From NCBI GenBank assembly GCA_030535875.1, contig JAUNRC010000007.1, positions 4,145 to 62,631 on the forward strand: a stretch of DNA of 58,487 nucleotides, in the 5' to 3' direction. The number at the start of each line of letters is the position of its first letter. Within the stretch, counting starts at the first letter, position 1. The notes beneath the pieces are model-generated. The model did not search any database. It was not told where the DNA came from and saw only the letters and a program-made list of their open reading frames with translations. A program made the translations under genes and the position numbers. Origin of the DNA: Akkermansia sp. (lineage in GTDB: Bacteria; Verrucomicrobiota; Verrucomicrobiia; Verrucomicrobiales; Akkermansiaceae). This document shows, one piece after another, positions 1-58,487 of this stretch.

Positions 1-1328
1 TCCACGGCCCTTCCTGCAAGCATGACCACGAGCACGGCAGCGAGGAAGCCGAGCACAAGCACGCTGACCACGAGCACGGCGCTTCCTGCAAGCACGACCA
101 TGAGCACGGCAGCGCGGAAACCGAGCACAAGCACGCTGACCACGAGCACGGCCCCGGTTGCAGTCATAATCATGGGGCGGATGCCCACGCCGGCCACAAC
201 CATGCTCCCGGCGAGAGTTGCGGTGGCGAGACGGTGATTGTCGAGGCGGATGCCCGGGCTCGTGACCTCATGAACATGCGAGTGGAGACTGTTCCCGGTG
301 TGACGGAGGTGCTGGTGCATTCCCTGTATGGTTTTCTATTGACTCCCGACCATGCCATGCAGACCTATGCGCTGTCCTGCGGTGGTCGCATTACCCTGCA
401 TGTCAAATCAGCTCAGCAGGTGAAGAAGGGTGATCTTCTTTTTACCGTGCAGAGTCCTGATATCATGGAGCAGCAGGCAGAAGTGATTAAGATTCATGCC
501 GCCGTTAAGCGCTGCGAGTCCGAGATTGCTGTGTTGGAGAAGCGCCTGACCGAACTGGCAACGGCCGGTACCCGCAATAAGGACATCGAAGTGGAGCTGG
601 CCAACAAAGAGGCTGAGCTCGTGCAGCAGCAGAGCGAACTTGCTGCCGTGCAGGCTCGCCTGAGCATGCTGACTCTTGGTGGTCAGTTGGTGAAGAAGGA
701 GAATCTTACTGAGCTGGAAGTGCGCGCGGCTGCTGATGGCTCCGTGCGTAACATCGGTGTGACACAAGGGAGCTGGGGTGAGCAGGGCAAGCCTGTTGTG
801 AGCATGAGTAATGTCGCTGAGATGGAAATTGCCACTACCATCTACGGTTCGGATGTTCCTCATTTCAGTGCTGTGCGCGCCACCATTCCGGCAGGCCGTG
901 AGCAGGTCGCTGTCAATGGTGAATGGCGTTTGGCGGAGGAAGTCGATGCCGAAACCCGCACGCGCGAACTTTTCTTCAAGCCCGAGTTCGTTCCTGCCGG
1001 CGTGCAGTCCGGGCAGCTCTGCCGCTTGGATTTGTACGATGCCTGTGATAATCACGGTAAAATCTCCATTCCCGACTCCGCCGTGGTGAAGGTAGGAGTG
1101 GATGATGTGGTGTTCGTCGAAGTGGCTGAAGGCAAGTTTGCAATGGTAAAGGTACACGCCGGTACAAGTCGCCGTGGGATGACCCCGGTGAGCGGCCTGA
1201 CTCCCGGTCAGAAGATTGTGGTGAAGGGCGGCTATGAACTGAAGTACATCATCCCCGGTGAAGGTCAGAAGAAGAAGGCCGGCCACTTCCATGCCGACGG
1301 CAAGTTCCATGAGGGTGAGGACCATTGA
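1..1328 (+). CDS. RND efflux periplasmic adaptor (CzcB/CusB-like), 5' partial, histidine-rich N-terminal repeat
   Basis: This gene is open at the window edge. The frame is readable from base 3 and runs without a stop to 1328, so the ATG-like codon near 234 is internal. The first 77 visible codons are extraordinarily metal-ligand rich, with 20 His and 4 Cys, built from a 24-residue repeat present twice (9-80 and 81-152) plus a degenerate third copy. Then come a lipoyl/barrel-sandwich half, a long heptad-rich helical hairpin (about bases 470-700), the second lipoyl half and beta-barrel domains, and a short His-rich tail. This is the membrane-fusion layout of heavy-metal RND pumps, linking the inner-membrane permease to an outer-membrane channel across the periplasm. 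The permease gene starts 12 bases later, so the two are an operon. The metal is unknown; the His/Cys repeat suggests Zn, Cu, Ni or Co binding (inference). The signal peptide must lie upstream of the window. Confidence 0.88.
   Translation, partial: HGPSCKHDHEHGSEEAEHKHADHEHGASCKHDHEHGSAETEHKHADHEHGPGCSHNHGADAHAGHNHAPGESCGGETVIVEADARARDLMNMRVETVPGVTEVLVHSLYGFLLTPDHAMQTYALSCGGRITLHVKSAQQVKKGDLLFTVQSPDIMEQQAEVIKIHAAVKRCESEIAVLEKRLTELATAGTRNKDIEVELANKEAELVQQQSELAAVQARLSMLTLGGQLVKKENLTELEVRAAADGSVRNIGVTQGSWGEQGKPVVSMSNVAEMEIATTIYGSDVPHFSAVRATIPAGREQVAVNGEWRLAEEVDAETRTRELFFKPEFVPAGVQSGQLCRLDLYDACDNHGKISIPDSAVVKVGVDDVVFVEVAEGKFAMVKVHAGTSRRGMTPVSGLTPGQKIVVKGGYELKYIIPGEGQKKKAGHFHADGKFHEGEDH
9..152 (+). 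repeat. 72-bp tandem repeat encoding a His/Cys-rich 24-residue unit
   Basis: Two in-frame 72-bp copies (9-80 and 81-152) differ at a handful of positions. Each encodes a unit with one Cys and seven His, including HDHEHG and EHKHADHEHG. A third diverged unit continues to about 230. The window begins inside or next to the array, so more copies may lie upstream. Confidence 0.85.
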
Positions 1329-1340
1329 TGATAGCGCCGT

Positions 1341-4300
1341 ATGAATTATCTCATATCATTTTGCCTGAAGAACCGCATCACGGTGGTGCTTATCACTCTG
1401 GTGCTCGCTGTGGTGAGTGCCTACTTGGTGAGCACGTTGCCGGTGGATGTGTTCCCCGAGCTCAAGCAGCCTCGTGTGACCATTCAGACTGAGGCCGGCG
1501 GGCTCTCTGCCGAGGAGGTGGAGCAGTACGTCTCCATCCCCCTCGAATCCGCCATGCAGGGTACGCCCGGCGTGCGCAATGTGGCCTCATCCTCGGGTAC
1601 GGGGCTTTCTTTCGTGTGGGTTGACTTCGATTGGGGAACGGATATTTATCTTGCCCGTCAGATAGTCTCGGAGCGTTTGGCAACCGTGCGTGAGAACCTC
1701 CCCGAGCAGGTGGAAACCGAAATGGCTCCCATTGTATCCGTGACCGGTGAAATTATGGTGCTGGCTTTGCAGGGAGACAAGACGGCGGACCCGCTCGAGG
1801 TGCGCCGTGTGGCTGAGTTTGAACTGCGCAATCGCTTGTTGGCCATTCCCGGTGTGGGGCAGGTCACGGTGCTGGGCGGGCGTCTGCCCGAGTATCAGGT
1901 TGCCTATGACCCTGAGAAGATGCGTCAGGCCGGGGTGACCTTCAGCCAGTTGAAAGAGACGGTGGAAGGAGCTCAGAGCAGCATTCCTGCCGGTTATCTC
2001 GAGGATGTCGCCGGCGTGGAATTACCGGTGCAGCAGAATACGCGCGCCTTCACTCCCGAGCACTTGCGCCGCGCCATCGTGACAGAGCATCCGACCGGCG
2101 GTGTGGTGCGCCTGGAAGATGTGGCGGAGGTGAAGATAGATGGTGCTCCTCGCCGTGGTAATGCCGGTTATGCCGGGACGGAAGCCGTGGTGCTCTCCGT
2201 TCAGAAGGTTCCCGGTGCCAATACTCTGGAGCTGACCTATGCGGTGGATGCCGCGGTAAAGGAATTCTCCGCCAGCCGTCTGCCGGCCAATATGAAGTTG
2301 TATGCTGACGGTTATCGTCAGGCCGACTTCATCGAACTTTCGCTGGAAAATGGTAAAGAGACACTTATTATTGCCGCCATTGTCGTGGTGCTGGTGATTA
2401 TGCTCACTTTGCTCAACTTCCGCACAGCTATTATCACGCTCATCAGCATGCCGCTTTCGGTGGTGTTCGGTATGGCACTTTTCCCCATGTTCGGACTGGG
2501 CGTGAATATCATGACCCTGGGCGGTCTGGCTGTGGCGGTGGGTGATGTGGTGGACAATTCCATCATCTTCGTTGAAATTGCCTGGCGCAGTCTGAGCCGC
2601 AATGCCGCTAAGCCTAAGGAGAAGCAGAAGAGCCGCTACCGCGTGCTCATGGATGCTAAGAATGAGATTGTCAGTTCCATCAGTTACTCTTCTGTTATCA
2701 TTCTGCTGGTGTTCGCGCCGCTGCTCTTCCTCGGCGGCATCGAAGGGCAGTTCTACCGTCCGCTCGGCATCTCGTACATGTTGGCGTTGGCGGCATCTCT
2801 GCTGGTATCTCTTACCCTCATTCCTACACTTTGCATACTTTGGTTCAAAGCCGGCAAAGTGCAGGGGGAGGATGGCGACTCCTCCACATCGCGCTTTATC
2901 AAGCGCATGTATGTTCCGGTGTTGAACTTCTGCCTGCGTTGGCCCAAGAGTGTATTCGGTGCGTTGTTGGCAGTTACGGGCGCGGCCCTGTGGTTAGGCA
3001 GCACATACGGCACGAGTTTCCTGCCGCCGTTCAATGAGGACTGTTACACTCTCTTTGTGAATGCCGTTCCCGGTACTTCTCTTGAAGAGACTGAGCGCAT
3101 ATCCCGTCAGGTCATGAAAAAGGTGCAGCAGATTGACGGTGTAAAGACTGTCACCCAGCGTACCGGACGCGCTGAGAACGATGAGCACGCCGAGCCTGTG
3201 AGCGCCAGTGAGCTGGTGGTGCGTGTGGACCTCAGCAAGAACCAGCGCCGCATGCGTGAGCAGTTTAAGGAAGCCATGCGCGGTATACCCGGTGTGAGCG
3301 GGATGATTGGCTTCCCCATTGCTCACCGCATCAGTTCCGCTCTCTCCAATTCCAACTCCGAGATTGCTATCAACATTTACGGCGATGACTTGCCGCAAAT
3401 CCGCAATGCCGCCAAGAAGGCCGCTGATATTCTTTCCGGCATGCCGGAGGTGGCGGATGCCCGCGCCAACCGCGAAGTCATGGTCGATACCATCCATGTG
3501 GAGTATAACCGCGAGGTACTGGCTGCCTATGGCCTGAGTATGGCTGATGTGGCCGACCAGGTGTCTGCCGCGCTCAACGGCATGCAGGTGGGTGAAATTA
3601 TCCGTAACCTCGACCATTGGGATGTTATGTTGCGTTTGGATGCTGACCTGCGCCGCAGCATGGATGATGTGCGTAACCTGCAAATTGTCGCACCGGGAGG
3701 CAAGAAGGTGCCGCTTGGTGAAGTCGCACATGTTTACCGTGCCGAGACGACTAACCTCATCCTGCGCGACAATTCCCGCCGCAAGGCCATGATTTCCTGT
3801 AACCCTTCTCCGGATAGTAATCTGGGTGATCTTGCCAAGGCCTGTCGTGAGAAACTCGACCCCGCCATGAATGCTCTCGGCTGCTCCGTGGAGTACGCCG
3901 GTACCATTAAGAGCCGTGAGGAGGCCGGGCGTCGTTTGTACCTGATGGGTGGCATCGTCTGCGTGCTCATCGTGCTCCTGTTGGCCAGCTCGCTGGGTAG
4001 CGTGCGCCGTGCGATGGTTACGCTGATTAATATCCCGCTTTGTTTGGTCGGCGGCATATTGGCTGTGTTCCTTGCTGCGCCCGATACGGTCAGCTCCGTG
4101 CTCTCCGGTGGGTATATTCACCCCATTCTGTCCGTGAGCTCTATCGTGGGCTTCGTGACGGTGGTGGGCTTTGCCATCCGTTCGGGCCTTATTCTGCTCA
4201 ACCGCTATCGGGCTCTTGAGATGGGGGGTATGAGCGCTGAAGAGGCCATTCGGGCCGGTTCCACCGAGCGAGTTATTCCCATTGTGATGACCTCGCTTAC

Positions 4301-4484
4301 CACGATTCTGGGCCTGTTGCCGCTCATTTGGGCCAAGGACCAGCCCGGCGGCGAACTGCTTGCTCCGCTGGCTATCGTGCAGTTCGGCGGTTTGGTGAGT
4401 GCCACCATCCTCAACCTGCTTGTCATGCCGGCTACCTGCAAGATATTTGCCGGCTTCATTTCGCCGGGCGACAGACAGGAATAA
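1341..4484 (+). CDS. RND efflux permease, heavy-metal (CzcA/CusA) type
   Basis: This 1047-residue inner-membrane proton/substrate antiporter has the full length of the HME-RND family. The N-terminus (MNYLISFCLKNRITVVLITL) is the first membrane helix, followed by the porter-domain signature VDVFPELKQPRVTIQTEAGG. A helix block around residues 335-500 contains the TM4-like segment AVAVGDVVDNSIIFVE, whose acidic residues correspond to the proton-relay positions of HME pumps. A second porter repeat and a second helix block (about 865-1040) complete the internal duplication. It lies 12 bases downstream of the His-rich adaptor, with which it should form the pump; the outer-membrane channel is not in this window. 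The TM4 sequence is neither the classic CzcA (DFGxxVDGAVV) nor the classic CusA version, so the ion cannot be assigned. A hairpin terminator follows at 4508. Confidence 0.93.
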   Translation: MNYLISFCLKNRITVVLITLVLAVVSAYLVSTLPVDVFPELKQPRVTIQTEAGGLSAEEVEQYVSIPLESAMQGTPGVRNVASSSGTGLSFVWVDFDWGTDIYLARQIVSERLATVRENLPEQVETEMAPIVSVTGEIMVLALQGDKTADPLEVRRVAEFELRNRLLAIPGVGQVTVLGGRLPEYQVAYDPEKMRQAGVTFSQLKETVEGAQSSIPAGYLEDVAGVELPVQQNTRAFTPEHLRRAIVTEHPTGGVVRLEDVAEVKIDGAPRRGNAGYAGTEAVVLSVQKVPGANTLELTYAVDAAVKEFSASRLPANMKLYADGYRQADFIELSLENGKETLIIAAIVVVLVIMLTLLNFRTAIITLISMPLSVVFGMALFPMFGLGVNIMTLGGLAVAVGDVVDNSIIFVEIAWRSLSRNAAKPKEKQKSRYRVLMDAKNEIVSSISYSSVIILLVFAPLLFLGGIEGQFYRPLGISYMLALAASLLVSLTLIPTLCILWFKAGKVQGEDGDSSTSRFIKRMYVPVLNFCLRWPKSVFGALLAVTGAALWLGSTYGTSFLPPFNEDCYTLFVNAVPGTSLEETERISRQVMKKVQQIDGVKTVTQRTGRAENDEHAEPVSASELVVRVDLSKNQRRMREQFKEAMRGIPGVSGMIGFPIAHRISSALSNSNSEIAINIYGDDLPQIRNAAKKAADILSGMPEVADARANREVMVDTIHVEYNREVLAAYGLSMADVADQVSAALNGMQVGEIIRNLDHWDVMLRLDADLRRSMDDVRNLQIVAPGGKKVPLGEVAHVYRAETTNLILRDNSRRKAMISCNPSPDSNLGDLAKACREKLDPAMNALGCSVEYAGTIKSREEAGRRLYLMGGIVCVLIVLLLASSLGSVRRAMVTLINIPLCLVGGILAVFLAAPDTVSSVLSGGYIHPILSVSSIVGFVTVVGFAIRSGLILLNRYRALEMGGMSAEEAIRAGSTERVIPIVMTSLTTILGLLPLIWAKDQPGGELLAPLAIVQFGGLVSATILNLLVMPATCKIFAGFISPGDRQE

Positions 4485-4507
4485 AATCAGAAATTCAACG
4501 AGGAAGA

Positions 4508-4539
4508 GGGGGGACTTCGCTTCCCCCTTTTTTCTTTTT
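4508..4539 (+). terminator. Rho-independent terminator after the RND operon
   Basis: A G-run/C-run stem (4508-4514 pairing with 4522-4528) is followed by a T-rich run to 4539. It sits 24 bases past the permease stop. Confidence 0.8.
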
Positions 4540-4543
4540 GGGC

Positions 4544-4571
4544 TTGTGTGTAAGGTGAGATATGTTAATAT
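4544..4571 (+). promoter_or_regulatory. Sigma70-like promoter abutting the 4578 start codon
   Basis: TTGTGT (4544-4549), a 16-base spacer and TAATAT (4566-4571) lie only 6 bases before the ATG, so a transcript from it would be essentially leaderless. No Shine-Dalgarno is present. Confidence 0.55.
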
Positions 4572-4577
4572 GGGCTC

Positions 4578-5156
4578 ATGAGATTGTCGGACACTGATTT
4601 TGGGCAGGAAGAGCGGGAATTGCTTTCGCAGGTGATGGAGCGCGATGAGGATATCATCTGGTGCGGGCGACCGGATGGTAAGTTGTCGCTTGCCTCGTTC
4701 GTGCCGGTGATGATGTTTTCTCTTATTTGGATTGGTATATCTTCGGCGATTATTTGGGTGGGGCTTCAGGATATCAGTGTGGAAGAGCCGGACCTGATGT
4801 TGTGCATTCCTGCGATTTTTCTTTTGTTGGGCCTGTTGTTGCCTGTTGGTTATCGGCATTATCACAAACGGCGGAGCCGTTCGGTGTATGTACTCACCCC
4901 TGAGCGGGCCATTCTGCTGGAGCCTAAGATGTTCAGTGGTGTGAAAGTTTTCACCTACCCCGTAGAGGAAGATATGCTGCTGGGCGTGACCCGAAAGAAA
5001 GACGGCAGCGGCAGCCTGATTTTCGACCATAGCGATGTTGTGGTGAATGATAAACCGCTGCCGCGCGGATTTCTCAATCTGAGTGATGTTGAGAGACCTC
5101 TTGCCCTCCTTCGCGAGATGGGGGTGAAGGTCGGTCAGGTATCGTACGACCTGTGA
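4578..5156 (+). CDS. Small membrane protein with PH-like (DUF304-type) domain
   Basis: This 192-residue protein of unknown function has an acidic cytoplasmic N-terminus, two hydrophobic helices (about residues 39-62 and 73-93) and a C-terminal soluble part starting at RSRSVYVLTPERAILLEP. That last pattern, a basic turn followed by YVLTPERAI, resembles the bacterial PH (DUF304/YdbT-like) fold that follows paired membrane helices. Family assignment is tentative. The gene is flanked by a terminator upstream and a convergent ankyrin gene downstream, so it looks monocistronic. Its promoter nearly touches its start codon. Confidence 0.75.
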   Translation: MRLSDTDFGQEERELLSQVMERDEDIIWCGRPDGKLSLASFVPVMMFSLIWIGISSAIIWVGLQDISVEEPDLMLCIPAIFLLLGLLLPVGYRHYHKRRSRSVYVLTPERAILLEPKMFSGVKVFTYPVEEDMLLGVTRKKDGSGSLIFDHSDVVVNDKPLPRGFLNLSDVERPLALLREMGVKVGQVSYDL

Positions 5157-5169
5157 ACACCGCCGGAAA

Positions 5170-6021
5170 TCAGGGAAGGTAGCGGTCGAAGAGCTGCTGC
5201 ATGGCGGGGGATAGAGCGTGACCGGCAGGGGTGCCGTTGCAGATGTCGCGGTGGAGTGGGTCGGCCCCGGCTTCGAGCAGAATCCGGGCGCATTCCAAAG
5301 CATTGTCGCGCGCTGCGAAGAAGAGCGGGGACCAATCGTCATATTCGGCCTCGAGGTCGGCGCCGCATTCTTCTATGAGGTAGCGCACGACTTCGGGGCG
5401 GTTTTCCGAACATGCTTGGCAGAGCGCGCGGCCGTCGTTTGCATGTACATCTGCACCGGCAGCACGCAGTACGCGCAGACAGTCGGTTTGACCCGACAGG
5501 GCGGCATACTCTGCAAGCGTGTCTTCTCCATCGCTGAAATCAGGCGTTACGCCGGGGGCTTGCAGAGCCAGGCTCAGGAGCTTTGCCGGACCATGGCTGC
5601 ACAGGGCGAAAAGCAGGCAGCCGTTCTCTTCCGTCGGGTTCGCTCCGGCTTTCAGCAGGAGCTCTGCCGCTTCGCTCTGTCCTGTTAGCACGGCATCGAC
5701 TGCAAGCGTATTCCCCTGCCAATTGAGGCGCAGGTCAGGGTTCGCTCCGTCGGCGAGGGCTTGGCACATGGCTGTGCTGTCGTGCTCATCGTAGGCTATC
5801 AGTAACCGACGGTCAGCGGGCGACAGGCTGTCGAGGTAGCCGGAGTACTCGGCTTCGTCTGATGGTGACTCTTGCTTATCGGTTGAGTTTATGCCATATT
5901 CGGTGAGATTAGCTATCGTCAGGCGCTGCAATTCCTGTGTTGCAAAGTCTTGGCAGGCTGCAACGAATTGTCGTTCGCGCAGGAGCTCTTGTCGGATGGT
6001 ATCTTTTTTTCTTTTGGCCAT
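5170..6021 (-). CDS. Ankyrin-repeat protein, cytoplasmic
   Basis: This 283-residue protein has a basic, charged N-terminal region (about 1-70) without a signal peptide or membrane helix. It is followed by five or six ankyrin-type helix-turn-helix repeats recognisable by ALADGANPD, LLLKAGANPT, VLRAAGADVH and ILLEAGADP. Ankyrin repeats are protein-binding scaffolds; no partner is suggested by context. It is one of four ankyrin-type genes in this window. It converges on the 4578 gene with only 13 bases between stops. A promoter can be drawn upstream (TTGCAC, 17, TATATT). Confidence 0.85.
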   Translation of the reverse strand: MAKRKKDTIRQELLRERQFVAACQDFATQELQRLTIANLTEYGINSTDKQESPSDEAEYSGYLDSLSPADRRLLIAYDEHDSTAMCQALADGANPDLRLNWQGNTLAVDAVLTGQSEAAELLLKAGANPTEENGCLLFALCSHGPAKLLSLALQAPGVTPDFSDGEDTLAEYAALSGQTDCLRVLRAAGADVHANDGRALCQACSENRPEVVRYLIEECGADLEAEYDDWSPLFFAARDNALECARILLEAGADPLHRDICNGTPAGHALSPAMQQLFDRYLP

Positions 6022-6038
6022 GGTCGGTGAGCTTCGTC

Positions 6039-6067
6039 AATATAACATACCTGCCATGACGGTGCAA
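6039..6067 (-). promoter_or_regulatory. Promoter of the ankyrin gene at 5170-6021
   Basis: On the minus strand TTGCAC (6067-6062), a 17-base spacer and TATATT (6044-6039) lie 17 bases before the start codon. Confidence 0.5.
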
Positions 6068-6199
6068 GATTTTCCGATGTTGTTTTTTAGTTAAAAAATG
6101 ACAATTTTTTGTGTGATGTGATGTAGAAAACGGAGGTGAAATTCGTTCACTGAAATGCAGGTCGGCGAGTGGCCGTGCCTTCTGAAAGTTAAAAGCAAC

Positions 6200-6227
6200 T
6201 TGACAAGCAAAAAGGAAGGAGTAAAAT
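6200..6227 (+). promoter_or_regulatory. Promoter (or SD region) before the MacA-like gene
   Basis: A consensus TTGACA (6200-6205), 16 bases and TAAAAT (6222-6227) end 7 bases before the GTG start at 6235. The spacer contains AAGGAG (6216-6221), which could instead act as a Shine-Dalgarno if transcription starts further upstream. The two readings exclude each other on a single mRNA. Confidence 0.5.
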
Positions 6228-6234
6228 TTCAGTC

Positions 6235-7668
6235 GTGAATGCGATAGTAAGATGCGGAATCGGGGCCGTTGTAATTGGCGGCGGAGTGGCAGTATGGTAT
6301 TTTTGGCCGGGAAGTTCCGACGGCGGAATGACGACATTCAGCACCGTGGAAGTGGTGCGTGATAATTTTGTCAACAAGGTACAGGCCACCGGAACCCTCG
6401 AGCCCGAGGAGTTGGTGGATGTCGGTGCTCAGGTGACGGGTGAGATTAAGGAGTTCGGCGTGGACTTGGCCGGCAATCGTGTGGACTACGGTAGTGAGGT
6501 GAAGGCCGGGCAGCTTCTCGCCCGTATTGACGACACGATTGTGGAGCTGGATATTAAGCGTGCCGAGGCCAGTGTGGCTCAGGCGAAGGCGCAGATTCTC
6601 ACCGCCAAGGCAAATATCTCTCAGGCAGAGGTGAACAAGAAGAAGGCCGACCGCGACCTTGAGCGTGCCAAAAAGCTCGGTGTGGGCGATGCTCTCTCGC
6701 AGATGGACTACGACCAGTACCTCACGCAATCGGAGAACGCTGCGGCCTCTTTGCAGAGCGCTCAGGCACAGTTGGCAAATGCCGAGGCTCAGTTGCAGAG
6801 TGCCAATGCCATGCTGGAAAGTGAGCTGCGCAATCGTGATTATACCCGTATTACCACTCCGGTGGACGGCACCATTGTGGTGCGACAGGTGAACGTGGGG
6901 CAGACGGTCGTGAGCAATATGAGCGCCACTACGCTCTTTCTGGTTGCTCGTGACCTGAGCAAGATGCAAATTTGGGCCAGCGTGAATGAGGCCGACATTG
7001 CCAAGGTACATGCCGGTCAGGAGGTTCGTTATACGGTGGATGCTCTGCCCAATGAAAACTTCAGCGGCGTGGTGAATAAGATTCGCCCGAATGCCACCAT
7101 GTCCTCCAACGTGGTGACCTACATTGTTGAGATTGACATTGAGAACCCCGACCGCAAGTTGCTGCCCTACATGAGTGCGAATGCCAACTTCATTGTGAAG
7201 GAGGTGAAGGATTGTCTCATGGTGCCCGAGGCGGCGTTTGACTTCCGTCCGTCCAAGGAGCAGATTGACCCTGCCTTTGCCGGTAAAATCCGCCGTCCCG
7301 GTTCTGCTCCCCGAGAGGAGGCCGATGATGAAGGCAGTGAGCAATCACGGGCCCCGGAGATGCCTGCTGATGGTGAGCCTGCGATGGTTTGGAAGCAGCA
7401 GGGCGACAAGGTTGTACCCGTTCGCGTGCTCCGTGGTGAGAGCGACGGCACCCGCAGCATCGTGACGGTGTTGCCCGGCGATAGCCTTGAAGCCGGCGAT
7501 AAGTTGGTGACGGGCGTGCGCACGCTGAGTGCCGCCGCTATGTCCAAGGGCGGTAAGCAGGGCGGACTTTTCGGGATGAACGGGCCTAAGCGTCGCCAGC
7601 GTACGGCCGGCGGAGTGGAGGCTAAGCCCGGTCAGAATATGAACAGCCGTCCCGGTCCGCCCATGTAA
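6235..7668 (+). CDS. macA: MacA-like periplasmic adaptor of a tripartite ABC exporter
   Basis: This 477-residue HlyD/MacA-family protein is read from a GTG start. One N-terminal membrane anchor (about residues 5-25) precedes a lipoyl half (VGAQVTGEIKEFGVDLAG), a long Ala/Gln-rich coiled-coil hairpin (about 95-205), the second lipoyl half (TPVDGTIVVRQVNVGQTV) and beta-barrel and membrane-proximal domains. An acidic, Pro-rich insertion (about 345-385) and a Gly/Lys/Arg-rich tail are unusual additions. It should bridge the ABC permease encoded two genes down and the TolC-like lipoprotein three genes down. The four genes are consecutive on the plus strand with short gaps, so they form one operon. 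The substrate is unknown; macrolides, peptides and lipids are all carried by relatives. Confidence 0.9.
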   Translation: MNAIVRCGIGAVVIGGGVAVWYFWPGSSDGGMTTFSTVEVVRDNFVNKVQATGTLEPEELVDVGAQVTGEIKEFGVDLAGNRVDYGSEVKAGQLLARIDDTIVELDIKRAEASVAQAKAQILTAKANISQAEVNKKKADRDLERAKKLGVGDALSQMDYDQYLTQSENAAASLQSAQAQLANAEAQLQSANAMLESELRNRDYTRITTPVDGTIVVRQVNVGQTVVSNMSATTLFLVARDLSKMQIWASVNEADIAKVHAGQEVRYTVDALPNENFSGVVNKIRPNATMSSNVVTYIVEIDIENPDRKLLPYMSANANFIVKEVKDCLMVPEAAFDFRPSKEQIDPAFAGKIRRPGSAPREEADDEGSEQSRAPEMPADGEPAMVWKQQGDKVVPVRVLRGESDGTRSIVTVLPGDSLEAGDKLVTGVRTLSAAAMSKGGKQGGLFGMNGPKRRQRTAGGVEAKPGQNMNSRPGPPM

Positions 7669-7698
7669 GAATGAGCCGATTTTAACCTGTTTCAGACG

Positions 7699-8406
7699 AT
7701 GATTGAGCTGAAAGATATCACGAAGGTTTACCACCTGGGCGAGATTGATTTGCCTGTGCTCAAAGGGATATCCCTGCGCATTGAGGACGGCGAGTTCGTG
7801 TCGCTCACGGGAGCCTCGGGCTCGGGTAAGTCCACGCTGATGAATATTTTGGGCTGCTTGGACCACCCCACGAGCGGGGAGTTCTGGATTGACGGTCACA
7901 ATGTGGCCGGGTTGAATGCCAATGAGCGCGCTCTGCTGCGCAACAAGCGCATAGGGTTCGTGTTCCAGAACTTCAACCTGTTGGCACGCACCTCCGCTCT
8001 GGAGAATGTGATGATGCCTGCCTACTATTATCATCCTGCCAAGAGCACGGCGGAAATCCGTGCCCGAGCGCTTGAACTCATCGAGCTGGTGGGACTGAAG
8101 GAGCGCATGCATCACACCCCGGCTCAGCTTTCCGGCGGTCAGCAGCAGCGCGTGGCCATTGCCCGCTCGCTGATTAACAACCCCGGCATTTTGCTGGCGG
8201 ATGAGCCTACCGGTAATCTCGATTCCACCACCTCCGTGGAAGTCATGAACATGTTCCGCGAATTGAATCGCAAGCAGGGAATCACCGTCATTATCGTGAC
8301 GCATGACCCCAAGACAGCCGCTTTCACCGACCGCGCCATCAATATGAGCGACGGCCTCATCCTCGAAGGCGTATCGGATGAACTCTCAGCCACTTTGAAG
8401 AAATGA
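7699..8406 (+). CDS. ABC transporter ATP-binding protein (MacB/LolD-type)
   Basis: This 235-residue ATPase has all core motifs: Walker A GASGSGKST, Q-loop, signature LSGGQQQRVAIARS, Walker B ILLADEPTGNLDS and the H-loop THD. This is the FtsE/LolD/MacB-N group that energises type VII mechanotransmission exporters rather than importers. In E. coli MacB the ATPase and permease are one polypeptide; here they are two genes overlapping by 4 bases (ATGA, 8403-8406), indicating translational coupling. No Shine-Dalgarno precedes the start. Confidence 0.94.
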   Translation: MIELKDITKVYHLGEIDLPVLKGISLRIEDGEFVSLTGASGSGKSTLMNILGCLDHPTSGEFWIDGHNVAGLNANERALLRNKRIGFVFQNFNLLARTSALENVMMPAYYYHPAKSTAEIRARALELIELVGLKERMHHTPAQLSGGQQQRVAIARSLINNPGILLADEPTGNLDSTTSVEVMNMFRELNRKQGITVIIVTHDPKTAAFTDRAINMSDGLILEGVSDELSATLKK

Positions 8407-9770
8407 AATTCGGAACTCTTCTTATCACCTGCCTGAAAGCTCTGGTGCGTAATCCCATGCGTGCCGCGCTCACGGTGCTGGGTATCGTTATCGGTATTGC
8501 TGCCGTGGTGGCCATCATGGAAATCGGTGAAGGCTCCAAAAAGCAAGTGGCCGATAAGTTCTCTTCCATGGGTACGAACGTGATTACGGTTACGGGAGCC
8601 TCCGTGAGTACGGCCGGTGTGAACACCGGGCAGGGCGGGCGCGCCTCGCTCTATGCGGTGGATGCCGATGTCCTCATGAAAGATTGTGCTGACTTTGTGA
8701 AGGCTGCTTCGCCCGTGGTGCGAGCCGCCGGTCAGGTTATTGTAGGCAATCAGAATTGGAGTCCCCGTTCCATCATGGGCGGTAATGAACATTATCTTAC
8801 CATTGAAGGATGGAAGGTGGCCAGCGGTCGCTCGTTCACCAAACAGCAGGTCGACGAGGCCAGTCGCGTGTGCATGATAGGTCAGACTATTGCTAAGGAG
8901 CTCTATGCCGATGTCGAACCCATCGGTCAGGATATCCGCATTAAGGATGTCGTCTTTACGGTTATCGGTGTGCTCGAGGCAAAGGGTGCCGACGGTATGG
9001 GCAATGACCAGGATGACTGCATCATGCTGCCGTGGACGAGTATTCGCACGCGCCTGATGGGGGCCAGCGGCTCTGCCACCATCTCGAAGGGCGGCGCCGC
9101 TAACAGCGCTAAGGTCTCATCGACCGATACCTTCTCCACTACTACCGTGAACTTTTATCCCGGTTGTGATCTTCAGCCCTATACCAATGCCCCGCACCCG
9201 CTGCGCACGCGTACGGTCGACAGCATTGCCGTGCAGATTCGCGACGGCAAGGCACCCGATGCCGCTATGGATGCCATGACTACCGTTCTGCGCCGTCAGC
9301 ATGAATTGGAACCCGGCGTGCTGGATGACTTCAACCTGCGTGACCGTTCACAGTTCGTCAAAATGATGACCGATACCACTTCCACCATCAGCAGTCTGTT
9401 GATATCGGTGGCCATGATATCGCTTGTGGTCGGCGGTGTGGGCATTATGAATATCATGATGGTGTCCGTCACGGAGCGTACCCGTGAAATCGGTTTGCGC
9501 ATGGCTGTGGGAGCGCGTCCGCGTGATATTATGTGGCAGTTCCTGCTCGAAGCTGTGTTGCTGTGTACCATCGGCGGCATCATCGGCATTATCGTCGGCC
9601 GTATCGCCTCCGGCATTGTGAGTGCGAACATGGGATGGCCGGTGGCCTCATCGGTATCGGCCATGGTGCTGTCGGTTTCCGTTGCGGCTGTCATCGGCAT
9701 TGTGTTCGGTTGGTATCCGGCATGGAAGGGCTCGAGGCTCGATCCCATTGATGCCCTGCGTCACGAATAA
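8403..9770 (+). CDS. MacB-like ABC permease (FtsX/MacB family)
   Basis: This 455-residue inner-membrane permease has one N-terminal helix (about residues 20-42, within RAALTVLGIVIGIAAVVAIM), a large periplasmic MacB-PCD domain (about 45-320), and three C-terminal helices (about 325-450) of the FtsX family with the conserved SVTERTREIGLRMAVGARP loop. It should pair with the preceding ATPase and dock on the MacA-like adaptor. The mechanotransmission type pushes periplasmic substrates through the outer-membrane channel. The start overlaps the ATPase stop. Confidence 0.93.
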   Translation: MKFGTLLITCLKALVRNPMRAALTVLGIVIGIAAVVAIMEIGEGSKKQVADKFSSMGTNVITVTGASVSTAGVNTGQGGRASLYAVDADVLMKDCADFVKAASPVVRAAGQVIVGNQNWSPRSIMGGNEHYLTIEGWKVASGRSFTKQQVDEASRVCMIGQTIAKELYADVEPIGQDIRIKDVVFTVIGVLEAKGADGMGNDQDDCIMLPWTSIRTRLMGASGSATISKGGAANSAKVSSTDTFSTTTVNFYPGCDLQPYTNAPHPLRTRTVDSIAVQIRDGKAPDAAMDAMTTVLRRQHELEPGVLDDFNLRDRSQFVKMMTDTTSTISSLLISVAMISLVVGGVGIMNIMMVSVTERTREIGLRMAVGARPRDIMWQFLLEAVLLCTIGGIIGIIVGRIASGIVSANMGWPVASSVSAMVLSVSVAAVIGIVFGWYPAWKGSRLDPIDALRHE

Positions 9771-9799
9771 TTCAAACATCAACATTTTCAGTGATAGAT

Positions 9800-11167
9800 A
9801 TGAAGATTCAATATAGTTCCGTCCTGCTCGTCGCATGTGCACTGAGTTCCTGTCTGATGGGACCTGACTTTGCCGGCGCACCCGAACAGGAGCTGCCCGC
9901 AAGCTGGGTGAATGCCCTCCCTCCGTCCTCCGGTGAAGAATCTCTGTCGGACTGGTGGAAGAGTTTCGGTGACCCGCAGTTGACTGAGCTCATTAACAGG
10001 GGATTTCAGAGCAGCCCCGATATGATTAGCGCTGCGATAGCCATCGCGCAGTCCGAGGCTTCGTTGCGTGCCACACGTTCCGGGCTTTTCCCCACTGTTT
10101 CGGGTTCATTCAACGGCAGCAATGCCGGTGACTTTATCGACACGAACTCTCACGGTTCCTGGAATGGTGCACTCTCGGCCTCATGGTCACCTGATATCTG
10201 GGGTGGTACTCGTCGTGAGGTTGAGGCTGCCTTTGCTGCACTCGGCTCGACCAAGGCTGCGGCCAATGCCACTCGCACGGCACTGGCAGCCAGTATAGCC
10301 ACCTCCTATTTTGAGTGGATATCCGCTAAGGAAAGCCTGCGAATTGCCCGCGAGCAGCTCGAGTACCAGGAGCGTACGTTTGATATTGTGCGTAAGAAGG
10401 AGGCCGTCGGTATGGCGGCTAATCTGGAGCTGGCGGAGTCGCGTGCCACGATTGCCTCGACCCGCGCCCAGATTCCCACCCATGAGGCCAATATTAAGAG
10501 CTGTGAGAACTCATTGGCCACGCTTTTGGGAACGACGGTCGATCAGGTTAAGCTGCGCATGCCCTCGGCTAGAACGTATAACAAGATTCCGCGTGTCCCC
10601 ACCGGCTTGCCCTCGGAACTGCTGCGCCGCCGTCCCGATGTCATTCAGGCGGAGAACAATCTGCACCGCGCAACGGCCAATATCGGTGTGCGCGTGGCGG
10701 CTTTGTTCCCGAGCATCAGCCTGACCGGTCGCGTGGGTACGTCGTCCGGCAGCGACTTTGCCAACTTCTTCCGCAACTCTGCGTGGAGCTTGGGTGCCGG
10801 CGCAAGCCAGGCCATCTTTAATCGCACGGCGCTCAATGAGAATGTGAATATCGCTGAGCTTGAGCGCGATGCGAGTGCTCAGGCCTACCGCAAGACGGTG
10901 TTGGGGGCCTTTGCCGAGGTGGAGGAGTGCCTGATTTCCTACGCGCGGCTGACGAATCAGTTACCGCAGTACCAGGCTGCAGCCGCTGCCAATAAGGAGG
11001 CCGCTGAGCTTTCGCTGCGCCGTTTCAATTCCGGTGAGAGTGACTTCCTGAATGTGGCTGCTTCGGAGCGTGCGTGGCTCTCTGCGGAGCTGAACCTCAT
11101 TTCCACCCGTCAGCAAATCCGTATGGCCTTGGCCCGGCTTTGCACGGCACTCGGCGGCGGATGGTAA
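9800..11167 (+). CDS. TolC/NodT-family outer-membrane efflux lipoprotein
   Basis: This protein of about 455 residues has a lipoprotein signal (MKIQYSSVLLVACALSSC, lipobox LSSC), so ATG 9800 is preferred over the GTG at 9791. Two OEP (TolC) repeats follow, starting at LSDWWKSFGDPQLTELINRG and again after the LPSELLRRRPDVIQAENNL segment, which is a hallmark of NodT-type channels. It supplies the outer-membrane exit duct for the MacA/MacB genes upstream. A 15-bp perfect hairpin ends the operon. Confidence 0.93.
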   Translation: MKIQYSSVLLVACALSSCLMGPDFAGAPEQELPASWVNALPPSSGEESLSDWWKSFGDPQLTELINRGFQSSPDMISAAIAIAQSEASLRATRSGLFPTVSGSFNGSNAGDFIDTNSHGSWNGALSASWSPDIWGGTRREVEAAFAALGSTKAAANATRTALAASIATSYFEWISAKESLRIAREQLEYQERTFDIVRKKEAVGMAANLELAESRATIASTRAQIPTHEANIKSCENSLATLLGTTVDQVKLRMPSARTYNKIPRVPTGLPSELLRRRPDVIQAENNLHRATANIGVRVAALFPSISLTGRVGTSSGSDFANFFRNSAWSLGAGASQAIFNRTALNENVNIAELERDASAQAYRKTVLGAFAEVEECLISYARLTNQLPQYQAAAAANKEAAELSLRRFNSGESDFLNVAASERAWLSAELNLISTRQQIRMALARLCTALGGGW

Positions 11168-11193
11168 TCCGAATGGTTTGAACGTCAATTCCT

Positions 11194-11229
11194 CATCAGC
11201 GGGGCTGCTTATCGGCAGCCCCGCTGATG
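11194..11229. terminator. Bidirectional hairpin between convergent genes
   Basis: A perfect 15-bp stem (11194-11208 with 11215-11229, GC-rich) closes a 6-base loop between the TolC-like gene and the convergent ankyrin gene. The T-run is short on both sides. Confidence 0.6.
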
Positions 11230-11243
11230 TTTGCAGAAGGGGC

Positions 11244-12140
11244 TCAGAGGAACAGGCGGTAGTTGCCTGCACGGCGGGCGTAGTCTATGGCATCGCGTCC
11301 ATAACAGTCGCGATGATGAGGATTGGCACCATGTGCCAGTAACAGATGCCCAACCTTGTGCTGCCCGCTGCGGGCGGCCAGAATGAGTGCTGTGGCACCG
11401 GAGCGCGAAGTGGCATCCACTTCCGCCCCTCGTTCCAAAAGGATGGCGGCAACCTCGTACAATCCCATCGCGGCGGCGTGGTGCAGGGCGGTATAGCCGC
11501 GCCGGTCGGTAGCATGCAGGTCGGCGGAGCAGGCCCAAGCCGCATCGTAAGGGGACGGAACGGGATTGCGTGGGGTGGTGCCGGGGCGGCGCGGAGCCGG
11601 GGGCTTGATGTAGTAGTCGTGGAGTTGCTTATCCGTATATGCTGCGAGCGAGGGATTGTTCCGTCGGATGTGGTTGATATCGAGCCACGGGATAAGGAGG
11701 CGGTGGCCGGAGCCATTGGGGATGGGACTGTAGGCATGGATGAGCCGAATGACGTTCTTGAGACGACGACGCAGGGCGAGCAGCAGGGGTGTTTCTTCCC
11801 CGTAATCGGCTTGGTAGGCATCGGCCCCGGCAGCCAGTAGCGCCCGAGCGCTCTCGGTATGCGCCTCGACGTGGTAGTGACTGGTAAGTCCCTGGCAGCA
11901 GAGCCAATGGAAAGCGCTGCGCCCCCACAGGCAATCTTGTGTGTTTACCTCTGCCCCGGCGCTCAGCAGCACGGGAATGACCTCATGTGCTCCTGCCCGA
12001 GCTGCCACCATGAGCGGTGTGAGATTATTCGCGAAAACTTCGTTTACTTCAGCTCCGTCGGTCAGAAGTTTGGCCACGCCGTCAGCCTCATTGTGGCAGA
12101 TGGCGGCAAAGAGTTCTTCTTGAATCGTTGCTTCATTCAT
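11244..12140 (-). CDS. Ankyrin-repeat protein, cytoplasmic
   Basis: This 298-residue protein has no signal peptide. Ankyrin units are clear at the N-terminus (LLTDGAEVNEV, LLSAGAEVNTQD, LLAAGADAYQAD) and at the C-terminus (TALHHAAAMGLYEVAAILLE, LLLAHGANPHHRD). They are separated by a Pro/Arg-rich stretch (about residues 140-205) with no repeat pattern, so the solenoid may be interrupted by a disordered or separate segment. Its function is unknown. A promoter on the minus strand (TTGCGG 12177-12172, 17 bases, TACCCT 12154-12149) ends 8 bases from the start codon. It converges on the MacAB-TolC operon. Confidence 0.84.
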   Translation of the reverse strand: MNEATIQEELFAAICHNEADGVAKLLTDGAEVNEVFANNLTPLMVAARAGAHEVIPVLLSAGAEVNTQDCLWGRSAFHWLCCQGLTSHYHVEAHTESARALLAAGADAYQADYGEETPLLLALRRRLKNVIRLIHAYSPIPNGSGHRLLIPWLDINHIRRNNPSLAAYTDKQLHDYYIKPPAPRRPGTTPRNPVPSPYDAAWACSADLHATDRRGYTALHHAAAMGLYEVAAILLERGAEVDATSRSGATALILAARSGQHKVGHLLLAHGANPHHRDCYGRDAIDYARRAGNYRLFL

Positions 12141-12148
12141 AACCTTTC

Positions 12149-12177
12149 AGGGTAGCATACCTCAGCCCTTACCGCAA
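12149..12177 (-). promoter_or_regulatory. Promoter abutting the 12140 start codon
   Basis: TTGCGG (12177-12172), 17 bases, TACCCT (12154-12149), then 8 bases to the ATG. This implies a near-leaderless mRNA. Confidence 0.45.
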
Positions 12178-12211
12178 GCCCGAAGTGCTGACGATGTGTT
12201 TTTTCGTGAAG

Positions 12212-12243
12212 AAAAAACTCCCCCTGCCGATGGCAGAGGGAGT
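12212..12243 (-). terminator. Terminator after the small exported protein gene
   Basis: On the minus strand an 11-12 bp stem (12243-12232 with 12228-12217, one G-U pair) is followed by a run of Ts (12217-12212). It lies 33 bases past the stop of the 12276-12518 gene. Confidence 0.75.
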
Positions 12244-12275
12244 GTATGAAAAAAAGTGATGGTACCGGCGGGGCA

Positions 12276-12518
12276 TCAGAGGGCCAAGTTGTTGTCGGCA
12301 TCCTCAGCCTCAACGGGTGCGGCCTTTTTCTTGGGCTTGACCTTGGTGAGATATTTGACCTTGGCGAGCATGTCGGGAATGGTGACGGGCTGTTCTACAG
12401 CGACGGCTTCTTCCTCGGCAGCCTCAATCTCAGGAGCTTCATCCTGCGCGTAGACAGAGCAGGGGGCGCAGATAAGAGTGCCGAACATCAGAGTGGTAAT
12501 GAAAAGAATGCGTTTCAT
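12276..12518 (-). CDS. Small acidic exported protein of unknown function
   Basis: I do not recognise a family. The start at 12518 gives an 80-residue product whose first 24 residues are a textbook signal peptide (MKRILFITTLMFGTLICAP, cleavage near VYA-QD). The mature part is an acidic stretch (DEAPEIEAAEEEAVAVEQP) followed by a basic patch (KVKYLTKVKPKKKAAP) and an acidic end, so it is a charge-block periplasmic peptide. Its own terminator at 12212 and a possible promoter (TTGCAT, 16, TACTAT on the minus strand near 12540-12570) support a real single gene. Confidence 0.65.
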   Translation of the reverse strand: MKRILFITTLMFGTLICAPCSVYAQDEAPEIEAAEEEAVAVEQPVTIPDMLAKVKYLTKVKPKKKAAPVEAEDADNNLAL

Positions 12519-12644
12519 ATGAGGGAATGGAGGTATAATTTCGAGGAAATAGTACATGTTTTTTACATGAATGCAAGCTTGGACTTCAAAAAAGATGGTG
12601 CTTATGTAGCTTTTCTTATTTCGTTCGGTTTGTTGTAATCGAAC

Positions 12645-14492
12645 TCAGCGCTTGAGGTGAACGAGCAGCAGGGCGATATCCGCCGGAGTGATGCCGGGTA
12701 TGCGCGAGGCCTGTCCGATGGTGCCGGGACGTATGCGACTGAGCCGCTGGCGGGCCTCGGTTTTCATGGCGGGGATGGCTTCGTAGTCGATATGGGGCGG
12801 GATGATTTTGTCCTCCTGTCGTTGGATTCGTTCCGCCGTCACACGCATGCGGTCAATGTGACCGGCGTAGACAACTTCGATGGTGATGGGCTCCCAAAGT
12901 TCATCCGGGAAAATGGATTGCAGTTCGGGCGGCAGTTGATGTCGATTGTTCTCGGGTCGGCGCAGCCAGAGATTGAGGTTGACTCCGGGCTCGACCTTGA
13001 TGTTGTGAGTGAGAGCTACTCCCTGTTCGATAGCGCGCAGACGTTCGGTTGCGGCTTGTCCGCGCTCGGGGCTGAGCAGTCCCAGTTCGGCCGCGAGCGG
13101 GGAGAGGCGCAGGTCGGCGTTGTCCTGACGGAGCAGCAGTCGCATTTCGGCACGGCTGGTGAACATGCGGTAGGGCTCATCCGTGCCGCGCGTGACGAGG
13201 TCATCAATCATCACGCCGAGGTATGCCTGGTCGCGGCGAAGAATGAGCGGGTCGCGTCCTTGTAGGGCTAGCATGGCGTTGGCTCCTGCGAGCAGACCTT
13301 GTCCTGCGGCTTCTTCATAGCCGCTGGTGCCGTTTATCTGTCCGGCAAAATAGAGACCGCGCACGCGCTTGGTTTCGAGGGTGGGCTGCAATTCCGTGGG
13401 AGGAACGTAGTCATATTCCACCGCGTAGCCGGGGCGGATAAGTTCGGCTTTCTCCAGTCCGGGTATGCTGTGAACGATGTCCTGCTGAACGAAGAAGGGC
13501 AGACTGGAGGAGAGACCGTTGAGGTAGTACTCATCGGTGCTGCGACCTTCCGGCTCGATGAAAATCTGGTGACGCTCCTTTTCGGCAAAGCGCACGACCT
13601 TGTCTTCGATGCTGGGGCAGTAGCGCGGCCCTGTACCTTCGATGACTCCGCCGAAGAGCGGGCTGTAGCTGAGGTTGGCGCGGATGATGTCGTGGGTGCG
13701 GCTGTTGGTGTAGGTGGTGCCGCAGGCGAGCTGGTTGAGCTCGAAGTCGGCATCCGCCAGGTAATTGAGTGTGCAATGGGGCTCGGTAGCACGGTGCAGG
13801 ATATCGCGGGAAATGTTGCTGAAGAGCGGGGGCGGGGTGTCGCCCGGCTGCATTTCCAACGCTGAGAAGTCGATGGTGCTCCCTTTGATGCGGGGGGATG
13901 TACCTGTTTTGAAGCGCGCCAGCGGGAAGCCCAGTTGCGCCAGACAGGCCGATATGCCCGTGGGGGCGGCTCCCAGACGGCCGCCGGGCAGGTTATTCAT
14001 GCCGACGTGCAGCAGACCGCGCATGAAGGTGCCGCTGCACAGCACGACAGCCCGTGCAGCGATTTTTTGTCCCCAAGTGGTACATACGCCGCACACGCGG
14101 CCTTCCTTGACTTCGATGGTGGCTACGTCGCCCTGAACGAGCTGCACGCCCGGCGCTGTCTCCATGACCCATTTCATGCGGGCTCGGTAGGCAAGTTTAT
14201 CGCATTGCGCGCGCGGAGCTCGCACGCTGGGGCCCTTGCTGGCGTTGAGCATGCGGAATTGGATGGCGGTGGCGTCGGTATTGAGTCCCATCGCACCGCC
14301 CAGAGCGTCGATTTCGCGCACGATGTGTCCTTTGGCCAGACCGCCGATGGCGGGGTTGCAGCTCATCTGACCTATGCTGTCGAGGTCATGAGTAATAAAG
14401 GCTACTGTACCACCCAGACGGGCCGCAGCCAGGGCCGCCTCGATGCCGGCATGACCTCCGCCGATGACGGCTATGTCGAAGATGTCAGGCAT
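12645..14492 (-). CDS. mnmG: tRNA uridine-5-carboxymethylaminomethyl modification enzyme MnmG (GidA)
   Basis: This 615-residue FAD protein, with MnmE, builds the cmnm5 group on wobble U34 of certain tRNAs. It has the N-terminal dinucleotide fold [21 protein letters not shown], the family blocks [20 protein letters not shown] and [12 protein letters not shown], and the late block [21 protein letters not shown] place the start at 14492 ([13 protein letters not shown]); an in-frame extension to 14555 would overlap the upstream gene. It sits 11 bases after the large ankyrin gene, at the end of the minus-strand cell-division gene string. In most bacteria mnmG neighbours mnmE or rsmG, so this position is unusual. 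No mnmE is in the window. Confidence 0.96.
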
Positions 14493-14503
14493 GTTGTGAG
14501 TGG

Positions 14504-17296
14504 TCAATATTTGGGCTTTTTGATTTCCTCGGCCTTTTTGAGCAGTTCGGCACATTCGCTGTGACCATTGGTGGCAGCGTAGTAGGCGGGGGTGTTGTTG
14601 GTGATGTCGCGGAGGGTGGCATCTGCCCCGACTCGGACGAGAGCAGCCACGGTTTCGAGGTGACCGAATCGGGCGGCTGCGTGCAGGGCGGTGCGGCCTG
14701 ATTTGTTCTTGGAGTTGATAAATGCTCCGTTCTGAAGGAGCATGAGGACGCAGGCTGTGTGTCCGTTAGCTGCGGCGATGGAGAGGGGGGTGTTGCTCTC
14801 GGCATCGCGACTGTCGATGTCGGCCTTGTGGCTGAGCAGGAGTTGCAGGCAGGCCTGATGACCTACTCTGGCGGCCTCGTGCAGAACGGAGACATCGGCC
14901 GTGGGGTCGGCCATATCCGCTCCGAACTCCAGCAGGGCTCGCATACTTTCGGGCGAGTCGCTCATCATGGCCCAGTAGAGCATGGGGCGATTGAGCGGGT
15001 CTTTTTCTTTAGCATCCAGACCGTTGTCGAGGAGAATTCGCACGCATTCGGCGCGCCCATTGCGCGAGGCCTCATAGAGAGCGGTGTTTCCGCTGTTGTT
15101 GGGGAGCATGATGTTGACCCCGGCTTTGAGCAGGGCTCGCAGGCATTCGGAGGCTCCGTTGGCGGCAGCAACATGCAGGAGGGTGGAGCCGTCATTTTGG
15201 CGGGTGTGTGGGTTGGCACCTGCGGCTATGATGGCGTTTACGCAATCTGTTCGATTGAGTTCAACTGCCGTTAGCAGCAGGTCAGGGCGGTTCAGATTGG
15301 CTCCGGCGCGGATAAGGCGGTTGAGTGTCTCGAGTTTGCCGTCACGTATGGCTTTGAGAATGGCTCGGGAATAGTGAGGCGGAGTAATTTCGTACTCACT
15401 CAGTTCGCTGACGGCTGCAAGGATGTTCCGGCATTCTTCCTTGCCGGCTTCTTCGGCACAGGCTGTCGGGGTCTTTTCATCATCGTTGGTGAGTTTGAAG
15501 TCGGCACCGGCGGCAAGCAGAGATCGCATGCAGTCAACGTGACCGTTTGTGGCGGCAAGATGGAGGGCGGTGTTGCCCTTGTCCAGACGTTCGTTGATGG
15601 TGGCTCCCGCCTCGATGAGCAGGATGAGGCTGTGTGTGTGCCCTCCGGCGGCAGCAAGTGAGAGCGGCGTGATGAGCTCGGGACTCTTGTGTGAGGCATT
15701 GGCTCCGGCTGCCAGTAACAGTTGCAGACGTCCGCCGTTGCCTTCTTCGGCAGCTTTGAGAATAGCCGTGTTGAAATCATCGGATATTCCTTGGGCGTTC
15801 AGGACGGCCGTGGCGATGATTTTCAGGCTTTCCGGGTCATTTTGACTGCCGGCAAGTTGGAGGATGGATGTGCCGTTGTTGTCCTGTGCATAGATGTCTG
15901 CTCCTTTTTCAAGAAGGAGGGCGATGCAGTCTTTCCGGGCATTGAGAACGGCCAGATGAAGCGGAGTTTGTCCGTTGGGAAGAGTGGCTGATGTTTGCGC
16001 TCCTTTGTCCAGCAGAGCCCGCAGGCACTCGGTATGTCCCTCGGCTGCGGCATGATGGAGGGCGTTCCACCCGTCGGCAGTCGGAAGGTCAAGCTTGGCT
16101 CCTGCTGCCAGAAGGGTTGCCACGCAGAGATGGTGACCTGCCTTGGTTGCTGTAATAAGGGGGGTGGCGCTGCTGCGGTTATGGAAGTTGGCATCCGCTC
16201 CTCCCTTGAGTAAGGCTGCCACGCTGTCGTTGTGCCCGCGTTCTGCAGCCCAGTGAAGAGCGCTTTCGCCACGAGGGTCGGTGGAGTTTGCTGCGACCCC
16301 GGCGGCAAGGAGTTGTTCTATGCACTCGTGCAGACCGGCCTTGGCTGCGATGATGAGGATGGGTTCATCCGCGTTGCCGGCATTGACATCAGCCCCTGCC
16401 TCGATGAGCAGTCGCAGGCAATCAGGCCGATTTTCCTTTACGGCAATTTGGATGATGCTCATGCCGGTGGAGTCATTGCCATCGGCTGCGGCTCCGGCTC
16501 GGAGCAGTTCACTGACAATTTCCGTATGTCCCAGTCGGACGGCTTCGCAGAGTGGTGTCGTGCCGCAGTCGTGGGCATCGACCTCTGCTCCGGCTGCCAG
16601 TAGGTGGCGCACACACTCGACATGGCCTGCTTGCACGGCTTCGTGCAGGGCGGTGGCTTTGCCGTAGTTGACGGCGTTGACATCGGCTCCTTTTTCGGTG
16701 AGGAGGCGCACGCATTCTGCATGACCGTGTGCGGCGGCGATGCTCAGAGCCGTGCGGTTGTAGGCTCCGACGGAGTTGATGTTGGCTCCGGCTTCGATTC
16801 GGCGTGTGAGGGTAGCTGAATCTCCCTGTTCGGCGGCAAGTAGCAGTTCTTCATCGCTGCGTTTCTCATCTGCTGCGGGATGTTCATTTTCGCGAATCAT
16901 CTCGTGCAGACCGGTGTCGACTTCAGCGCCGGCCATGAGCAGGAGTCGGGTACATTCTTTGTGGCGACCTTTAACGGTGAGTTGAAGAGCGGTGGTGCCG
17001 GAGGCGTCGCGCGCGTTGATGTCAGCTCCGGCTGCGATGAGTATTCGCAGAAGGTCAGCATTGCCGTTGGCCGCGGCCTCGGTGAGCTTTTGGTTGTAAT
17101 CGACGGTGGATATGCCTTTTACCTGAAGATTATCGCGTGCGCCGACGGTGTCTTGCGGGACTTCCTCATTGTTTTTTTCAATGGGGCGGGCGGGAGGTGC
17201 GTAGCAGATGTAAGCCACACCTGCCATGATGCCGATACCGCTCAGGATAATGAGAATGTTGACGGTGATTCGGACTGCTCGGCTTCTGATTTTCAT
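14504..17296 (-). CDS. Large membrane-anchored ankyrin-repeat protein inside the dcw gene string
   Basis: This 930-residue protein has a short basic N-terminus and a single membrane helix (about residues 10-33). Some 35 linker residues follow, then roughly two dozen ankyrin repeats filling the rest almost without interruption (for example [37 protein letters not shown]). A positive N-terminus before the helix suggests that the solenoid faces the periplasm if the helix is an uncleaved anchor (inference). The repeats show internal similarity, consistent with expansion by duplication. It lies 33 bases after murG and 11 before mnmG, so it is probably co-transcribed with peptidoglycan synthesis genes. 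A scaffolding role in envelope assembly is an attractive guess, but nothing in the sequence proves it. Confidence 0.88.
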
Positions 17297-17329
17297 GGTG
17301 AGTGTGGCAGGTTGGAGGATGAAAGGAAA

Positions 17330-18412
17330 TCAGGCTTGGGTGATGGCGGCGGCTATGGCCTGTGGGGCATCGGTACGAGCCATGGCTCGCATGGCGGCTT
17401 CCATCTTTTCTCTCTCGTCGGGGTTCATGACGGTGGCGTGAACGAACTGATGTACCTTGTCGCTTGTGAGCTCGGATTGTTGGTACATAACGGCGGCACC
17501 CGTGGCGGTAAAGACGCGTGCGTTGAATGTCTGGTGATCATCTGCTGCAAAGGGGAATGGTACGAGCAGGGTGGCCTTGCCGATGACGGAGAGTTCCGTG
17601 AGGGTGGAGGCTCCGGAGCGGGCAATCACGCCATCTGCCGCGGCATAGGCAGCAGGCATGTCGGAGCAGAAGCCTATCACGCTGATGTTGGCAGCGCCGT
17701 CGGCCAATTGGCTTACTCGTTCGTAATCCTGCCTACCGGCGATGACGAGGTAGTGAACGGTGGGGTCGGCCTTAGCGGCCTCGATGAGCATGGTGTTGAG
17801 ATTGCGGGCACCCTGTGAGCCACCGGTAACGAGGATGAGGGGTTTGTCTTGCGGTAGCCCCAGACGTTCACGAGCTTCGGCTTGGCTCGGCAGTCGGAGC
17901 AGCTCTTCGCGTACCGGCGTGCCGGTGACGATGCAGCGGCTGCCCGGAAAGTACTTGCCGGCTTCTTTGAGTCCGAGCATAACGGCCGTACACCAACGGG
18001 CGGTCATGCGGTTGGATTTTCCGGGGAGGGCATTGCTGTCGTGAACATAGGTGCGTAATCCCATGTGGTGAGCCGCCAGAATGGGCGGCAGGGAGGTGAA
18101 GCCGCCCATGCCGATGACGACATCCGCTCGCTCTTGACGAAGAATGTTGCGGCAGGTCAGGTAGGAGCGCAGTAACTTCCAGAGGAAGCCGGGCATGCGC
18201 GGGGAAAGGGTGGGGGGCTTGGCAATGGCCTGCATGGTGTGGAACTCGAGGTCGCCGTACTTGCGCGAGGCTTCGGCATCCACCTCCTTTTGCGAAATCA
18301 GCAGCACGGGGTGATGTCCCATGCTGCGTAATTGTTGAGCCACGGCAATGCCGGGGAAAAGATGACCGCCCGTGCCGCCACAGGCAATGATAACATTAAG
18401 TGCTGAGCTCAT
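17330..18412 (-). CDS. murG: UDP-GlcNAc:undecaprenyl-PP-MurNAc-pentapeptide GlcNAc transferase MurG
   Basis: This 360-residue GT28 enzyme converts lipid I to lipid II at the inner face of the membrane. The N-terminal glycine-rich loop CGGTGGHLFPGIAVAQQL, the middle GGSQGARNLN donor-site loop and the C-terminal TELSVIGKATLLVPFPFA(A)DDHQ nucleotide-binding block are intact, and the length is normal. The start codon overlaps the ftsW stop (ATGA), so translation is coupled. Downstream, where murC and murB are common in other bacteria, an ankyrin gene follows instead. Confidence 0.97.
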   Translation of the reverse strand: MSSALNVIIACGGTGGHLFPGIAVAQQLRSMGHHPVLLISQKEVDAEASRKYGDLEFHTMQAIAKPPTLSPRMPGFLWKLLRSYLTCRNILRQERADVVIGMGGFTSLPPILAAHHMGLRTYVHDSNALPGKSNRMTARWCTAVMLGLKEAGKYFPGSRCIVTGTPVREELLRLPSQAEARERLGLPQDKPLILVTGGSQGARNLNTMLIEAAKADPTVHYLVIAGRQDYERVSQLADGAANISVIGFCSDMPAAYAAADGVIARSGASTLTELSVIGKATLLVPFPFAADDHQTFNARVFTATGAAVMYQQSELTSDKVHQFVHATVMNPDEREKMEAAMRAMARTDAPQAIAAAITQA

Positions 18413-19551
18413 AGTTTGTGGTTATCCTGTAATCTGCGGGTGGGCCAGTAGATTTCTTTTTTGTTGGGAGTGTGCCGTTGGATGCTTGTCAGGATGCCAA
18501 TGGCTGCGATGGTGAATACGAGGTTTGTACCGCCGTAACTGATGAAGGGTAGTGGCAGACCCGAGTTGGGCAGCAGCGAGGTGACGACCATCATGTTGAG
18601 CATGGCCGGCCAGAATATGGTGCATACCAGACCGACTGCCAACAGGCGGCCGAAGGTGTCGTGAATCTGCAATGCCAGAACAATGCCGGCCAAAGTCATG
18701 ATGGTGAAGAGCATGAGCACGCCGCCCGAGCCGATCAGCCCCCATTCTTCTCCGATTTCAGCATAGATGAAGTCGGTATGGGCAAAGGGTAGGTTGCCGA
18801 ACTTCTCGATGCCGTCGCCCAGCCCCACACCGGTTATCCCGCCGCGGGCAAAGGCGAGAATGGAAATCCACTGCTGACGACCCGCCCCCTGACTGAATGA
18901 CTGAGGATCCATCCAGGCAAAGATTCGTTCCATTCGGTTGGCACTTCCGGTAGCTTGGTCGTACAGAACCAGCGCACCCAGCAGAATGGCCAGTACCAGC
19001 AGCCAACCGCGCACTCCGGCAACGTACATCAGACAGAAGCCCGACACTGCAAGTGCCGCTGCCGTTCCCATGTCTTTCTCGACCAGAATGAGCAGGAGCG
19101 GAATTCCGAAAATAACCCCGGGAAAGACAAACCCCTTCCAGAAGGTGCCGGCCATTTCGCGGTGCGTGGTGTACCAGTGGGCCAGGCAAATCATGAGGAT
19201 GCTCTTGGCGAGCTCACTGGGCTGGAAGGCGATGCCCAGGTTCACCCAGCGGTTCTCTCCGTTGATGTTCATGCCGACTACCGGCAGGAAGCACATGATG
19301 AGCAGGAGGACCAGTACACCCCAAAAAATCTTAACAAACTTGCGCAGAATGTGGTAGTCGACGAGGCTGATGCAGAATGCACCGAAGAGCCCCAGCCCGG
19401 CAAATCCGCTCTGCTTGCGCAGGAAGTCCGCAGGGTCTTCACCATCCGGCACCGCTGCACAGAGCCCCGTACTGGCTACCATCATGATACCCAGTATCAG
19501 CAGGGTGATGAAGCATATCCAGATGCAGATGATGCTCAGGCGGGTGGACAT
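18409..19551 (-). CDS. ftsW: Lipid II polymerase / division protein FtsW (SEDS family)
   Basis: This 380-residue polytopic SEDS glycosyltransferase has about ten membrane helices. Recognisable blocks are NGENRWVNLGIAFQPSELAK in the first half and PLPFISYGGTNLVFTIAAIG near the end, the hallmark C-terminal SEDS motif. Being next to murG and in the same string as ftsI argues for FtsW (septal) rather than RodA. It should polymerise lipid II together with the FtsI-type transpeptidase encoded upstream. The stop overlaps the murG start by 4 bases. Confidence 0.95.
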   Translation of the reverse strand: MSTRLSIICIWICFITLLILGIMMVASTGLCAAVPDGEDPADFLRKQSGFAGLGLFGAFCISLVDYHILRKFVKIFWGVLVLLLIMCFLPVVGMNINGENRWVNLGIAFQPSELAKSILMICLAHWYTTHREMAGTFWKGFVFPGVIFGIPLLLILVEKDMGTAAALAVSGFCLMYVAGVRGWLLVLAILLGALVLYDQATGSANRMERIFAWMDPQSFSQGAGRQQWISILAFARGGITGVGLGDGIEKFGNLPFAHTDFIYAEIGEEWGLIGSGGVLMLFTIMTLAGIVLALQIHDTFGRLLAVGLVCTIFWPAMLNMMVVTSLLPNSGLPLPFISYGGTNLVFTIAAIGILTSIQRHTPNKKEIYWPTRRLQDNHKL

Positions 19552-19569
19552 GTGCAGTCGGTGTGCGGA

Positions 19570-20472
19570 TTATTCGGAGACTTTGAGCGTGTCGCCCGGG
19601 CGGATGTAACGCTCACGCCCCGGGGCGATGTTGTTGAGCTTCATGATTTTCTGGGTAGTGGTCTTGTGCTTTTTAGCGATTCGGGCCAGAGTGTCGCCAC
19701 GTTTGACGGTGTAGGTGGCGGCAACCTGAGCAGCCGCGGCCTCGGCCTGACGGGCGGCAATTTCACGACCTGCGGGGGAATCGGCCTTCACGGGGATGTT
19801 CAGGTAAGTGCCGGAGATGATGTTGTTGTTGCGCACCTGAGGATTGGCCTGACGGATGGCCTCGACGGTGACCTGATGTTTGGCGGCGATGCCGAAGAGT
19901 GTCTCGCCGGAGGAGACGAGGTGCTTGGCAAAAGTCGGGGCGGCGGGCTCGGCAGCAGGCTGAGCGGGAGCGGCGGGCTCCTCGACGGCGACTTCGGCAA
20001 CCTCCTCTACAACGGGGGTGACAATTTCAGGCTCAGGCGTGGCGGCAACGGCAGGTGCCGTCGGAGTGGCCGGTTCCGTCGGTGCCTGTGTGATGTGGTT
20101 GCTCTCGTTGCGGACCGGGTTGGCTACGGGGCCGTCGACCGGCTGGGGCAGAACATCATTGGCCGGTGCAGAGACCGGTTCGGATGCTGCGGGGGGAGCG
20201 GTGATGGTCGGAGCGGCGATGGCTCCGCTCTCGCCGGACTTAATCTTACCGCGGAGGATGACACCGCCGATGACAATCAGGTGAATGAGCAGCAGGCCTA
20301 CAATCATGCGGATGACGGTGGTGCTGTTGGTGCCGTCTTCCACAAGGCCGGTCTCGGAGGGGTAGCGGCGGCGTTTCAGATTTTTGTCGATGAGGGTGCG
20401 GAAGACATGTTTCCTGGGCTTAACGCGGTCCATGTCTGAGTTGCGGAAAGATGAATGGGATTTTTTCTTCAT
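19570..20472 (-). CDS. Membrane-anchored double-LysM protein in the dcw cluster
   Basis: The start at 20472 (MKKKSHSSFRNSDMDRVKP) gives a 300-residue product. A basic cytoplasmic segment (about 1-50) precedes one membrane helix (about 53-73, VIRMIVGLLLIHLIVIGGVIL), a long Pro/Ala/Glu-rich disordered linker (about 80-185) and two LysM domains. These are SGETLFGIAAKHQVTVEAIR and, after an Ala-rich helix, RGDTLARIAKKHKTTTQKIM. LysM binds GlcNAc in peptidoglycan. The bitopic layout with a periplasmic wall-binding end, between murD and ftsW, resembles how SPOR-type division proteins are built, but with LysM. A divisome role is an inference from position. Confidence 0.87.
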   Translation of the reverse strand: MKKKSHSSFRNSDMDRVKPRKHVFRTLIDKNLKRRRYPSETGLVEDGTNSTTVIRMIVGLLLIHLIVIGGVILRGKIKSGESGAIAAPTITAPPAASEPVSAPANDVLPQPVDGPVANPVRNESNHITQAPTEPATPTAPAVAATPEPEIVTPVVEEVAEVAVEEPAAPAQPAAEPAAPTFAKHLVSSGETLFGIAAKHQVTVEAIRQANPQVRNNNIISGTYLNIPVKADSPAGREIAARQAEAAAAQVAATYTVKRGDTLARIAKKHKTTTQKIMKLNNIAPGRERYIRPGDTLKVSE

Positions 20473-20495
20473 AAATGTTACAGGGGGGGAGAAAA

Positions 20496-21806
20496 TCAGA
20501 GGTTGAGTGCTTGACGTACGGCACGGCGGAAACATTCGCCGCGCTGTACATAGCCGGTGAACTGGTCGAATGAGGAGGTGCCGGGTGAGAAGAGTACCAC
20601 GTCGCCGCGCTCGGCTTCTCCGAGGGCTGCGGTGACGGCTTCTTCGACGGTGGTGACTTTAATGGTCTTGCAGACGGGGGAGAATGTCTCGCAGAGTTGC
20701 TCGGCTATCTGGCCGAAGACGATGCAGCAACGGGCCTTCTCCGCCAGCATGGGGTTGATGGCGGTGTAGTCGAGCCCCTTGTCTTTGCCGCCGGCCAGGA
20801 GGATGATGGGGCGGGTCTGGGAGCGCACGGCTGCCTCGGTGGAGTGCAGGTTGGTGCTCTTGGAGTCGTTGAGCCAGAGCACTCCGTCAATCTCGGCAAC
20901 GGTCTCGCAGCGATGTCCGGGCGGGCAGAAGCTGTGCAGCCCGGCAAAGATTTCATCATCGCGCAAGCCGACCGCACGGCAGGCCAGAGTGGCGGCCATG
21001 GCGTTCTCGGCGTTGTGAGCTTGCTCCAGAGTGGTGCCGCGCAGGGATGTCAGCGCGCGGGAGCCCTCCATGATAGAGCCGTTCTTATATGAGAGCTGTC
21101 CGCTGTCGCTTACGGAGGAGAACTCCGCGATGCGCGGGGTGAGCCCGGGCAGATTTTCGCCCACTCGCACGATGGCAAGCTGGTCAGCGCTCATGTTTTC
21201 GAACACGCGCAGCTTGGCGTTGAAGTAGTCCTCAACTTTCGTGTAGCGATCCATGTGGTCGGGGGCAAAGTTCAGCCAGATGGCGACTTCGGGGCGGAAG
21301 TCGTGAATGGTTTCCATTTGGAAGGACGAGACTTCCAGCACGGCGAATTCCGGTTGTTCGGGTTGCAGGGCAAGTTCGCAGAGGGGGTAGCCGTAGTTAC
21401 CGCAGGCGACGGCGCTGTGCCCGGCTTGTTGCAGGATGTGCTCCAGAAGGGCGGTGGTGGTTGTCTTGCCGTTGGTGCCGGTGATGGCAATGGTGCGGCC
21501 CTTGTAGAAGTGGTAGCCCAGTTCAATCTCACCCACGATGGGTGCGCCGGCGCAGGTAAAGGCCAGTGTCCATGGGATGTCGGCCTCGATTCCCGGTGAG
21601 AGGATGACGATGTCGGCTGCGAAGTCCCGAGCCTGTTGTTCGTCGGCTCCGGGTACGAAGTTGAGGGAGCTGTCGTTGCAGGTGGCTTGCGGGTTGGAGT
21701 CGAAGATGCACACCTCCGCAGCACCCTTGGCCAGAGCCAAGCGAGCTGCCGCTACACCGCTGCGGCCGCAACCGAGAACTGCTATTTTTTTACCGGTGAG
21801 ATTCAT
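20496..21806 (-). CDS. murD: UDP-MurNAc-L-alanine:D-glutamate ligase MurD
   Basis: This 436-residue cytoplasmic Mur ligase adds D-Glu to UDP-MurNAc-L-Ala. It has an N-terminal Rossmann-like UDP-binding domain (KIAVLGCGRSGVAAARLALA), the ATP loop ITGTNGKTTTTALLEHIL, the central-domain block NFAPDHMDRY and a C-terminal domain beginning near LWLNDSKSTNLHSTEAAV, a MurD signature. The order mraY, murD is typical of dcw clusters. No Shine-Dalgarno is visible. Confidence 0.96.
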   Translation of the reverse strand: MNLTGKKIAVLGCGRSGVAAARLALAKGAAEVCIFDSNPQATCNDSSLNFVPGADEQQARDFAADIVILSPGIEADIPWTLAFTCAGAPIVGEIELGYHFYKGRTIAITGTNGKTTTTALLEHILQQAGHSAVACGNYGYPLCELALQPEQPEFAVLEVSSFQMETIHDFRPEVAIWLNFAPDHMDRYTKVEDYFNAKLRVFENMSADQLAIVRVGENLPGLTPRIAEFSSVSDSGQLSYKNGSIMEGSRALTSLRGTTLEQAHNAENAMAATLACRAVGLRDDEIFAGLHSFCPPGHRCETVAEIDGVLWLNDSKSTNLHSTEAAVRSQTRPIILLAGGKDKGLDYTAINPMLAEKARCCIVFGQIAEQLCETFSPVCKTIKVTTVEEAVTAALGEAERGDVVLFSPGTSSFDQFTGYVQRGECFRRAVRQALNL

Positions 21807-21837
21807 GATGGATGAGGGCGGGAGATTGTACTATATT

Positions 21838-22863
21838 TTATTGACCGAAGCAAGAAAAATAGAGACCGCAACCGACGAATGCCAGAATGCCGGCCACAAT
21901 CCAGAACCGGATGCAGACCTGAGTCTCGCTCAGTCCGCCTTTCTCGAAATGGTGGTGGATGGGGGCCATGCGGAAAATGCGGCGGCCTTCGCCGTATTTG
22001 ATGCGGGTGAACTTAAACCAGCCTACCTGAATCATGACCGACAGGGCCTCGGCAACGAACACGCCGCCGATGATGACCAGAATGAGTTCCAGACCGCTGC
22101 ACACGGCTATGGTACCCAGTGCGCCGCCCAGTGCCAGCGAGCCGGTGTCGCCCATGAAGACGCGAGCCGGATTGCAGTTAAACCACAGGAAGCCGGCACA
22201 GGCCGCGGTAATGGCCAAGGTAAAGGGCACCAGTTCGTAGATACAGCCGCAGAGCAGCAGCAATGTGAAGGCGATGGAGGAGATAATCATGCAGCCGCCG
22301 GCCAGACCGTCCAGACCGTCTGTGAGGTTGACGGCGTTGGAGGCTCCGATGATGACTACCAGCGCAAAGGGAATGAAGAACCAACCGAGGTCGAGCTTGC
22401 CGTAGAAGGGTACCAGAACTTCGGCAATCTGCGGGCATGCAAAGTACAGGTACACTGAGCAAGCAAGGGCGGCTATGAATTGCAGGGCAATTTTGAACCA
22501 CCCGCTCACCCCGTCTGTGCTTTTCTTAGTGATTTTGGCGTAATCATCGAGGAAGCCCAAGAAGGCGGTGATGGCGGTGACGATGAGGCAGCATTGTACA
22601 CGCGGGGAGCTCAGGTCGCACACGAGAAGGGTGGTGAGCAGTACCAGACCGATGAGCATGAGGCCGCCCATGGTGGGGGTGCCGACCTTGCTGCTGTGCT
22701 CAGGGGCAAGCACGCCTTTGCGGGCCTCGCGGATGGGCTGGCCGGCCTTCATGGCACGCAGCACGGCAATGAGTTTCGGCCCGATGATGAGGGAGCCGAC
22801 GAAGGGGATGGTGAGCGCCAGAATGAGGAGCAGGCTTTCGGAGCTTTGATAGAATTGTAACAT
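21838..22863 (-). CDS. mraY: Phospho-MurNAc-pentapeptide transferase MraY
   Basis: This 341-residue integral membrane enzyme with about ten helices transfers phospho-MurNAc-pentapeptide to undecaprenyl phosphate, giving lipid I. Active-site blocks are present: GFLDDYAKI (the Asp-Asp motif), NAVNLTDGLDGLAGG, and RMAPIHHHFE near the C-terminus. It begins 3 bases after the murF stop, so the two are tightly coupled. Confidence 0.97.
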   Translation of the reverse strand: MLQFYQSSESLLLILALTIPFVGSLIIGPKLIAVLRAMKAGQPIREARKGVLAPEHSSKVGTPTMGGLMLIGLVLLTTLLVCDLSSPRVQCCLIVTAITAFLGFLDDYAKITKKSTDGVSGWFKIALQFIAALACSVYLYFACPQIAEVLVPFYGKLDLGWFFIPFALVVIIGASNAVNLTDGLDGLAGGCMIISSIAFTLLLLCGCIYELVPFTLAITAACAGFLWFNCNPARVFMGDTGSLALGGALGTIAVCSGLELILVIIGGVFVAEALSVMIQVGWFKFTRIKYGEGRRIFRMAPIHHHFEKGGLSETQVCIRFWIVAGILAFVGCGLYFSCFGQ

Positions 22864-22866
22864 GGC

Positions 22867-24255
22867 TTATGATTGGGGGCTGAGAGTGGGGAAAAGTTCG
22901 TACATGGTGCGCTCCATGCCGGCGGAGCGCGAGCCTTTGAAGAGGATGGCATCTCCCGGTTCTATCATGCGGCGAAGAGCGGTGGCGGCCTCATCGGGGG
23001 TGCTTACCAGCATGGCCGGTATGGTTTCGGCGGCGGCTTCGCACAGAGCGAGCGTCTCGGCACATTCCGGACCGACCACGACGACGGCAGCGTAGCCCAG
23101 TCCGGCAGCGCACATACCGATTTCGGCGTGTGCGGCAATGCCGCCTTCACCCAGTTCCCCCATTTTGCCCAGCACGGCGAAGCAGCGCTTGGGGCCGTGC
23201 AGGGAGGCAACGGTGTGCAGGGCTGCTTTCATGCTTTCGGGATTGGCGTTGTAAGTGTCGTCCACGACGGTGAAGCCGTCGACTTCCTTGCAGCCGAGGC
23301 GACCTTTGGTGAGGGCTGCGGCGGAGAGTCCGTCAGCAATTTGTTGCAGGGTGCAGCCGAGTTTCCATCCGGCTGCGGCAGCCAGCAGGCTGTTGCTGAT
23401 CATGTGTGCTCCGGGGACGGGCAGGTTCACGCGGATTTCACCCACACCGTCGATGTGGAGGTCGTAGCTGCTGCCGGCGCCGGTTGTGCGCACGTTGAGG
23501 GCGCGTACCTGACTGTCGCAACCGCCGACGGGCAGAGGCGTGGCTTGTGTGGAGGCCGCGATAGTGGCGGCAAAGTCATCCGTAGCCGGGTATATCATGT
23601 AACCATCGGCCGGCAGGGCTCGCGCTAAGGTGCATTTTTCCTGAGCGATGGCCTCGCGTGTGCCGAGGAACTCCAAGTGAGCGGAGCCGATGGTGGTGAT
23701 GATGCCGAGCTGAGGTTGGGTCATGCGGCAGAGCGGGGCAAGTTCTCCGGCGTGGTTCATGCCCATTTCCCAGATGGCGGCCTCGGTGCCTTTTTCGGCG
23801 CTGAGTATACTCAGGGGGGTGCCGATATGGTTGTTGAGGTTACCCTTGGTGGCAATGGCACAGAAGCGCTGTGAGAGCACGGAAAGGCACATGTCCTTGG
23901 TGCTGGTCTTGCCGCTGGAGCCGGTCAGGCCGACAACATGCAGCGGGGCCAGTTGCCCGCGCCACCACATGGCAAGTTGTTGCAGAGCTTCCAGTGTGTC
24001 GGCTACCTGAATGACGGTGCAGGCGGGGTCGTAGTTGCCGGTCAGACGGCTGACGATGACAGCGGCGGCATCTGCCGAGGCGGCAGCGGCGAAGTTGTTG
24101 CCGTCGAAGCGTTCTCCACTCAGTGCCAGGAAGATGCAACCGGGTGTGACGGCGCGGCTGTCGGTGGTGAGGCCGGCGGTGATGGTACGGTTGCCGGTGG
24201 TTACAGCCTGTCCGGCTGTGGCTGCCAGGAGCTCACTGATGGAGATGCTTTGCAT
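22867..24255 (-). CDS. murF: UDP-MurNAc-tripeptide:D-Ala-D-Ala ligase MurF
   Basis: This 462-residue ligase completes the pentapeptide precursor. The N-terminal domain has the MurE/MurF-like DSRAVTPGCIFLALSGERFDG block, the ATP loop is GLTGSSGKTSTKD, and EMGMNHAGELAPL and DDTYNANPESMKAAL are MurF signatures. Length and order (murE, murF, mraY) are normal. Confidence 0.96.
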   Translation of the reverse strand: MQSISISELLAATAGQAVTTGNRTITAGLTTDSRAVTPGCIFLALSGERFDGNNFAAAASADAAAVIVSRLTGNYDPACTVIQVADTLEALQQLAMWWRGQLAPLHVVGLTGSSGKTSTKDMCLSVLSQRFCAIATKGNLNNHIGTPLSILSAEKGTEAAIWEMGMNHAGELAPLCRMTQPQLGIITTIGSAHLEFLGTREAIAQEKCTLARALPADGYMIYPATDDFAATIAASTQATPLPVGGCDSQVRALNVRTTGAGSSYDLHIDGVGEIRVNLPVPGAHMISNSLLAAAAGWKLGCTLQQIADGLSAAALTKGRLGCKEVDGFTVVDDTYNANPESMKAALHTVASLHGPKRCFAVLGKMGELGEGGIAAHAEIGMCAAGLGYAAVVVVGPECAETLALCEAAAETIPAMLVSTPDEAATALRRMIEPGDAILFKGSRSAGMERTMYELFPTLSPQS

Positions 24256-24272
24256 GGTCGGAGGGGAAGGGG

Positions 24273-25796
24273 TTATTTACCTTCGGGTTTGCGCGAGGGC
24301 ACGCTGCGGCCTTCGGGGTTTTTTTCTTCGTAGTATTTCTGTACGACTGCGGAGTCGGAGAATGTGATGGTTTCGTTGGCGAAAATTTGGTAATTTTCGT
24401 GCCCCTTGCCGGCGATGAGGACGCAGTCGCCGGGACGTGCGTTTTGCAGGGCGGCGCGGATGGCCTCCTCGCGGTCGGTGATGCGGTGCTGCTTGTCAGC
24501 CGGGATACCGGGCATGATGTCGTCGATGATTTTTTCGGGGTCTTCCGAGCGGGGGTTGTCGCTGGTGACGATGCAGACGTCGCTGAAGCGGGCGGCGGCT
24601 TCGCCCATGAGCGGGCGCTTGCTTGTGTCGCGGTCGCCGCCGCAGCCGAAGACGGTGAACACACGGCCCTGACGGCAGAGTTGCTTCATGGTGCGGCAGA
24701 CGTTTTCGACGGCATCGGGCGTGTGGGCGTAGTCGACAAAGCATTGCACATTATTCACGCTGCTGACCAGTTCCATACGGCCGGGTACCTGTGGTGACTG
24801 AGCAAGGCAGGCGATGGCATCGCGAATGTTGATGCCGGCTGCCACCGCACCTGCCAGGGCTGCCAGACTGTTGCTGAGGTTGAACTCGCCGATAAGGGGC
24901 GTGCGAACGAGATAGGTCTTGTTCCGGTAGTGCAGTTCGTACTGGCTGCCCTTGAGGGAGATGATGCGGGGCTCGGCGCGGAAGTCGGCATCGGCTGCGG
25001 TACCGAAGGTGCGTACTTTCATGATGGGGCGCAGTTCTTCGGCCAGTCTGCGGCCGTATTCATCGTCGGCATTGATGACGGCTGTTGCCTTGGGGGCGCC
25101 GCCGGTTGCCATACCGGTAAAGAGGAGTTTTTTGGCCTGATAGTACTCCTCCATGTCGCCGTGGTAGTCGAGGTGGTCTTGTGTGAGGTTGGTGAAGATG
25201 CCTACTCGGAATTCACAGCCGGCTGTGCGCTGCTGGTGCAGGGCGTGGGATGAGACTTCCATGGCGCAGGCGCGGCAACCGTTCTTTACCATGTCGGCGA
25301 GCATGCTCTGGAGCTCGGCGCAGCCGGGGGTGGTGTTGTGCGAGGGTACTCGCTTGGCTCCGTCGTCGTAGAGGATGGTGCCGATGAGGCCGGCTCGCTG
25401 CCAAGTGGCACGGAAGATGGCGTTGGTGAGGTAGCTGATGGTGGTTTTGCCGTTGGTGCCGGTTACGCCGAGCATGACGAGTTGCTGGCTGGGCAGGTTG
25501 TGCCAGGAGCTCATGAGCAGACCGTCGGCAAGATGGGTGTTGGCTACCTGTACCCAGCATACTCCGGCTTTCTCTGCGGCGGGCGTGCAGGGAGTCTCGG
25601 CCACGATGGCGGCGGCTCCGGCTGCTATGGCACCCTCAATGGCTGTATGGCCGTCAAACTGAGTGCCCTTCACGGCCACAAAGCAGCTCCCGGGGATGAC
25701 TCGGCGGCTGTCGTCTGTAAGCAGGGTGAGCGGTTTCTTCAGTTTACCGGTCACGACTGCTCCGGGGAGCACGGAGAAGAGTTGTTTGTTGTTCAT
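24273..25796 (-). CDS. murE: UDP-MurNAc-L-Ala-D-Glu:meso-diaminopimelate ligase MurE
   Basis: This 507-residue cytoplasmic ligase has the ATP loop GVTGTNGKTTISYLTNAIF, the N-terminal DDSRRVIPGSCFVAVKG block, and the C-terminal TSDNPRSEDP motif. DNPR is the residue set that selects meso-diaminopimelate, so the cell wall is predicted to be of the Gram-negative mDAP type. It lies 18 bases after ftsI and 17 before murF. Confidence 0.96.
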   Translation of the reverse strand: MNNKQLFSVLPGAVVTGKLKKPLTLLTDDSRRVIPGSCFVAVKGTQFDGHTAIEGAIAAGAAAIVAETPCTPAAEKAGVCWVQVANTHLADGLLMSSWHNLPSQQLVMLGVTGTNGKTTISYLTNAIFRATWQRAGLIGTILYDDGAKRVPSHNTTPGCAELQSMLADMVKNGCRACAMEVSSHALHQQRTAGCEFRVGIFTNLTQDHLDYHGDMEEYYQAKKLLFTGMATGGAPKATAVINADDEYGRRLAEELRPIMKVRTFGTAADADFRAEPRIISLKGSQYELHYRNKTYLVRTPLIGEFNLSNSLAALAGAVAAGINIRDAIACLAQSPQVPGRMELVSSVNNVQCFVDYAHTPDAVENVCRTMKQLCRQGRVFTVFGCGGDRDTSKRPLMGEAAARFSDVCIVTSDNPRSEDPEKIIDDIMPGIPADKQHRITDREEAIRAALQNARPGDCVLIAGKGHENYQIFANETITFSDSAVVQKYYEEKNPEGRSVPSRKPEGK

Positions 25797-25814
25797 ATCG
25801 TTGTGTGTGCTGGG

Positions 25815-28067
25815 TTAAGGTTTCGGTTTTTCGTTGGCCGTTTCGGGGTTTTTCTCGGCAAGATATTTTTCGTATGCGGCGGGGTCGCTCGGTTGCAGGT
25901 TGAGCACGTTGATGAACCGCTCGGCAGCGGCGCGGAATATGGGTGCTGCCACGGTGCCGCCGCCGGCGTTGCAATCGCGCGGGTGCGGCTCGTCGATGAC
26001 GGTCATGACGACCAGGCGCGGGTCATCAATCGGCAGCACGCCTGCAAAGCTTACCGTGTAGAGTCCTTCATAGTAACCGCCGCCGCTCTTAACTTTTTTG
26101 GCCGTGCCGGTTTTGCCGCCGATGCGGAAGCCCGGTATGGCGGCCTGTGTGGCAGTGCCGCGGCCGGCCGGTCCTTTCTTCTCGGTCACGCTTTCGAGGG
26201 CGCCGCGAATGGCGCGGGCTGTTCCTTCACTCATTACACGGCAAACTTCCTGAGGTTTGCACTCACTATAGGTGGAGCCGTCGGCGGCGATGATTCGGTC
26301 GACGAGGCGCGGTTTCATGCGCACGCCGTTGTTGGCGATGGTGGCGTAGACCATGGCCATGTGCAGGGGTGAGACGGAGACGGAATAGCCGTAGGCGATT
26401 CGTGAGAAGTTGACGATGTGGTTGCCGTTGGCCAGCAGGCAGGCTCCGCCGCTGGGAAGGTCGATTTCGCTGCCGCGGGTCAGTCCGTAGCGTTCTACGT
26501 AATCTTTATAGAGGGGCCATTTGCAGGCCATAGCCACGCGGGCGGCTCCGGGGTTACTGGATTTCTTGAGCATCTGCCCGACGGTCAGTACGCCGTAATT
26601 AAAGCGCCCGTCGTTGATGGCTTTACTGCCGCCGCCTACGGAGAAGGGTTGGCAGCTTACATAGGAGTTGATGCCCATTATTCCTTTGTCGACTGCGGCC
26701 GTTACGGCTACGACTTTGAAGGTGGAGCCCGGTTCGTAGCGGGCCTGACAGGCGAAGTTGTAGTCACCCGTGATGGGCTTGCCTTTTTCGTCTTTTACGC
26801 TGCCGCGCTTAAAGGTGCCTTCGTGGGTGATGAGGTCTTTGGTATCGAGGTTGATGGCGGGGCGGCTGACCATGGCGAGGATGTCGCCTGTCTTGGGGTC
26901 GACAACTATCATGCAGCCGCGCTTAGCGCGGAAGTGCTTCATGCCTTTGTCGAGTTCCTGCTCGACGATGGTCTGCAATCGCATGTCGATGGTGAGGCGC
27001 AGGTTGAGACCGTGCATGGGGGGCATGTAGCGGTCATCTTCGTTGGGCAGGACTTGTCCTCTGGCGTTGCGGCGGTATTCACGCAGACCATCCGTACCGG
27101 AAAGGTAGTCGTTGTAGACGGCCTCCACACCGCCCATGCCGACATTTTCGGAGTCGACGTAGCCGATGACGTGGCTGAGCATTTCGGGAACGACGTAACT
27201 GCGGCGCAGATCTGTTTGTACGGTAACGCCTCGAATATGGGCTTTTTGCAGAGCTTCGCGAATTTTCTCGGCCAGTTCGATGTTAAGTCCGCGCACGAGC
27301 TGGATTTGTTGGCGGTAAGTGCGTTTGGTGCCGCCGGTGGCCTCGGCTTGTTTGTTGTGCTCCGCTACGTCGGGCTGGGCAATCAGGTTGATGATGTCCT
27401 GCTTGGTAATAAAGCGCACACGCTCTTCCGTGCGGGCCGGGATGGTGATTTTTTTTCCTCGGCGAACGAGGGTTTTCTCGGGCTGGACTTCGATGGTTTC
27501 CTTTATTTCGAGGTGTTTGATGTAGGGGTAGATGACCTCAGCTACGAGTTGGTCGTGGGCTCCGAAGAGGGCCTCGCACTTGGCGGGGTCATAGTCCATG
27601 AGGCGATTGGCATTCGCATCCCCCGGCTTCATGTTACGGCGCAGTTCGGCGCGTTCTTCTTTGGTGAGCTCGCGCTTGCTGAGCCCGAGCAGTTTGTTGC
27701 GCGCGCGAGCGTAAAGTTTGCGACGTTTGGCGGCATCTTTCTCCGTGCGCCATTTCGGGTCGTTACTGACCTGATTGAAAGCGAGGCCGTAGACGACGGC
27801 TGTGATTTCGCGCAGGTGGTAGCGGTCTGCAATCAGTTCTGCCGATTGGATGTTGTTGGTCAGAATTTCCTCATTGCGGTCCATGATGATGCCGCGCTCC
27901 GCCGGGATGATTTCTTTTTCGATGAGTTCTTCTTTTACTCGATGTTGAAGTTTGCCGCGGTCAACTACCTGCAATTCAACCAAACGCGAGGCGATTGTGA
28001 CGGAGATTCCCATCACAATCACACAGAGCCACAGGCAGCGGCCGGCGAATGGTATCTTGGTTTTCAT
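25815..28067 (-). CDS. ftsI: Septal peptidoglycan transpeptidase FtsI (PBP3-type)
   Basis: This 750-residue class B penicillin-binding protein has a cytoplasmic N-terminus and membrane anchor (about residues 10-28), a pedestal region (about 50-370), and a transpeptidase domain with SxxK (GSTFK), SxN (SSN) and KTG (GGKTGTAKK) motifs. It is longer than the usual 550-600 residues. The extra length sits in the pedestal, which contains a Lys/Arg/Glu-rich segment around 105-260, perhaps a coiled or partner-binding insertion. Position between the FtsL-like gene and murE is canonical for ftsI, and it should work with the FtsW gene downstream. Confidence 0.94.
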   Translation of the reverse strand: MKTKIPFAGRCLWLCVIVMGISVTIASRLVELQVVDRGKLQHRVKEELIEKEIIPAERGIIMDRNEEILTNNIQSAELIADRYHLREITAVVYGLAFNQVSNDPKWRTEKDAAKRRKLYARARNKLLGLSKRELTKEERAELRRNMKPGDANANRLMDYDPAKCEALFGAHDQLVAEVIYPYIKHLEIKETIEVQPEKTLVRRGKKITIPARTEERVRFITKQDIINLIAQPDVAEHNKQAEATGGTKRTYRQQIQLVRGLNIELAEKIREALQKAHIRGVTVQTDLRRSYVVPEMLSHVIGYVDSENVGMGGVEAVYNDYLSGTDGLREYRRNARGQVLPNEDDRYMPPMHGLNLRLTIDMRLQTIVEQELDKGMKHFRAKRGCMIVVDPKTGDILAMVSRPAINLDTKDLITHEGTFKRGSVKDEKGKPITGDYNFACQARYEPGSTFKVVAVTAAVDKGIMGINSYVSCQPFSVGGGSKAINDGRFNYGVLTVGQMLKKSSNPGAARVAMACKWPLYKDYVERYGLTRGSEIDLPSGGACLLANGNHIVNFSRIAYGYSVSVSPLHMAMVYATIANNGVRMKPRLVDRIIAADGSTYSECKPQEVCRVMSEGTARAIRGALESVTEKKGPAGRGTATQAAIPGFRIGGKTGTAKKVKSGGGYYEGLYTVSFAGVLPIDDPRLVVMTVIDEPHPRDCNAGGGTVAAPIFRAAAERFINVLNLQPSDPAAYEKYLAEKNPETANEKPKP

Positions 28068-28090
28068 GCAGAAGGCGGGTGGTGCTGAAC

Positions 28091-28447
28091 TCAGCGGGCT
28101 GCAGTGGCGTGAATGGCATCTATATCGCGCTGGCTGCGGGCAAACTCAATTTGGTCGCGGCTGATTTCGCGCAGGGCGGAATTGTCGAATTGCAGTCGGC
28201 TGCGCATGGCCCAGCGGTTAGTCTGGGCGTTGGCCTTGGCGCGGTACTGATTGGCATTCATGCGGCAATCGGAGATTTCCTGCTGAAGTTTGTTGATTTC
28301 GGTTTTAACGGCCACTTGTTGGTTCTTGAAGTAGGCGTAGGTTACGCCGCAACCGGAGGTGATGGCACCGAAGAGAATCATCCACAGCAAGAATATGAGG
28401 CTGACGCGACCGGAGTAGCGGGAGGAAGTCTTTTGGGAACGGAACAT
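28091..28447 (-). CDS. FtsL-like bitopic division protein
   Basis: This 118-residue protein has a short basic N-terminus, one membrane helix (about residues 16-40) and a heptad-rich helix (about 44-105: KNQQVAVKTEINKLQQEIS and onward) ending in a conserved-looking C-terminal stretch. Sequence similarity to FtsL cannot be judged by eye because that family is very divergent. Size, topology, coiled coil and position between rsmH and ftsI all match ftsL, so I infer it is the FtsL equivalent that links FtsQ/FtsB-type proteins to FtsW-FtsI. Confidence 0.7.
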   Translation of the reverse strand: MFRSQKTSSRYSGRVSLIFLLWMILFGAITSGCGVTYAYFKNQQVAVKTEINKLQQEISDCRMNANQYRAKANAQTNRWAMRSRLQFDNSALREISRDQIEFARSQRDIDAIHATAAR

Positions 28448-28474
28448 GGGGAAAGGGGAAGTGCGGTTGTAAGG

Positions 28475-29932
28475 TCAGAGCTTTTCGATGACTCGCAGTT
28501 TAGCGCTGCGGGAACGCGGATTGGCAGTAAGTTCTGCCTCGGACGGGGAAAGGGGTTTGCGGTAGACCAAGCGGGCGGCGTAGTCCGGGTTGGGACGGGG
28601 AGCCGGCCATTCGGGGCGGTCGATTTCAGGTTTGCATACTTGCTCGAAGTAGCGCTTAACGGCGCGGTCTTCGAGGCTGTGGAAGGTGATGACGGCAAAG
28701 CGACCGCCGCTCTTCAGCAGGCTCAGACCGCTGCGCAGGAGCTCTTCGAGGGCTCCCAGTTCATCGTTGACGGCTATGCGCAGCGCCTGGAAGCTGCGGG
28801 TGGCCGGGTGCTGCTTGCCTTTGCGGGGGAGTACTCCGGCGATGATGTCGGCGAGCTGCGTGGTAGTGGTGATGGGAGCTTTCGCTCGCTCCTGAACGAT
28901 GCGGCGTGCAATGGCGCGGCCGGCTCGTTCTTCGCCGTATTGCCAAAGGATGTCGGCGATTTCGCTCTCGGCTGCGCTGTTGATGATGTCGGCGGCGCTG
29001 CGGGGAGCAGCGGGGTTCATGCGCATGTCGAGCGGGCCTTCGTGGAGGAAGGAGAAGCCGCGCTCGGCGCAGTCCACTTGCGGGGAGGAGATGCCGATGT
29101 CGGCCAGCAGACCGTCAATTTGCCCGATGCCTCGTTTGCGCAGCAGTTCGGCGGCGTTGCGGAAGTTGCCGGCGATGATGTGCAGGCGCTCGCCGTAGTC
29201 GGCCAGTCGTGCTCGGGCGGCGGCTCGGGCGGCGGGGTCCTGGTCGATGCCCCAGACCTCGGCTCCGCCTTGCAGCAAGCGCTCGGTGTGGCCACCTCCG
29301 CCGAGCGTGGCATCTACCATCACCTTGCCTTCTGCCGGTTGCAGGGCTTCTACGGCTTCGTTGAGCAGGACGGTGACGTGGCGGAACTCGGTGGCGCTGC
29401 CGACTTCGGCAATGTCGTGCTCGCTCTCATTGCAACGGCTCTCGTTTTGCCAACGGCTGCCTTCGGCGGCTGTCATGGCCTGAATGACGGGGGCGCTGCA
29501 CCAGTCCATGTCTGATGTGGCAGTCTGCCAGGAGCTTATGAGTTCCGGCAGGGTGATGTCACCGGTGACTTCGGCAAGGATTTCAGCGGCGGCGGTACCC
29601 AGACGATAGGCCAGTACGGCTCCGTTCGCACGGAGGGCAGTCGCGAGTGCCTCTACGCGCGCGAAAGAAAAAACCGCGCGGGGCGCCTGTGCGAGAGGAC
29701 TCTCGATGTACTTGACAGTTATCTCCCGAAGCTCTTTTTCAAGCTGCCCGAGCAGGCCGCGGGAGCCTTTTATGCCGGCATCCCGCATCTTGCCAAGCAG
29801 TTCTCGGCGCTCGGTTTCCCATTCTTTTAATTGTTCCGCCGGCAATGAGGTGCTCTCCCACATGAGCACTCGGTAACAGGTGCCTTGCGGTGGGTTGGCT
29901 GCTGCCCAGGTTATGGTGGTGGCCGGTGTCAT
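28475..29932 (-). CDS. rsmH: 16S rRNA (cytosine-1402-N4) methyltransferase RsmH with a novel ~180-residue N-terminal extension
   Basis: Residues about 183-485 are a complete RsmH: FRHVTVLLNEAVEAL, the SAM loop DATLGGGGHTERLL, the block FLHEGPLDMRMNPA, RSFQALRIAVNDEL and ITFHSLEDRAVKRYF. It methylates C1402 in the ribosomal decoding site. Ahead of it lies an extension of about 181 residues that I cannot assign, with a charged helical part (residues 33-75) and an Ala-rich part (85-125). The start codon shares its A with the mraZ stop (TGATG at 29934-29930), which supports translation from the long start by coupling. An internal Met at about residue 153 could give a near-standard protein, so a shorter form cannot be excluded. 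Confidence 0.93.
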   Translation of the reverse strand: MTPATTITWAAANPPQGTCYRVLMWESTSLPAEQLKEWETERRELLGKMRDAGIKGSRGLLGQLEKELREITVKYIESPLAQAPRAVFSFARVEALATALRANGAVLAYRLGTAAAEILAEVTGDITLPELISSWQTATSDMDWCSAPVIQAMTAAEGSRWQNESRCNESEHDIAEVGSATEFRHVTVLLNEAVEALQPAEGKVMVDATLGGGGHTERLLQGGAEVWGIDQDPAARAAARARLADYGERLHIIAGNFRNAAELLRKRGIGQIDGLLADIGISSPQVDCAERGFSFLHEGPLDMRMNPAAPRSAADIINSAAESEIADILWQYGEERAGRAIARRIVQERAKAPITTTTQLADIIAGVLPRKGKQHPATRSFQALRIAVNDELGALEELLRSGLSLLKSGGRFAVITFHSLEDRAVKRYFEQVCKPEIDRPEWPAPRPNPDYAARLVYRKPLSPSEAELTANPRSRSAKLRVIEKL

Positions 29933-30402
29933 CAGAGCATGCGGAATTTCTTGTCGAGGAGGCTGTCTTTGCGGAGTTTCGGTGAGTTGTCGGCGGCGAA
30001 GTCTTCGGGTAGCCAGAGTTCGAAGTGACTGGTGCGACCGACAAGCTGGGTCGTATCTTTCAGTTGTAATCTGTCTCGCTGTGCTTTGGGGATGAGGAGC
30101 TTGCCCTGCGCGTTCACTTCGGCGGCAAAGCTGTTGCCGGCAATGACTCCGATGTACTCATCGACCTCGCCCATGTCGAAACCGTCTGCCAGGGCGCGCG
30201 TGCGAATCTCGTTGAGTTTCGTTGCAAAGCTCTCCTGTGTGTAGCACTTGATGATGTTGTAGTCGTGGTAGGTGCTGGCCAGCATGACCAGTTCCTGACC
30301 GTACACCACACGCCAGTTCGCCGGAATCGCCACTCTGCTTTTGGGATCCAGCTTGTGGGCATAATTGCCCATGAACATTACCTGTGGTACAGACTCAGTC
30401 AT
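29932..30402 (-). CDS. mraZ: Transcriptional regulator MraZ
   Basis: This 156-residue protein has two SpoVT/AbrB-like DNA-binding halves, with the signature LDPKSRVAIPANWR in the first and VNAQGKLLIPKAQRDRL in the second. MraZ proteins bind short direct repeats in front of their own operon and tune division-gene expression. Candidate boxes sit just upstream (30408-30444). It is the first gene of the dcw string and overlaps rsmH by one base. Confidence 0.96.
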   Translation of the reverse strand: MTESVPQVMFMGNYAHKLDPKSRVAIPANWRVVYGQELVMLASTYHDYNIIKCYTQESFATKLNEIRTRALADGFDMGEVDEYIGVIAGNSFAAEVNAQGKLLIPKAQRDRLQLKDTTQLVGRTSHFELWLPEDFAADNSPKLRKDSLLDKKFRML

Positions 30403-30407
30403 CTTCG

Positions 30408-30444
30408 TACACTTGCCGATACCCCTAGTACACTCTAATACACC
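30408..30444 (-). promoter_or_regulatory. Candidate MraZ operator: four RGTGTA-like direct repeats
   Basis: On the minus strand the boxes GGTGTA, AGTGTA, GGGGTA and AGTGTA (GTGTA/GGGTA cores ending at plus positions 30439, 30429, 30420 and 30408) are spaced 10, 9 and 12 bases apart, about one helical turn. They overlap the -10 box and the start-site region of the mraZ promoter, where a repressor would act. MraZ is known to bind repeated G/T-rich boxes before mraZ; the exact box here is my reading. Confidence 0.6.
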
Positions 30445-30455
30445 TCAAAAGTCAA
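30427..30455 (-). promoter_or_regulatory. mraZ / dcw operon promoter
   Basis: On the minus strand TTGACT (30455-30450), 17 bases, TGTACT (30432-30427). The predicted start lies near 30420, giving an 18-base leader. No other strong promoter was seen before the remaining twelve genes of the string. Confidence 0.55.
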
Positions 30456-30570
30456 TCCTATTCTTTCAAAATTTCAAAAAAAGTGTGTTCTCGGGATGGA
30501 AATTTCTGTTATTTTAAGTTTGTGAGGAGAGGAGAAGAAGAGGCGGCGCAAATCGGAGGAAAAAGAAAGA

Positions 30571-30599
30571 TTGCAAGAGGAAGAGAAATAAGCTAGAAT
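30571..30599 (+). promoter_or_regulatory. Promoter abutting the PBP2-like start codon
   Basis: TTGCAA (30571-30576), 17 bases, TAGAAT (30594-30599), then 9 bases to the ATG at 30609. It is divergent from the mraZ promoter. The spacer and the 50 bases before it are almost all purines. Confidence 0.55.
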
Positions 30600-30608
30600 G
30601 AGTGTGCA

Positions 30609-32858
30609 ATGCTCAGAACGAAGCTATATTACGCACTTGTGATGATGGTCTTTGCGGCGCTGCCGGCTGTTGAGGCTCAAGAGGCGCCGCTGCCTGTTGT
30701 GACGCAGGATGATTATGCTGAAGATGCAGAGGAACAGGAGGATGTGGTGGAGACGGTACACCTCGGCGGTGAGGAGAATATGCCGGGTCAACAGGAGGGT
30801 GTGCAGCAGGCTGAGAGTTATGAACAGACGGCGGCTGAGCCCGATTCTCCGACGAATGTTGATGTGAGTTCATCGACTGAGGTGGAGGTGGTGCCGGATA
30901 CCCCTGAGGTCAAACCTGAGGTGACTCTGGATAAGGTGGCAGAGCATGACCCCTCTCGCGTGGCGTATGCGCGCACGCGTCGCAACGCACGCACGATGTC
31001 CTTGACTATTCCCGGGCCTCGCGGGTTGATAACAGACCGCAATGGCGAGGTGATGGCGACATCGGAGGTAGCTTATCAGCCGACGATTCGCTTCGGTCAG
31101 TTGGAGAAGGATGACGATGCCACCGTACTGGCGCTTGCCCGCAAGGTTATTGCTGCGTATGAGGCTGCCGGCTTGAAGGTCAGCGAGAAGAAGGATGAGC
31201 AGTTGTTGGCTCATTATCGTCACCGCCGGTGGATTCCGCTTGCCATAGGTCCGGTTGTGCGAGAGAGTGAGATTCGCAATATCAGAGGGGTGCTGGATAA
31301 GATTGAGTATGGCTGGCTCATGCCGCTCTATATTCGCAAGTACCCGGAGAAGGAATCCGCCGGTCATATCATCGGTTACACCGGTGTGAAGGCGAAGTTG
31401 CCGACCGGACCCATCAATCACAATGACCCCATTTTTGAACGTCAGGAGGGGCGTTCGGGTTTGGAGTTGAAGTTTGATAAGCAACTGGCGGGTCGTCCGG
31501 GATTGTGGCGCCTGATGTATGATGAGAGCGGTAAGAAAATTCTTGATGAGCACCAGGTCAAACCTCGTCCGGGCGGTACGGTGGTGACGACTCTTAACAT
31601 GGAGTGGCAGAAGGCCGCTGAGGAGTCGCTTAAGCGCAATACAGAGGGGCGAGGAGCTTTCGTGATGGTGGATGTTCACACGGGGGAGGTGTTGGTGATG
31701 GCTTCTGTACCGAATTTTGATCCCAATACTTTCATTCCTTCTATTTCGCAGAAGGATTATGATGCCTTGCGTAATGATGAGAACAATCCGCTTGTGTCGC
31801 GTGCTTTTGCCGGTGTGTATCCGCCGGCTTCGACCTTTAAGACGGTGACTATTGCTGCGGCATTGCGTTTGGGAGTTATTAAGGAGGATACTTATATCAA
31901 CTGTCCGTACAGCATTCGCATCGGCAGTCATACGTTCAAGAATCACAATAAGTTTGCGGGCGTGATCAATTGCATTACCGCACTCTCTACATCCAACAAC
32001 CCCTTTATGTACCAAGTGGCGGCTACGCGTGAACCCCGTATCGGTGCAGGGCGCCTGTGTGAGATAGCACGGCGTTTCGGGTATGGTGCGACGAGCGGGT
32101 TGCCCATTGCCGACAAGGCGGGTAATGTGCCGGATGAGTCGTGGATGTACCGTAATTACGGTCGCGGGTTTATGCAGGGCGATGCTGCGAATATGTCCAT
32201 CGGTCAGGGACCCTTGCTGGCGACCCCCTTGCAGGTGGCTCATGCCATGGCCGGTATAGCCAATGGTAATTATCTGCCCAAGTTGCAGCTTGTGCGCCAG
32301 ATGCTCGATATCGACGGCAATGTGGTCTACCAGTTCAATCCTTCTGCTCAGACGAGCCTTAAAGATATGGAGCCGGCGCTTAAGGTGGTACGCAAGGGTA
32401 TGCGGGCGGTTGTATTCAATGGTTCCGGCCGTCGAGCTGCACTGAGTTATACGGACAATGCCGGCAAGACCGGTACGGCTCAGTGGGGGCGACCTTCGGA
32501 TGATTGTCGATTGGCTTGGTTTGCCGGGTTCCTGCCGGCGGATGCGCCGCGCTATGCGTATGCCGCCCTGTATGAAGGCAAGCCGCACCAGCGCATTTCC
32601 GGCGGTCGTATGGCGGCAGTGATTGTGAAGAGTTTCTTTGAAGAGATTAAGCCGAGCATGGAGCAATCGCTCAAGGCTCCCGCTCGTCCGATGGATGGTG
32701 TTGTACCTGAGACTGAGATGACGGAGGAGGAGCGCTTCGCGGCGGAGGCTGAGGCTGCGGCGAATGCTCAGCGCATAGCGGATGAGGCTCGCCGTCGTCA
32801 GGAGGCTGAGCGCCGTCATCGCCAGAGCGGTTGGGATGACGGGCGCTCCCGTCACTGA
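30609..32858 (+). CDS. Class B penicillin-binding protein (PBP2/MrdA-like)
   Basis: This 749-residue peptidoglycan transpeptidase has the SxxK motif (PPASTFK), SxN (STSNN) and KTGTAQWG, with a PBP2-type dimerisation region before them. The N-terminus reads as a cleavable signal peptide (MLRTKLYYALVMMVFAALPA, cut near VEA-QE) rather than a lasting anchor. It is followed by about 100 residues of acidic, low-complexity linker, both unusual for PBP2. The C-terminus is a charged, Ala/Glu/Arg-rich tail (about 690-749). It is divergent from mraZ; no rodA or mreBCD is nearby. Elongation rather than division is inferred from the KTGTAQWG motif, which resembles MrdA, and from the presence of a separate FtsI. 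Confidence 0.9.
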   Translation: MLRTKLYYALVMMVFAALPAVEAQEAPLPVVTQDDYAEDAEEQEDVVETVHLGGEENMPGQQEGVQQAESYEQTAAEPDSPTNVDVSSSTEVEVVPDTPEVKPEVTLDKVAEHDPSRVAYARTRRNARTMSLTIPGPRGLITDRNGEVMATSEVAYQPTIRFGQLEKDDDATVLALARKVIAAYEAAGLKVSEKKDEQLLAHYRHRRWIPLAIGPVVRESEIRNIRGVLDKIEYGWLMPLYIRKYPEKESAGHIIGYTGVKAKLPTGPINHNDPIFERQEGRSGLELKFDKQLAGRPGLWRLMYDESGKKILDEHQVKPRPGGTVVTTLNMEWQKAAEESLKRNTEGRGAFVMVDVHTGEVLVMASVPNFDPNTFIPSISQKDYDALRNDENNPLVSRAFAGVYPPASTFKTVTIAAALRLGVIKEDTYINCPYSIRIGSHTFKNHNKFAGVINCITALSTSNNPFMYQVAATREPRIGAGRLCEIARRFGYGATSGLPIADKAGNVPDESWMYRNYGRGFMQGDAANMSIGQGPLLATPLQVAHAMAGIANGNYLPKLQLVRQMLDIDGNVVYQFNPSAQTSLKDMEPALKVVRKGMRAVVFNGSGRRAALSYTDNAGKTGTAQWGRPSDDCRLAWFAGFLPADAPRYAYAALYEGKPHQRISGGRMAAVIVKSFFEEIKPSMEQSLKAPARPMDGVVPETEMTEEERFAAEAEAAANAQRIADEARRRQEAERRHRQSGWDDGRSRH

Positions 32859-32883
32859 TTTCCTTCACTGTATAAAGTATGTA

Positions 32884-32916
32884 ACAGAGTCGGTCGTTGA
32901 TGGCGACCGGCCCTGT
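32884..32916. terminator. Hairpin between convergent PBP2-like and DinG-like genes
   Basis: A 13-bp stem with one mismatch and one G-T pair (32884-32896 with 32904-32916) lies in the 73-base gap between two stops. There is no strong T-run. Confidence 0.45.
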
Positions 32917-32931
32917 CATGTTCTGAACTGT

Positions 32932-34938
32932 TTATAAAAACTCCCGGGGAGCTTCGGCCGGCAGGGCATACATGAAGCGCACGCCGTAGTACTTGGCGGT
33001 TATGCGGGAGTCGAGCAGGGTGATGATGCCGCGGTCGGACTTGCTGCGGATGAGGCGGCCTACTCCCTGACGGAATTTGAGAAGAGCTTCGGGTAGGGAG
33101 TAGTCGCGGAAGGCGTTGCCGCCGTGTGCGGTGATGTCTTCCATACGGGCCTCAGTGAGCGGGTTGGATGGCGACTCGAAGGGGATTTTCGTCACGATGA
33201 CGTGGGTGAGAGCCTCACCCGGAACATCGACTCCTGTCCAGAAGCTGTCCGTCCCCAGCAGCACGCTACCGATGTGGTTGCGGAACTCGCTGAGCATGCG
33301 GGAGCGGTCTTGCCCGTCTCCCTGTACGAGGAGCGGCCAGCCGTTCTCGGCACAGAAGGGGCGCAGCAGCGCGGCCATGCGGCGCATGAGGTTGTAGCTG
33401 GTGAAGAGTACGAAGGCGCGGCCGTCGCTCTCTTGCAGGGAGCGGGTAATCCAGTCGAAGAGGGCGGCGCTGTATTGTTCATTATCGCCGACAGGAGGTG
33501 GGGGTGGCATGCTGCGTGCCACAATTATGCGCATTTGCTCGGCGAAGTTGAAGGGGCTGCCAATCTGCAGTGTGTCGGCGCTCTCGGCTCCCACACGTCC
33601 GGCAAAGTAGCTCATGCCGCGGTCACCGGTGGAGAGGGTAGCACTGGTGCAGATGCAGGTGTTGCCCGTCTCGAATAATTTGCTGCGCAGGACATCGGCC
33701 ACGTTGATGAGAGCAGAGCGCAGGGTTGTAAACTGAGCCTCGGGGCCTCCGGTCTCGGCCCAGTAGACGGCACTCTCGGCGTTGCGCAGACTGATGAGCT
33801 CACCGACTGCCGCACGGTAGGCACACAGGCGAGCCTGAACATCCTGTAATTCGGCGCGTGTCAGGTCGTTTTCCTGTACGGCGGCCATCTCTTTTACCTC
33901 ATTTTCCAGTACCATGAGGGAGGGGCTGAGGATGTCTTCCGTCCATTCGGGGTGGCGTAGTCTGACGGTGCCGTGATGTTCATCGACCCGGCTGTCCATG
34001 CGGGCACAGCGGAAGAACTCATCCGTAGCGGTTTGGGCATCTTCTATGTACTGAATGAGTTTGGGCGTGGCAAGTTGTCGGAGCCGGCCTTTGCGGGTGT
34101 GGGGGTTGTAGAGGCGCAATAAGTCGTACTTCAGCTCGGCTTCGGGGAGGGAGGTGCCGAACTGATGGGCTGCTACGGTCTCGATGGTGTGCGCCTCGTC
34201 CAGAATGACGAAATCGTTGGGGAAGATGAAGGAGGGAACTGTCTCTTCTTCATCGAGAAGCGGGGCCTCCTGTCGCAGTTCATCCGCTAAGGATAGCAGG
34301 CCGAAGAATAGCGTGTGGTTGAGTACGACGACCTGTGCCTCGTCCACCCGGCGGCGGGCTGCCTGGTAGGGACATTCAGGCCCGCAGTTGCGTGGGGTAC
34401 AGACGTGGTTCTCGCTGCACACTTGCGCCCAGACTTTGGGGGAGATGTCCAGTTCGGGCGGCAGGTCGGCAAGGGAGCCTTCACCGCAGTCGCGTGACCA
34501 GGCCAGCAGGTCGTGGAGTTGCTTGGTTTCGGCTTGGTTGAAGAGGTCGGTTGCTTGTTCAAGTGCTCGTCGCAGGCGAGTGCGGCAGAGGTAGTTGGCG
34601 CGACCTTTGAGGAGGGCTGCGCGAAAGTCTGCCCCCAAAGCCTTCGCTACCGTGGGGATGTCCTTATGGAAGAGCTGCTCCTGAAGGTTGATGGTGTGGG
34701 TGGAGATGACGGCTTTGCGATTGTGCTCCAGAGCGTGACGGATAGCCGGTATGAGATAGGCCAGAGATTTACCTACACCGGTACCGGCCTCGGTCAGCAG
34801 AGCGCTGCGGTTCTCCAGAGCAGCGGCAACGGCTGTTGCCATGAGTTGTTGCTGCGGGCGGTACTCAAAGCCACGTCCGCCGGAGAGAAGTCCGGTGGCT
34901 GAGAAGTCCTGCTCGGTCTGGTCGATGAGCCGCCCCAC
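32932..34938 (-). CDS. DinG/YoaA-type ATP-dependent DNA helicase (XPD family)
   Basis: This 668-residue superfamily 2 helicase has Walker A (EAGTGVGKSLAYLIPA), motif Ia (VISTHTINLQEQL), an Fe-S cluster region with the cysteines YLCRTRL and HVCTPRNCGPECPYQAAR, a DEAH box (FVILDEAHTIE) and motif VI (QGVGRLIRSKSDRGII). Such 5'-3' helicases unwind damaged or structured DNA, R-loops and G-quadruplexes. All four Fe-S cysteines seem to be present. The gene downstream of the tRNA and an exported protein lies directly upstream with a 12-base gap, so a shared transcript is possible. Confidence 0.92.
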   Translation of the reverse strand: MGRLIDQTEQDFSATGLLSGGRGFEYRPQQQLMATAVAAALENRSALLTEAGTGVGKSLAYLIPAIRHALEHNRKAVISTHTINLQEQLFHKDIPTVAKALGADFRAALLKGRANYLCRTRLRRALEQATDLFNQAETKQLHDLLAWSRDCGEGSLADLPPELDISPKVWAQVCSENHVCTPRNCGPECPYQAARRRVDEAQVVVLNHTLFFGLLSLADELRQEAPLLDEEETVPSFIFPNDFVILDEAHTIETVAAHQFGTSLPEAELKYDLLRLYNPHTRKGRLRQLATPKLIQYIEDAQTATDEFFRCARMDSRVDEHHGTVRLRHPEWTEDILSPSLMVLENEVKEMAAVQENDLTRAELQDVQARLCAYRAAVGELISLRNAESAVYWAETGGPEAQFTTLRSALINVADVLRSKLFETGNTCICTSATLSTGDRGMSYFAGRVGAESADTLQIGSPFNFAEQMRIIVARSMPPPPPVGDNEQYSAALFDWITRSLQESDGRAFVLFTSYNLMRRMAALLRPFCAENGWPLLVQGDGQDRSRMLSEFRNHIGSVLLGTDSFWTGVDVPGEALTHVIVTKIPFESPSNPLTEARMEDITAHGGNAFRDYSLPEALLKFRQGVGRLIRSKSDRGIITLLDSRITAKYYGVRFMYALPAEAPREFL

Positions 34939-34950
34939 GGTTCAGAGTGA

Positions 34951-35727
34951 TTATTGGAGCGGGCGCTCGCCGGTGTCGGGGCGGGCGATGTTGAGTGGCA
35001 GTGTGGGGAAGTAGGAGCGTAGGGTGTTGACGTCGGTGTTGCCGTCGATGAAGTACCACTTGTTGATGACGGTGCCGCGGTAGTTCCGATTGTCAGAACT
35101 TTGTACCTGCTCATCGCGAACGGCATAGATGAAATCCTTGCGCTCGATGCGCAGTCGTCGGCCGCTCTCGGTCGGTACGCTGTACCAGAGGGTGGTGGGC
35201 AAAACGACAAGGCGGCTGTGACCTCCTTCCCATTTGATGTTTTCAGCGCTGGTCATGCGACGTTTGCGCTGGGTGGAGTCGTTCCTGATGGCGCGTGTGG
35301 CTGTGGAGGAGTGTGGCAGCACATATTCGGCCATGGGGGTGCCGACAACGTAGCGCTCGACTTTAAAGCCGCCTTGTTTCATCTTTTCTCCCAGGCGTAT
35401 ATATTCTTCTTTAAGGGCGCGGATGTTGCGCTCCATACGGCGGCGAGCCACTTCATCACTCTCTTTCTGTCCGCCGGTTCCCATGATGCGCAGGGCATTC
35501 TCGCGCTCGGTGCGAGGGTCGCGGCTGGCCAGTCGGTCGGCAAGAGTCCATTTGAGAGGGGGGTACATCGAGTCGACGGCCCAACCCATATCGCAATTGA
35601 CAACGGCTCCCTTATAGGCATTGGCCTCGGCCTGTGCCTCGCGTGCAGCCGAGCTGACGGGGCTTGCCTCTGCCGTGATAGCTCCGGTGATGAAGCCTGC
35701 CGCCATAAGAGTGTACAAAGTTTTCAT
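34951..35727 (-). CDS. Exported protein of unknown function
   Basis: I do not recognise this 258-residue protein. A signal peptide (MKTLYTLMAAGFITGAITAE, cleavage near AEA-SP) starts at ATG 35727. That start is favoured over 35736 because a promoter -10 box ends 7 bases before it and would overlap the longer reading. The mature part has a basic helical segment (about residues 85-120, RRRMERNIRALKEEYIRLGE) and a beta-rich C-terminal half. There is no obvious catalytic motif. Confidence 0.7.
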   Translation of the reverse strand: MKTLYTLMAAGFITGAITAEASPVSSAAREAQAEANAYKGAVVNCDMGWAVDSMYPPLKWTLADRLASRDPRTERENALRIMGTGGQKESDEVARRRMERNIRALKEEYIRLGEKMKQGGFKVERYVVGTPMAEYVLPHSSTATRAIRNDSTQRKRRMTSAENIKWEGGHSRLVVLPTTLWYSVPTESGRRLRIERKDFIYAVRDEQVQSSDNRNYRGTVINKWYFIDGNTDVNTLRSYFPTLPLNIARPDTGERPLQ

Positions 35728-35734
35728 GTCTTGC

Positions 35735-35763
35735 ATCCTACCATGCCCGGCACGTCCTTACAA
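35735..35763 (-). promoter_or_regulatory. Promoter abutting the 35727 start codon
   Basis: On the minus strand TTGTAA (35763-35758), 17 bases, TAGGAT (35740-35735), then 7 bases to the ATG. This predicts a leaderless mRNA and decides the start. Confidence 0.55.
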
Positions 35764-35792
35764 GCTCAAAGTGTGCCGTTGACACGGTGCAC

Positions 35793-35825
35793 AAAAAAAA
35801 GCGATTTCCTTTCGGAAATCGCTTT
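35793..35825 (-). terminator. Terminator of the tRNA-Asp gene
   Basis: On the minus strand a 12-bp stem (35825-35814 with 35809-35798) closes a GAAA loop and runs into eight Ts. It sits just past the tRNA 3' end. Confidence 0.88.
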
Positions 35826-35835
35826 CTGCAAGGGA

Positions 35836-35910
35836 CGAAGCGGACGGGGCTCGAACCCGCGACCTCAGCCGTGACAGGGCTGCGCTCTAACCAAACTGAG
35901 CTACCGCTCC
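35836..35910 (-). tRNA. tRNA-Asp (GTC)
   Basis: On the minus strand the 75-base cloverleaf begins GGAGCGGTAGCTCAG and has the anticodon loop CTGTCAC (anticodon GTC, Asp) on a 5-bp CAGCC/GGCTG stem. The T arm is GCGGGTTCGAGCCCCGT. The 7-bp acceptor pairs GGAGCGG with CCGCTTC (one G-T), and the discriminator base is G. The 3' CCA is not encoded and must be added by CCA transferase. A strong promoter lies upstream and a terminator downstream. Confidence 0.97.
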
Positions 35911-35951
35911 TTGCCTTTGGTTGCTCCCTCCTTTCGGCGGGGTGCGGGCGA

Positions 35952-35980
35952 ATTATACATAAACTCGCGCCCTATTGCAA
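35952..35980 (-). promoter_or_regulatory. tRNA-Asp promoter
   Basis: On the minus strand TTGCAA (35980-35975), 17 bases and a perfect TATAAT (35957-35952), about 40 bases before the tRNA 5' end. It is the best sigma70 match in the window. Confidence 0.8.
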
Positions 35981-36024
35981 GCATTTTTTTATAATAAAGT
36001 AAAAAAATGCGAAAAAAACGGCTA

Positions 36025-37101
36025 TCAGGCCTTTTTCAAGGCTTGAACACAGGCGTTTGTCACCTCGTTCCATGTAGGATAGGTGGGGCAGATGAAGGGG
36101 AGCTTGCCGTCGTATACGTCGTTGGCTGTACGAATGAAGGCTGCCTCGTCGTCATTGGCAACGAGGTATTGCTCAGGAACGTTTTCGCGAATAGGCGGAA
36201 TGTCTGATGCCAGACAAGGGGTGTGGTTGATGAGACATTCAACCGGAGGCATGCCGTAGCTTTCGTAATCACTAAAATAAACAGCCATTCGGCATTTTTT
36301 TTGGAGGAGTTCGCAGAGTTGTGGGTATGGCAGGCGTTTGTGGTGAATCCATCTTTGATTGGGAAGAGATATTTCATTAGGGATGGAACCTACAAGGTGG
36401 ATGGTAATATCATTTCTATCGGGGCGTTGTCGAATCCATTCTGTTATTCTTGAAAATGTAAGGTCGAGTCGTTTGTGAGGGAATGTGGAGCCGTATGCCA
36501 ATATGTCCTTTCCTTTATAATGTTCAGAAAGTATGGGGACATTATCAAATCCGATTCCGATACGACTGATATGGGCTTGCGGGACATAGGAATGGATACG
36601 CCGAGCATTAAATTCTGTATGAGTTAATACAATGTCTGAGCTGCGCATGGCATGAAGCGAGAGATTTTTGAAATAAATGAACTCATGTAAGGGAAATGCT
36701 TTCGCTCTGTCGCTTTTGGGGCGTTGTTCATAGTGTTCCCACATAACGTCGTGTACATAGCATGCCATGCGAGTATTACCAATGTTTCGAAAAAATGGCG
36801 GTACTCCTTTGGGTAATAACAGCCAGTCCGGGTTTATCTTACGCACGGCTGCACTCAGCCCGAACTGGTCCCACCATACTCGTGCAAAGCGACGGGGTAC
36901 CGGCTTGTCCATGAGATGAAGGTGCACATGGGGCGGGCAGTCACGGAAGGTGTCGCCACATTCATTATTACCCAGAATATGGAGTTCGCTCACTTCCGGG
37001 TGCTGCATGAGCCCTTTGGTTAAACCCATGGATACATTGAATATGCCCATGGATTTTGTTCTGAGGAAGCTCTGGTCAGTTAGTACAATGGCGATTTTCA
37101 T
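36025..37101 (-). CDS. Glycosyltransferase, GT4/GT-B family
   Basis: This 358-residue protein has an N-terminal acceptor domain (MKIAIVLTDQSFLRTKSMG onward) and a C-terminal donor-binding domain with the GT4 pattern FSDYESYGMPPVECLINHTP, where the Glu-x7-Glu-like pair contacts the nucleotide sugar. Acceptor and sugar are unknown; a role in surface polysaccharide or LPS is plausible. The middle of the gene (about 36240-36800) is visibly more AT-rich than its neighbours. Unlike nearly every other gene here it has an AAGGA motif 8 bases before the start and a roughly 33-base leader, suggesting acquisition by transfer. It stands alone between rplI and the tRNA, a common insertion context. Confidence 0.85.
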   Translation of the reverse strand: MKIAIVLTDQSFLRTKSMGIFNVSMGLTKGLMQHPEVSELHILGNNECGDTFRDCPPHVHLHLMDKPVPRRFARVWWDQFGLSAAVRKINPDWLLLPKGVPPFFRNIGNTRMACYVHDVMWEHYEQRPKSDRAKAFPLHEFIYFKNLSLHAMRSSDIVLTHTEFNARRIHSYVPQAHISRIGIGFDNVPILSEHYKGKDILAYGSTFPHKRLDLTFSRITEWIRQRPDRNDITIHLVGSIPNEISLPNQRWIHHKRLPYPQLCELLQKKCRMAVYFSDYESYGMPPVECLINHTPCLASDIPPIRENVPEQYLVANDDEAAFIRTANDVYDGKLPFICPTYPTWNEVTNACVQALKKA

Positions 37102-37140
37102 GACGATATTCCTTGATGTTGCGTTCCGTCCGTGAGTATG

Positions 37141-37169
37141 GTTATATCATTCAGTTCTCGGCTTGTCAA
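37141..37169 (-). promoter_or_regulatory. Glycosyltransferase gene promoter
   Basis: On the minus strand TTGACA (37169-37164), 17 bases, TATAAC (37146-37141). The leader is about 33 bases and contains AAGGA. Confidence 0.6.
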
Positions 37170-37201
37170 TGATTTTGGCCTGCTGGGTTCATATCAACAA
37201 A

Positions 37202-37229
37202 AGAGCCGTTCCGTCAAGGGAACGGCTCT
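37202..37229 (-). terminator. rplI terminator
   Basis: On the minus strand an 11-bp perfect stem (37229-37219 with 37212-37202) is followed by TTTTG, 27 bases past the rplI stop. Confidence 0.75.
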
Positions 37230-37255
37230 CGGTAAACAGATTGGCGTGAGGATTA

Positions 37256-37756
37256 TCAGGCCTCTTCGGCGGGGGCGGCGGGAGCTTCCTCCTCGACCTT
37301 TTCGCCCTTGACTACGAGAACAACCTTCACGGTGGCGGTCACCTGAGCGTGCAGCTTGGCAGCAACCTCGTAGGTGCCGGACTTCTTGAGCGGCTTCTCC
37401 AGCTCGATGCTGTGGCGGTCGATTTCGATGCCCAGAGCAGCCAGACCATCGGTGATCTGCTGGTTGGTGATGGCACCGAAGACCTTGCCATTCTCGCCGG
37501 CCTCGAGGGTGAGGTTCACCGTGACGGCAGCAATCTTGGCAGCGATCTCCTGGAAGTTGGCCAGCTCGGCGGCCTCGCGCTCAGCGCGCTTCTTCTGGAG
37601 CATGTTGATGAAACGCTGGTTGGCGGGAGTAGCCTCGAACGCAAGACCCTGAGGAATCAGGTAGTTGCGGCCGTAACCAGCCTTCACGGTAACGAGGTCG
37701 GCTTCACAGCCCAGACCTTCGATTTTCGTAGCGAGAATAACTTTCATGTTAGCCAT
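37256..37756 (-). CDS. rplI: 50S ribosomal protein L9
   Basis: This 166-residue protein follows the L9 layout: N-terminal globule with KVILATKIEGLGCEADLVTV and the strongly conserved GYGRNYLIPQGLA, a long connecting helix (about residues 45-75), and the C-terminal rRNA-binding domain. An acidic, Ala/Pro/Glu-rich tail of about 18 residues (EKVEEEAPAAPAEEA) is longer than in E. coli L9 (149 residues). The start could also be the ATG at 37747 (MKVILATK). It stands alone, not with rpsF and rpsR, and has its own promoter (TTGACA, 17, TACAAG) and terminator. Confidence 0.95.
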   Translation of the reverse strand: MANMKVILATKIEGLGCEADLVTVKAGYGRNYLIPQGLAFEATPANQRFINMLQKKRAEREAAELANFQEIAAKIAAVTVNLTLEAGENGKVFGAITNQQITDGLAALGIEIDRHSIELEKPLKKSGTYEVAAKLHAQVTATVKVVLVVKGEKVEEEAPAAPAEEA

Positions 37757-37786
37757 AACTCAGTATTTTGGTTTGGTTGAGCGGCT

Positions 37787-37815
37787 CTTGTACACTAATC
37801 TGACCTGATTGTCAA
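37787..37815 (-). promoter_or_regulatory. rplI promoter
   Basis: On the minus strand TTGACA (37815-37810), 17 bases, TACAAG (37792-37787), with a leader of roughly 25 bases and no Shine-Dalgarno. Confidence 0.55.
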
Positions 37816-37884
37816 GATTTTATTTTGGATTTTTTTTCCTGTTTGAAGGCAGAAGTTGGGTCGTAGATGTTGTGTGCGGGGTAA

Positions 37885-39336
37885 TCAATCAATTTCAATT
37901 TCGGGGGCTTCGAAATCATCGGTTTCTTCGTTTTCTAGCGGTTCATCTTCCGGCTCTGAATTGGTTTCTTCGTCTTCCATCGGCTCATCTTCTTGGTTCG
38001 TTGCCTCGTCATCAGCCGGGATTTCCTGTTCTTCGGGGCGGTATACTCCTGCGTCGAGGTTGGCGCGAATGGCGGCATGTCGTACCATGTTGCACATGCG
38101 CTCCCAGATGATGCGGGCATCGTCCCCATCGCCGCAGCAGCCGTTTTCGGGCATTTTGTCACAGCGTTCGAAGTTTTGCTTATTGAGAAGAATGTCGAGG
38201 GGAAGCCGGGTTTCGACATCATAATTATTCTCTGTATCTTCGTTCTCGGCAGCAGTGGGGCGTAGGGTGGGGTTGGCTCCCAGCTCGAGGGCTTTGGTGA
38301 GGAGTTTTTCGAGAGCCTGCATTTCTTCGGCGCCTGCGTAGACGATTTTTCGGGCGATGTATTGCAGGACGGTAGCCTCGTCGCTCCGGTCATGAACGAG
38401 AGTCGAGTTGCTTGTCAGCATGTCTTCGAGAAGTTGGTGCGGTGCTGTTTTTCCGATATGGAGGAGCTGGTCGAATTCTTTTACACTGGGCTTATAGCCT
38501 TTTTCCAAGACCCAGTTCCATACTTCAGGCTCTCCTTTCATGAGGGCGATATGGCAGCATATTCTGACGAAATCGATGTTCAGATCAGCACCTTTGCTCA
38601 GCAGATATTCGGCGATTTCGCGGCGCTCTTCCCATGGGACGGTTAAGTTCGGGTCCAGAAAGTTTCCTGCCAGAAAGGGGGTAAGGGGGGAGTCGCCTGC
38701 TTTATTTCCATTATCGTCCCGTGCATGTGAGAGTTGCATGCGGGCATTGACATCAGCGCCGTGTTCGACGAGGGCGCGAAGTGCTCCCGTTCGCCCGCAG
38801 AGGGCTGCGGTAATAGCCGGTGTGTGGTTGTTGAATATGCTTGTCGTGGTTGGGGTGGCCGGCTCGCCTTTACCACTGGCGGCAACTTCTCGGAGCGCTT
38901 CGCAGAGCGGAGCTATGTGCAGGCGTGCTGCAACGGCGGTGAGGAACTTTACTTCCAAGCCCGGGGAAGGAAGCTCGGATTGAAGTTCGATGTCTTTTTC
39001 GAGCGCTTCGGTGGCGGCTTTGCTGAGGGAGTCCGTCACTTCTTCTGCCACCATGGCGAGGCCTTCGGCCGCTGCAATTGTGTGAGCGAGCATGTCATGG
39101 CGCAGGTAATGGTCGAAGTCGGTGAGTGCTCTGCGTTCTTCGTCTGTCCAGCTATCGTGGAAGTTCAGCTCTCCTTTCCATTGCCAGCCCCAAAGCCACC
39201 ATGCGCCGATGCTCAGGGTGATAAGCAGGAGAGCAAAAGTGCTGCACATGACCCATGACGCTATGCGCCACCATTTACGTCGGCGTGATGAAAGGGCTGT
39301 GGGTGTAGCGGGCGGGGAAGGCGGGGTGGCTGTCAT
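37885..39336 (-). CDS. Membrane-anchored ankyrin-like protein with acidic tail
   Basis: This 483-residue protein has a basic N-terminus and one Trp-rich membrane helix (about residues 25-50). A helical region follows, then a few ankyrin-type units (TPAITAALCGRTGALRALVE, HGADVNAR, LLSKGADLNIDF, ALELGANPTLRP). The last 60 residues are almost all Glu/Asp with Pro/Thr. The architecture parallels the 14504-17296 protein (anchor plus repeats) but with fewer, more degenerate repeats. Its function is unknown. It is monocistronic, divergent from the small gene at 39413. Confidence 0.75.
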   Translation of the reverse strand: MTATPPSPPATPTALSSRRRKWWRIASWVMCSTFALLLITLSIGAWWLWGWQWKGELNFHDSWTDEERRALTDFDHYLRHDMLAHTIAAAEGLAMVAEEVTDSLSKAATEALEKDIELQSELPSPGLEVKFLTAVAARLHIAPLCEALREVAASGKGEPATPTTTSIFNNHTPAITAALCGRTGALRALVEHGADVNARMQLSHARDDNGNKAGDSPLTPFLAGNFLDPNLTVPWEERREIAEYLLSKGADLNIDFVRICCHIALMKGEPEVWNWVLEKGYKPSVKEFDQLLHIGKTAPHQLLEDMLTSNSTLVHDRSDEATVLQYIARKIVYAGAEEMQALEKLLTKALELGANPTLRPTAAENEDTENNYDVETRLPLDILLNKQNFERCDKMPENGCCGDGDDARIIWERMCNMVRHAAIRANLDAGVYRPEEQEIPADDEATNQEDEPMEDEETNSEPEDEPLENEETDDFEAPEIEID

Positions 39337-39412
39337 GGTATGAAAAGTGCTCTTAACGGTTTTTATTTAAGCATATTTTCAACATGAAGCAAGGATAAAA
39401 GTTTTTGAGCTT

Positions 39413-39652
39413 ATGGGGGAGATGGGCGGTCATATCTCCATGGACCAAGAAAAGATTCACGAGGCTGAGGAAGGGGTGCGCCATTGGTTGGCCGATGGGC
39501 ACCATCGCAGATGTTGCAGATTAGCTTTGGGTGTGGCCAATGCCGTCATGCTCATGGGGCTGACGGCCGGTATGGCCATGTTGTGCCTGATGGAGCTGCG
39601 CAAGGCCCGCTGCTGTCATAAGCACTGCTGCAAGTCGGACGGAGAGAAGTAA
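39413..39652 (+). CDS. Small Cys/His-rich single-span membrane protein
   Basis: No family is recognised for this 79-residue product. An acidic N-terminus is followed by HHRRCCR, one hydrophobic helix (about residues 38-60), and a C-terminal LRKARCCHKHCCKSDGEK. The paired cysteines and histidines on both sides of the helix could bind metal or serve as redox or lipid-attachment sites (inference). A strong terminator 16 bases past the stop supports that it is a real transcription unit. Confidence 0.6.
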   Translation: MGEMGGHISMDQEKIHEAEEGVRHWLADGHHRRCCRLALGVANAVMLMGLTAGMAMLCLMELRKARCCHKHCCKSDGEK

Positions 39653-39667
39653 GGCTGAAAGACGAAT

Positions 39668-39711
39668 GCGCGCAGGTTATCCCGTTGCGGTGACCTGCGC
39701 GCGTTTTTTTT
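39668..39711 (+). terminator. Strong terminator after the 39413 gene
   Basis: A 10-bp GC stem (39668-39677 with 39693-39702) has an inner CCG/CGG pairing and is followed by eight Ts (39704-39711). Confidence 0.88.
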
Positions 39712-39723
39712 GTAAAATGGTGT

Positions 39724-40830
39724 TTACTTTAATTGGGTATTGTGCAGTTCGAGGCAGATGCGGTTGACGTGTACGCCGTCACGCACGTCGACATCTTCGT
39801 ATTCCTCGACGGTGGTGCAGAAGGAGTATATCTTGGCTTTGACCTCCGGGGGCATTTTTTCGATGACGGGGCCTGTGGAGGTGGGCATGAGAATTTCCAT
39901 ATCGAGGGTGCCGTTTTTCTCGGAGTAGCGGTAGTAGAGGTGAACATCGCCGTGACCGAGGGGGATATGTTGGAGCATTTCTTCCGCGAGGGTGACGGCG
40001 TGTTGAACGGTTTGCTCGGAGAGGAAGTACTTGTTGCAGAATTGCTGGAACTCGGCTTCGAGTGCGTAGAGGTCATAGTCCTCGCTTTGTACGACGTAGT
40101 GGAAGTCACGGATGCGGTTGACGAACACGCGGGTGCGCTCGCGCTGTGGGTTGTCGAAAATTTCTTCGGGAGTGCCTTGTTCGTAGATGACGCCTTGGTC
40201 CATGTAGAGCACGCGGGTGCTGACGTTGCGGGCGAAGGACATCTCGTGGGTGACAATGACCATGGTCATGCCCTGTTTGGCCAGAGCCCGGATAACGGAG
40301 AGCACTTCGCTGACCATGGTGGGGTCGAGGGCGGAGGTGGGCTCATCGAAGAGGATGATTTCCGGGTTCATCGACAGGCAGCGAGCAATGGCTGCACGCT
40401 GTTTCTGGCCGCCGGAGAGCTCGGCCGGCATGGAACGGGCTTTCTCTTTCATGCCGACCATTTTGAGCAGTTTGAGCCCGCGCTGAGCTGCCTCGATTTT
40501 GCTCTTGCCCAGTAGCTTAATGGGGCCTATACAAACATTTTCCAGCACGCTGAGATGGTCGAACAGGTTGAAGGATTGGAAGACCATGCCCATTTTACGG
40601 CGTAGGCGGGGAGCGTCGACTTTCTGGTCGGAGAGCAGTTCTTCACCGTCGATGATGATGCTGCCGCTCGTGGGTTCTTCCAGCAGGTTGAGGCAGCGCA
40701 GGAAGGTACTCTTGCCGGTGCCGGACGGACCGATGATGGAAATGACTTCACCGCGTTTGATGTCGATGTTGACATCGTTCAGCACGGTCAGGCTACCGAA
40801 GGTTTTCTTGAGGTTGCGAATCTGAATCAT
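39724..40830 (-). CDS. Polar amino-acid ABC importer ATPase with C-terminal extension
   Basis: Residues 1-241 are a GlnQ-type ATPase with Walker [26 protein letters not shown], Walker [13 protein letters not shown] and the H-loop THE. It should drive uptake by the permease fusion encoded 20 bases upstream. Residues about 245-368 form an extra domain not found in E. coli GlnQ. It has a helical part ([12 protein letters not shown]) and an alternating beta-like part ([19 protein letters not shown]). Faint resemblance to a GHKL-type ATPase fold is noted but unproven; a regulatory role is a guess. Confidence 0.9.
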
Positions 40831-40850
40831 GACTGTGGTGGCGGTTAAGG

Positions 40851-43160
40851 TTAACGGATGCTGCGGCTGGAGCGATCAAGTATATAGGTGAATAACCACG
40901 CTATCAGGAAGTAGAGGATGGCTACCATGAGCAGCGGGAAGAAGGGGTCGAAGGTGCGAGCACGGATAATATCCGTCATTTTAGTGAGGTCGGCGATGGC
41001 TATGTAGCCGACGACGGAGGTGTTTTTAATGAGGGATATGACCTCGCCTTTGTAGACGGGCAGTACGCGTTTGACGGCCTGCGGCAGAACGATGTAGTAG
41101 AAGGAGTGGAAAGGGGAGAAGCCCATGGCGATGCCGGCCTCGCTCTGTCCGCGGTCTATGCTGATGATGGCGGAGCGGAACATCTCGCTCACATAGGCAC
41201 CGAAGTTCAGGCTGAAGGTGATGATGGCAACATAGAGTGCTTCTACCTGAGTGCCGGCAAATGCTACATAGTACATCAGCATGAGCAGAATGAGGATGGG
41301 GGTGCCGCGCATGATGTCAATGTATATCTTGGCAAACCATTGCCAGAACTTGCTGCGGCTCATGCGCAGGTAGCAGACGGCTGCTCCGACGACGGTGCCC
41401 AGCAGGGTGGAGAAGAGGGCTATGGCAAAGGTGGCTTTCAGGCCTTCCCAGATGAGCATGTAACGGGCCTCGGCGATGATGTTGCGGTAGAAACTGTCGA
41501 CGATGCTGTCGATAATTCCCTGTGCTGCTTTTGTGACGGCGGAGGGCTCTCCGGTTACGCCGGAATCTTTGCGTGTGGCGATGATGGAGCGGCTGGTGTA
41601 GTAGGGGTCGGAGAAGAGCACGCTTTCACCGCGCTCGGCGGTGATGAGGAAGCCCGAGCTGGCGATATCGACCTGTCCTGCGGCAACGGCGGTCAGCAGG
41701 CCGTAGTAGTCGATGTTTTTAATTTCGACGGGGCGGCCGATGTGGGCGGCAAAGCGGTAAATGAGTTCGGCATCCATGCCGACGATTTCCTCCCCTCGCA
41801 TGAAGACGATGGGCTCGGTGCAGGGCTCCATGCCGACGATGATGGGCTCTCCTTCCGTGGGGATGTTGAGTTCGGGCATGGTGGCATGCTCGGTGTCGGT
41901 TATCCACTTGTTGCAGATTTGTTCGAGCTCACCACTTTCGCGCAGGGTGCTCAGGAAGTCATTGAACTGCTTGCAGAGCTCCTTGCCTTTGTCGGTGTGA
42001 TTGAAGGCCATTCCCATGAAGTTCTTGGGCAGGGAGGGGTCTTCGAACAAAAGGATGTTGGGCTTTTTGCGAGCAAGGGCGTAGCAGATAACGTCGTCCA
42101 TGATGGCGGCATCGCAGATGCCCTTTTCGAGCGCCAACATCATGTCGGCCTCGAAGTTGTGGCGCTGCAATTCCAATTGCGGGAGGTTCTCCATCAGGTA
42201 GATATCCTGAACGGTGCCTTGCGGTACTCCGAGCTTTTTACCCACAAGGTCTTTCACGGCGATGGTGCCGACACTCGGCAGCTCTGCGGTGGCGGGCTGT
42301 TCTGCGGCGTCTGAGTTGCTGCGTGTGGCGATGATGGAGCGGCTGGTGTAGTAGGGGTCGGAGAAGAGCACGCTTTCACCGCGCTCGGCGGTGATGAGGA
42401 AGCCCGAGCTGGCGATATCGACCTGTCCTGCGGCAACGGCGGTCAGCAGGCCGTAGTAGTCGATGTTTTTAATTTCGACGGGGCGGCCGATGTGGGCGGC
42501 AAAGCGGTAAATGAGTTCGGCATCCATGCCGACGATTTCCTCCCCTCGCATGAAGACGATGGGCTCGGTGCAGGGCTCCATGCCGACGATGATGGGCTCT
42601 CCTTCCGTGGGGATGTTGAGTTCGGGCATGGTGGCATGCTCGGTGTCGGTTATCCACTTGTTGCAGATTTGTTCGAGCTCACCACTTTCGCGCAGGGTGC
42701 TCAGGAAGTCATTGAACTGCTTGCAGAGCTCCTTGCCTTTGTCGGTGTGATTGAAGGCCATTCCCATGAAGTTCTTGGGCAGGGAGGGGTCTTCGAACAA
42801 AAGGATGTTGGGCTTTTTGCGAGCAAGGGCGTAGCAGATAACGTCGTCCATGATGGCGGCATCGCAGATGCCCTTTTCGAGCGCCAACATCATGTCGGCC
42901 TCGAAGTTGTGGCGCTGCAATTCCAATTGCGGGAGGTTCTCCATCAGGTAGATATCCTGAACGGTGCCTTGCGGTACTCCGAGCTTTTTACCCACAAGGT
43001 CCTTCACGGCGATGGTGCCGACACTCGGCAGCTCCTCTGTGGCAGGGGGGGCCGGCTGCTCGGTTGCGGGGGGAGTGGTGGTTTCTGCCGCGATTACAGG
43101 CTCCCACATGAGTGCAGGGATGGCCAGTATGGTTGTTGTGAGGAGAGTGAGTAGCTTCAT
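40851..43160 (-). CDS. Amino-acid ABC transporter: two tandem permuted substrate-binding modules fused to the permease
   Basis: This 769-residue fusion starts with a signal peptide (about 1-25). Then come two almost identical 238-residue modules (about residues 43-280 and 293-530) and a GlnP/HisM-type permease (about 565-769, with [17 protein letters not shown] and the EAA-loop-like [19 protein letters not shown]). Within each module the lobe order is reversed against the textbook SBP_bac_3: the [19 protein letters not shown] lobe comes first, and the [20 protein letters not shown] / [15 protein letters not shown] lobe second. From memory, permuted fusions of this sort occur in other gut bacteria. 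The duplication is recent at the DNA level. It works with the ATPase 20 bases downstream; the substrate is probably a polar amino acid. Confidence 0.9.
41570..42284 (-). repeat. Copy A of a 715-bp direct repeat inside the transporter gene
   Basis: It is identical to 42320-43034 except at one base (42252 T versus 43002 C on the plus strand). The offset is exactly 750 bases (250 codons), so the frame is kept. The 35-base linker 42285-42319 is not shared. Confidence 0.97.
42320..43034 (-). repeat. Copy B of the 715-bp direct repeat inside the transporter gene
   Basis: This is the N-terminal-encoding partner of copy A at 41570-42284, with one mismatch in 715 bases. Confidence 0.97.
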
Positions 43161-43195
43161 CTTTACACCATGTGGGTTGGACGTTCAGCGCGCGG

Positions 43196-43225
43196 ATTGT
43201 ATCACACTATAACCCTCTTTGGCAA
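43196..43225 (-). promoter_or_regulatory. Promoter of the amino-acid importer operon
   Basis: On the minus strand TTGCCA (43225-43220), 18 bases, TACAAT (43201-43196), with a leader of about 30 bases and no Shine-Dalgarno. Confidence 0.5.
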
Positions 43226-43275
43226 GCTGAATGTCAGCAGACTGCAACTTTTTTTTGCCCTGCTTTCGCAAGGGG

Positions 43276-43317
43276 GTAAAAATGTGGTCGGCACCGCTCC
43301 TGCGAGGGGTGCCGACC
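43276..43317 (-). terminator. Sialidase gene terminator
   Basis: On the minus strand a perfect 10-bp stem (43317-43308 with 43295-43286) is followed by ACATTTTTACC, 23 bases past the sialidase stop. Confidence 0.75.
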
Positions 43318-43339
43318 TGTGTTCCTGATAGGGGGAAAT

Positions 43340-45373
43340 TTACTTGGCTGCTGCGGGAGTAGCCGGAACTTCCTTGCCGGTAACGACGGTCTCGAGCGGT
43401 ATGCGGATGAAGCCGATGCCGCGGTTGCCGTTCTTACCGTTGTTGTGGCAGGTTTCGTAGATAATGCCGACGTGGTTGTCGTCGGTCATGGCAATGCAGG
43501 AGTAGCCCATGCACTGACGAACATCGTAGAGGTAGCCCTCGTTCCAAGTTTTACCATCGTCTTTGGAAGTACGGATGGTCATGGTGTTGCGTGAGCCGTT
43601 CTTGGGGTTTGAGAAGAGAAGCAGACGTCCGTACTTCTTGGTGTTGACGGCTACGAGCGAGGCCTGACAGGTGGGCTCGCGGAGGGCCTTCAGGTTAGTC
43701 TCGTGCGGTTGCCACGTTTTGCCCATGTCGCGGGTGACGTAGACGACGCGGCTACCCTGACGTGCCTCGTTGCGGGCGTTGATCATGATGGAGCCGTCCT
43801 CCAGTTCGACTATCTGACATTCAGAGGTGCTGTGGGGCACACCTTCGCCGTAGACCCAGTTCTTACCACCGTCCTTGGAGTAGCAGATGGTACTCATGCA
43901 CTGAGGTCTGGCACCGCGTTGCCAAATCTGGGCGGGGAAGACGATGGTTCCGTTCTTCATGGTGATGCCGTTGCCCGGTCCAGCCAGAATGGTGGTCCAT
44001 TCGTACTTCTTAATTTGACGGGTGGGGTTGACGAAAGTCTTGCTCCAGGTTTTGCCGTCGTCGTCGCTGTATGTCATTTCCCATTGGCCGGTGCTCTTTT
44101 CATCAAAGCCGTTCTTGGAGGTCCAAAGGGAGGCACCTCCGCTCCAATGGCATACGAGGGACTGCAGCCAAATGCGGCCGGTGGAGTCCTGCAGGATGCA
44201 GGGGTCGCCGCAGCCGTTGTTGGCACCGGGACCGGCATCCATCGCAACGGTGGGGGTACTCCATGTCTGGCCGCCGTCCTCGGAGCGAACGACTGCTACA
44301 TCGATATCGGCGCAGAGGTCGCCCTCGCGGTTGTAGCGGGCATCGTAGCAGGCTACGAGTGTGCCGGCTGCGGTCTGTATGATGCCCGGAATGCGGAAGG
44401 CTGTGCAGTGGCGCTCACCTCCGTCGGGTTGGTTGCTGACGGTCTCGCCGGGGGCGGCCAGCAGATAACCGATGCGCTGGGTGACCGGCTTTTTGTCGGA
44501 GTAGTGCAGACCCTCGATGGATGTGCTGATGTTGCTGAAGGTGACGGTGCTGCCGACAAGGGCGCTTTCGCTGGGGGTGATGTCAACCCACAGCCAGTTC
44601 ATGCCGCTGTTGAGGGGGGTGTTGCAGGTGATGGTTACGGAGCCGTCGGCTGCGGGAGCGGCCGTACCGAAGACGGTGCTGTTGCGGAAGTCCAGTCCGT
44701 TGGGGCTGCCGGTGCGCAGAGTGACGTTGGCTACGCTCTCAGGCTTGTCTACCTTGAAGGAGAACTCAGTTACTTTGCAGGCATCTTCCGTTCCGGTCGT
44801 CTCGACTTTATAAGCAAAGGCGGGGTTGAAGGCAGCACGCTTCATGATGGGGAATACGCCGGGATGAACCATGTTCGCTGCCTTTATGCTCATGGGGCCG
44901 GTGGGGATGTTGAGGTCATCGATGAGCACGCCGCCGCGGGAATCGGAGGTGGCGGTCAGGCGGATGGCTGTTGTGCCGACGGGAAGGTTGGCTGAGATGT
45001 GGGTGTTGAAGCCGCCTATGCTTGCATTGGTGTTGGTGGTGACGATTTTTTCGCCTTTCGGGGTGATGGCGGTAACGGTGAGGTTGAGGGTGCCGCGGCG
45101 GGTCCATCTCTCTGCCCAGAAGTCGCAGGTGGTGGCTTTGGTGAGCGGGGTGGTTAATCGGATGGTAGCGCTCTTATTGGTGCCTCCCTTGATGTGTAGG
45201 GAGCGATTGCCGGAGCGGCCTTTATTGTAGATTGCAGCATGACCATTCTCCGCTGTCAGCGTGCCGACGGAGAGAGGCACGGAAGTGATGTTGCCGTTGT
45301 TGAGAGTCTCAAAGCTTTCCGTGGCTGAAACAAGTCCACAGAGTGCCAGACAGAGTATAGTGTGCTTGAACAT
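43340..45373 (-). CDS. Secreted exo-alpha-sialidase (GH33-like)
   Basis: With the start at 45373 this is a 677-residue enzyme with a signal peptide (MFKHTILCLALCGLVSATES). The frame is open for 95 codons further up, but that stretch overlaps the DUF167 gene and lacks a signal. The N-terminal half is beta-sandwich and carbohydrate-binding-like. The C-terminal half is a six-bladed propeller with the FRIPGI arginine motif and Asp boxes SEDGGQTW, SDDGKTW, SKDGGKNW, SKDDGKTW and a degenerate TRDMGKTW. It should release terminal sialic acid from mucin glycans in the periplasm or outside the cell. A promoter ends 6 bases before the start and a terminator follows. Confidence 0.93.
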   Translation of the reverse strand: MFKHTILCLALCGLVSATESFETLNNGNITSVPLSVGTLTAENGHAAIYNKGRSGNRSLHIKGGTNKSATIRLTTPLTKATTCDFWAERWTRRGTLNLTVTAITPKGEKIVTTNTNASIGGFNTHISANLPVGTTAIRLTATSDSRGGVLIDDLNIPTGPMSIKAANMVHPGVFPIMKRAAFNPAFAYKVETTGTEDACKVTEFSFKVDKPESVANVTLRTGSPNGLDFRNSTVFGTAAPAADGSVTITCNTPLNSGMNWLWVDITPSESALVGSTVTFSNISTSIEGLHYSDKKPVTQRIGYLLAAPGETVSNQPDGGERHCTAFRIPGIIQTAAGTLVACYDARYNREGDLCADIDVAVVRSEDGGQTWSTPTVAMDAGPGANNGCGDPCILQDSTGRIWLQSLVCHWSGGASLWTSKNGFDEKSTGQWEMTYSDDDGKTWSKTFVNPTRQIKKYEWTTILAGPGNGITMKNGTIVFPAQIWQRGARPQCMSTICYSKDGGKNWVYGEGVPHSTSECQIVELEDGSIMINARNEARQGSRVVYVTRDMGKTWQPHETNLKALREPTCQASLVAVNTKKYGRLLLFSNPKNGSRNTMTIRTSKDDGKTWNEGYLYDVRQCMGYSCIAMTDDNHVGIIYETCHNNGKNGNRGIGFIRIPLETVVTGKEVPATPAAAK

Positions 45374-45379
45374 GCACTT

Positions 45380-45408
45380 TGTATACCATATTGTCAATAG
45401 TTCTTCAA
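45380..45408 (-). promoter_or_regulatory. Promoter abutting the sialidase start codon
   Basis: On the minus strand TTGAAG (45408-45403), 17 bases, TATACA (45385-45380), then 6 bases to the ATG at 45373. It supports the short start and a leaderless mRNA. Confidence 0.5.
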
Positions 45409-45425
45409 GTAAAAACTGCGAAATA

Positions 45426-45686
45426 TCAGATGAAGTCAATGTTGGTGCCGTCCGGTAGTTCAACCAGCTTAATTCGGCCTGAGCTGCCGTGTGCAATCCG
45501 GATATTCGATTTGGGCAGTCCCAGGGTTTTGGCCAGAAAGGCTTCGATTTCTTTATTGGCCTTGCCGTCAATGGGTGGAGCGGCAATTTTGAGTTTGAGT
45601 ACACGCCCGATTTGCGGGTAATCGTCTTCCCAGCCCAGAATTTCATTTTTTCGGGCACCCGGGGTGACTTTGAGGGCCAGTTTCAT
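45426..45686 (-). CDS. DUF167 (YggU-family) protein
   Basis: This 86-residue protein carries the family pattern: KVTPGARKNEI at the start, LKIAAPPIDGKANKEIEAFL in the middle and SGRIKLVEL near the end. The length matches the family. The biochemical role of YggU proteins is not established. Its first 44 bases overlap the end of the CbiX-like gene in another frame, which suggests translational coupling. Confidence 0.9.
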   Translation of the reverse strand: MKLALKVTPGARKNEILGWEDDYPQIGRVLKLKIAAPPIDGKANKEIEAFLAKTLGLPKSNIRIAHGSSGRIKLVELPDGTNIDFI

Positions 45687-46554
45687 GATGTGTGGCGTTT
45701 TGATTTTCGGTAAGAAGGGCAGCGACGACGGGGAGGCGGGTAAGGGTCTTGCCGCAGCCGATGGCTTGCTGTGGGGTGGGAAGGTCGCGTGAGGTGTGCA
45801 GACCTTCGGTCAGGAGGAAGGGGAGGAGCAGGATGTGCTCGGACTGCATATTTCGCAGTTGTTCTGCGGCCTCGGGGTGCTGGCTGAAGTAGCCGAGGCT
45901 TATTTCCGTGCCGGGAAGGAGGTCTCGCAGTCGGCGGCAAAAGAGCGCCGGCTCGGGCGGTGTCTCGCTCATTTTGCTGCCGTGCGCTACGACCAGCACG
46001 CCGCTGTTATGTTGCAACTGCGGGCGAATGTGGGCGGCTGCGGCTTTTGCCAGCCAAGGGGAGGCTCCGAGAACGGGTTGGTAGAAGAGATTGGGGGTGT
46101 GCTCGCCACGGTTGGCGTAGGCGGTGCTGAGGGCAGTCTCGAGTTTGGTGCCGCTGGAGTGGCCGCTAAGCATGAACATGGGGTAGACGAGTACCGGAGC
46201 GTTGGCCGGCGGTAGTTCGCAGTGTTGAAGATTACCTAAGTGGCAGCGGTAAACTCGGGCTGAAGGCATGCGGATGCCGGGTGGGTTGAGGTTGAGCCCT
46301 TTTTCATTGTAACTCACGATGAGGTAATATCTGCGCCAGCGGCGGTGGCGCAGATAGAGAATGGCTCCTGTTCCCACTACGGAAATCTGAGCGATAATGA
46401 AGTGTAGGTAGATGAGCTTGCGCAGGTGAGCGGCGCGCTCTGCCGACAGCGCCGGCTCGGCAAGGATATTGCCGCAGTAGACGGAGCCGGTTACCGCTGC
46501 GATGAAAAGCAGCGCGCAGAGGCTCAGCAGGAGGGTGATGAGGTGGCGGCGCAT
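45643..46554 (-). CDS. Membrane-anchored CbiX/SirB-like chelatase-family protein
   Basis: This 303-residue protein has two N-terminal membrane helices (about residues 7-30 and 46-68), then a soluble part resembling the CbiX class II chelatases: VLVVAHGSKMSETPPEPALF and ILLLPFLLTEGLHTSRDLP carry the active-site histidines expected for metal insertion into sirohydrochlorin-type rings. A second, weaker half (APVLVYPMFMLSGHSSGTKL) may be the other chelatase half. CbiX/SirB proteins are normally soluble, so the two-helix anchor is odd. The substrate is uncertain; no other sirohaem or cobalamin genes are in the window. Confidence 0.72.
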   Translation of the reverse strand: MRRHLITLLLSLCALLFIAAVTGSVYCGNILAEPALSAERAAHLRKLIYLHFIIAQISVVGTGAILYLRHRRWRRYYLIVSYNEKGLNLNPPGIRMPSARVYRCHLGNLQHCELPPANAPVLVYPMFMLSGHSSGTKLETALSTAYANRGEHTPNLFYQPVLGASPWLAKAAAAHIRPQLQHNSGVLVVAHGSKMSETPPEPALFCRRLRDLLPGTEISLGYFSQHPEAAEQLRNMQSEHILLLPFLLTEGLHTSRDLPTPQQAIGCGKTLTRLPVVAALLTENQNATHHETGPQSHPGCPKK

Positions 46555-46573
46555 GCTCTGTTCTTTTGTGAAT

Positions 46574-46598
46574 CGGGCGCGGCTGGTTGCCGCGCCCG
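46574..46598 (-). terminator. GC-rich hairpin after secDF
   Basis: A perfect 10-bp GC stem (46574-46583 with 46589-46598) lies about 34 bases past the secDF stop, but there is no T-run. It may attenuate rather than end transcription into the CbiX-like gene. Confidence 0.4.
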
Positions 46599-46631
46599 GT
46601 ATGTTTGCTTAATATTATTTTGAGCTTGTTA

Positions 46632-49169
46632 TCAGGCTGATATTTCGTCTGCCTTCTGCAGCTCATCGCGCAGGCTGTGCTTCTTGTCGAAGGCCAGTAC
46701 AACGGGGGCTGCAATGAAGATAGAGGAGTAGGTGCCTATGAAGATACCCAGCAACATCGCGACGGAGAAGTCTTCCATGGCGGGACCGCCCAGCGCAATC
46801 AGCGAGATGAGCACCGCAATGGTGGAACCCGAGGTAAGGAGGGTTCGCGACAGGGTCGAGTTGATAGCCTCGTTCATGATGTCAACCAGCTTTTCGTTCG
46901 GCTCTGCCATGCGCAGACGCTCACGAATGCGGTCGAAAATCACGATGGTGTCGTTAATGGAGTAACCGGCTATGGTCAGGAAGGCACCGATGTGGATGAT
47001 GCTCAGCTCTGTTCCCAGCAGCACAACCAGTACGATGATGGCTGCAACGTCGTGGAAGGTGGAGATGAGCGCACCCATGGCAAAGCTCCATTCGAAGCGG
47101 ATGGCCAGGTAGATGGTGATGCCCAGCAGGCCGGCCAGCAGTGCCCAGCATGCGGTGCGGAAGAAGGTGCTGCCCAGTGAGGCGCTCACGTCTTCAATGG
47201 AAGGAGCCGGCAGTTCAGCCATACCGGGGATGTCGCGGCGCAGCATGGTGTCTACCTCATGAGCTTCTTCCTTCGTGGCGACACGAACCTTAATGTTGCG
47301 GTCAGTGGCATTGCCGAATTGCTGTACGGTGGGCTGCTTGGAGAGCTGCATCTTGTAGATGGCTTCTTCTGCCTTCTTGTAGTCAACTTCCTTGTCGCCG
47401 GGGATGACGTAAGTGATGGTGGAGCCGCCGGTGAAGTCAATGCCCAGAGCTTTATCACCGCGCACGAAGATGCCGTAGACGGCAGCCAGAGTGATGAGAC
47501 CGGCAGAGGCCCAGGCGCACACCTTGCGGTACTTCATGAAGTCGAAGATTTTACCCTCCAGCGGAGCCTTGGCAAACTTGAAGTCTTTGAGCAGTCCCAG
47601 ACGCTCCATCCAGAAGTAGAGCACGCGGGTGACGACCACGGCACCAATCAGTGAGGTGATGATACCCACACTCGTGGTAACGGCAAAGCCCTTAATCGAA
47701 CCGCTGGCCAGCCAGAACAGAATGACTGCGGTGATGAGTGAGGTGATGTTCGAGTCCCAAATGGCGGAGAAGGCCTTTTCGTACGCAGAGCGCAGGCAGA
47801 CGATGAAGGGGCGGCCCAGCGCGCGTTCCTCGCGCATACGTTCGTTGATGAGTACGTTGGCGTCGACCGCCATACCCATGGTCAGCACGATACCGGCAAT
47901 ACCCGGCAGCGTGAGCACAAAGCCGAAGAGGCTCATCAGACCAATCAGGGCCAGTGCGTTGAAGGAAAGGCCTACCATGGCCACGATGCCGGCCGTGCGG
48001 TAGTACCAGTAGCAGAAGGCGAAGATGCCCAGCATGCCGATAAGGCCGGAGAAGATGCCCTGCTCGAGCGCACTCTGACCAAGCTGGGCGGATACATCCT
48101 TACGGCCTTCTACCTTGAGGTCGCTGGAGAGCGGGTTGGCGAGAGCCTTTGAGACATCTTCGGGCTCACCCTTGCCGTTCAGGCCGGAGATGTTGAAGTC
48201 CTTGCTGAGAACATCCTGTACCACGGGGGCGCACTTCACTTGGCTGTTGAGCACAACGGCCAGCAGGTCGCGGCCGAGGGTCATGCTGCCGGTCAGTTTG
48301 CCCATGCGGTGTGCACCTTCACGGTTGAGGCTGACGTTCACATAGCCCTTGCGGGTGTAGTCAGGGTGAGCTGCGGCCACGTTCTCGCCGGTGATGTACA
48401 CCCCCTGCTGCATGGCGGCGTAGGGCTTGAGGAGGACGTAGTAGCGGATTTGTTGGTTGCCCTGCTTGTCGAGAATGGGCTCGCCGGTCTTGTCGTTGAC
48501 AAGCGGCTGGGGTAAAATCATGTAGTTGTTCAGACCGAGGCGGGAGGGGATGCGCGGCAGAAGCGGGGCTCGCAGCGTGGTGTTGCCGGCAGCCAGTTCC
48601 TTCTTGTAGGCGATGAGCTTTTCTTCATATTTGGCAAGACCTTCCTGAATTTCCGGGTCGGCCAAAACGGCATCGGACTCCGGGTAGACGGCCAGCAGTT
48701 CCAGTTTTGCCATCTTGGTGAGCATCTTCACCATGGCATCAATCTTCTCCTTGTTCTTGGCCTCATCCTTGCTGTCCTGCTGGGGGATTTGGATGAGAAT
48801 CTTGTTGTTGGAGTGGAGGATTTGCACTTCGCTGGTACCGGTGGAGTTCAGTCGTTCTTCGAGGATGGTGCAGGCCTGCTCCATGTCCTCTTCGGTCGGC
48901 GGTACGGTGTTGCCGTTGTCGTCCATCTTGGGCTGAACTTCCAGCGTGAGCTCCACGCCGCCCTTAATGTCGATGCCGTACTGCATGCCGTTGGCAAACA
49001 GGGAGAGCAGGGAGAAGCCTGCCAGACCGACGATGAAGAATGTACCGGCATTGCGCTTCGTCTTGTCTTCTTCGGCTGCCAGGTACCAGAAGAAGAGAAC
49101 CAACAGCAGGATACCCGTCGCAAAATAGAAGAACGGAGATCCGGTGATGCTTGAGAGGAACTGTGGCAT
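46632..49169 (-). CDS. secDF: SecD-SecF fusion, protein translocase accessory subunit
   Basis: This 845-residue fusion helps the Sec machinery by using the proton gradient to pull exported proteins into the periplasm. The SecD part has YGIDIKGGVELTLEV, a large periplasmic P1 domain (about 80-370) and the helix block with GMAVDANVLINERMREE. The SecF part begins with LGIDFTGGSTITYVI and has AGYSINDTIVIFDRIRERL. Fused SecDF occurs in several lineages; E. coli has two genes. No yajC is adjacent. A promoter lies upstream (TTGACG 49227-49222, 16 bases, CACAAT 49205-49200). Confidence 0.96.
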   Translation of the reverse strand: MPQFLSSITGSPFFYFATGILLLVLFFWYLAAEEDKTKRNAGTFFIVGLAGFSLLSLFANGMQYGIDIKGGVELTLEVQPKMDDNGNTVPPTEEDMEQACTILEERLNSTGTSEVQILHSNNKILIQIPQQDSKDEAKNKEKIDAMVKMLTKMAKLELLAVYPESDAVLADPEIQEGLAKYEEKLIAYKKELAAGNTTLRAPLLPRIPSRLGLNNYMILPQPLVNDKTGEPILDKQGNQQIRYYVLLKPYAAMQQGVYITGENVAAAHPDYTRKGYVNVSLNREGAHRMGKLTGSMTLGRDLLAVVLNSQVKCAPVVQDVLSKDFNISGLNGKGEPEDVSKALANPLSSDLKVEGRKDVSAQLGQSALEQGIFSGLIGMLGIFAFCYWYYRTAGIVAMVGLSFNALALIGLMSLFGFVLTLPGIAGIVLTMGMAVDANVLINERMREERALGRPFIVCLRSAYEKAFSAIWDSNITSLITAVILFWLASGSIKGFAVTTSVGIITSLIGAVVVTRVLYFWMERLGLLKDFKFAKAPLEGKIFDFMKYRKVCAWASAGLITLAAVYGIFVRGDKALGIDFTGGSTITYVIPGDKEVDYKKAEEAIYKMQLSKQPTVQQFGNATDRNIKVRVATKEEAHEVDTMLRRDIPGMAELPAPSIEDVSASLGSTFFRTACWALLAGLLGITIYLAIRFEWSFAMGALISTFHDVAAIIVLVVLLGTELSIIHIGAFLTIAGYSINDTIVIFDRIRERLRMAEPNEKLVDIMNEAINSTLSRTLLTSGSTIAVLISLIALGGPAMEDFSVAMLLGIFIGTYSSIFIAAPVVLAFDKKHSLRDELQKADEISA

Positions 49170-49312
49170 GTGATTGAGTGCTTAGAGTTTAACCGCCTTA
49201 TTGTGCCACGTTATCTTCGCACGTCAAGCACACATCGTGGCAGTTTTTGCAAAAGTTGAGTGGCGTGAGCTTTTTTGTTGCGCTGCCACTGTCTTTGTGT
49301 TAAAGTGCAGTC

Positions 49313-49564
49313 ATGGGTTCAAAGTTAGTAGCGTTTCGTTGTCCTGTGGCGTTGATGCGCCGACTGGATACCGTCGCTGCTGCTCTCGGAACAACCCGTT
49401 CAGCAGTTGTTATCGAGGCTGTGCGTCTGCTATCCCGTGAGGTGCGGGCCAGGGGCGGACGGCTGGTACCGCCTTACAGCGGGAGCAGCGAGCTGCAGCG
49501 GGGAACCTCTGGTGATCATCGTGCTGATGGTCCTGCTCAATCATCTATACATCATACCTCCTAA
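49313..49564 (+). CDS. Small ribbon-helix-helix-like protein
   Basis: In this 83-residue product the first 50 residues fit a MetJ/Arc/CopG fold: a beta strand (KLVAFRCPVALM), then two helices (RRLDTVAAALGTTRSAVVIE and AVRLLSREVRAR). Such proteins are dimeric DNA binders, often autoregulators or antitoxins. The last 30 residues look unstructured. It precedes a thioredoxin-like gene by 5 bases, which is not a toxin. Assignment is by pattern only. Confidence 0.6.
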   Translation: MGSKLVAFRCPVALMRRLDTVAAALGTTRSAVVIEAVRLLSREVRARGGRLVPPYSGSSELQRGTSGDHRADGPAQSSIHHTS

Positions 49565-49569
49565 AGAAT

Positions 49570-50508
49570 ATGAAAAATATCATGCGATTTGTATTGCCGT
49601 TGGCTTTTGCCGGTTCCGCTCTGGCATTGCCTGAGGTGGCTACCATGAATGAGGCTATTGTGACGGCTCAGGCGCAGCAGCGAAATATTTTTGTCGATTT
49701 TACCGGTACGGATTGGTGCACAGCCTGTATTCATCTTCGGGAAAAAATTGTGAACTCTCCTGAGTTCGAGGCTGCAATGGGTGATAAGTTTGTGCTGGTG
49801 CCGGTGGATTTTCCCCGTACTCCGGAGCTGGTGGCTAAGATTTCCGCTGAGGAGAAGCGTGAGCGCGAGGCTCTGTTGGTTTCCTTTAAGATTGAAGGTT
49901 TGCCGGGCGTGGTGTTGATGGACAGTAATGGTCTGCCTTTCGAGGTGATTCATGGTACGCGCCGCACGCCGGCTGATTACATTCCTTTGGTTCAGGCCGG
50001 GTTGGACAAGCTCGCCGCTCGCAATGCAGCACTGGCCGCTGCTGAGGGTAAGACCGGTTTGGAACGAGCTCGTGCTATCGATGTTGCTCTCAAGACTCTG
50101 CCCGAAGTTTGCCGCGATAAATATCATGCGCTCATTGCTGAAATTAATTCCCTCGACCCGGAGAATACACTGGGCTATAAGGGGTATGGTGACAAGACCC
50201 GTTTGCGTATTGTTCAGCAGGAGGCGCTGCGTGAGTTGTTGGGTACCTTCCGCGGGAAGTTTGCTCCCGATGATTTGAAAAAGAGTCTTATCGAGCTTGA
50301 TGTCTTCCTTGCTCAGCCGGAGCTCCTGCCTGAGATTCGTCAGGCGGCTCTGCGTGTGAAGGGCGATACTTATGCCTTTATGCGTGATTTGGATAAGATG
50401 CTGGAGGCATACAAGGCTGCTTATGAGGCCGCACCTGAGAGCCGTGCAGGTAAACTTCTGAAGAAGAATATCGAATATTACGAGACTCAGATTAAGCCTA
50501 ATCTGTAA
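49570..50508 (+). CDS. Exported thioredoxin-fold protein with WCTAC motif
   Basis: This 312-residue protein has a signal peptide (MKNIMRFVLPLAFAGSALA, cleavage near ALA-LP) followed by a thioredoxin-7-like domain (about 25-150) with FVDFTGTDWCTAC and the cis-proline region EGLPGVVLMD. The Cys-x-x-Cys pair suggests a periplasmic thiol oxidoreductase or chaperone partner. The helical C-terminal half (about 155-312) has no recognised family; it may be TPR-like. It is convergent with the nitroreductase-like gene across a perfect 19-bp inverted repeat. Confidence 0.82.
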   Translation: MKNIMRFVLPLAFAGSALALPEVATMNEAIVTAQAQQRNIFVDFTGTDWCTACIHLREKIVNSPEFEAAMGDKFVLVPVDFPRTPELVAKISAEEKREREALLVSFKIEGLPGVVLMDSNGLPFEVIHGTRRTPADYIPLVQAGLDKLAARNAALAAAEGKTGLERARAIDVALKTLPEVCRDKYHALIAEINSLDPENTLGYKGYGDKTRLRIVQQEALRELLGTFRGKFAPDDLKKSLIELDVFLAQPELLPEIRQAALRVKGDTYAFMRDLDKMLEAYKAAYEAAPESRAGKLLKKNIEYYETQIKPNL

Positions 50509-50529
50509 AGGTCTGTTGATTGATATTGT

Positions 50530-50569
50530 AAACAAAAGAGGAGAGTCGTGCGACTCTCCTCTTTTGTTT
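50530..50569. terminator. Bidirectional terminator, perfect 19-bp inverted repeat
   Basis: Arms 50530-50548 and 50551-50569 pair perfectly, with A/T-rich ends giving a T-run on each strand. It sits between two convergent stops. Confidence 0.85.
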
Positions 50570-50588
50570 GAAGTAAGTCAGGCGGACC

Positions 50589-51170
50589 TCAGTTCGCGTA
50601 GCCTACTGTCTGGTGGGCGATGACGACCTGACCATCCGTCGGAGCCAGTTCGCGGGTGAGTCCTTCGGTGTCGAGCATGCCGCGGATGACGGTGTTGAGT
50701 TCCTTGGAAGTGGCGTAGAGGTAGACGTTCTGGTAGGCGGAACCAACGTGGGCGCGTCCCCAGCGGTCGTCTTTGGCTGTGTAGAGCAAGTGAAGCGGTG
50801 CATTTTTCACGAAGCCTTGCTGTTCACAGAAGGGGATGAGATTTTTGTCGTTGACTTTGACGAGTTGATTTTCTTTTGCCTCGTAGCGCCAGGTTCCATC
50901 CGGGGTCAGAACATACAGGCCCATGTTCTGTTTATTGCGGGCTGTGGGGATGGTACGTTTGCCGTGTTGGTTCACACCCCAGGCCACCCAGAGAATTTCG
51001 CTGAGTGTTTGGTCGTCTATTTTGTGCTCGGGGTTATATTTACGGCCGGATTGGCGGGCATTGATGGCTTCCATTAACGGCATGCCGCCTGTGACGACAG
51101 GGGTGGGCAGGGGCTTGATGTCGGCAGCAATGGCAGCGCCGGCCAGCAGGAAAAGAAGAGTCTTGTACAT
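50589..51170 (-). CDS. Exported SagB/ThcOx-type nitroreductase-fold protein
   Basis: Starting at 51170 this is a 193-residue protein with a signal peptide (MYKTLLFLLAGAAIAA). The fold signature is AINARQSGRKYNPEHKI, the nitroreductase FMN-site arginine region, then EILWVAWGVNQHGKRTIPTA, GLYVLTPDGTWRYE and a C-terminal GLTRELAPTDGQVVIAHQTVG. The SagB subgroup oxidises azolines or acts on small molecules with FMN. Export of such a flavoprotein is unusual and its substrate is unknown. A promoter on the minus strand (TTGACA, 17, TAGAAG) ends 10 bases before the chosen start. Confidence 0.8.
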   Translation of the reverse strand: MYKTLLFLLAGAAIAADIKPLPTPVVTGGMPLMEAINARQSGRKYNPEHKIDDQTLSEILWVAWGVNQHGKRTIPTARNKQNMGLYVLTPDGTWRYEAKENQLVKVNDKNLIPFCEQQGFVKNAPLHLLYTAKDDRWGRAHVGSAYQNVYLYATSKELNTVIRGMLDTEGLTRELAPTDGQVVIAHQTVGYAN

Positions 51171-51180
51171 ATCGTTTTCT

Positions 51181-51209
51181 CTTCTAGCAGATAACAGCAG
51201 GGCTGTCAA
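51181..51209 (-). promoter_or_regulatory. Promoter of the nitroreductase-like gene
   Basis: On the minus strand a perfect TTGACA (51209-51204), 17 bases, TAGAAG (51186-51181), then 10 bases to the ATG at 51170. The leader would be only about 4 bases. Confidence 0.55.
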
Positions 51210-51220
51210 TTGAAAAAAAC

Positions 51221-52180
51221 TTACTTTTTCAGGAAGTAGCCGCGCTGCTTGTCACTGATGGGGAGGCCGCACATTTCCATGACGTGCAGCATTTCTTCCC
51301 ACAGTTTGCGGCGCTCTGTAATATCGTTGGTGCGCAGCAGGTAGCTGGGGTGGTGTGTGACAATGACGGGCACACCGCAGAATTGCCCACGTTGTTGTTG
51401 GTAGGCGGCCAGCGGTAAATCGCCCATGCGCAGCAGACCTCGCGCGGCAATGACCCCGAGCGCTACAATGACTTTCGGTTGTACGAGGCGGCTCTCCAGC
51501 TCAACAATGGAGGCGGAGTAAAGCAGTTCCTTTTCGGAGGGTGCTCGGTTGTTTGTTGTCTGCCTGGGCATGGAGGGACGGAACTTCACGAGGTGGGTGA
51601 TGTATACCTGCTCGCGTGTGAGGCCCATAGCCTTCAGCATGCCGTCGAGCTTCTCGCCCGCAGCTCCGGCAAAGGGGCGACGTTCTGTCTCGTCCGGGTA
51701 GGTTGGGGCATCGCCCACAAACATGATGTCGGCTGAGCGATTGCCCATGGGCGGAACGTATGTGCTGCGCAGTGTGCCCAGTTCACGCAGCGGTCGCCAG
51801 GTCGGCAACATGCGGTCGAAGTGCTCCCACACTTCATCGCTATTGCTGCCCGGGGGACGGAAGAAGGGAATGTTGTCGTCTTCGCGCGGTTGTTCTTCAG
51901 CGGCAGGTCGTTCTTCGCCGTAGGCTGCGCGCAGGTATTGGGCGATATTGGTCGCGTCGTTGTTCTGAGTCGGTGCCGGATTTACCGGTGTTGCCGGGAG
52001 TGTGGGCAAGGGCACCGCCGCTGTCGGAGCTGCCGATATCGGTCTCGGTCGTACTCCCCGACGGGCAGCCAACATCCATTCGCGCAGAATGCCTCGCGCC
52101 GACTCATCAACAGGCAGTCGCTCCGCACCCTGCTCCTGCAGGGCGCGCAGGTAATTTACTACCAGTTCCGCCGTCGTCAT
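51221..52180 (-). CDS. Uracil-DNA glycosylase family 4-like protein lacking the Fe-S cysteines
   Basis: This protein of about 319 residues has a Pro/Ala-rich disordered N-terminal 120 residues followed by a family-4-type core: the uracil/water-activating region ADIMFVGDAPTYPDETERRP, FAGAAGEKLDGML, YITHLVKFRPS, and the closing HHPSYLLR loop. Family 4 enzymes carry a 4Fe-4S cluster on four cysteines. Here the equivalents read as non-cysteine (for instance KFRPS where KCRPP is usual), and only two cysteines exist, at unrelated sites. It may still excise uracil or may have changed function. The start at 52180 is preferred over 52189 because the promoter -10 box ends 2 bases before the latter. Confidence 0.82.
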   Translation of the reverse strand: MTTAELVVNYLRALQEQGAERLPVDESARGILREWMLAARRGVRPRPISAAPTAAVPLPTLPATPVNPAPTQNNDATNIAQYLRAAYGEERPAAEEQPREDDNIPFFRPPGSNSDEVWEHFDRMLPTWRPLRELGTLRSTYVPPMGNRSADIMFVGDAPTYPDETERRPFAGAAGEKLDGMLKAMGLTREQVYITHLVKFRPSMPRQTTNNRAPSEKELLYSASIVELESRLVQPKVIVALGVIAARGLLRMGDLPLAAYQQQRGQFCGVPVIVTHHPSYLLRTNDITERRKLWEEMLHVMEMCGLPISDKQRGYFLKK

Positions 52181-52191
52181 AACTGCCATTC

Positions 52192-52219
52192 ATGGTACCA
52201 GATTGTTTCCTTTTGTCAA
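52192..52219 (-). promoter_or_regulatory. Promoter of the UDG-like gene
   Basis: On the minus strand a perfect TTGACA (52219-52214), 16 bases, TACCAT (52197-52192), then 11 bases to the ATG at 52180. Confidence 0.5.
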
Positions 52220-52268
52220 TCATGAATGGAGTTTGCGTTTGCCGGGAAGATTTTTTTATGTAAACAAG

Positions 52269-52299
52269 CACCCCATCAGGGCGGAACCGCGATGGGGTG
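52269..52299 (-). terminator. Hairpin after the 52329 gene
   Basis: Arms 52269-52277 and 52291-52299 pair perfectly, and GCGG/CCGC inside extends the stem. The T content after it is modest. It lies 30 bases past the stop. Confidence 0.6.
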
Positions 52300-52328
52300 G
52301 TGATGAGGGGATGAGGGGGGAGAGCCGG

Positions 52329-53600
52329 TTAGTTTTTCTTCATGCGGATGAAGCCTTGAGATTCTAACCAATGGTCGTGACACATGGCAGTGAGCCAGAC
52401 TTCGACGGTGGCACCGGCCGGGATGTCGGGTACGTTGAATTGTACGGATTTGGTGTCTTTCTTTTCATCGATGCCGGGCGTGGCAATGACTTTGCCGTCG
52501 ACGACGAGTCGGAAGTTACGTGTGGTCAGGCGGCCGTTCTGTACGGGCTCGAGGGAGAAGGTGTAGGTGCCGGCTCCGTCGATGGATGAGGTGACGTTGA
52601 TGTGCCAGTCTTTCTCGAAGCGGAGTGTCTGATCGCCCTTTGTGTAGTAGTCGCTGCGGACGGTGTTGAAGGTGTCCGGGCTCCAGTAGTGGTGGAACTT
52701 GCGGGCACCGCGACCGTACTGAGAGTCGGGGTCGAGGCGGATGATATCGTTGAGGGTGGTGAGCAGGGCGTCGAGGTTGCGGTTGTCGGGGGTGGTGGTG
52801 GAGAGTATGCGCTCTCGCTGGATGTAGGCCAGACCGGCGAGCCATTGCTGACGGCGCTCGGTGCCGTTGAGGACTTTGTTGCCCAGCACGCGCAGGACGT
52901 AGGCCTCGGCGGCATCGAAGTTGCGGTCTTTGCCGCGGAGCTCACCGGTTTTGCCGCCATTGAGCAGGCCGTTGATTTCGCTGTACATATCGAGGTGGTC
53001 CAGGCAGAACTGGGAGCGGTAGCCGCTCACGTCGCCGGGGTCGTTCTTGTCGATGATGGTGGTGAGCTCGCGCTGGCGCATGGCATCTTTAATCGGCAGC
53101 AGGGAGAGAGCCTCGGCAGCGGCGGCTACAGCTTCCGCTCCTTTGCCGGAGCGTGCCTTGGCAACCAGCTCGGCAAAGCGGGGGGCTTTTTTGCCCAGTA
53201 CAGCAATTTGCTGCATGACTTCTTCGACGGTTTTTTTGAGGGCATCGCCGCTGAACTCGCTCATGTAGGAGCCGTCCTGAGCCAGCAGGATGATGGCGGG
53301 GATGTTGAAGTGCTCGATTGGCAGGGCTTTTTTGCGGACTGCGCCGTCAAGGCCGGTCTTGTCGTCGAACTGGCCGAATACGAAGTGGTCGTCGTACTTG
53401 CTTGCCTGACGTTGCCAGTCGCGACAGAACTTATCGACTTCGGGTTGCCAGTCGGAGCCGTACCAGATGATGACGGCGGGCTTGGCCTCTCGGGCGGCTT
53501 GTTCTTTGGCGGCGGGTACGTCGGGCAGGTCGAGGGGAGTGGCGGATTGCCACCAGGGTAACCACGAGAAGGCGAGTAATGAAAGGGCTGAGAAGTTCAT
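52329..53600 (-). CDS. Exported protein with an N-terminal thioredoxin-like domain lacking CxxC
   Basis: This 423-residue protein has a signal peptide (MNFSALSLLAFSWLPWWQSA). Residues about 25-140 fit a thioredoxin-like fold (VIIWYGSDWQPEVDKFCRDW, FNIPAIILLAQDGSYMSEF), but the CxxC position reads WQPE, so thiol exchange is unlikely. The helical middle (about 140-310) and a beta-rich C-terminal domain (about 315-423, PA14- or jelly-roll-like: INVTSSIDGAGTYTFSLEPV) have no firm family. The gene begins 22 bases after the transglutaminase-like gene, so the two are co-transcribed and may act together outside the cell membrane. Confidence 0.72.
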   Translation of the reverse strand: MNFSALSLLAFSWLPWWQSATPLDLPDVPAAKEQAAREAKPAVIIWYGSDWQPEVDKFCRDWQRQASKYDDHFVFGQFDDKTGLDGAVRKKALPIEHFNIPAIILLAQDGSYMSEFSGDALKKTVEEVMQQIAVLGKKAPRFAELVAKARSGKGAEAVAAAAEALSLLPIKDAMRQRELTTIIDKNDPGDVSGYRSQFCLDHLDMYSEINGLLNGGKTGELRGKDRNFDAAEAYVLRVLGNKVLNGTERRQQWLAGLAYIQRERILSTTTPDNRNLDALLTTLNDIIRLDPDSQYGRGARKFHHYWSPDTFNTVRSDYYTKGDQTLRFEKDWHINVTSSIDGAGTYTFSLEPVQNGRLTTRNFRLVVDGKVIATPGIDEKKDTKSVQFNVPDIPAGATVEVWLTAMCHDHWLESQGFIRMKKN

Positions 53601-53621
53601 GCTGTGATGTCGCCGGGTTAA

Positions 53622-55877
53622 TTATTTGCAGTAAGTGACGAAGTGGGAGATATGGGCAAAATCAGCTTGGCCGCTGTTGTCGAAGGTAATTTTGAGCCAC
53701 TTGGCGCGTGTGCCGTCGGGGAAGTTGACGGCCCACTCGCGGGGCATGTTGTCGGTGGTGGCGCGTGTGACCCAGGTGGCACCATCTTCGCTGGTGCTGA
53801 TGATGGCCTTGGTCATGCGATTTTCGTTGCCGCTTCTTTTGCGGATGATGCAGCCTGTCACCCAACGGTGCTCCGGTAACTGAGAGATGATTTCGGGGCG
53901 TTCTTCTTTGTTGGTGTGGCATTGGCCACCGGTGGGGGTGGTGATGTTGATGTGCCATGCCGGGCTGTCCCATTGGCATGTACTGGAGAGGCGCAACATG
54001 GCTGCGGCGGTCGGGGTGCCGCTGACGGCGGCGGGATTGTCGAGCGGGCGATTGACGGGGCACTTGCCGCAGGTGCTGACGGCGGCCTCGGTTAAGGAGC
54101 GGAAGGCAGGAACGGAGCGCGAGGTTTCGGCCGCAAAGATGGCCTTGGCATAGGCATCGCGAAGTTTTTTGAGTTTTTCCTCATTGGCCTCTTCGCCGCC
54201 GAGGGTGTTGGCAGCGGCAGCAGCTCGCGAGAAGGCTCTGCCGAAGATTTCCTCCTGCCCTTTAGCTATGTAATTGCTGACGGCCCACTCGAGGACCTGT
54301 CCGAAGGTGGTGGCATCTTTGGCATTCATGTGAGTGGCAAAGACGACTGCGAGGAAGTTTTCTTTTGTTTCGGGAGCCTTGAGGGAGTCCGACTGCTTCT
54401 GGATGAGTTTTTCGCACTGAACAGCCCAAGAGGAGGGTGTGGTGGCAATCATCTTGTGCATGTGGCTGAAGATGACGGATTTTTGCTCATCGTTCATGGC
54501 ATCGATTTGCTCTTGCAAATCAGCGGCCATGTTGACGGCGGAGAAGCCGTTGCCTTCGTAGAGCGGTATGGTGGCGCTGAGGTAGTCGAAGGCGCGCTCC
54601 GGGGTGAGCCCTTGCAGTTTGAGCTGTTTGTGGAGGGCGGAGCGGAAGAAGGGGTGCAGTGGCGAGAGCTCCAGTACCTTGTTCCATGTGGCAATGGCGG
54701 AGGCGGTGTCGCCCAGAGCTTCGTATGCTCGGGCACAGTAGCTCAGGCGGTAGGCTTGCCCGATGGTGGCATCGTCCGCAAAGACTGTCTCCATAAGCAG
54801 GTAGGAGGTCGGAGCTTCGTTGCCGAAGATGCGGTTGTGCATGCCGCCGTCCGGCCCGCCGAAACCGCCCACCCACTTGCCGCGTTCCACTCGCACGGCA
54901 TAGGCGCAGTGGCCGGGTTGTCCCACGGTGTAGGCCGGTATGCCGTGGGCCTGGGCCGTCACGCAGCCTAAGTGCGACATAGCACCGCATACGCCGCCGT
55001 TGAGGTGGGTGGTTTGTGCCATACTTATGTCGGAGTAGGGGAGGTTGTACATGCCGCTCTGTACGCTGTCACCGAACTTGGAGGGGTCGGTGTAGGTTGC
55101 GGCCCAGCAGGCATCGGGGTAGCGATCCCACGGGACATTGATGTGTTCCAGGGCCCATTCGTAGGAAAGGTCATCCCAGTCTTGCCAGGGGGTGCCGACT
55201 ACAAATCGCAGTTCCCACGGGCGCAGGTTGGGGAAGTTGGGGTGCAGGAGTCCTTTGCGGGCATTTTTTTGGAAGAAGTGGTAGCGCCATACCGGATTGT
55301 GTCGCTCCGGGTCGCGGGTGGCCTTCATGGGCTCGGGGTCGGTTTCACCTCCGCCCCAGGCCGAGGCGAGAGCTGTGGCGAGCGGCTTGTTTTTCACGCG
55401 TCCCTTCTCGGATTGCCAAATGCGGTTGAGGACATCCAGACCGACATCGGTCTGCCAGGGGACGAGGCCGCAGCCGAGGTAGAGCTCCTGCCACTCGGGG
55501 TCGGTGGCGAAGTCAGCCAGAAAGTCGGCCTGTTGTTTGTCAGCGGCGGCAAAGGCTGTCATGATGTCGGCACCTGTGGTGCGGATGATTTCATGGAGCA
55601 TGGTCAGGTCGAGCACAACGGGGTCGGAGGGGATGAGAGTTTTGCCCTTGAGGTGCTTTACTATGAGTTGCTGAACTTTTCCGTAATCGCCTTGCTTAAC
55701 GGCATCTTTCACGTCTGCCGGCAGGGCGGAGTTTTTTCTGACTTTGGTGCTTTTGTTGATGAGCTGGGCGACTGATTCAGGCAGGTAATCCTGAATCAGT
55801 GCAGGTTTGACCGCACAAACGGCTCCCGCAGCAATCAGTACAATAAGCGCAGATTTGACAACAGTTCCAACTTTCAT
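53622..55877 (-). CDS. Exported transglutaminase-like protein with TPR-like and discoidin (F5/8C) regions
   Basis: With the start at 55877 this is a 751-residue protein with an N-terminal signal or anchor (MKVGTVVKSALIVLIAAG). The centre (about 270-350) has GGVCGAMSHLGCVTAQAHG, GQPGHCAYAVRV and a following Gly/Asp stretch, matching the Cys-His-Asp order of transglutaminase or papain-like proteases. After it comes a TPR-like pair (AYEALGDTASAIATWNKVLE), a helical stretch, and a C-terminal galactose-binding-like beta-sandwich (about 625-751). A secreted, glycan-binding peptidase or cross-linking enzyme is inferred; the substrate is unknown. It is divergent from holA, with a short intergenic region. 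Confidence 0.75.
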   Translation of the reverse strand: MKVGTVVKSALIVLIAAGAVCAVKPALIQDYLPESVAQLINKSTKVRKNSALPADVKDAVKQGDYGKVQQLIVKHLKGKTLIPSDPVVLDLTMLHEIIRTTGADIMTAFAAADKQQADFLADFATDPEWQELYLGCGLVPWQTDVGLDVLNRIWQSEKGRVKNKPLATALASAWGGGETDPEPMKATRDPERHNPVWRYHFFQKNARKGLLHPNFPNLRPWELRFVVGTPWQDWDDLSYEWALEHINVPWDRYPDACWAATYTDPSKFGDSVQSGMYNLPYSDISMAQTTHLNGGVCGAMSHLGCVTAQAHGIPAYTVGQPGHCAYAVRVERGKWVGGFGGPDGGMHNRIFGNEAPTSYLLMETVFADDATIGQAYRLSYCARAYEALGDTASAIATWNKVLELSPLHPFFRSALHKQLKLQGLTPERAFDYLSATIPLYEGNGFSAVNMAADLQEQIDAMNDEQKSVIFSHMHKMIATTPSSWAVQCEKLIQKQSDSLKAPETKENFLAVVFATHMNAKDATTFGQVLEWAVSNYIAKGQEEIFGRAFSRAAAAANTLGGEEANEEKLKKLRDAYAKAIFAAETSRSVPAFRSLTEAAVSTCGKCPVNRPLDNPAAVSGTPTAAAMLRLSSTCQWDSPAWHINITTPTGGQCHTNKEERPEIISQLPEHRWVTGCIIRKRSGNENRMTKAIISTSEDGATWVTRATTDNMPREWAVNFPDGTRAKWLKITFDNSGQADFAHISHFVTYCK

Positions 55878-55987
55878 ACGATGATTATTCCCGGTTATGG
55901 GGACTTTCGGAAGTTTACTCTTAATATTATCTGAGGGCAAGAAAAAAAATAAAGAATGGATATTTTCGTTGTACACGCGCTTGCTGT

Positions 55988-56016
55988 TTGACTTTGCGGA
56001 CACGATTTGGCATAAT
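55988..56016 (+). promoter_or_regulatory. holA promoter
   Basis: TTGACT (55988-55993), 17 bases, CATAAT (56011-56016), then 11 bases to the ATG at 56028. GGGAG lies 2 bases before the ATG, too close for a normal Shine-Dalgarno. Confidence 0.55.
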
Positions 56017-56027
56017 GAGCGGGAGCT

Positions 56028-57122
56028 ATGGCAGAGGTGAGCAGTTATGTATTTTTCGGTAGCGATGAGGGCGCGGCAAGTGTTGCTGCGACCAAGTGTG
56101 CCGCGGAGCTCGCTGCCGGTGGTGACGGCTGGGGTGATGAGACGATTGACGGTGCTGCCGCCACGGCGGATGAAGCCGTGGAGCTCATTCGTCGTGCGAT
56201 TTCGGGCCTGCAGATGATGAATATGTTCGGCGGGCGGAAGGTGATATGGTTGAAGGGGGTGAACTTTCTGGCCGACACGCCGTCCGGCGCTCGCAGCGAG
56301 GCTGTGCAGGAGGCGATGGATGAGCTTATCTCCGTGCTGGAGAGCATGCCGCCCGAGACTTTCTTTGTGCTCAGCAGTGCCGAGATGGACAAGCGCCGCT
56401 CATTTTTCAAGAAGCTCAGTGCCGTGGCGCAGGTGAAAGAGTTCTCCAAAATTGACATCTCGAAGCTCGGTTGGGAGAGTGAGGTGGCGGCGCTGACGGT
56501 ACGTATGGCCAAGCCGCTCGGACTCAGTTTCGATAACGATGCTTTGGATCTTTTTGTTCATCGTGTGAATGAGAGTACGCGCCAAATCGGCAATGAGTTG
56601 GCTAAGATAGATGTCTATCTGGGGCAGGAGCGCAGGCGTGTGAGCGTGCAGGATGTTGACCTCATGGTGGCGGTGTCGCGCAATGGGGTGATTTTTGAGA
56701 TTTCCCGAGCCATTGAGCAGAGTGATTGTCGTTTGGCCGTAAGGCTCATCAATGAGCAGCTTGAGCACGGCGAGGCTGCCGTCACCATCATGCGTGCGGC
56801 CATTGTGCCGACTGTTCGTAATCGTTTTTGTGCTCGTTTGTTGATGGATTCTTTCGGAATTGAGGCCGGGAATTATCGTGCATTTGAGGGGGCCTTGAGT
56901 AAGTTGTTGCCGTCGGATCGTAAGATTTTACCGCTGAAAAAAGACGGTACGCCGAATGCCTACTCCCTCTTCAATGCGGCCCGTACCTGCGGCAAGCTCA
57001 CACTTAACAAGGCGCGCCGTGATTTGCAGGCATGCGCAACGGCTGACCGTCAGTTGGTTTCGACCCAGTTGGATGACCGCGATATTCTTCACAAGCTCGT
57101 GGTCTCGCTCACATCGAATTGA
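56028..57122 (+). CDS. holA: DNA polymerase III delta subunit (HolA)
   Basis: This 364-residue clamp-loader subunit opens the beta sliding clamp. The N-terminal RecA-like fold (YVFFGSDEGAASVAA, with a degenerate P-loop as in all delta subunits), the block LQMMNMFGGRKVIWLKGVNF, a helical lid (VNESTRQIGNELAKIDVYLG) and the C-terminal collar (LDDRDILHKLVVSL) match the family in order and length. It is alone here, not next to lptE or leuS. It converges on recA. Confidence 0.9.
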   Translation: MAEVSSYVFFGSDEGAASVAATKCAAELAAGGDGWGDETIDGAAATADEAVELIRRAISGLQMMNMFGGRKVIWLKGVNFLADTPSGARSEAVQEAMDELISVLESMPPETFFVLSSAEMDKRRSFFKKLSAVAQVKEFSKIDISKLGWESEVAALTVRMAKPLGLSFDNDALDLFVHRVNESTRQIGNELAKIDVYLGQERRRVSVQDVDLMVAVSRNGVIFEISRAIEQSDCRLAVRLINEQLEHGEAAVTIMRAAIVPTVRNRFCARLLMDSFGIEAGNYRAFEGALSKLLPSDRKILPLKKDGTPNAYSLFNAARTCGKLTLNKARRDLQACATADRQLVSTQLDDRDILHKLVVSLTSN

Positions 57123-57176
57123 TGTCGGTATGTGACGGCTGCCTTGCGATGAGGCTCCTTGCCGTAGCAATAATAT

Positions 57177-57204
57177 CCCCCGCCCATGTTATCACAGGCG
57201 GGGG
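57177..57204. terminator. GC-rich hairpin between holA and recA
   Basis: CCCCCGCC (57177-57184) pairs with GGCGGGGG (57197-57204) about 55 bases past the holA stop. There is no clear T-run, so it is a weak terminator candidate. Confidence 0.45.
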
Positions 57205-57212
57205 TAGTGCGG

Positions 57213-57240
57213 AAAAATCGCTTATACTTGACCGATTTTT
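57213..57240. terminator. recA terminator (probably bidirectional)
   Basis: AAAAATCG (57213-57220) pairs with CGATTTTT (57233-57240), giving T-runs on both strands, 9 bases past the recA stop. Confidence 0.65.
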
Positions 57241-57248
57241 GGTGGGGC

Positions 57249-58280
57249 TTACTTACCCTTTTCTTCGAGCTTGGCCTTGACTTTCTCTTCGACTTCGGCG
57301 TAGAGCTCGGGGTTGTTGCGGAGGGTTTCCTTCGCGGCATCGCGTCCCTGTGCGAGTTGGCTGCCGTTGTAGCTGAACCAGGAGCCGCGCTTTTGGATGA
57401 CATCGTACTCCATGGCAAGGTCGATGAGCGAACCGACGGAGGAAATGCCCTCGTTGTACATGATGTCGAACTCACATTCGGTGAAGGGGGGTGCAACCTT
57501 GTTTTTAACGACCTTGAGTTTGGTTCGGTTGCCGGCTACGGTGCCATCGGCTCCTTTAATCTGGCCGATGCGGCGGATGTCGCAGCGCACGGAGGCATAG
57601 AATTTGAGGGCTCGGCCGCCGGGGGTTGTCTCGGGGTTGCCGAACATTACGCCGATTTTCTCACGGATTTGGTTGGTGAAGATGCAGACGGTGCGAGCCT
57701 TGGAGATGAGGGAGGTGAGCTTGCGCAGAGCGGCGCTCATCAGGCGGGCCTGAGCGCCTACGGTGCTGTCACCGATTTCACCTTCCAGTTCCTGACGGGT
57801 TACGAGAGCTGCCACGGAGTCGACGACAATCACGTCGATGGCATTGGAACGCACCAGAGCCTCGCAGATTTGCAGGGCTTCTTCACCGCTGTTGGGCTGC
57901 GAGACGAGCAGGTCGTCGAGCTTTACTCCGAGCTTGGCGGCGTAGGAGGGATCCAATGCGTGTTCTACGTCGATAAAGGCTGCCAGTCCGCCGGCGCGCT
58001 GAGCCTGTGCAATGACTGTGAGGGTGAGGGTGGTCTTGCCGGAGGACTCCGGTCCGAAAATTTCAACGATTCGGCCACGCGGCACACCGCCTGCTCCCAG
58101 AGCTCGGTCAATCAGCAGATTACCGGTGGGGATGACCTCGACCTCCATGGCCTTTTTGTCACCCAGTCGCATGATGGCATTTTCGCCGAAGTCTTTCTGG
58201 ATTTGGAGCATAGCGGCATCGAGCGCGCGCTGGCGCTGAGCCTGCAGCTTATCCTGTTCGGGGGAAATTTCTTTACTCAT
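57249..58280 (-). CDS. recA: Recombinase RecA
   Basis: This 343-residue strand-exchange protein has Walker A GPESSGKT, Walker [11 protein letters not shown], the DNA-binding loop 1/2 regions ([40 protein letters not shown]) and a charged C-terminal tail. I place the start at 58280 ([11 protein letters not shown]); an in-frame extension to 58325 would run through the promoter. The putative promoter (TTGCAT, 17, TAAGCT) ends 10 bases before the start. No palindromic LexA box of the E. coli or Bacillus kind was seen in the visible upstream region. Confidence 0.97.
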
Positions 58281-58290
58281 ATCACTCTTG

Positions 58291-58319
58291 AGCTTACCTG
58301 TTCGGCGGATGGCATGCAA
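58291..58319 (-). promoter_or_regulatory. Candidate recA promoter
   Basis: On the minus strand TTGCAT (58319-58314), 17 bases, TAAGCT (58296-58291), 10 bases before the ATG. The -10 match is weak. Confidence 0.35.
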
Positions 58320-58371
58320 GTCCAAAATCTGCCAGCAGGATAAAAAGCATGCCGAGCTGTTGATTTATATC

Positions 58372-58487
58372 ACCGCTCGCAGAGCGGTCTTCACGGCGAC
58401 TCCGTCAGGAGTCGCTCTTCACACCGCTCGTGAGAGCGGTCTTCACGGCAGCTCCGTCAGGAGCTGCTCTTCACATCGCTCGCAGAG
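58372..58487. repeat. Tandem array of alternating, covarying hairpins (51/52-bp unit), open at the window end
   Basis: Unit 1 (58372-58422) and unit 2 (58423-58474) each hold hairpin type A (arms ACCGCTC and GAGCGGT) and type B (GCGACTCC/GGAGTCGC in unit 1; GCAGCTCC/GGAGCTGC in unit 2, loop GTCA), joined by constant CTTCAC linkers. A third unit begins at 58475 with ATCGCTC and is cut by the window edge. In type B two base pairs change on both arms together, so pairing is preserved. Unit lengths of 51 and 52 break any reading frame, arguing against coding. Its function is unknown. Confidence 0.85.

Follow-up and report, generated by a model that had tools for sequence, protein, structure and literature searches.

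A hairpin array next to recA in an Akkermansia genome is probably one arm of an S23-associated mobile element

Among the described systems closest to the element reported here is the intervening sequence (IVS) of 23S rRNA genes, in which a protein of the S23 family, a four-helix bundle, lies between inverted ends; its spread is sporadic and selfish-looking, and in Coxiella the ends form one 28-bp terminal stem (PMC4990558, excerpted text). The same excerpts give the function of S23 proteins as not known as of 2016 and describe the Xanthomonas S23 as a homopentamer; the nearest solved chain to S23, 2rld, was deposited as five chains. The Akkermansia elements share the protein, the inverted ends and the manner of spread, but they are situated between protein genes (that of the window between recA and an oxidoreductase gene) and not inside an rRNA gene, their ends are built of several hairpins with fixed linkers in place of the single stem, and they include gene-less copies and many linker families. 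Avd of the diversity-generating retroelements, a four-helix-bundle protein related to S23, is likewise a pentamer and acts together with structured nucleic acid and a reverse transcriptase; in contrast, RVT_1 was detected in 13 of the 59 genomes of our genus sample, and none was found in the genome to which the window belongs.

REP, BIME and REPIN sequences (the GTAG and CGTC superfamilies) are short intergenic palindromes with a fixed word at the foot and varying stems, occurring in clusters and inverted pairs and proposed to act as folded single strands, as far as the consulted parts of that literature describe them. The Akkermansia arms resemble them in these respects, but the linker of the window is CTTCAC and not a GTAG or CGTC tag (a sister family uses ATATCGTC), an arm consists of four to five unlike hairpins, no Y1 transposase is constantly present, and the larger relatives contain an S23 gene. 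MITEs derive from gene-bearing elements as short copies that have inverted ends but no gene and are scattered over intergenic sites; the gene-less Akkermansia elements resemble them in these features. The latter differ from MITEs in the lack of a consistent target-site duplication, and the gene-bearing relatives that were read encode S23 and not a known transposase.

The window, i.e. the whole stretch of 58,487 nucleotides that was analysed, is the terminal part of contig C58 in a draft genome (G000; 2,075,511 bases in 108 contigs). Its last bases hold, on the forward strand, an array of the order A-B-A-B-A, comprising four hairpins and the beginning of a fifth. The outermost unit, A1 (58372..58388; ACCGCTC-gca-GAGCGGT, with a 7-bp stem and GCA loop), is followed by linker 1 (CTTCAC, 58389..58394), hairpin B1 (58396..58415; GCGACTCC-gtca-GGAGTCGC, with an 8-bp stem and GTCA loop), linker 2 (CTTCAC, 58417..58422), hairpin A2 (58423..58440; 7-bp stem, GTGA loop), linker 3 (CTTCAC, 58441..58446), hairpin B2 (58448..58467; GCAGCTCC-gtca-GGAGCTGC, 8-bp stem, GTCA loop), linker 4 (CTTCAC, 58469..58474) and the partial hairpin A3 (58475..58487), which is cut by the contig end. 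The original prediction of such hairpins joined by CTTCAC words at these positions was thus accurate, and the arrangement lies well beyond chance: the longest chain of CTTCAC words spaced 18–34 bp apart has 4 members in the window against a maximum of 2 in 300 base shuffles, and the fold z-score of 58369–58487 is -6.6, as compared to -0.4 on average and -3.9 at the lowest over 49 control stretches of the window. It had also been held that the array is not a CRISPR, and this was borne out, as there are no unique spacers between the palindromic units and the linkers are of a fixed 6 bp. At the gathering threshold Rfam recovered one tRNA elsewhere in the window and no match at the array. The left end of the element was placed at about 58369, and homology with the empty sites described below ends at about 58353 in the left flank; recA (57249..58280, reverse strand; an ORF with a predicted start codon) is its left neighbor and was judged to lie outside it. 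At the opposite end of the window, positions 3–154 hold a 72-bp tandem repeat in 2.1 copies that would read as a histidine-rich stretch.

Between B1 and B2 two pairs are altered on both sides, GA to AG in the left half of the stem with TC to CT in the right, as originally noted. The wider claim, that stems are kept by paired changes while linkers stay fixed, was supported by a set of 66 distinct units from eight genomes, each lying between two exact CTTCAC words: 55 of them form a perfect stem of 5 bp or more, as against 3.7% of base shuffles. For 12 units of equal length picked from the 66, 98.6% of cells are paired as opposed to 70.4% after shuffling, 21 cells are changed on both sides as opposed to 6.7, and the covariation score is 0.727 as opposed to 0.179 +/- 0.050, none of the 500 shuffles reaching any of these values, with the proviso that the units are related and the shuffles ignore kinship. 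Sliding the columns by 1–3 positions gives scores of at most 0.101. Counts of doubly changed pairs (4 vs 3.1 shuffled) and of further pair types (7 vs 6.8) do not rise above the shuffles in the same units. Another copy of the recA element, located on contig C16 some 7 kb farther on (L013; 89% over 211 bp), has by eye a third B stem, GCGGCTCC/GGAGCCGC, beside decayed linkers. As this stem is one pair off both B1 and B2, the adjacent double change may be read as two independent paired changes.

Among the other contigs, C16 was found to repeat the last 45 bases of the window exactly at its start; when the genome was searched for a 23-base pattern spanning the junction, with up to 3 mismatches allowed, there was one match. 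The joining of C58 to C16 is thus suggested by sequence overlap, and it is supported by relatives in which recA lies next to the same oxidoreductase gene. Beyond the overlap (locus L295, at 46–49) the bases CGGT close the third A stem with one G.T/G.U pair, so that the closure of the stem after 58487 had been foreseen correctly, but not the exact letters, given as CGAT. A further CTTCAC, as part of a tandem array running on past 58487, had also been expected; none follows on the same strand in C16, because the center of the element has been reached. After CGGT there is a short spacer, TAAAAAAGAGTATAAAATAA, and then an inverted right arm, which ends at about L295:192 and has four clear hairpins, a weaker innermost one and the linkers GAGAAG, GAGAAG, GTGAAG and GCGAAG. 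The arms thus constitute terminal inverted repeats in that they are inverted and have like linkers, with stems that differ between the two. Past the right arm, a gene whose translation reads as an oxidoreductase begins at L295:304. The array therefore belongs to an element with two arms, about 266 bp long and located between recA and the oxidoreductase gene; the second arm, and the link to S23, escaped the original prediction because they lie beyond the window.

In four relatives (L088, L089, L090 and L093) the sequences matching the two flanks of the joined locus lie side by side, with the element absent and recA and the oxidoreductase gene adjacent; in the same test four others (L091, L092, L094 and L095) align on the recA side only. 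A candidate target-site duplication, AGCAGGAYAAAAAGCWTGCC, is suggested by the overlap of the flanks by 20–21 bp in L088, L089 and L090, where it is present in single copy; the L093 empty site shows no such overlap. Its left copy, AGCAGGATAAAAAGCATGCC, is at 58334..58353 on the forward strand and its right copy, AGCAGGACAAAAAGCTTGCC, at L295:228. Other sequence separates these copies from the arms (15 bp on the left and 35 bp on the right), hence this is not a textbook duplication. A search of 38 S23 elements likewise found no general signal of target-site duplication. Scores higher than the 99th percentile of controls were obtained for 5: three represent alignments of duplicated arm sequence, L262 results from a slicing error and L082 has a 15-bp exact repeat about 120 bp out.

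A tie of the array to recA was not supported. Matches to recA were found in 68 of the 75 relatives searched, and among the 29 whose recA loci were compared, none of the 28 with 1,200 bp of upstream sequence has the array upstream of recA by exact-word search. In one relative (L111) a pair of CTTCAC-type words, spaced 20 bp apart, lies 942 bp from recA. A comparable insertion is offered by the L070 element of genome G080, which consists of two CTTCAC arms with S23 between them. Nine relatives were examined for it: the element is absent from L327, L333 (the window's own genome) and L334, with flanks aligning on both sides; L329 also aligns on both flanks, though TTTTCAC words persist there and perhaps represent a decayed arm; in L330, L331, L332 and L335 a single flank aligns; and the orientation in which L328 was scored shows only an S23 match.

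In the genome bearing the window, CTTCAC-linked hairpins are found at about nine loci, on contigs C3, C6, C8, C13, C16, C33, C58, C66 and C104. Relatives of the right arm (81–85% over 123–125 bp) are found at L010 (G000:C3:10500-12906), where seven tandem hairpin arms, counted by eye, include an S23 gene (PF05635 match) among them and reach the contig end. In another genome of the genus, L043 (G035:C58:7000-21857) shows several arms within 15 kb, some of them with a second, CGCC-rich repeat downstream. A pattern search of the genus sample gave matches in at least 24 of the 59 genomes, many of them plain CTTCAC-rich repeats; among the matches listed, hairpin arrays were recognized by eye in G000, G002, G009, G023, G030 and G035, out of 37 genomes of the genus. 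A GTDB-wide scan gave at least 118 loci, and among the matches listed 6 of 118 have stems of at least 4 bp in both units: L119 and L146, both of Akkermansia, are arrays like that of the window, and the remaining four have the appearance of coding or tandem repeats. As the real array of G023 (L184) falls below this cut, the scan says little beyond the genus.

The S23 domain (PF05635, 23S_rRNA_IVP) is found in 44 of the 59 genomes of the genus sample and in 100 of the 145 of the phylum sample. Reading of the flanks revealed inverted arms around S23 genes, with the linkers CTTCAC, ATATCGTC, ATTTCGTC, CTTTCACG, TTTTCATT and others, which differ between elements and usually match between the two arms of one element. 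This was quantified by asking for a 6-mer shared at least 3 times on each side of the gene: within 500-bp flanks, 63 of 91 S23 genes pass (testable genes out of 94 distinct ones, 3 being at contig edges), the corresponding counts being 147 of 1,999 for mismatched pairs and 36 of 2,000 for control places. Splitting the genes by the length of the domain match (about 98 vs 101 residues; 84 of the 94 genes, 300-bp flanks) showed that 37 of 41 members of the 98-residue class pass with their own arms, against 16 of 86 mismatched pairs from the same genome and 220 of 1,554 from other genomes; the figures for the 101-residue class are 18 of 43, against 1 of 24 and 70 of 1,782. Perfect stems of at least 6 bp within 400 bp on each side have medians of 8 (98-residue class, n=42), 2 (101-residue class, n=46) and 1 (control, n=57), the two classes differing at p=3e-10. 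The 98-residue class is nearly one clade, with two changes of class label over a tree of 90 S23 proteins. The 101-residue loci that were read show short inverted words and no long hairpins. Of 30 S23 loci from beyond the genus, 13 reach the arm score used within it, against 83 of 2,000 mismatched draws, of which about one in thirty pairs a locus with itself. In other families of the phylum (L296, L300, L306, L307, L312, L319 and L323) S23 is by eye flanked by inverted short tandem words, such as AGTGGCTAGTGG, GTGAATCGTGAATC, GTTGAAAGGTTGAAA and others, with no hairpin arrays; L312 and L323 have an upstream gene in common and different flanking words.

S23 proteins that are 60–84% identical can carry unrelated flanking words, which implies that the words drift faster than the match within an element. 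Word sharing climbs with S23 identity: 0.8% of pairs share words where the identity is below 0.3, and 78% where it exceeds 0.8 (81 of the 94 genes), a rise that plain descent also explains. The S23 cassettes of L284/L287 and of L268/L278, in each case behind the same upstream gene in different genomes, have by eye words that differ and are changed on both sides. The sister linker ATATCGTC (L065, L071, L085, L086 and L242) includes the CGTC tag of a REP superfamily, which has been reported to be without a dedicated transposase (PMC3733652, part of the text); S23 could be the missing partner of this superfamily. Among 46 CTTCAC arms, the linkers number 4 in 23, 3 in 12, 5 in 9 and 2 in 2. In the 23 four-linker arms an outer stem of at least 5 bp is seen in 18 and an innermost one in only 3, so an arm is best described as four clear hairpins and an imperfect innermost unit, not strictly five; on this recount a strict set of five hairpins per arm, matching a pentamer, was dropped. 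The window element has no S23 gene, in distinction to sister elements such as L049 and L070, which encode it between their arms. No catalytic gene was seen: the window element has no room for one, and S23 is the gene between the arms in the sister elements read. A literature search, mostly outside subscription journals and preprints (titles and abstract openings), yielded no report of hairpin arms bracketing S23, and the main text of the RepRanger paper (PMC12306157) contains none of the terms Akkermansia, Verrucomicrob, S23 and RAYT.

The loops of the hairpins bear on which molecule folds. Of the loops of 3–4 nt in 5' arms, 48 of 114 are of the G..A kind (43 with a C-G closing pair) and 16 of the mirror T..C kind; in 3' arms the G..A kind accounts for 8 of 111 and the T..C kind for 54. 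The recA-locus controls have 6 G..A loops in 93. The commonest short-loop type is accordingly a C-G-closed GNA or GNNA on the inward strand, and all five loops of the window arm, the fifth being completed in C16, are of the G..A kind. GNRA is the rule for stable RNA tetraloops, and only 6 of the 14 GNNA loops in 5' arms fit it. In DNA, GNA and GNNA loops form unusually stable mini-hairpins (PMC4686876, part of the text). As G..A loops in 5' arms are mirrored by T..C loops in 3' arms, each strand has stable hairpins in its own 5' arm, and this, together with the DNA-stable loops, leads us to favor folded single-stranded DNA over RNA with modest confidence.

Taken together, the array is likely an arm of an S23-associated mobile element. 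On balance we favor its interpretation as the left arm of a two-armed, gene-less relative of the S23-carrying elements, which is likely mobile DNA whose arms would act as folded single strands recognized by S23. A hairpin-based mobile or protein-bound repeat had been among the readings first proposed, and it remains the best one after the analysis. The S23 protein of the IVS points to an RNA-level alternative, by which the cassette would be transcribed, its arms would pair linker to linker into a four-way-junction ladder, RNase III would cut and S23 would bind the RNA, which may also be what happens in the S23-bearing IVS of 23S rRNA. The inverted ends common to both systems, the excision of the IVS by RNase III (PMC4990558, excerpted text) and the folding of the whole element with pairs between linkers of the two arms (z = -8.7 on the forward and -9.6 on the reverse strand) are in keeping with it. 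We nevertheless consider it unlikely, as the elements read sit between protein genes and not in rRNA, the linker changes GAGAAG and GCGAAG of the right arm are uncompensated in the left, only 6 of the 14 GNNA loops in 5' arms fit GNRA, and the G..A bias is on opposite strands in the two arms, when a single transcript would show it in one arm only.

Movement in trans by a Y1 (RAYT-like) transposase, in the manner of REP and REPIN palindromes, is more improbable still. Palindromes that occur in clusters, both in tandem and inverted, and are each accompanied by a short constant word do recall REP clusters (PMC3116915 and PMC3733652, in part), and Y1_Tnp is found in 38 of the 59 genomes, with 1 copy in that of the window. 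However, the gene seen inside arms is S23, this sole Y1 gene (L057) has no CTTCAC array in the flanks examined, and G006 (95% complete), G009 (93%) and G030 (87%) have arms and S23 with no Y1_Tnp detected, an absence that is uncertain in drafts but weakens the proposal. A reverse transcriptase in trans was set aside in view of the RVT_1 distribution given above, none having been found in the arm-bearing G000, G002, G009, G035 and G080; in these incomplete drafts the arms are not invariably found together with Y1 or with RVT_1 genes. The intergenic position and strong folding would suit a structured RNA or attenuator serving recA or the oxidoreductase gene, a very improbable reading that was rejected because relatives lack the array: it is missing upstream of recA in all testable relatives and from the four with the same gene pair, and the same kind of arm is found at other loci of the genome. 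Drift of a tandem duplication or an assembly artefact might be suspected as the window stops at a contig end inside the repeat and further arrays of this genome are likewise situated at contig ends; yet arrays also occur inside contigs, and the excess of perfect stems, double-change cells and covariation over shuffles leaves it scarcely credible. Both of these last readings are largely refuted.

Returning to the S23-associated mobile element, its mobility is well supported by the sequence comparisons, and we infer a role for S23 and an enzyme in the movement. When a strand is exposed, e.g. at replication, each arm would form four or five very stable mini-hairpins, arranged like a comb, with the linkers between them remaining single-stranded. 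An S23 oligomer might then grip the combs of both ends and draw them together for copying or joining at a new place, and gene-less copies such as that of the window would be moved in trans. That S23 binds the arms is predicted with slightly better than even confidence; that it does so as single-stranded DNA and not RNA is a more tentative prediction. An S23 ring may hold an arm, and a one-to-one fit of its subunits to hairpins is speculation.

S23 genes are common in the genus and the phylum and are without known function, and the spread of S23-carrying rRNA intervening sequences is unexplained. An old suggestion is that the ORF of the IVS had a role in mobility (Ralph and McClelland 1993, according to the excerpts of PMC4990558). 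The S23 genes bracketed by matching, covarying arms, the empty sites and the gene-less copies make this idea testable by binding and mobility assays, and arms that match mainly within their own element provide a simple rule for finding such cassettes in other phyla. A bolder and rather doubtful proposal is a new class of mobile element run by a protein without a known enzyme fold, in which an S23 ring would hold the mini-hairpin comb of each end as single-stranded DNA, with about one subunit per hairpin, and many S23 genes outside rRNA across Verrucomicrobiota would be the cargo of elements with inverted arms, the words of which differ between and match within elements. If this were true, the rRNA intervening sequences would gain a mobile ancestor and S23 would gain a function.
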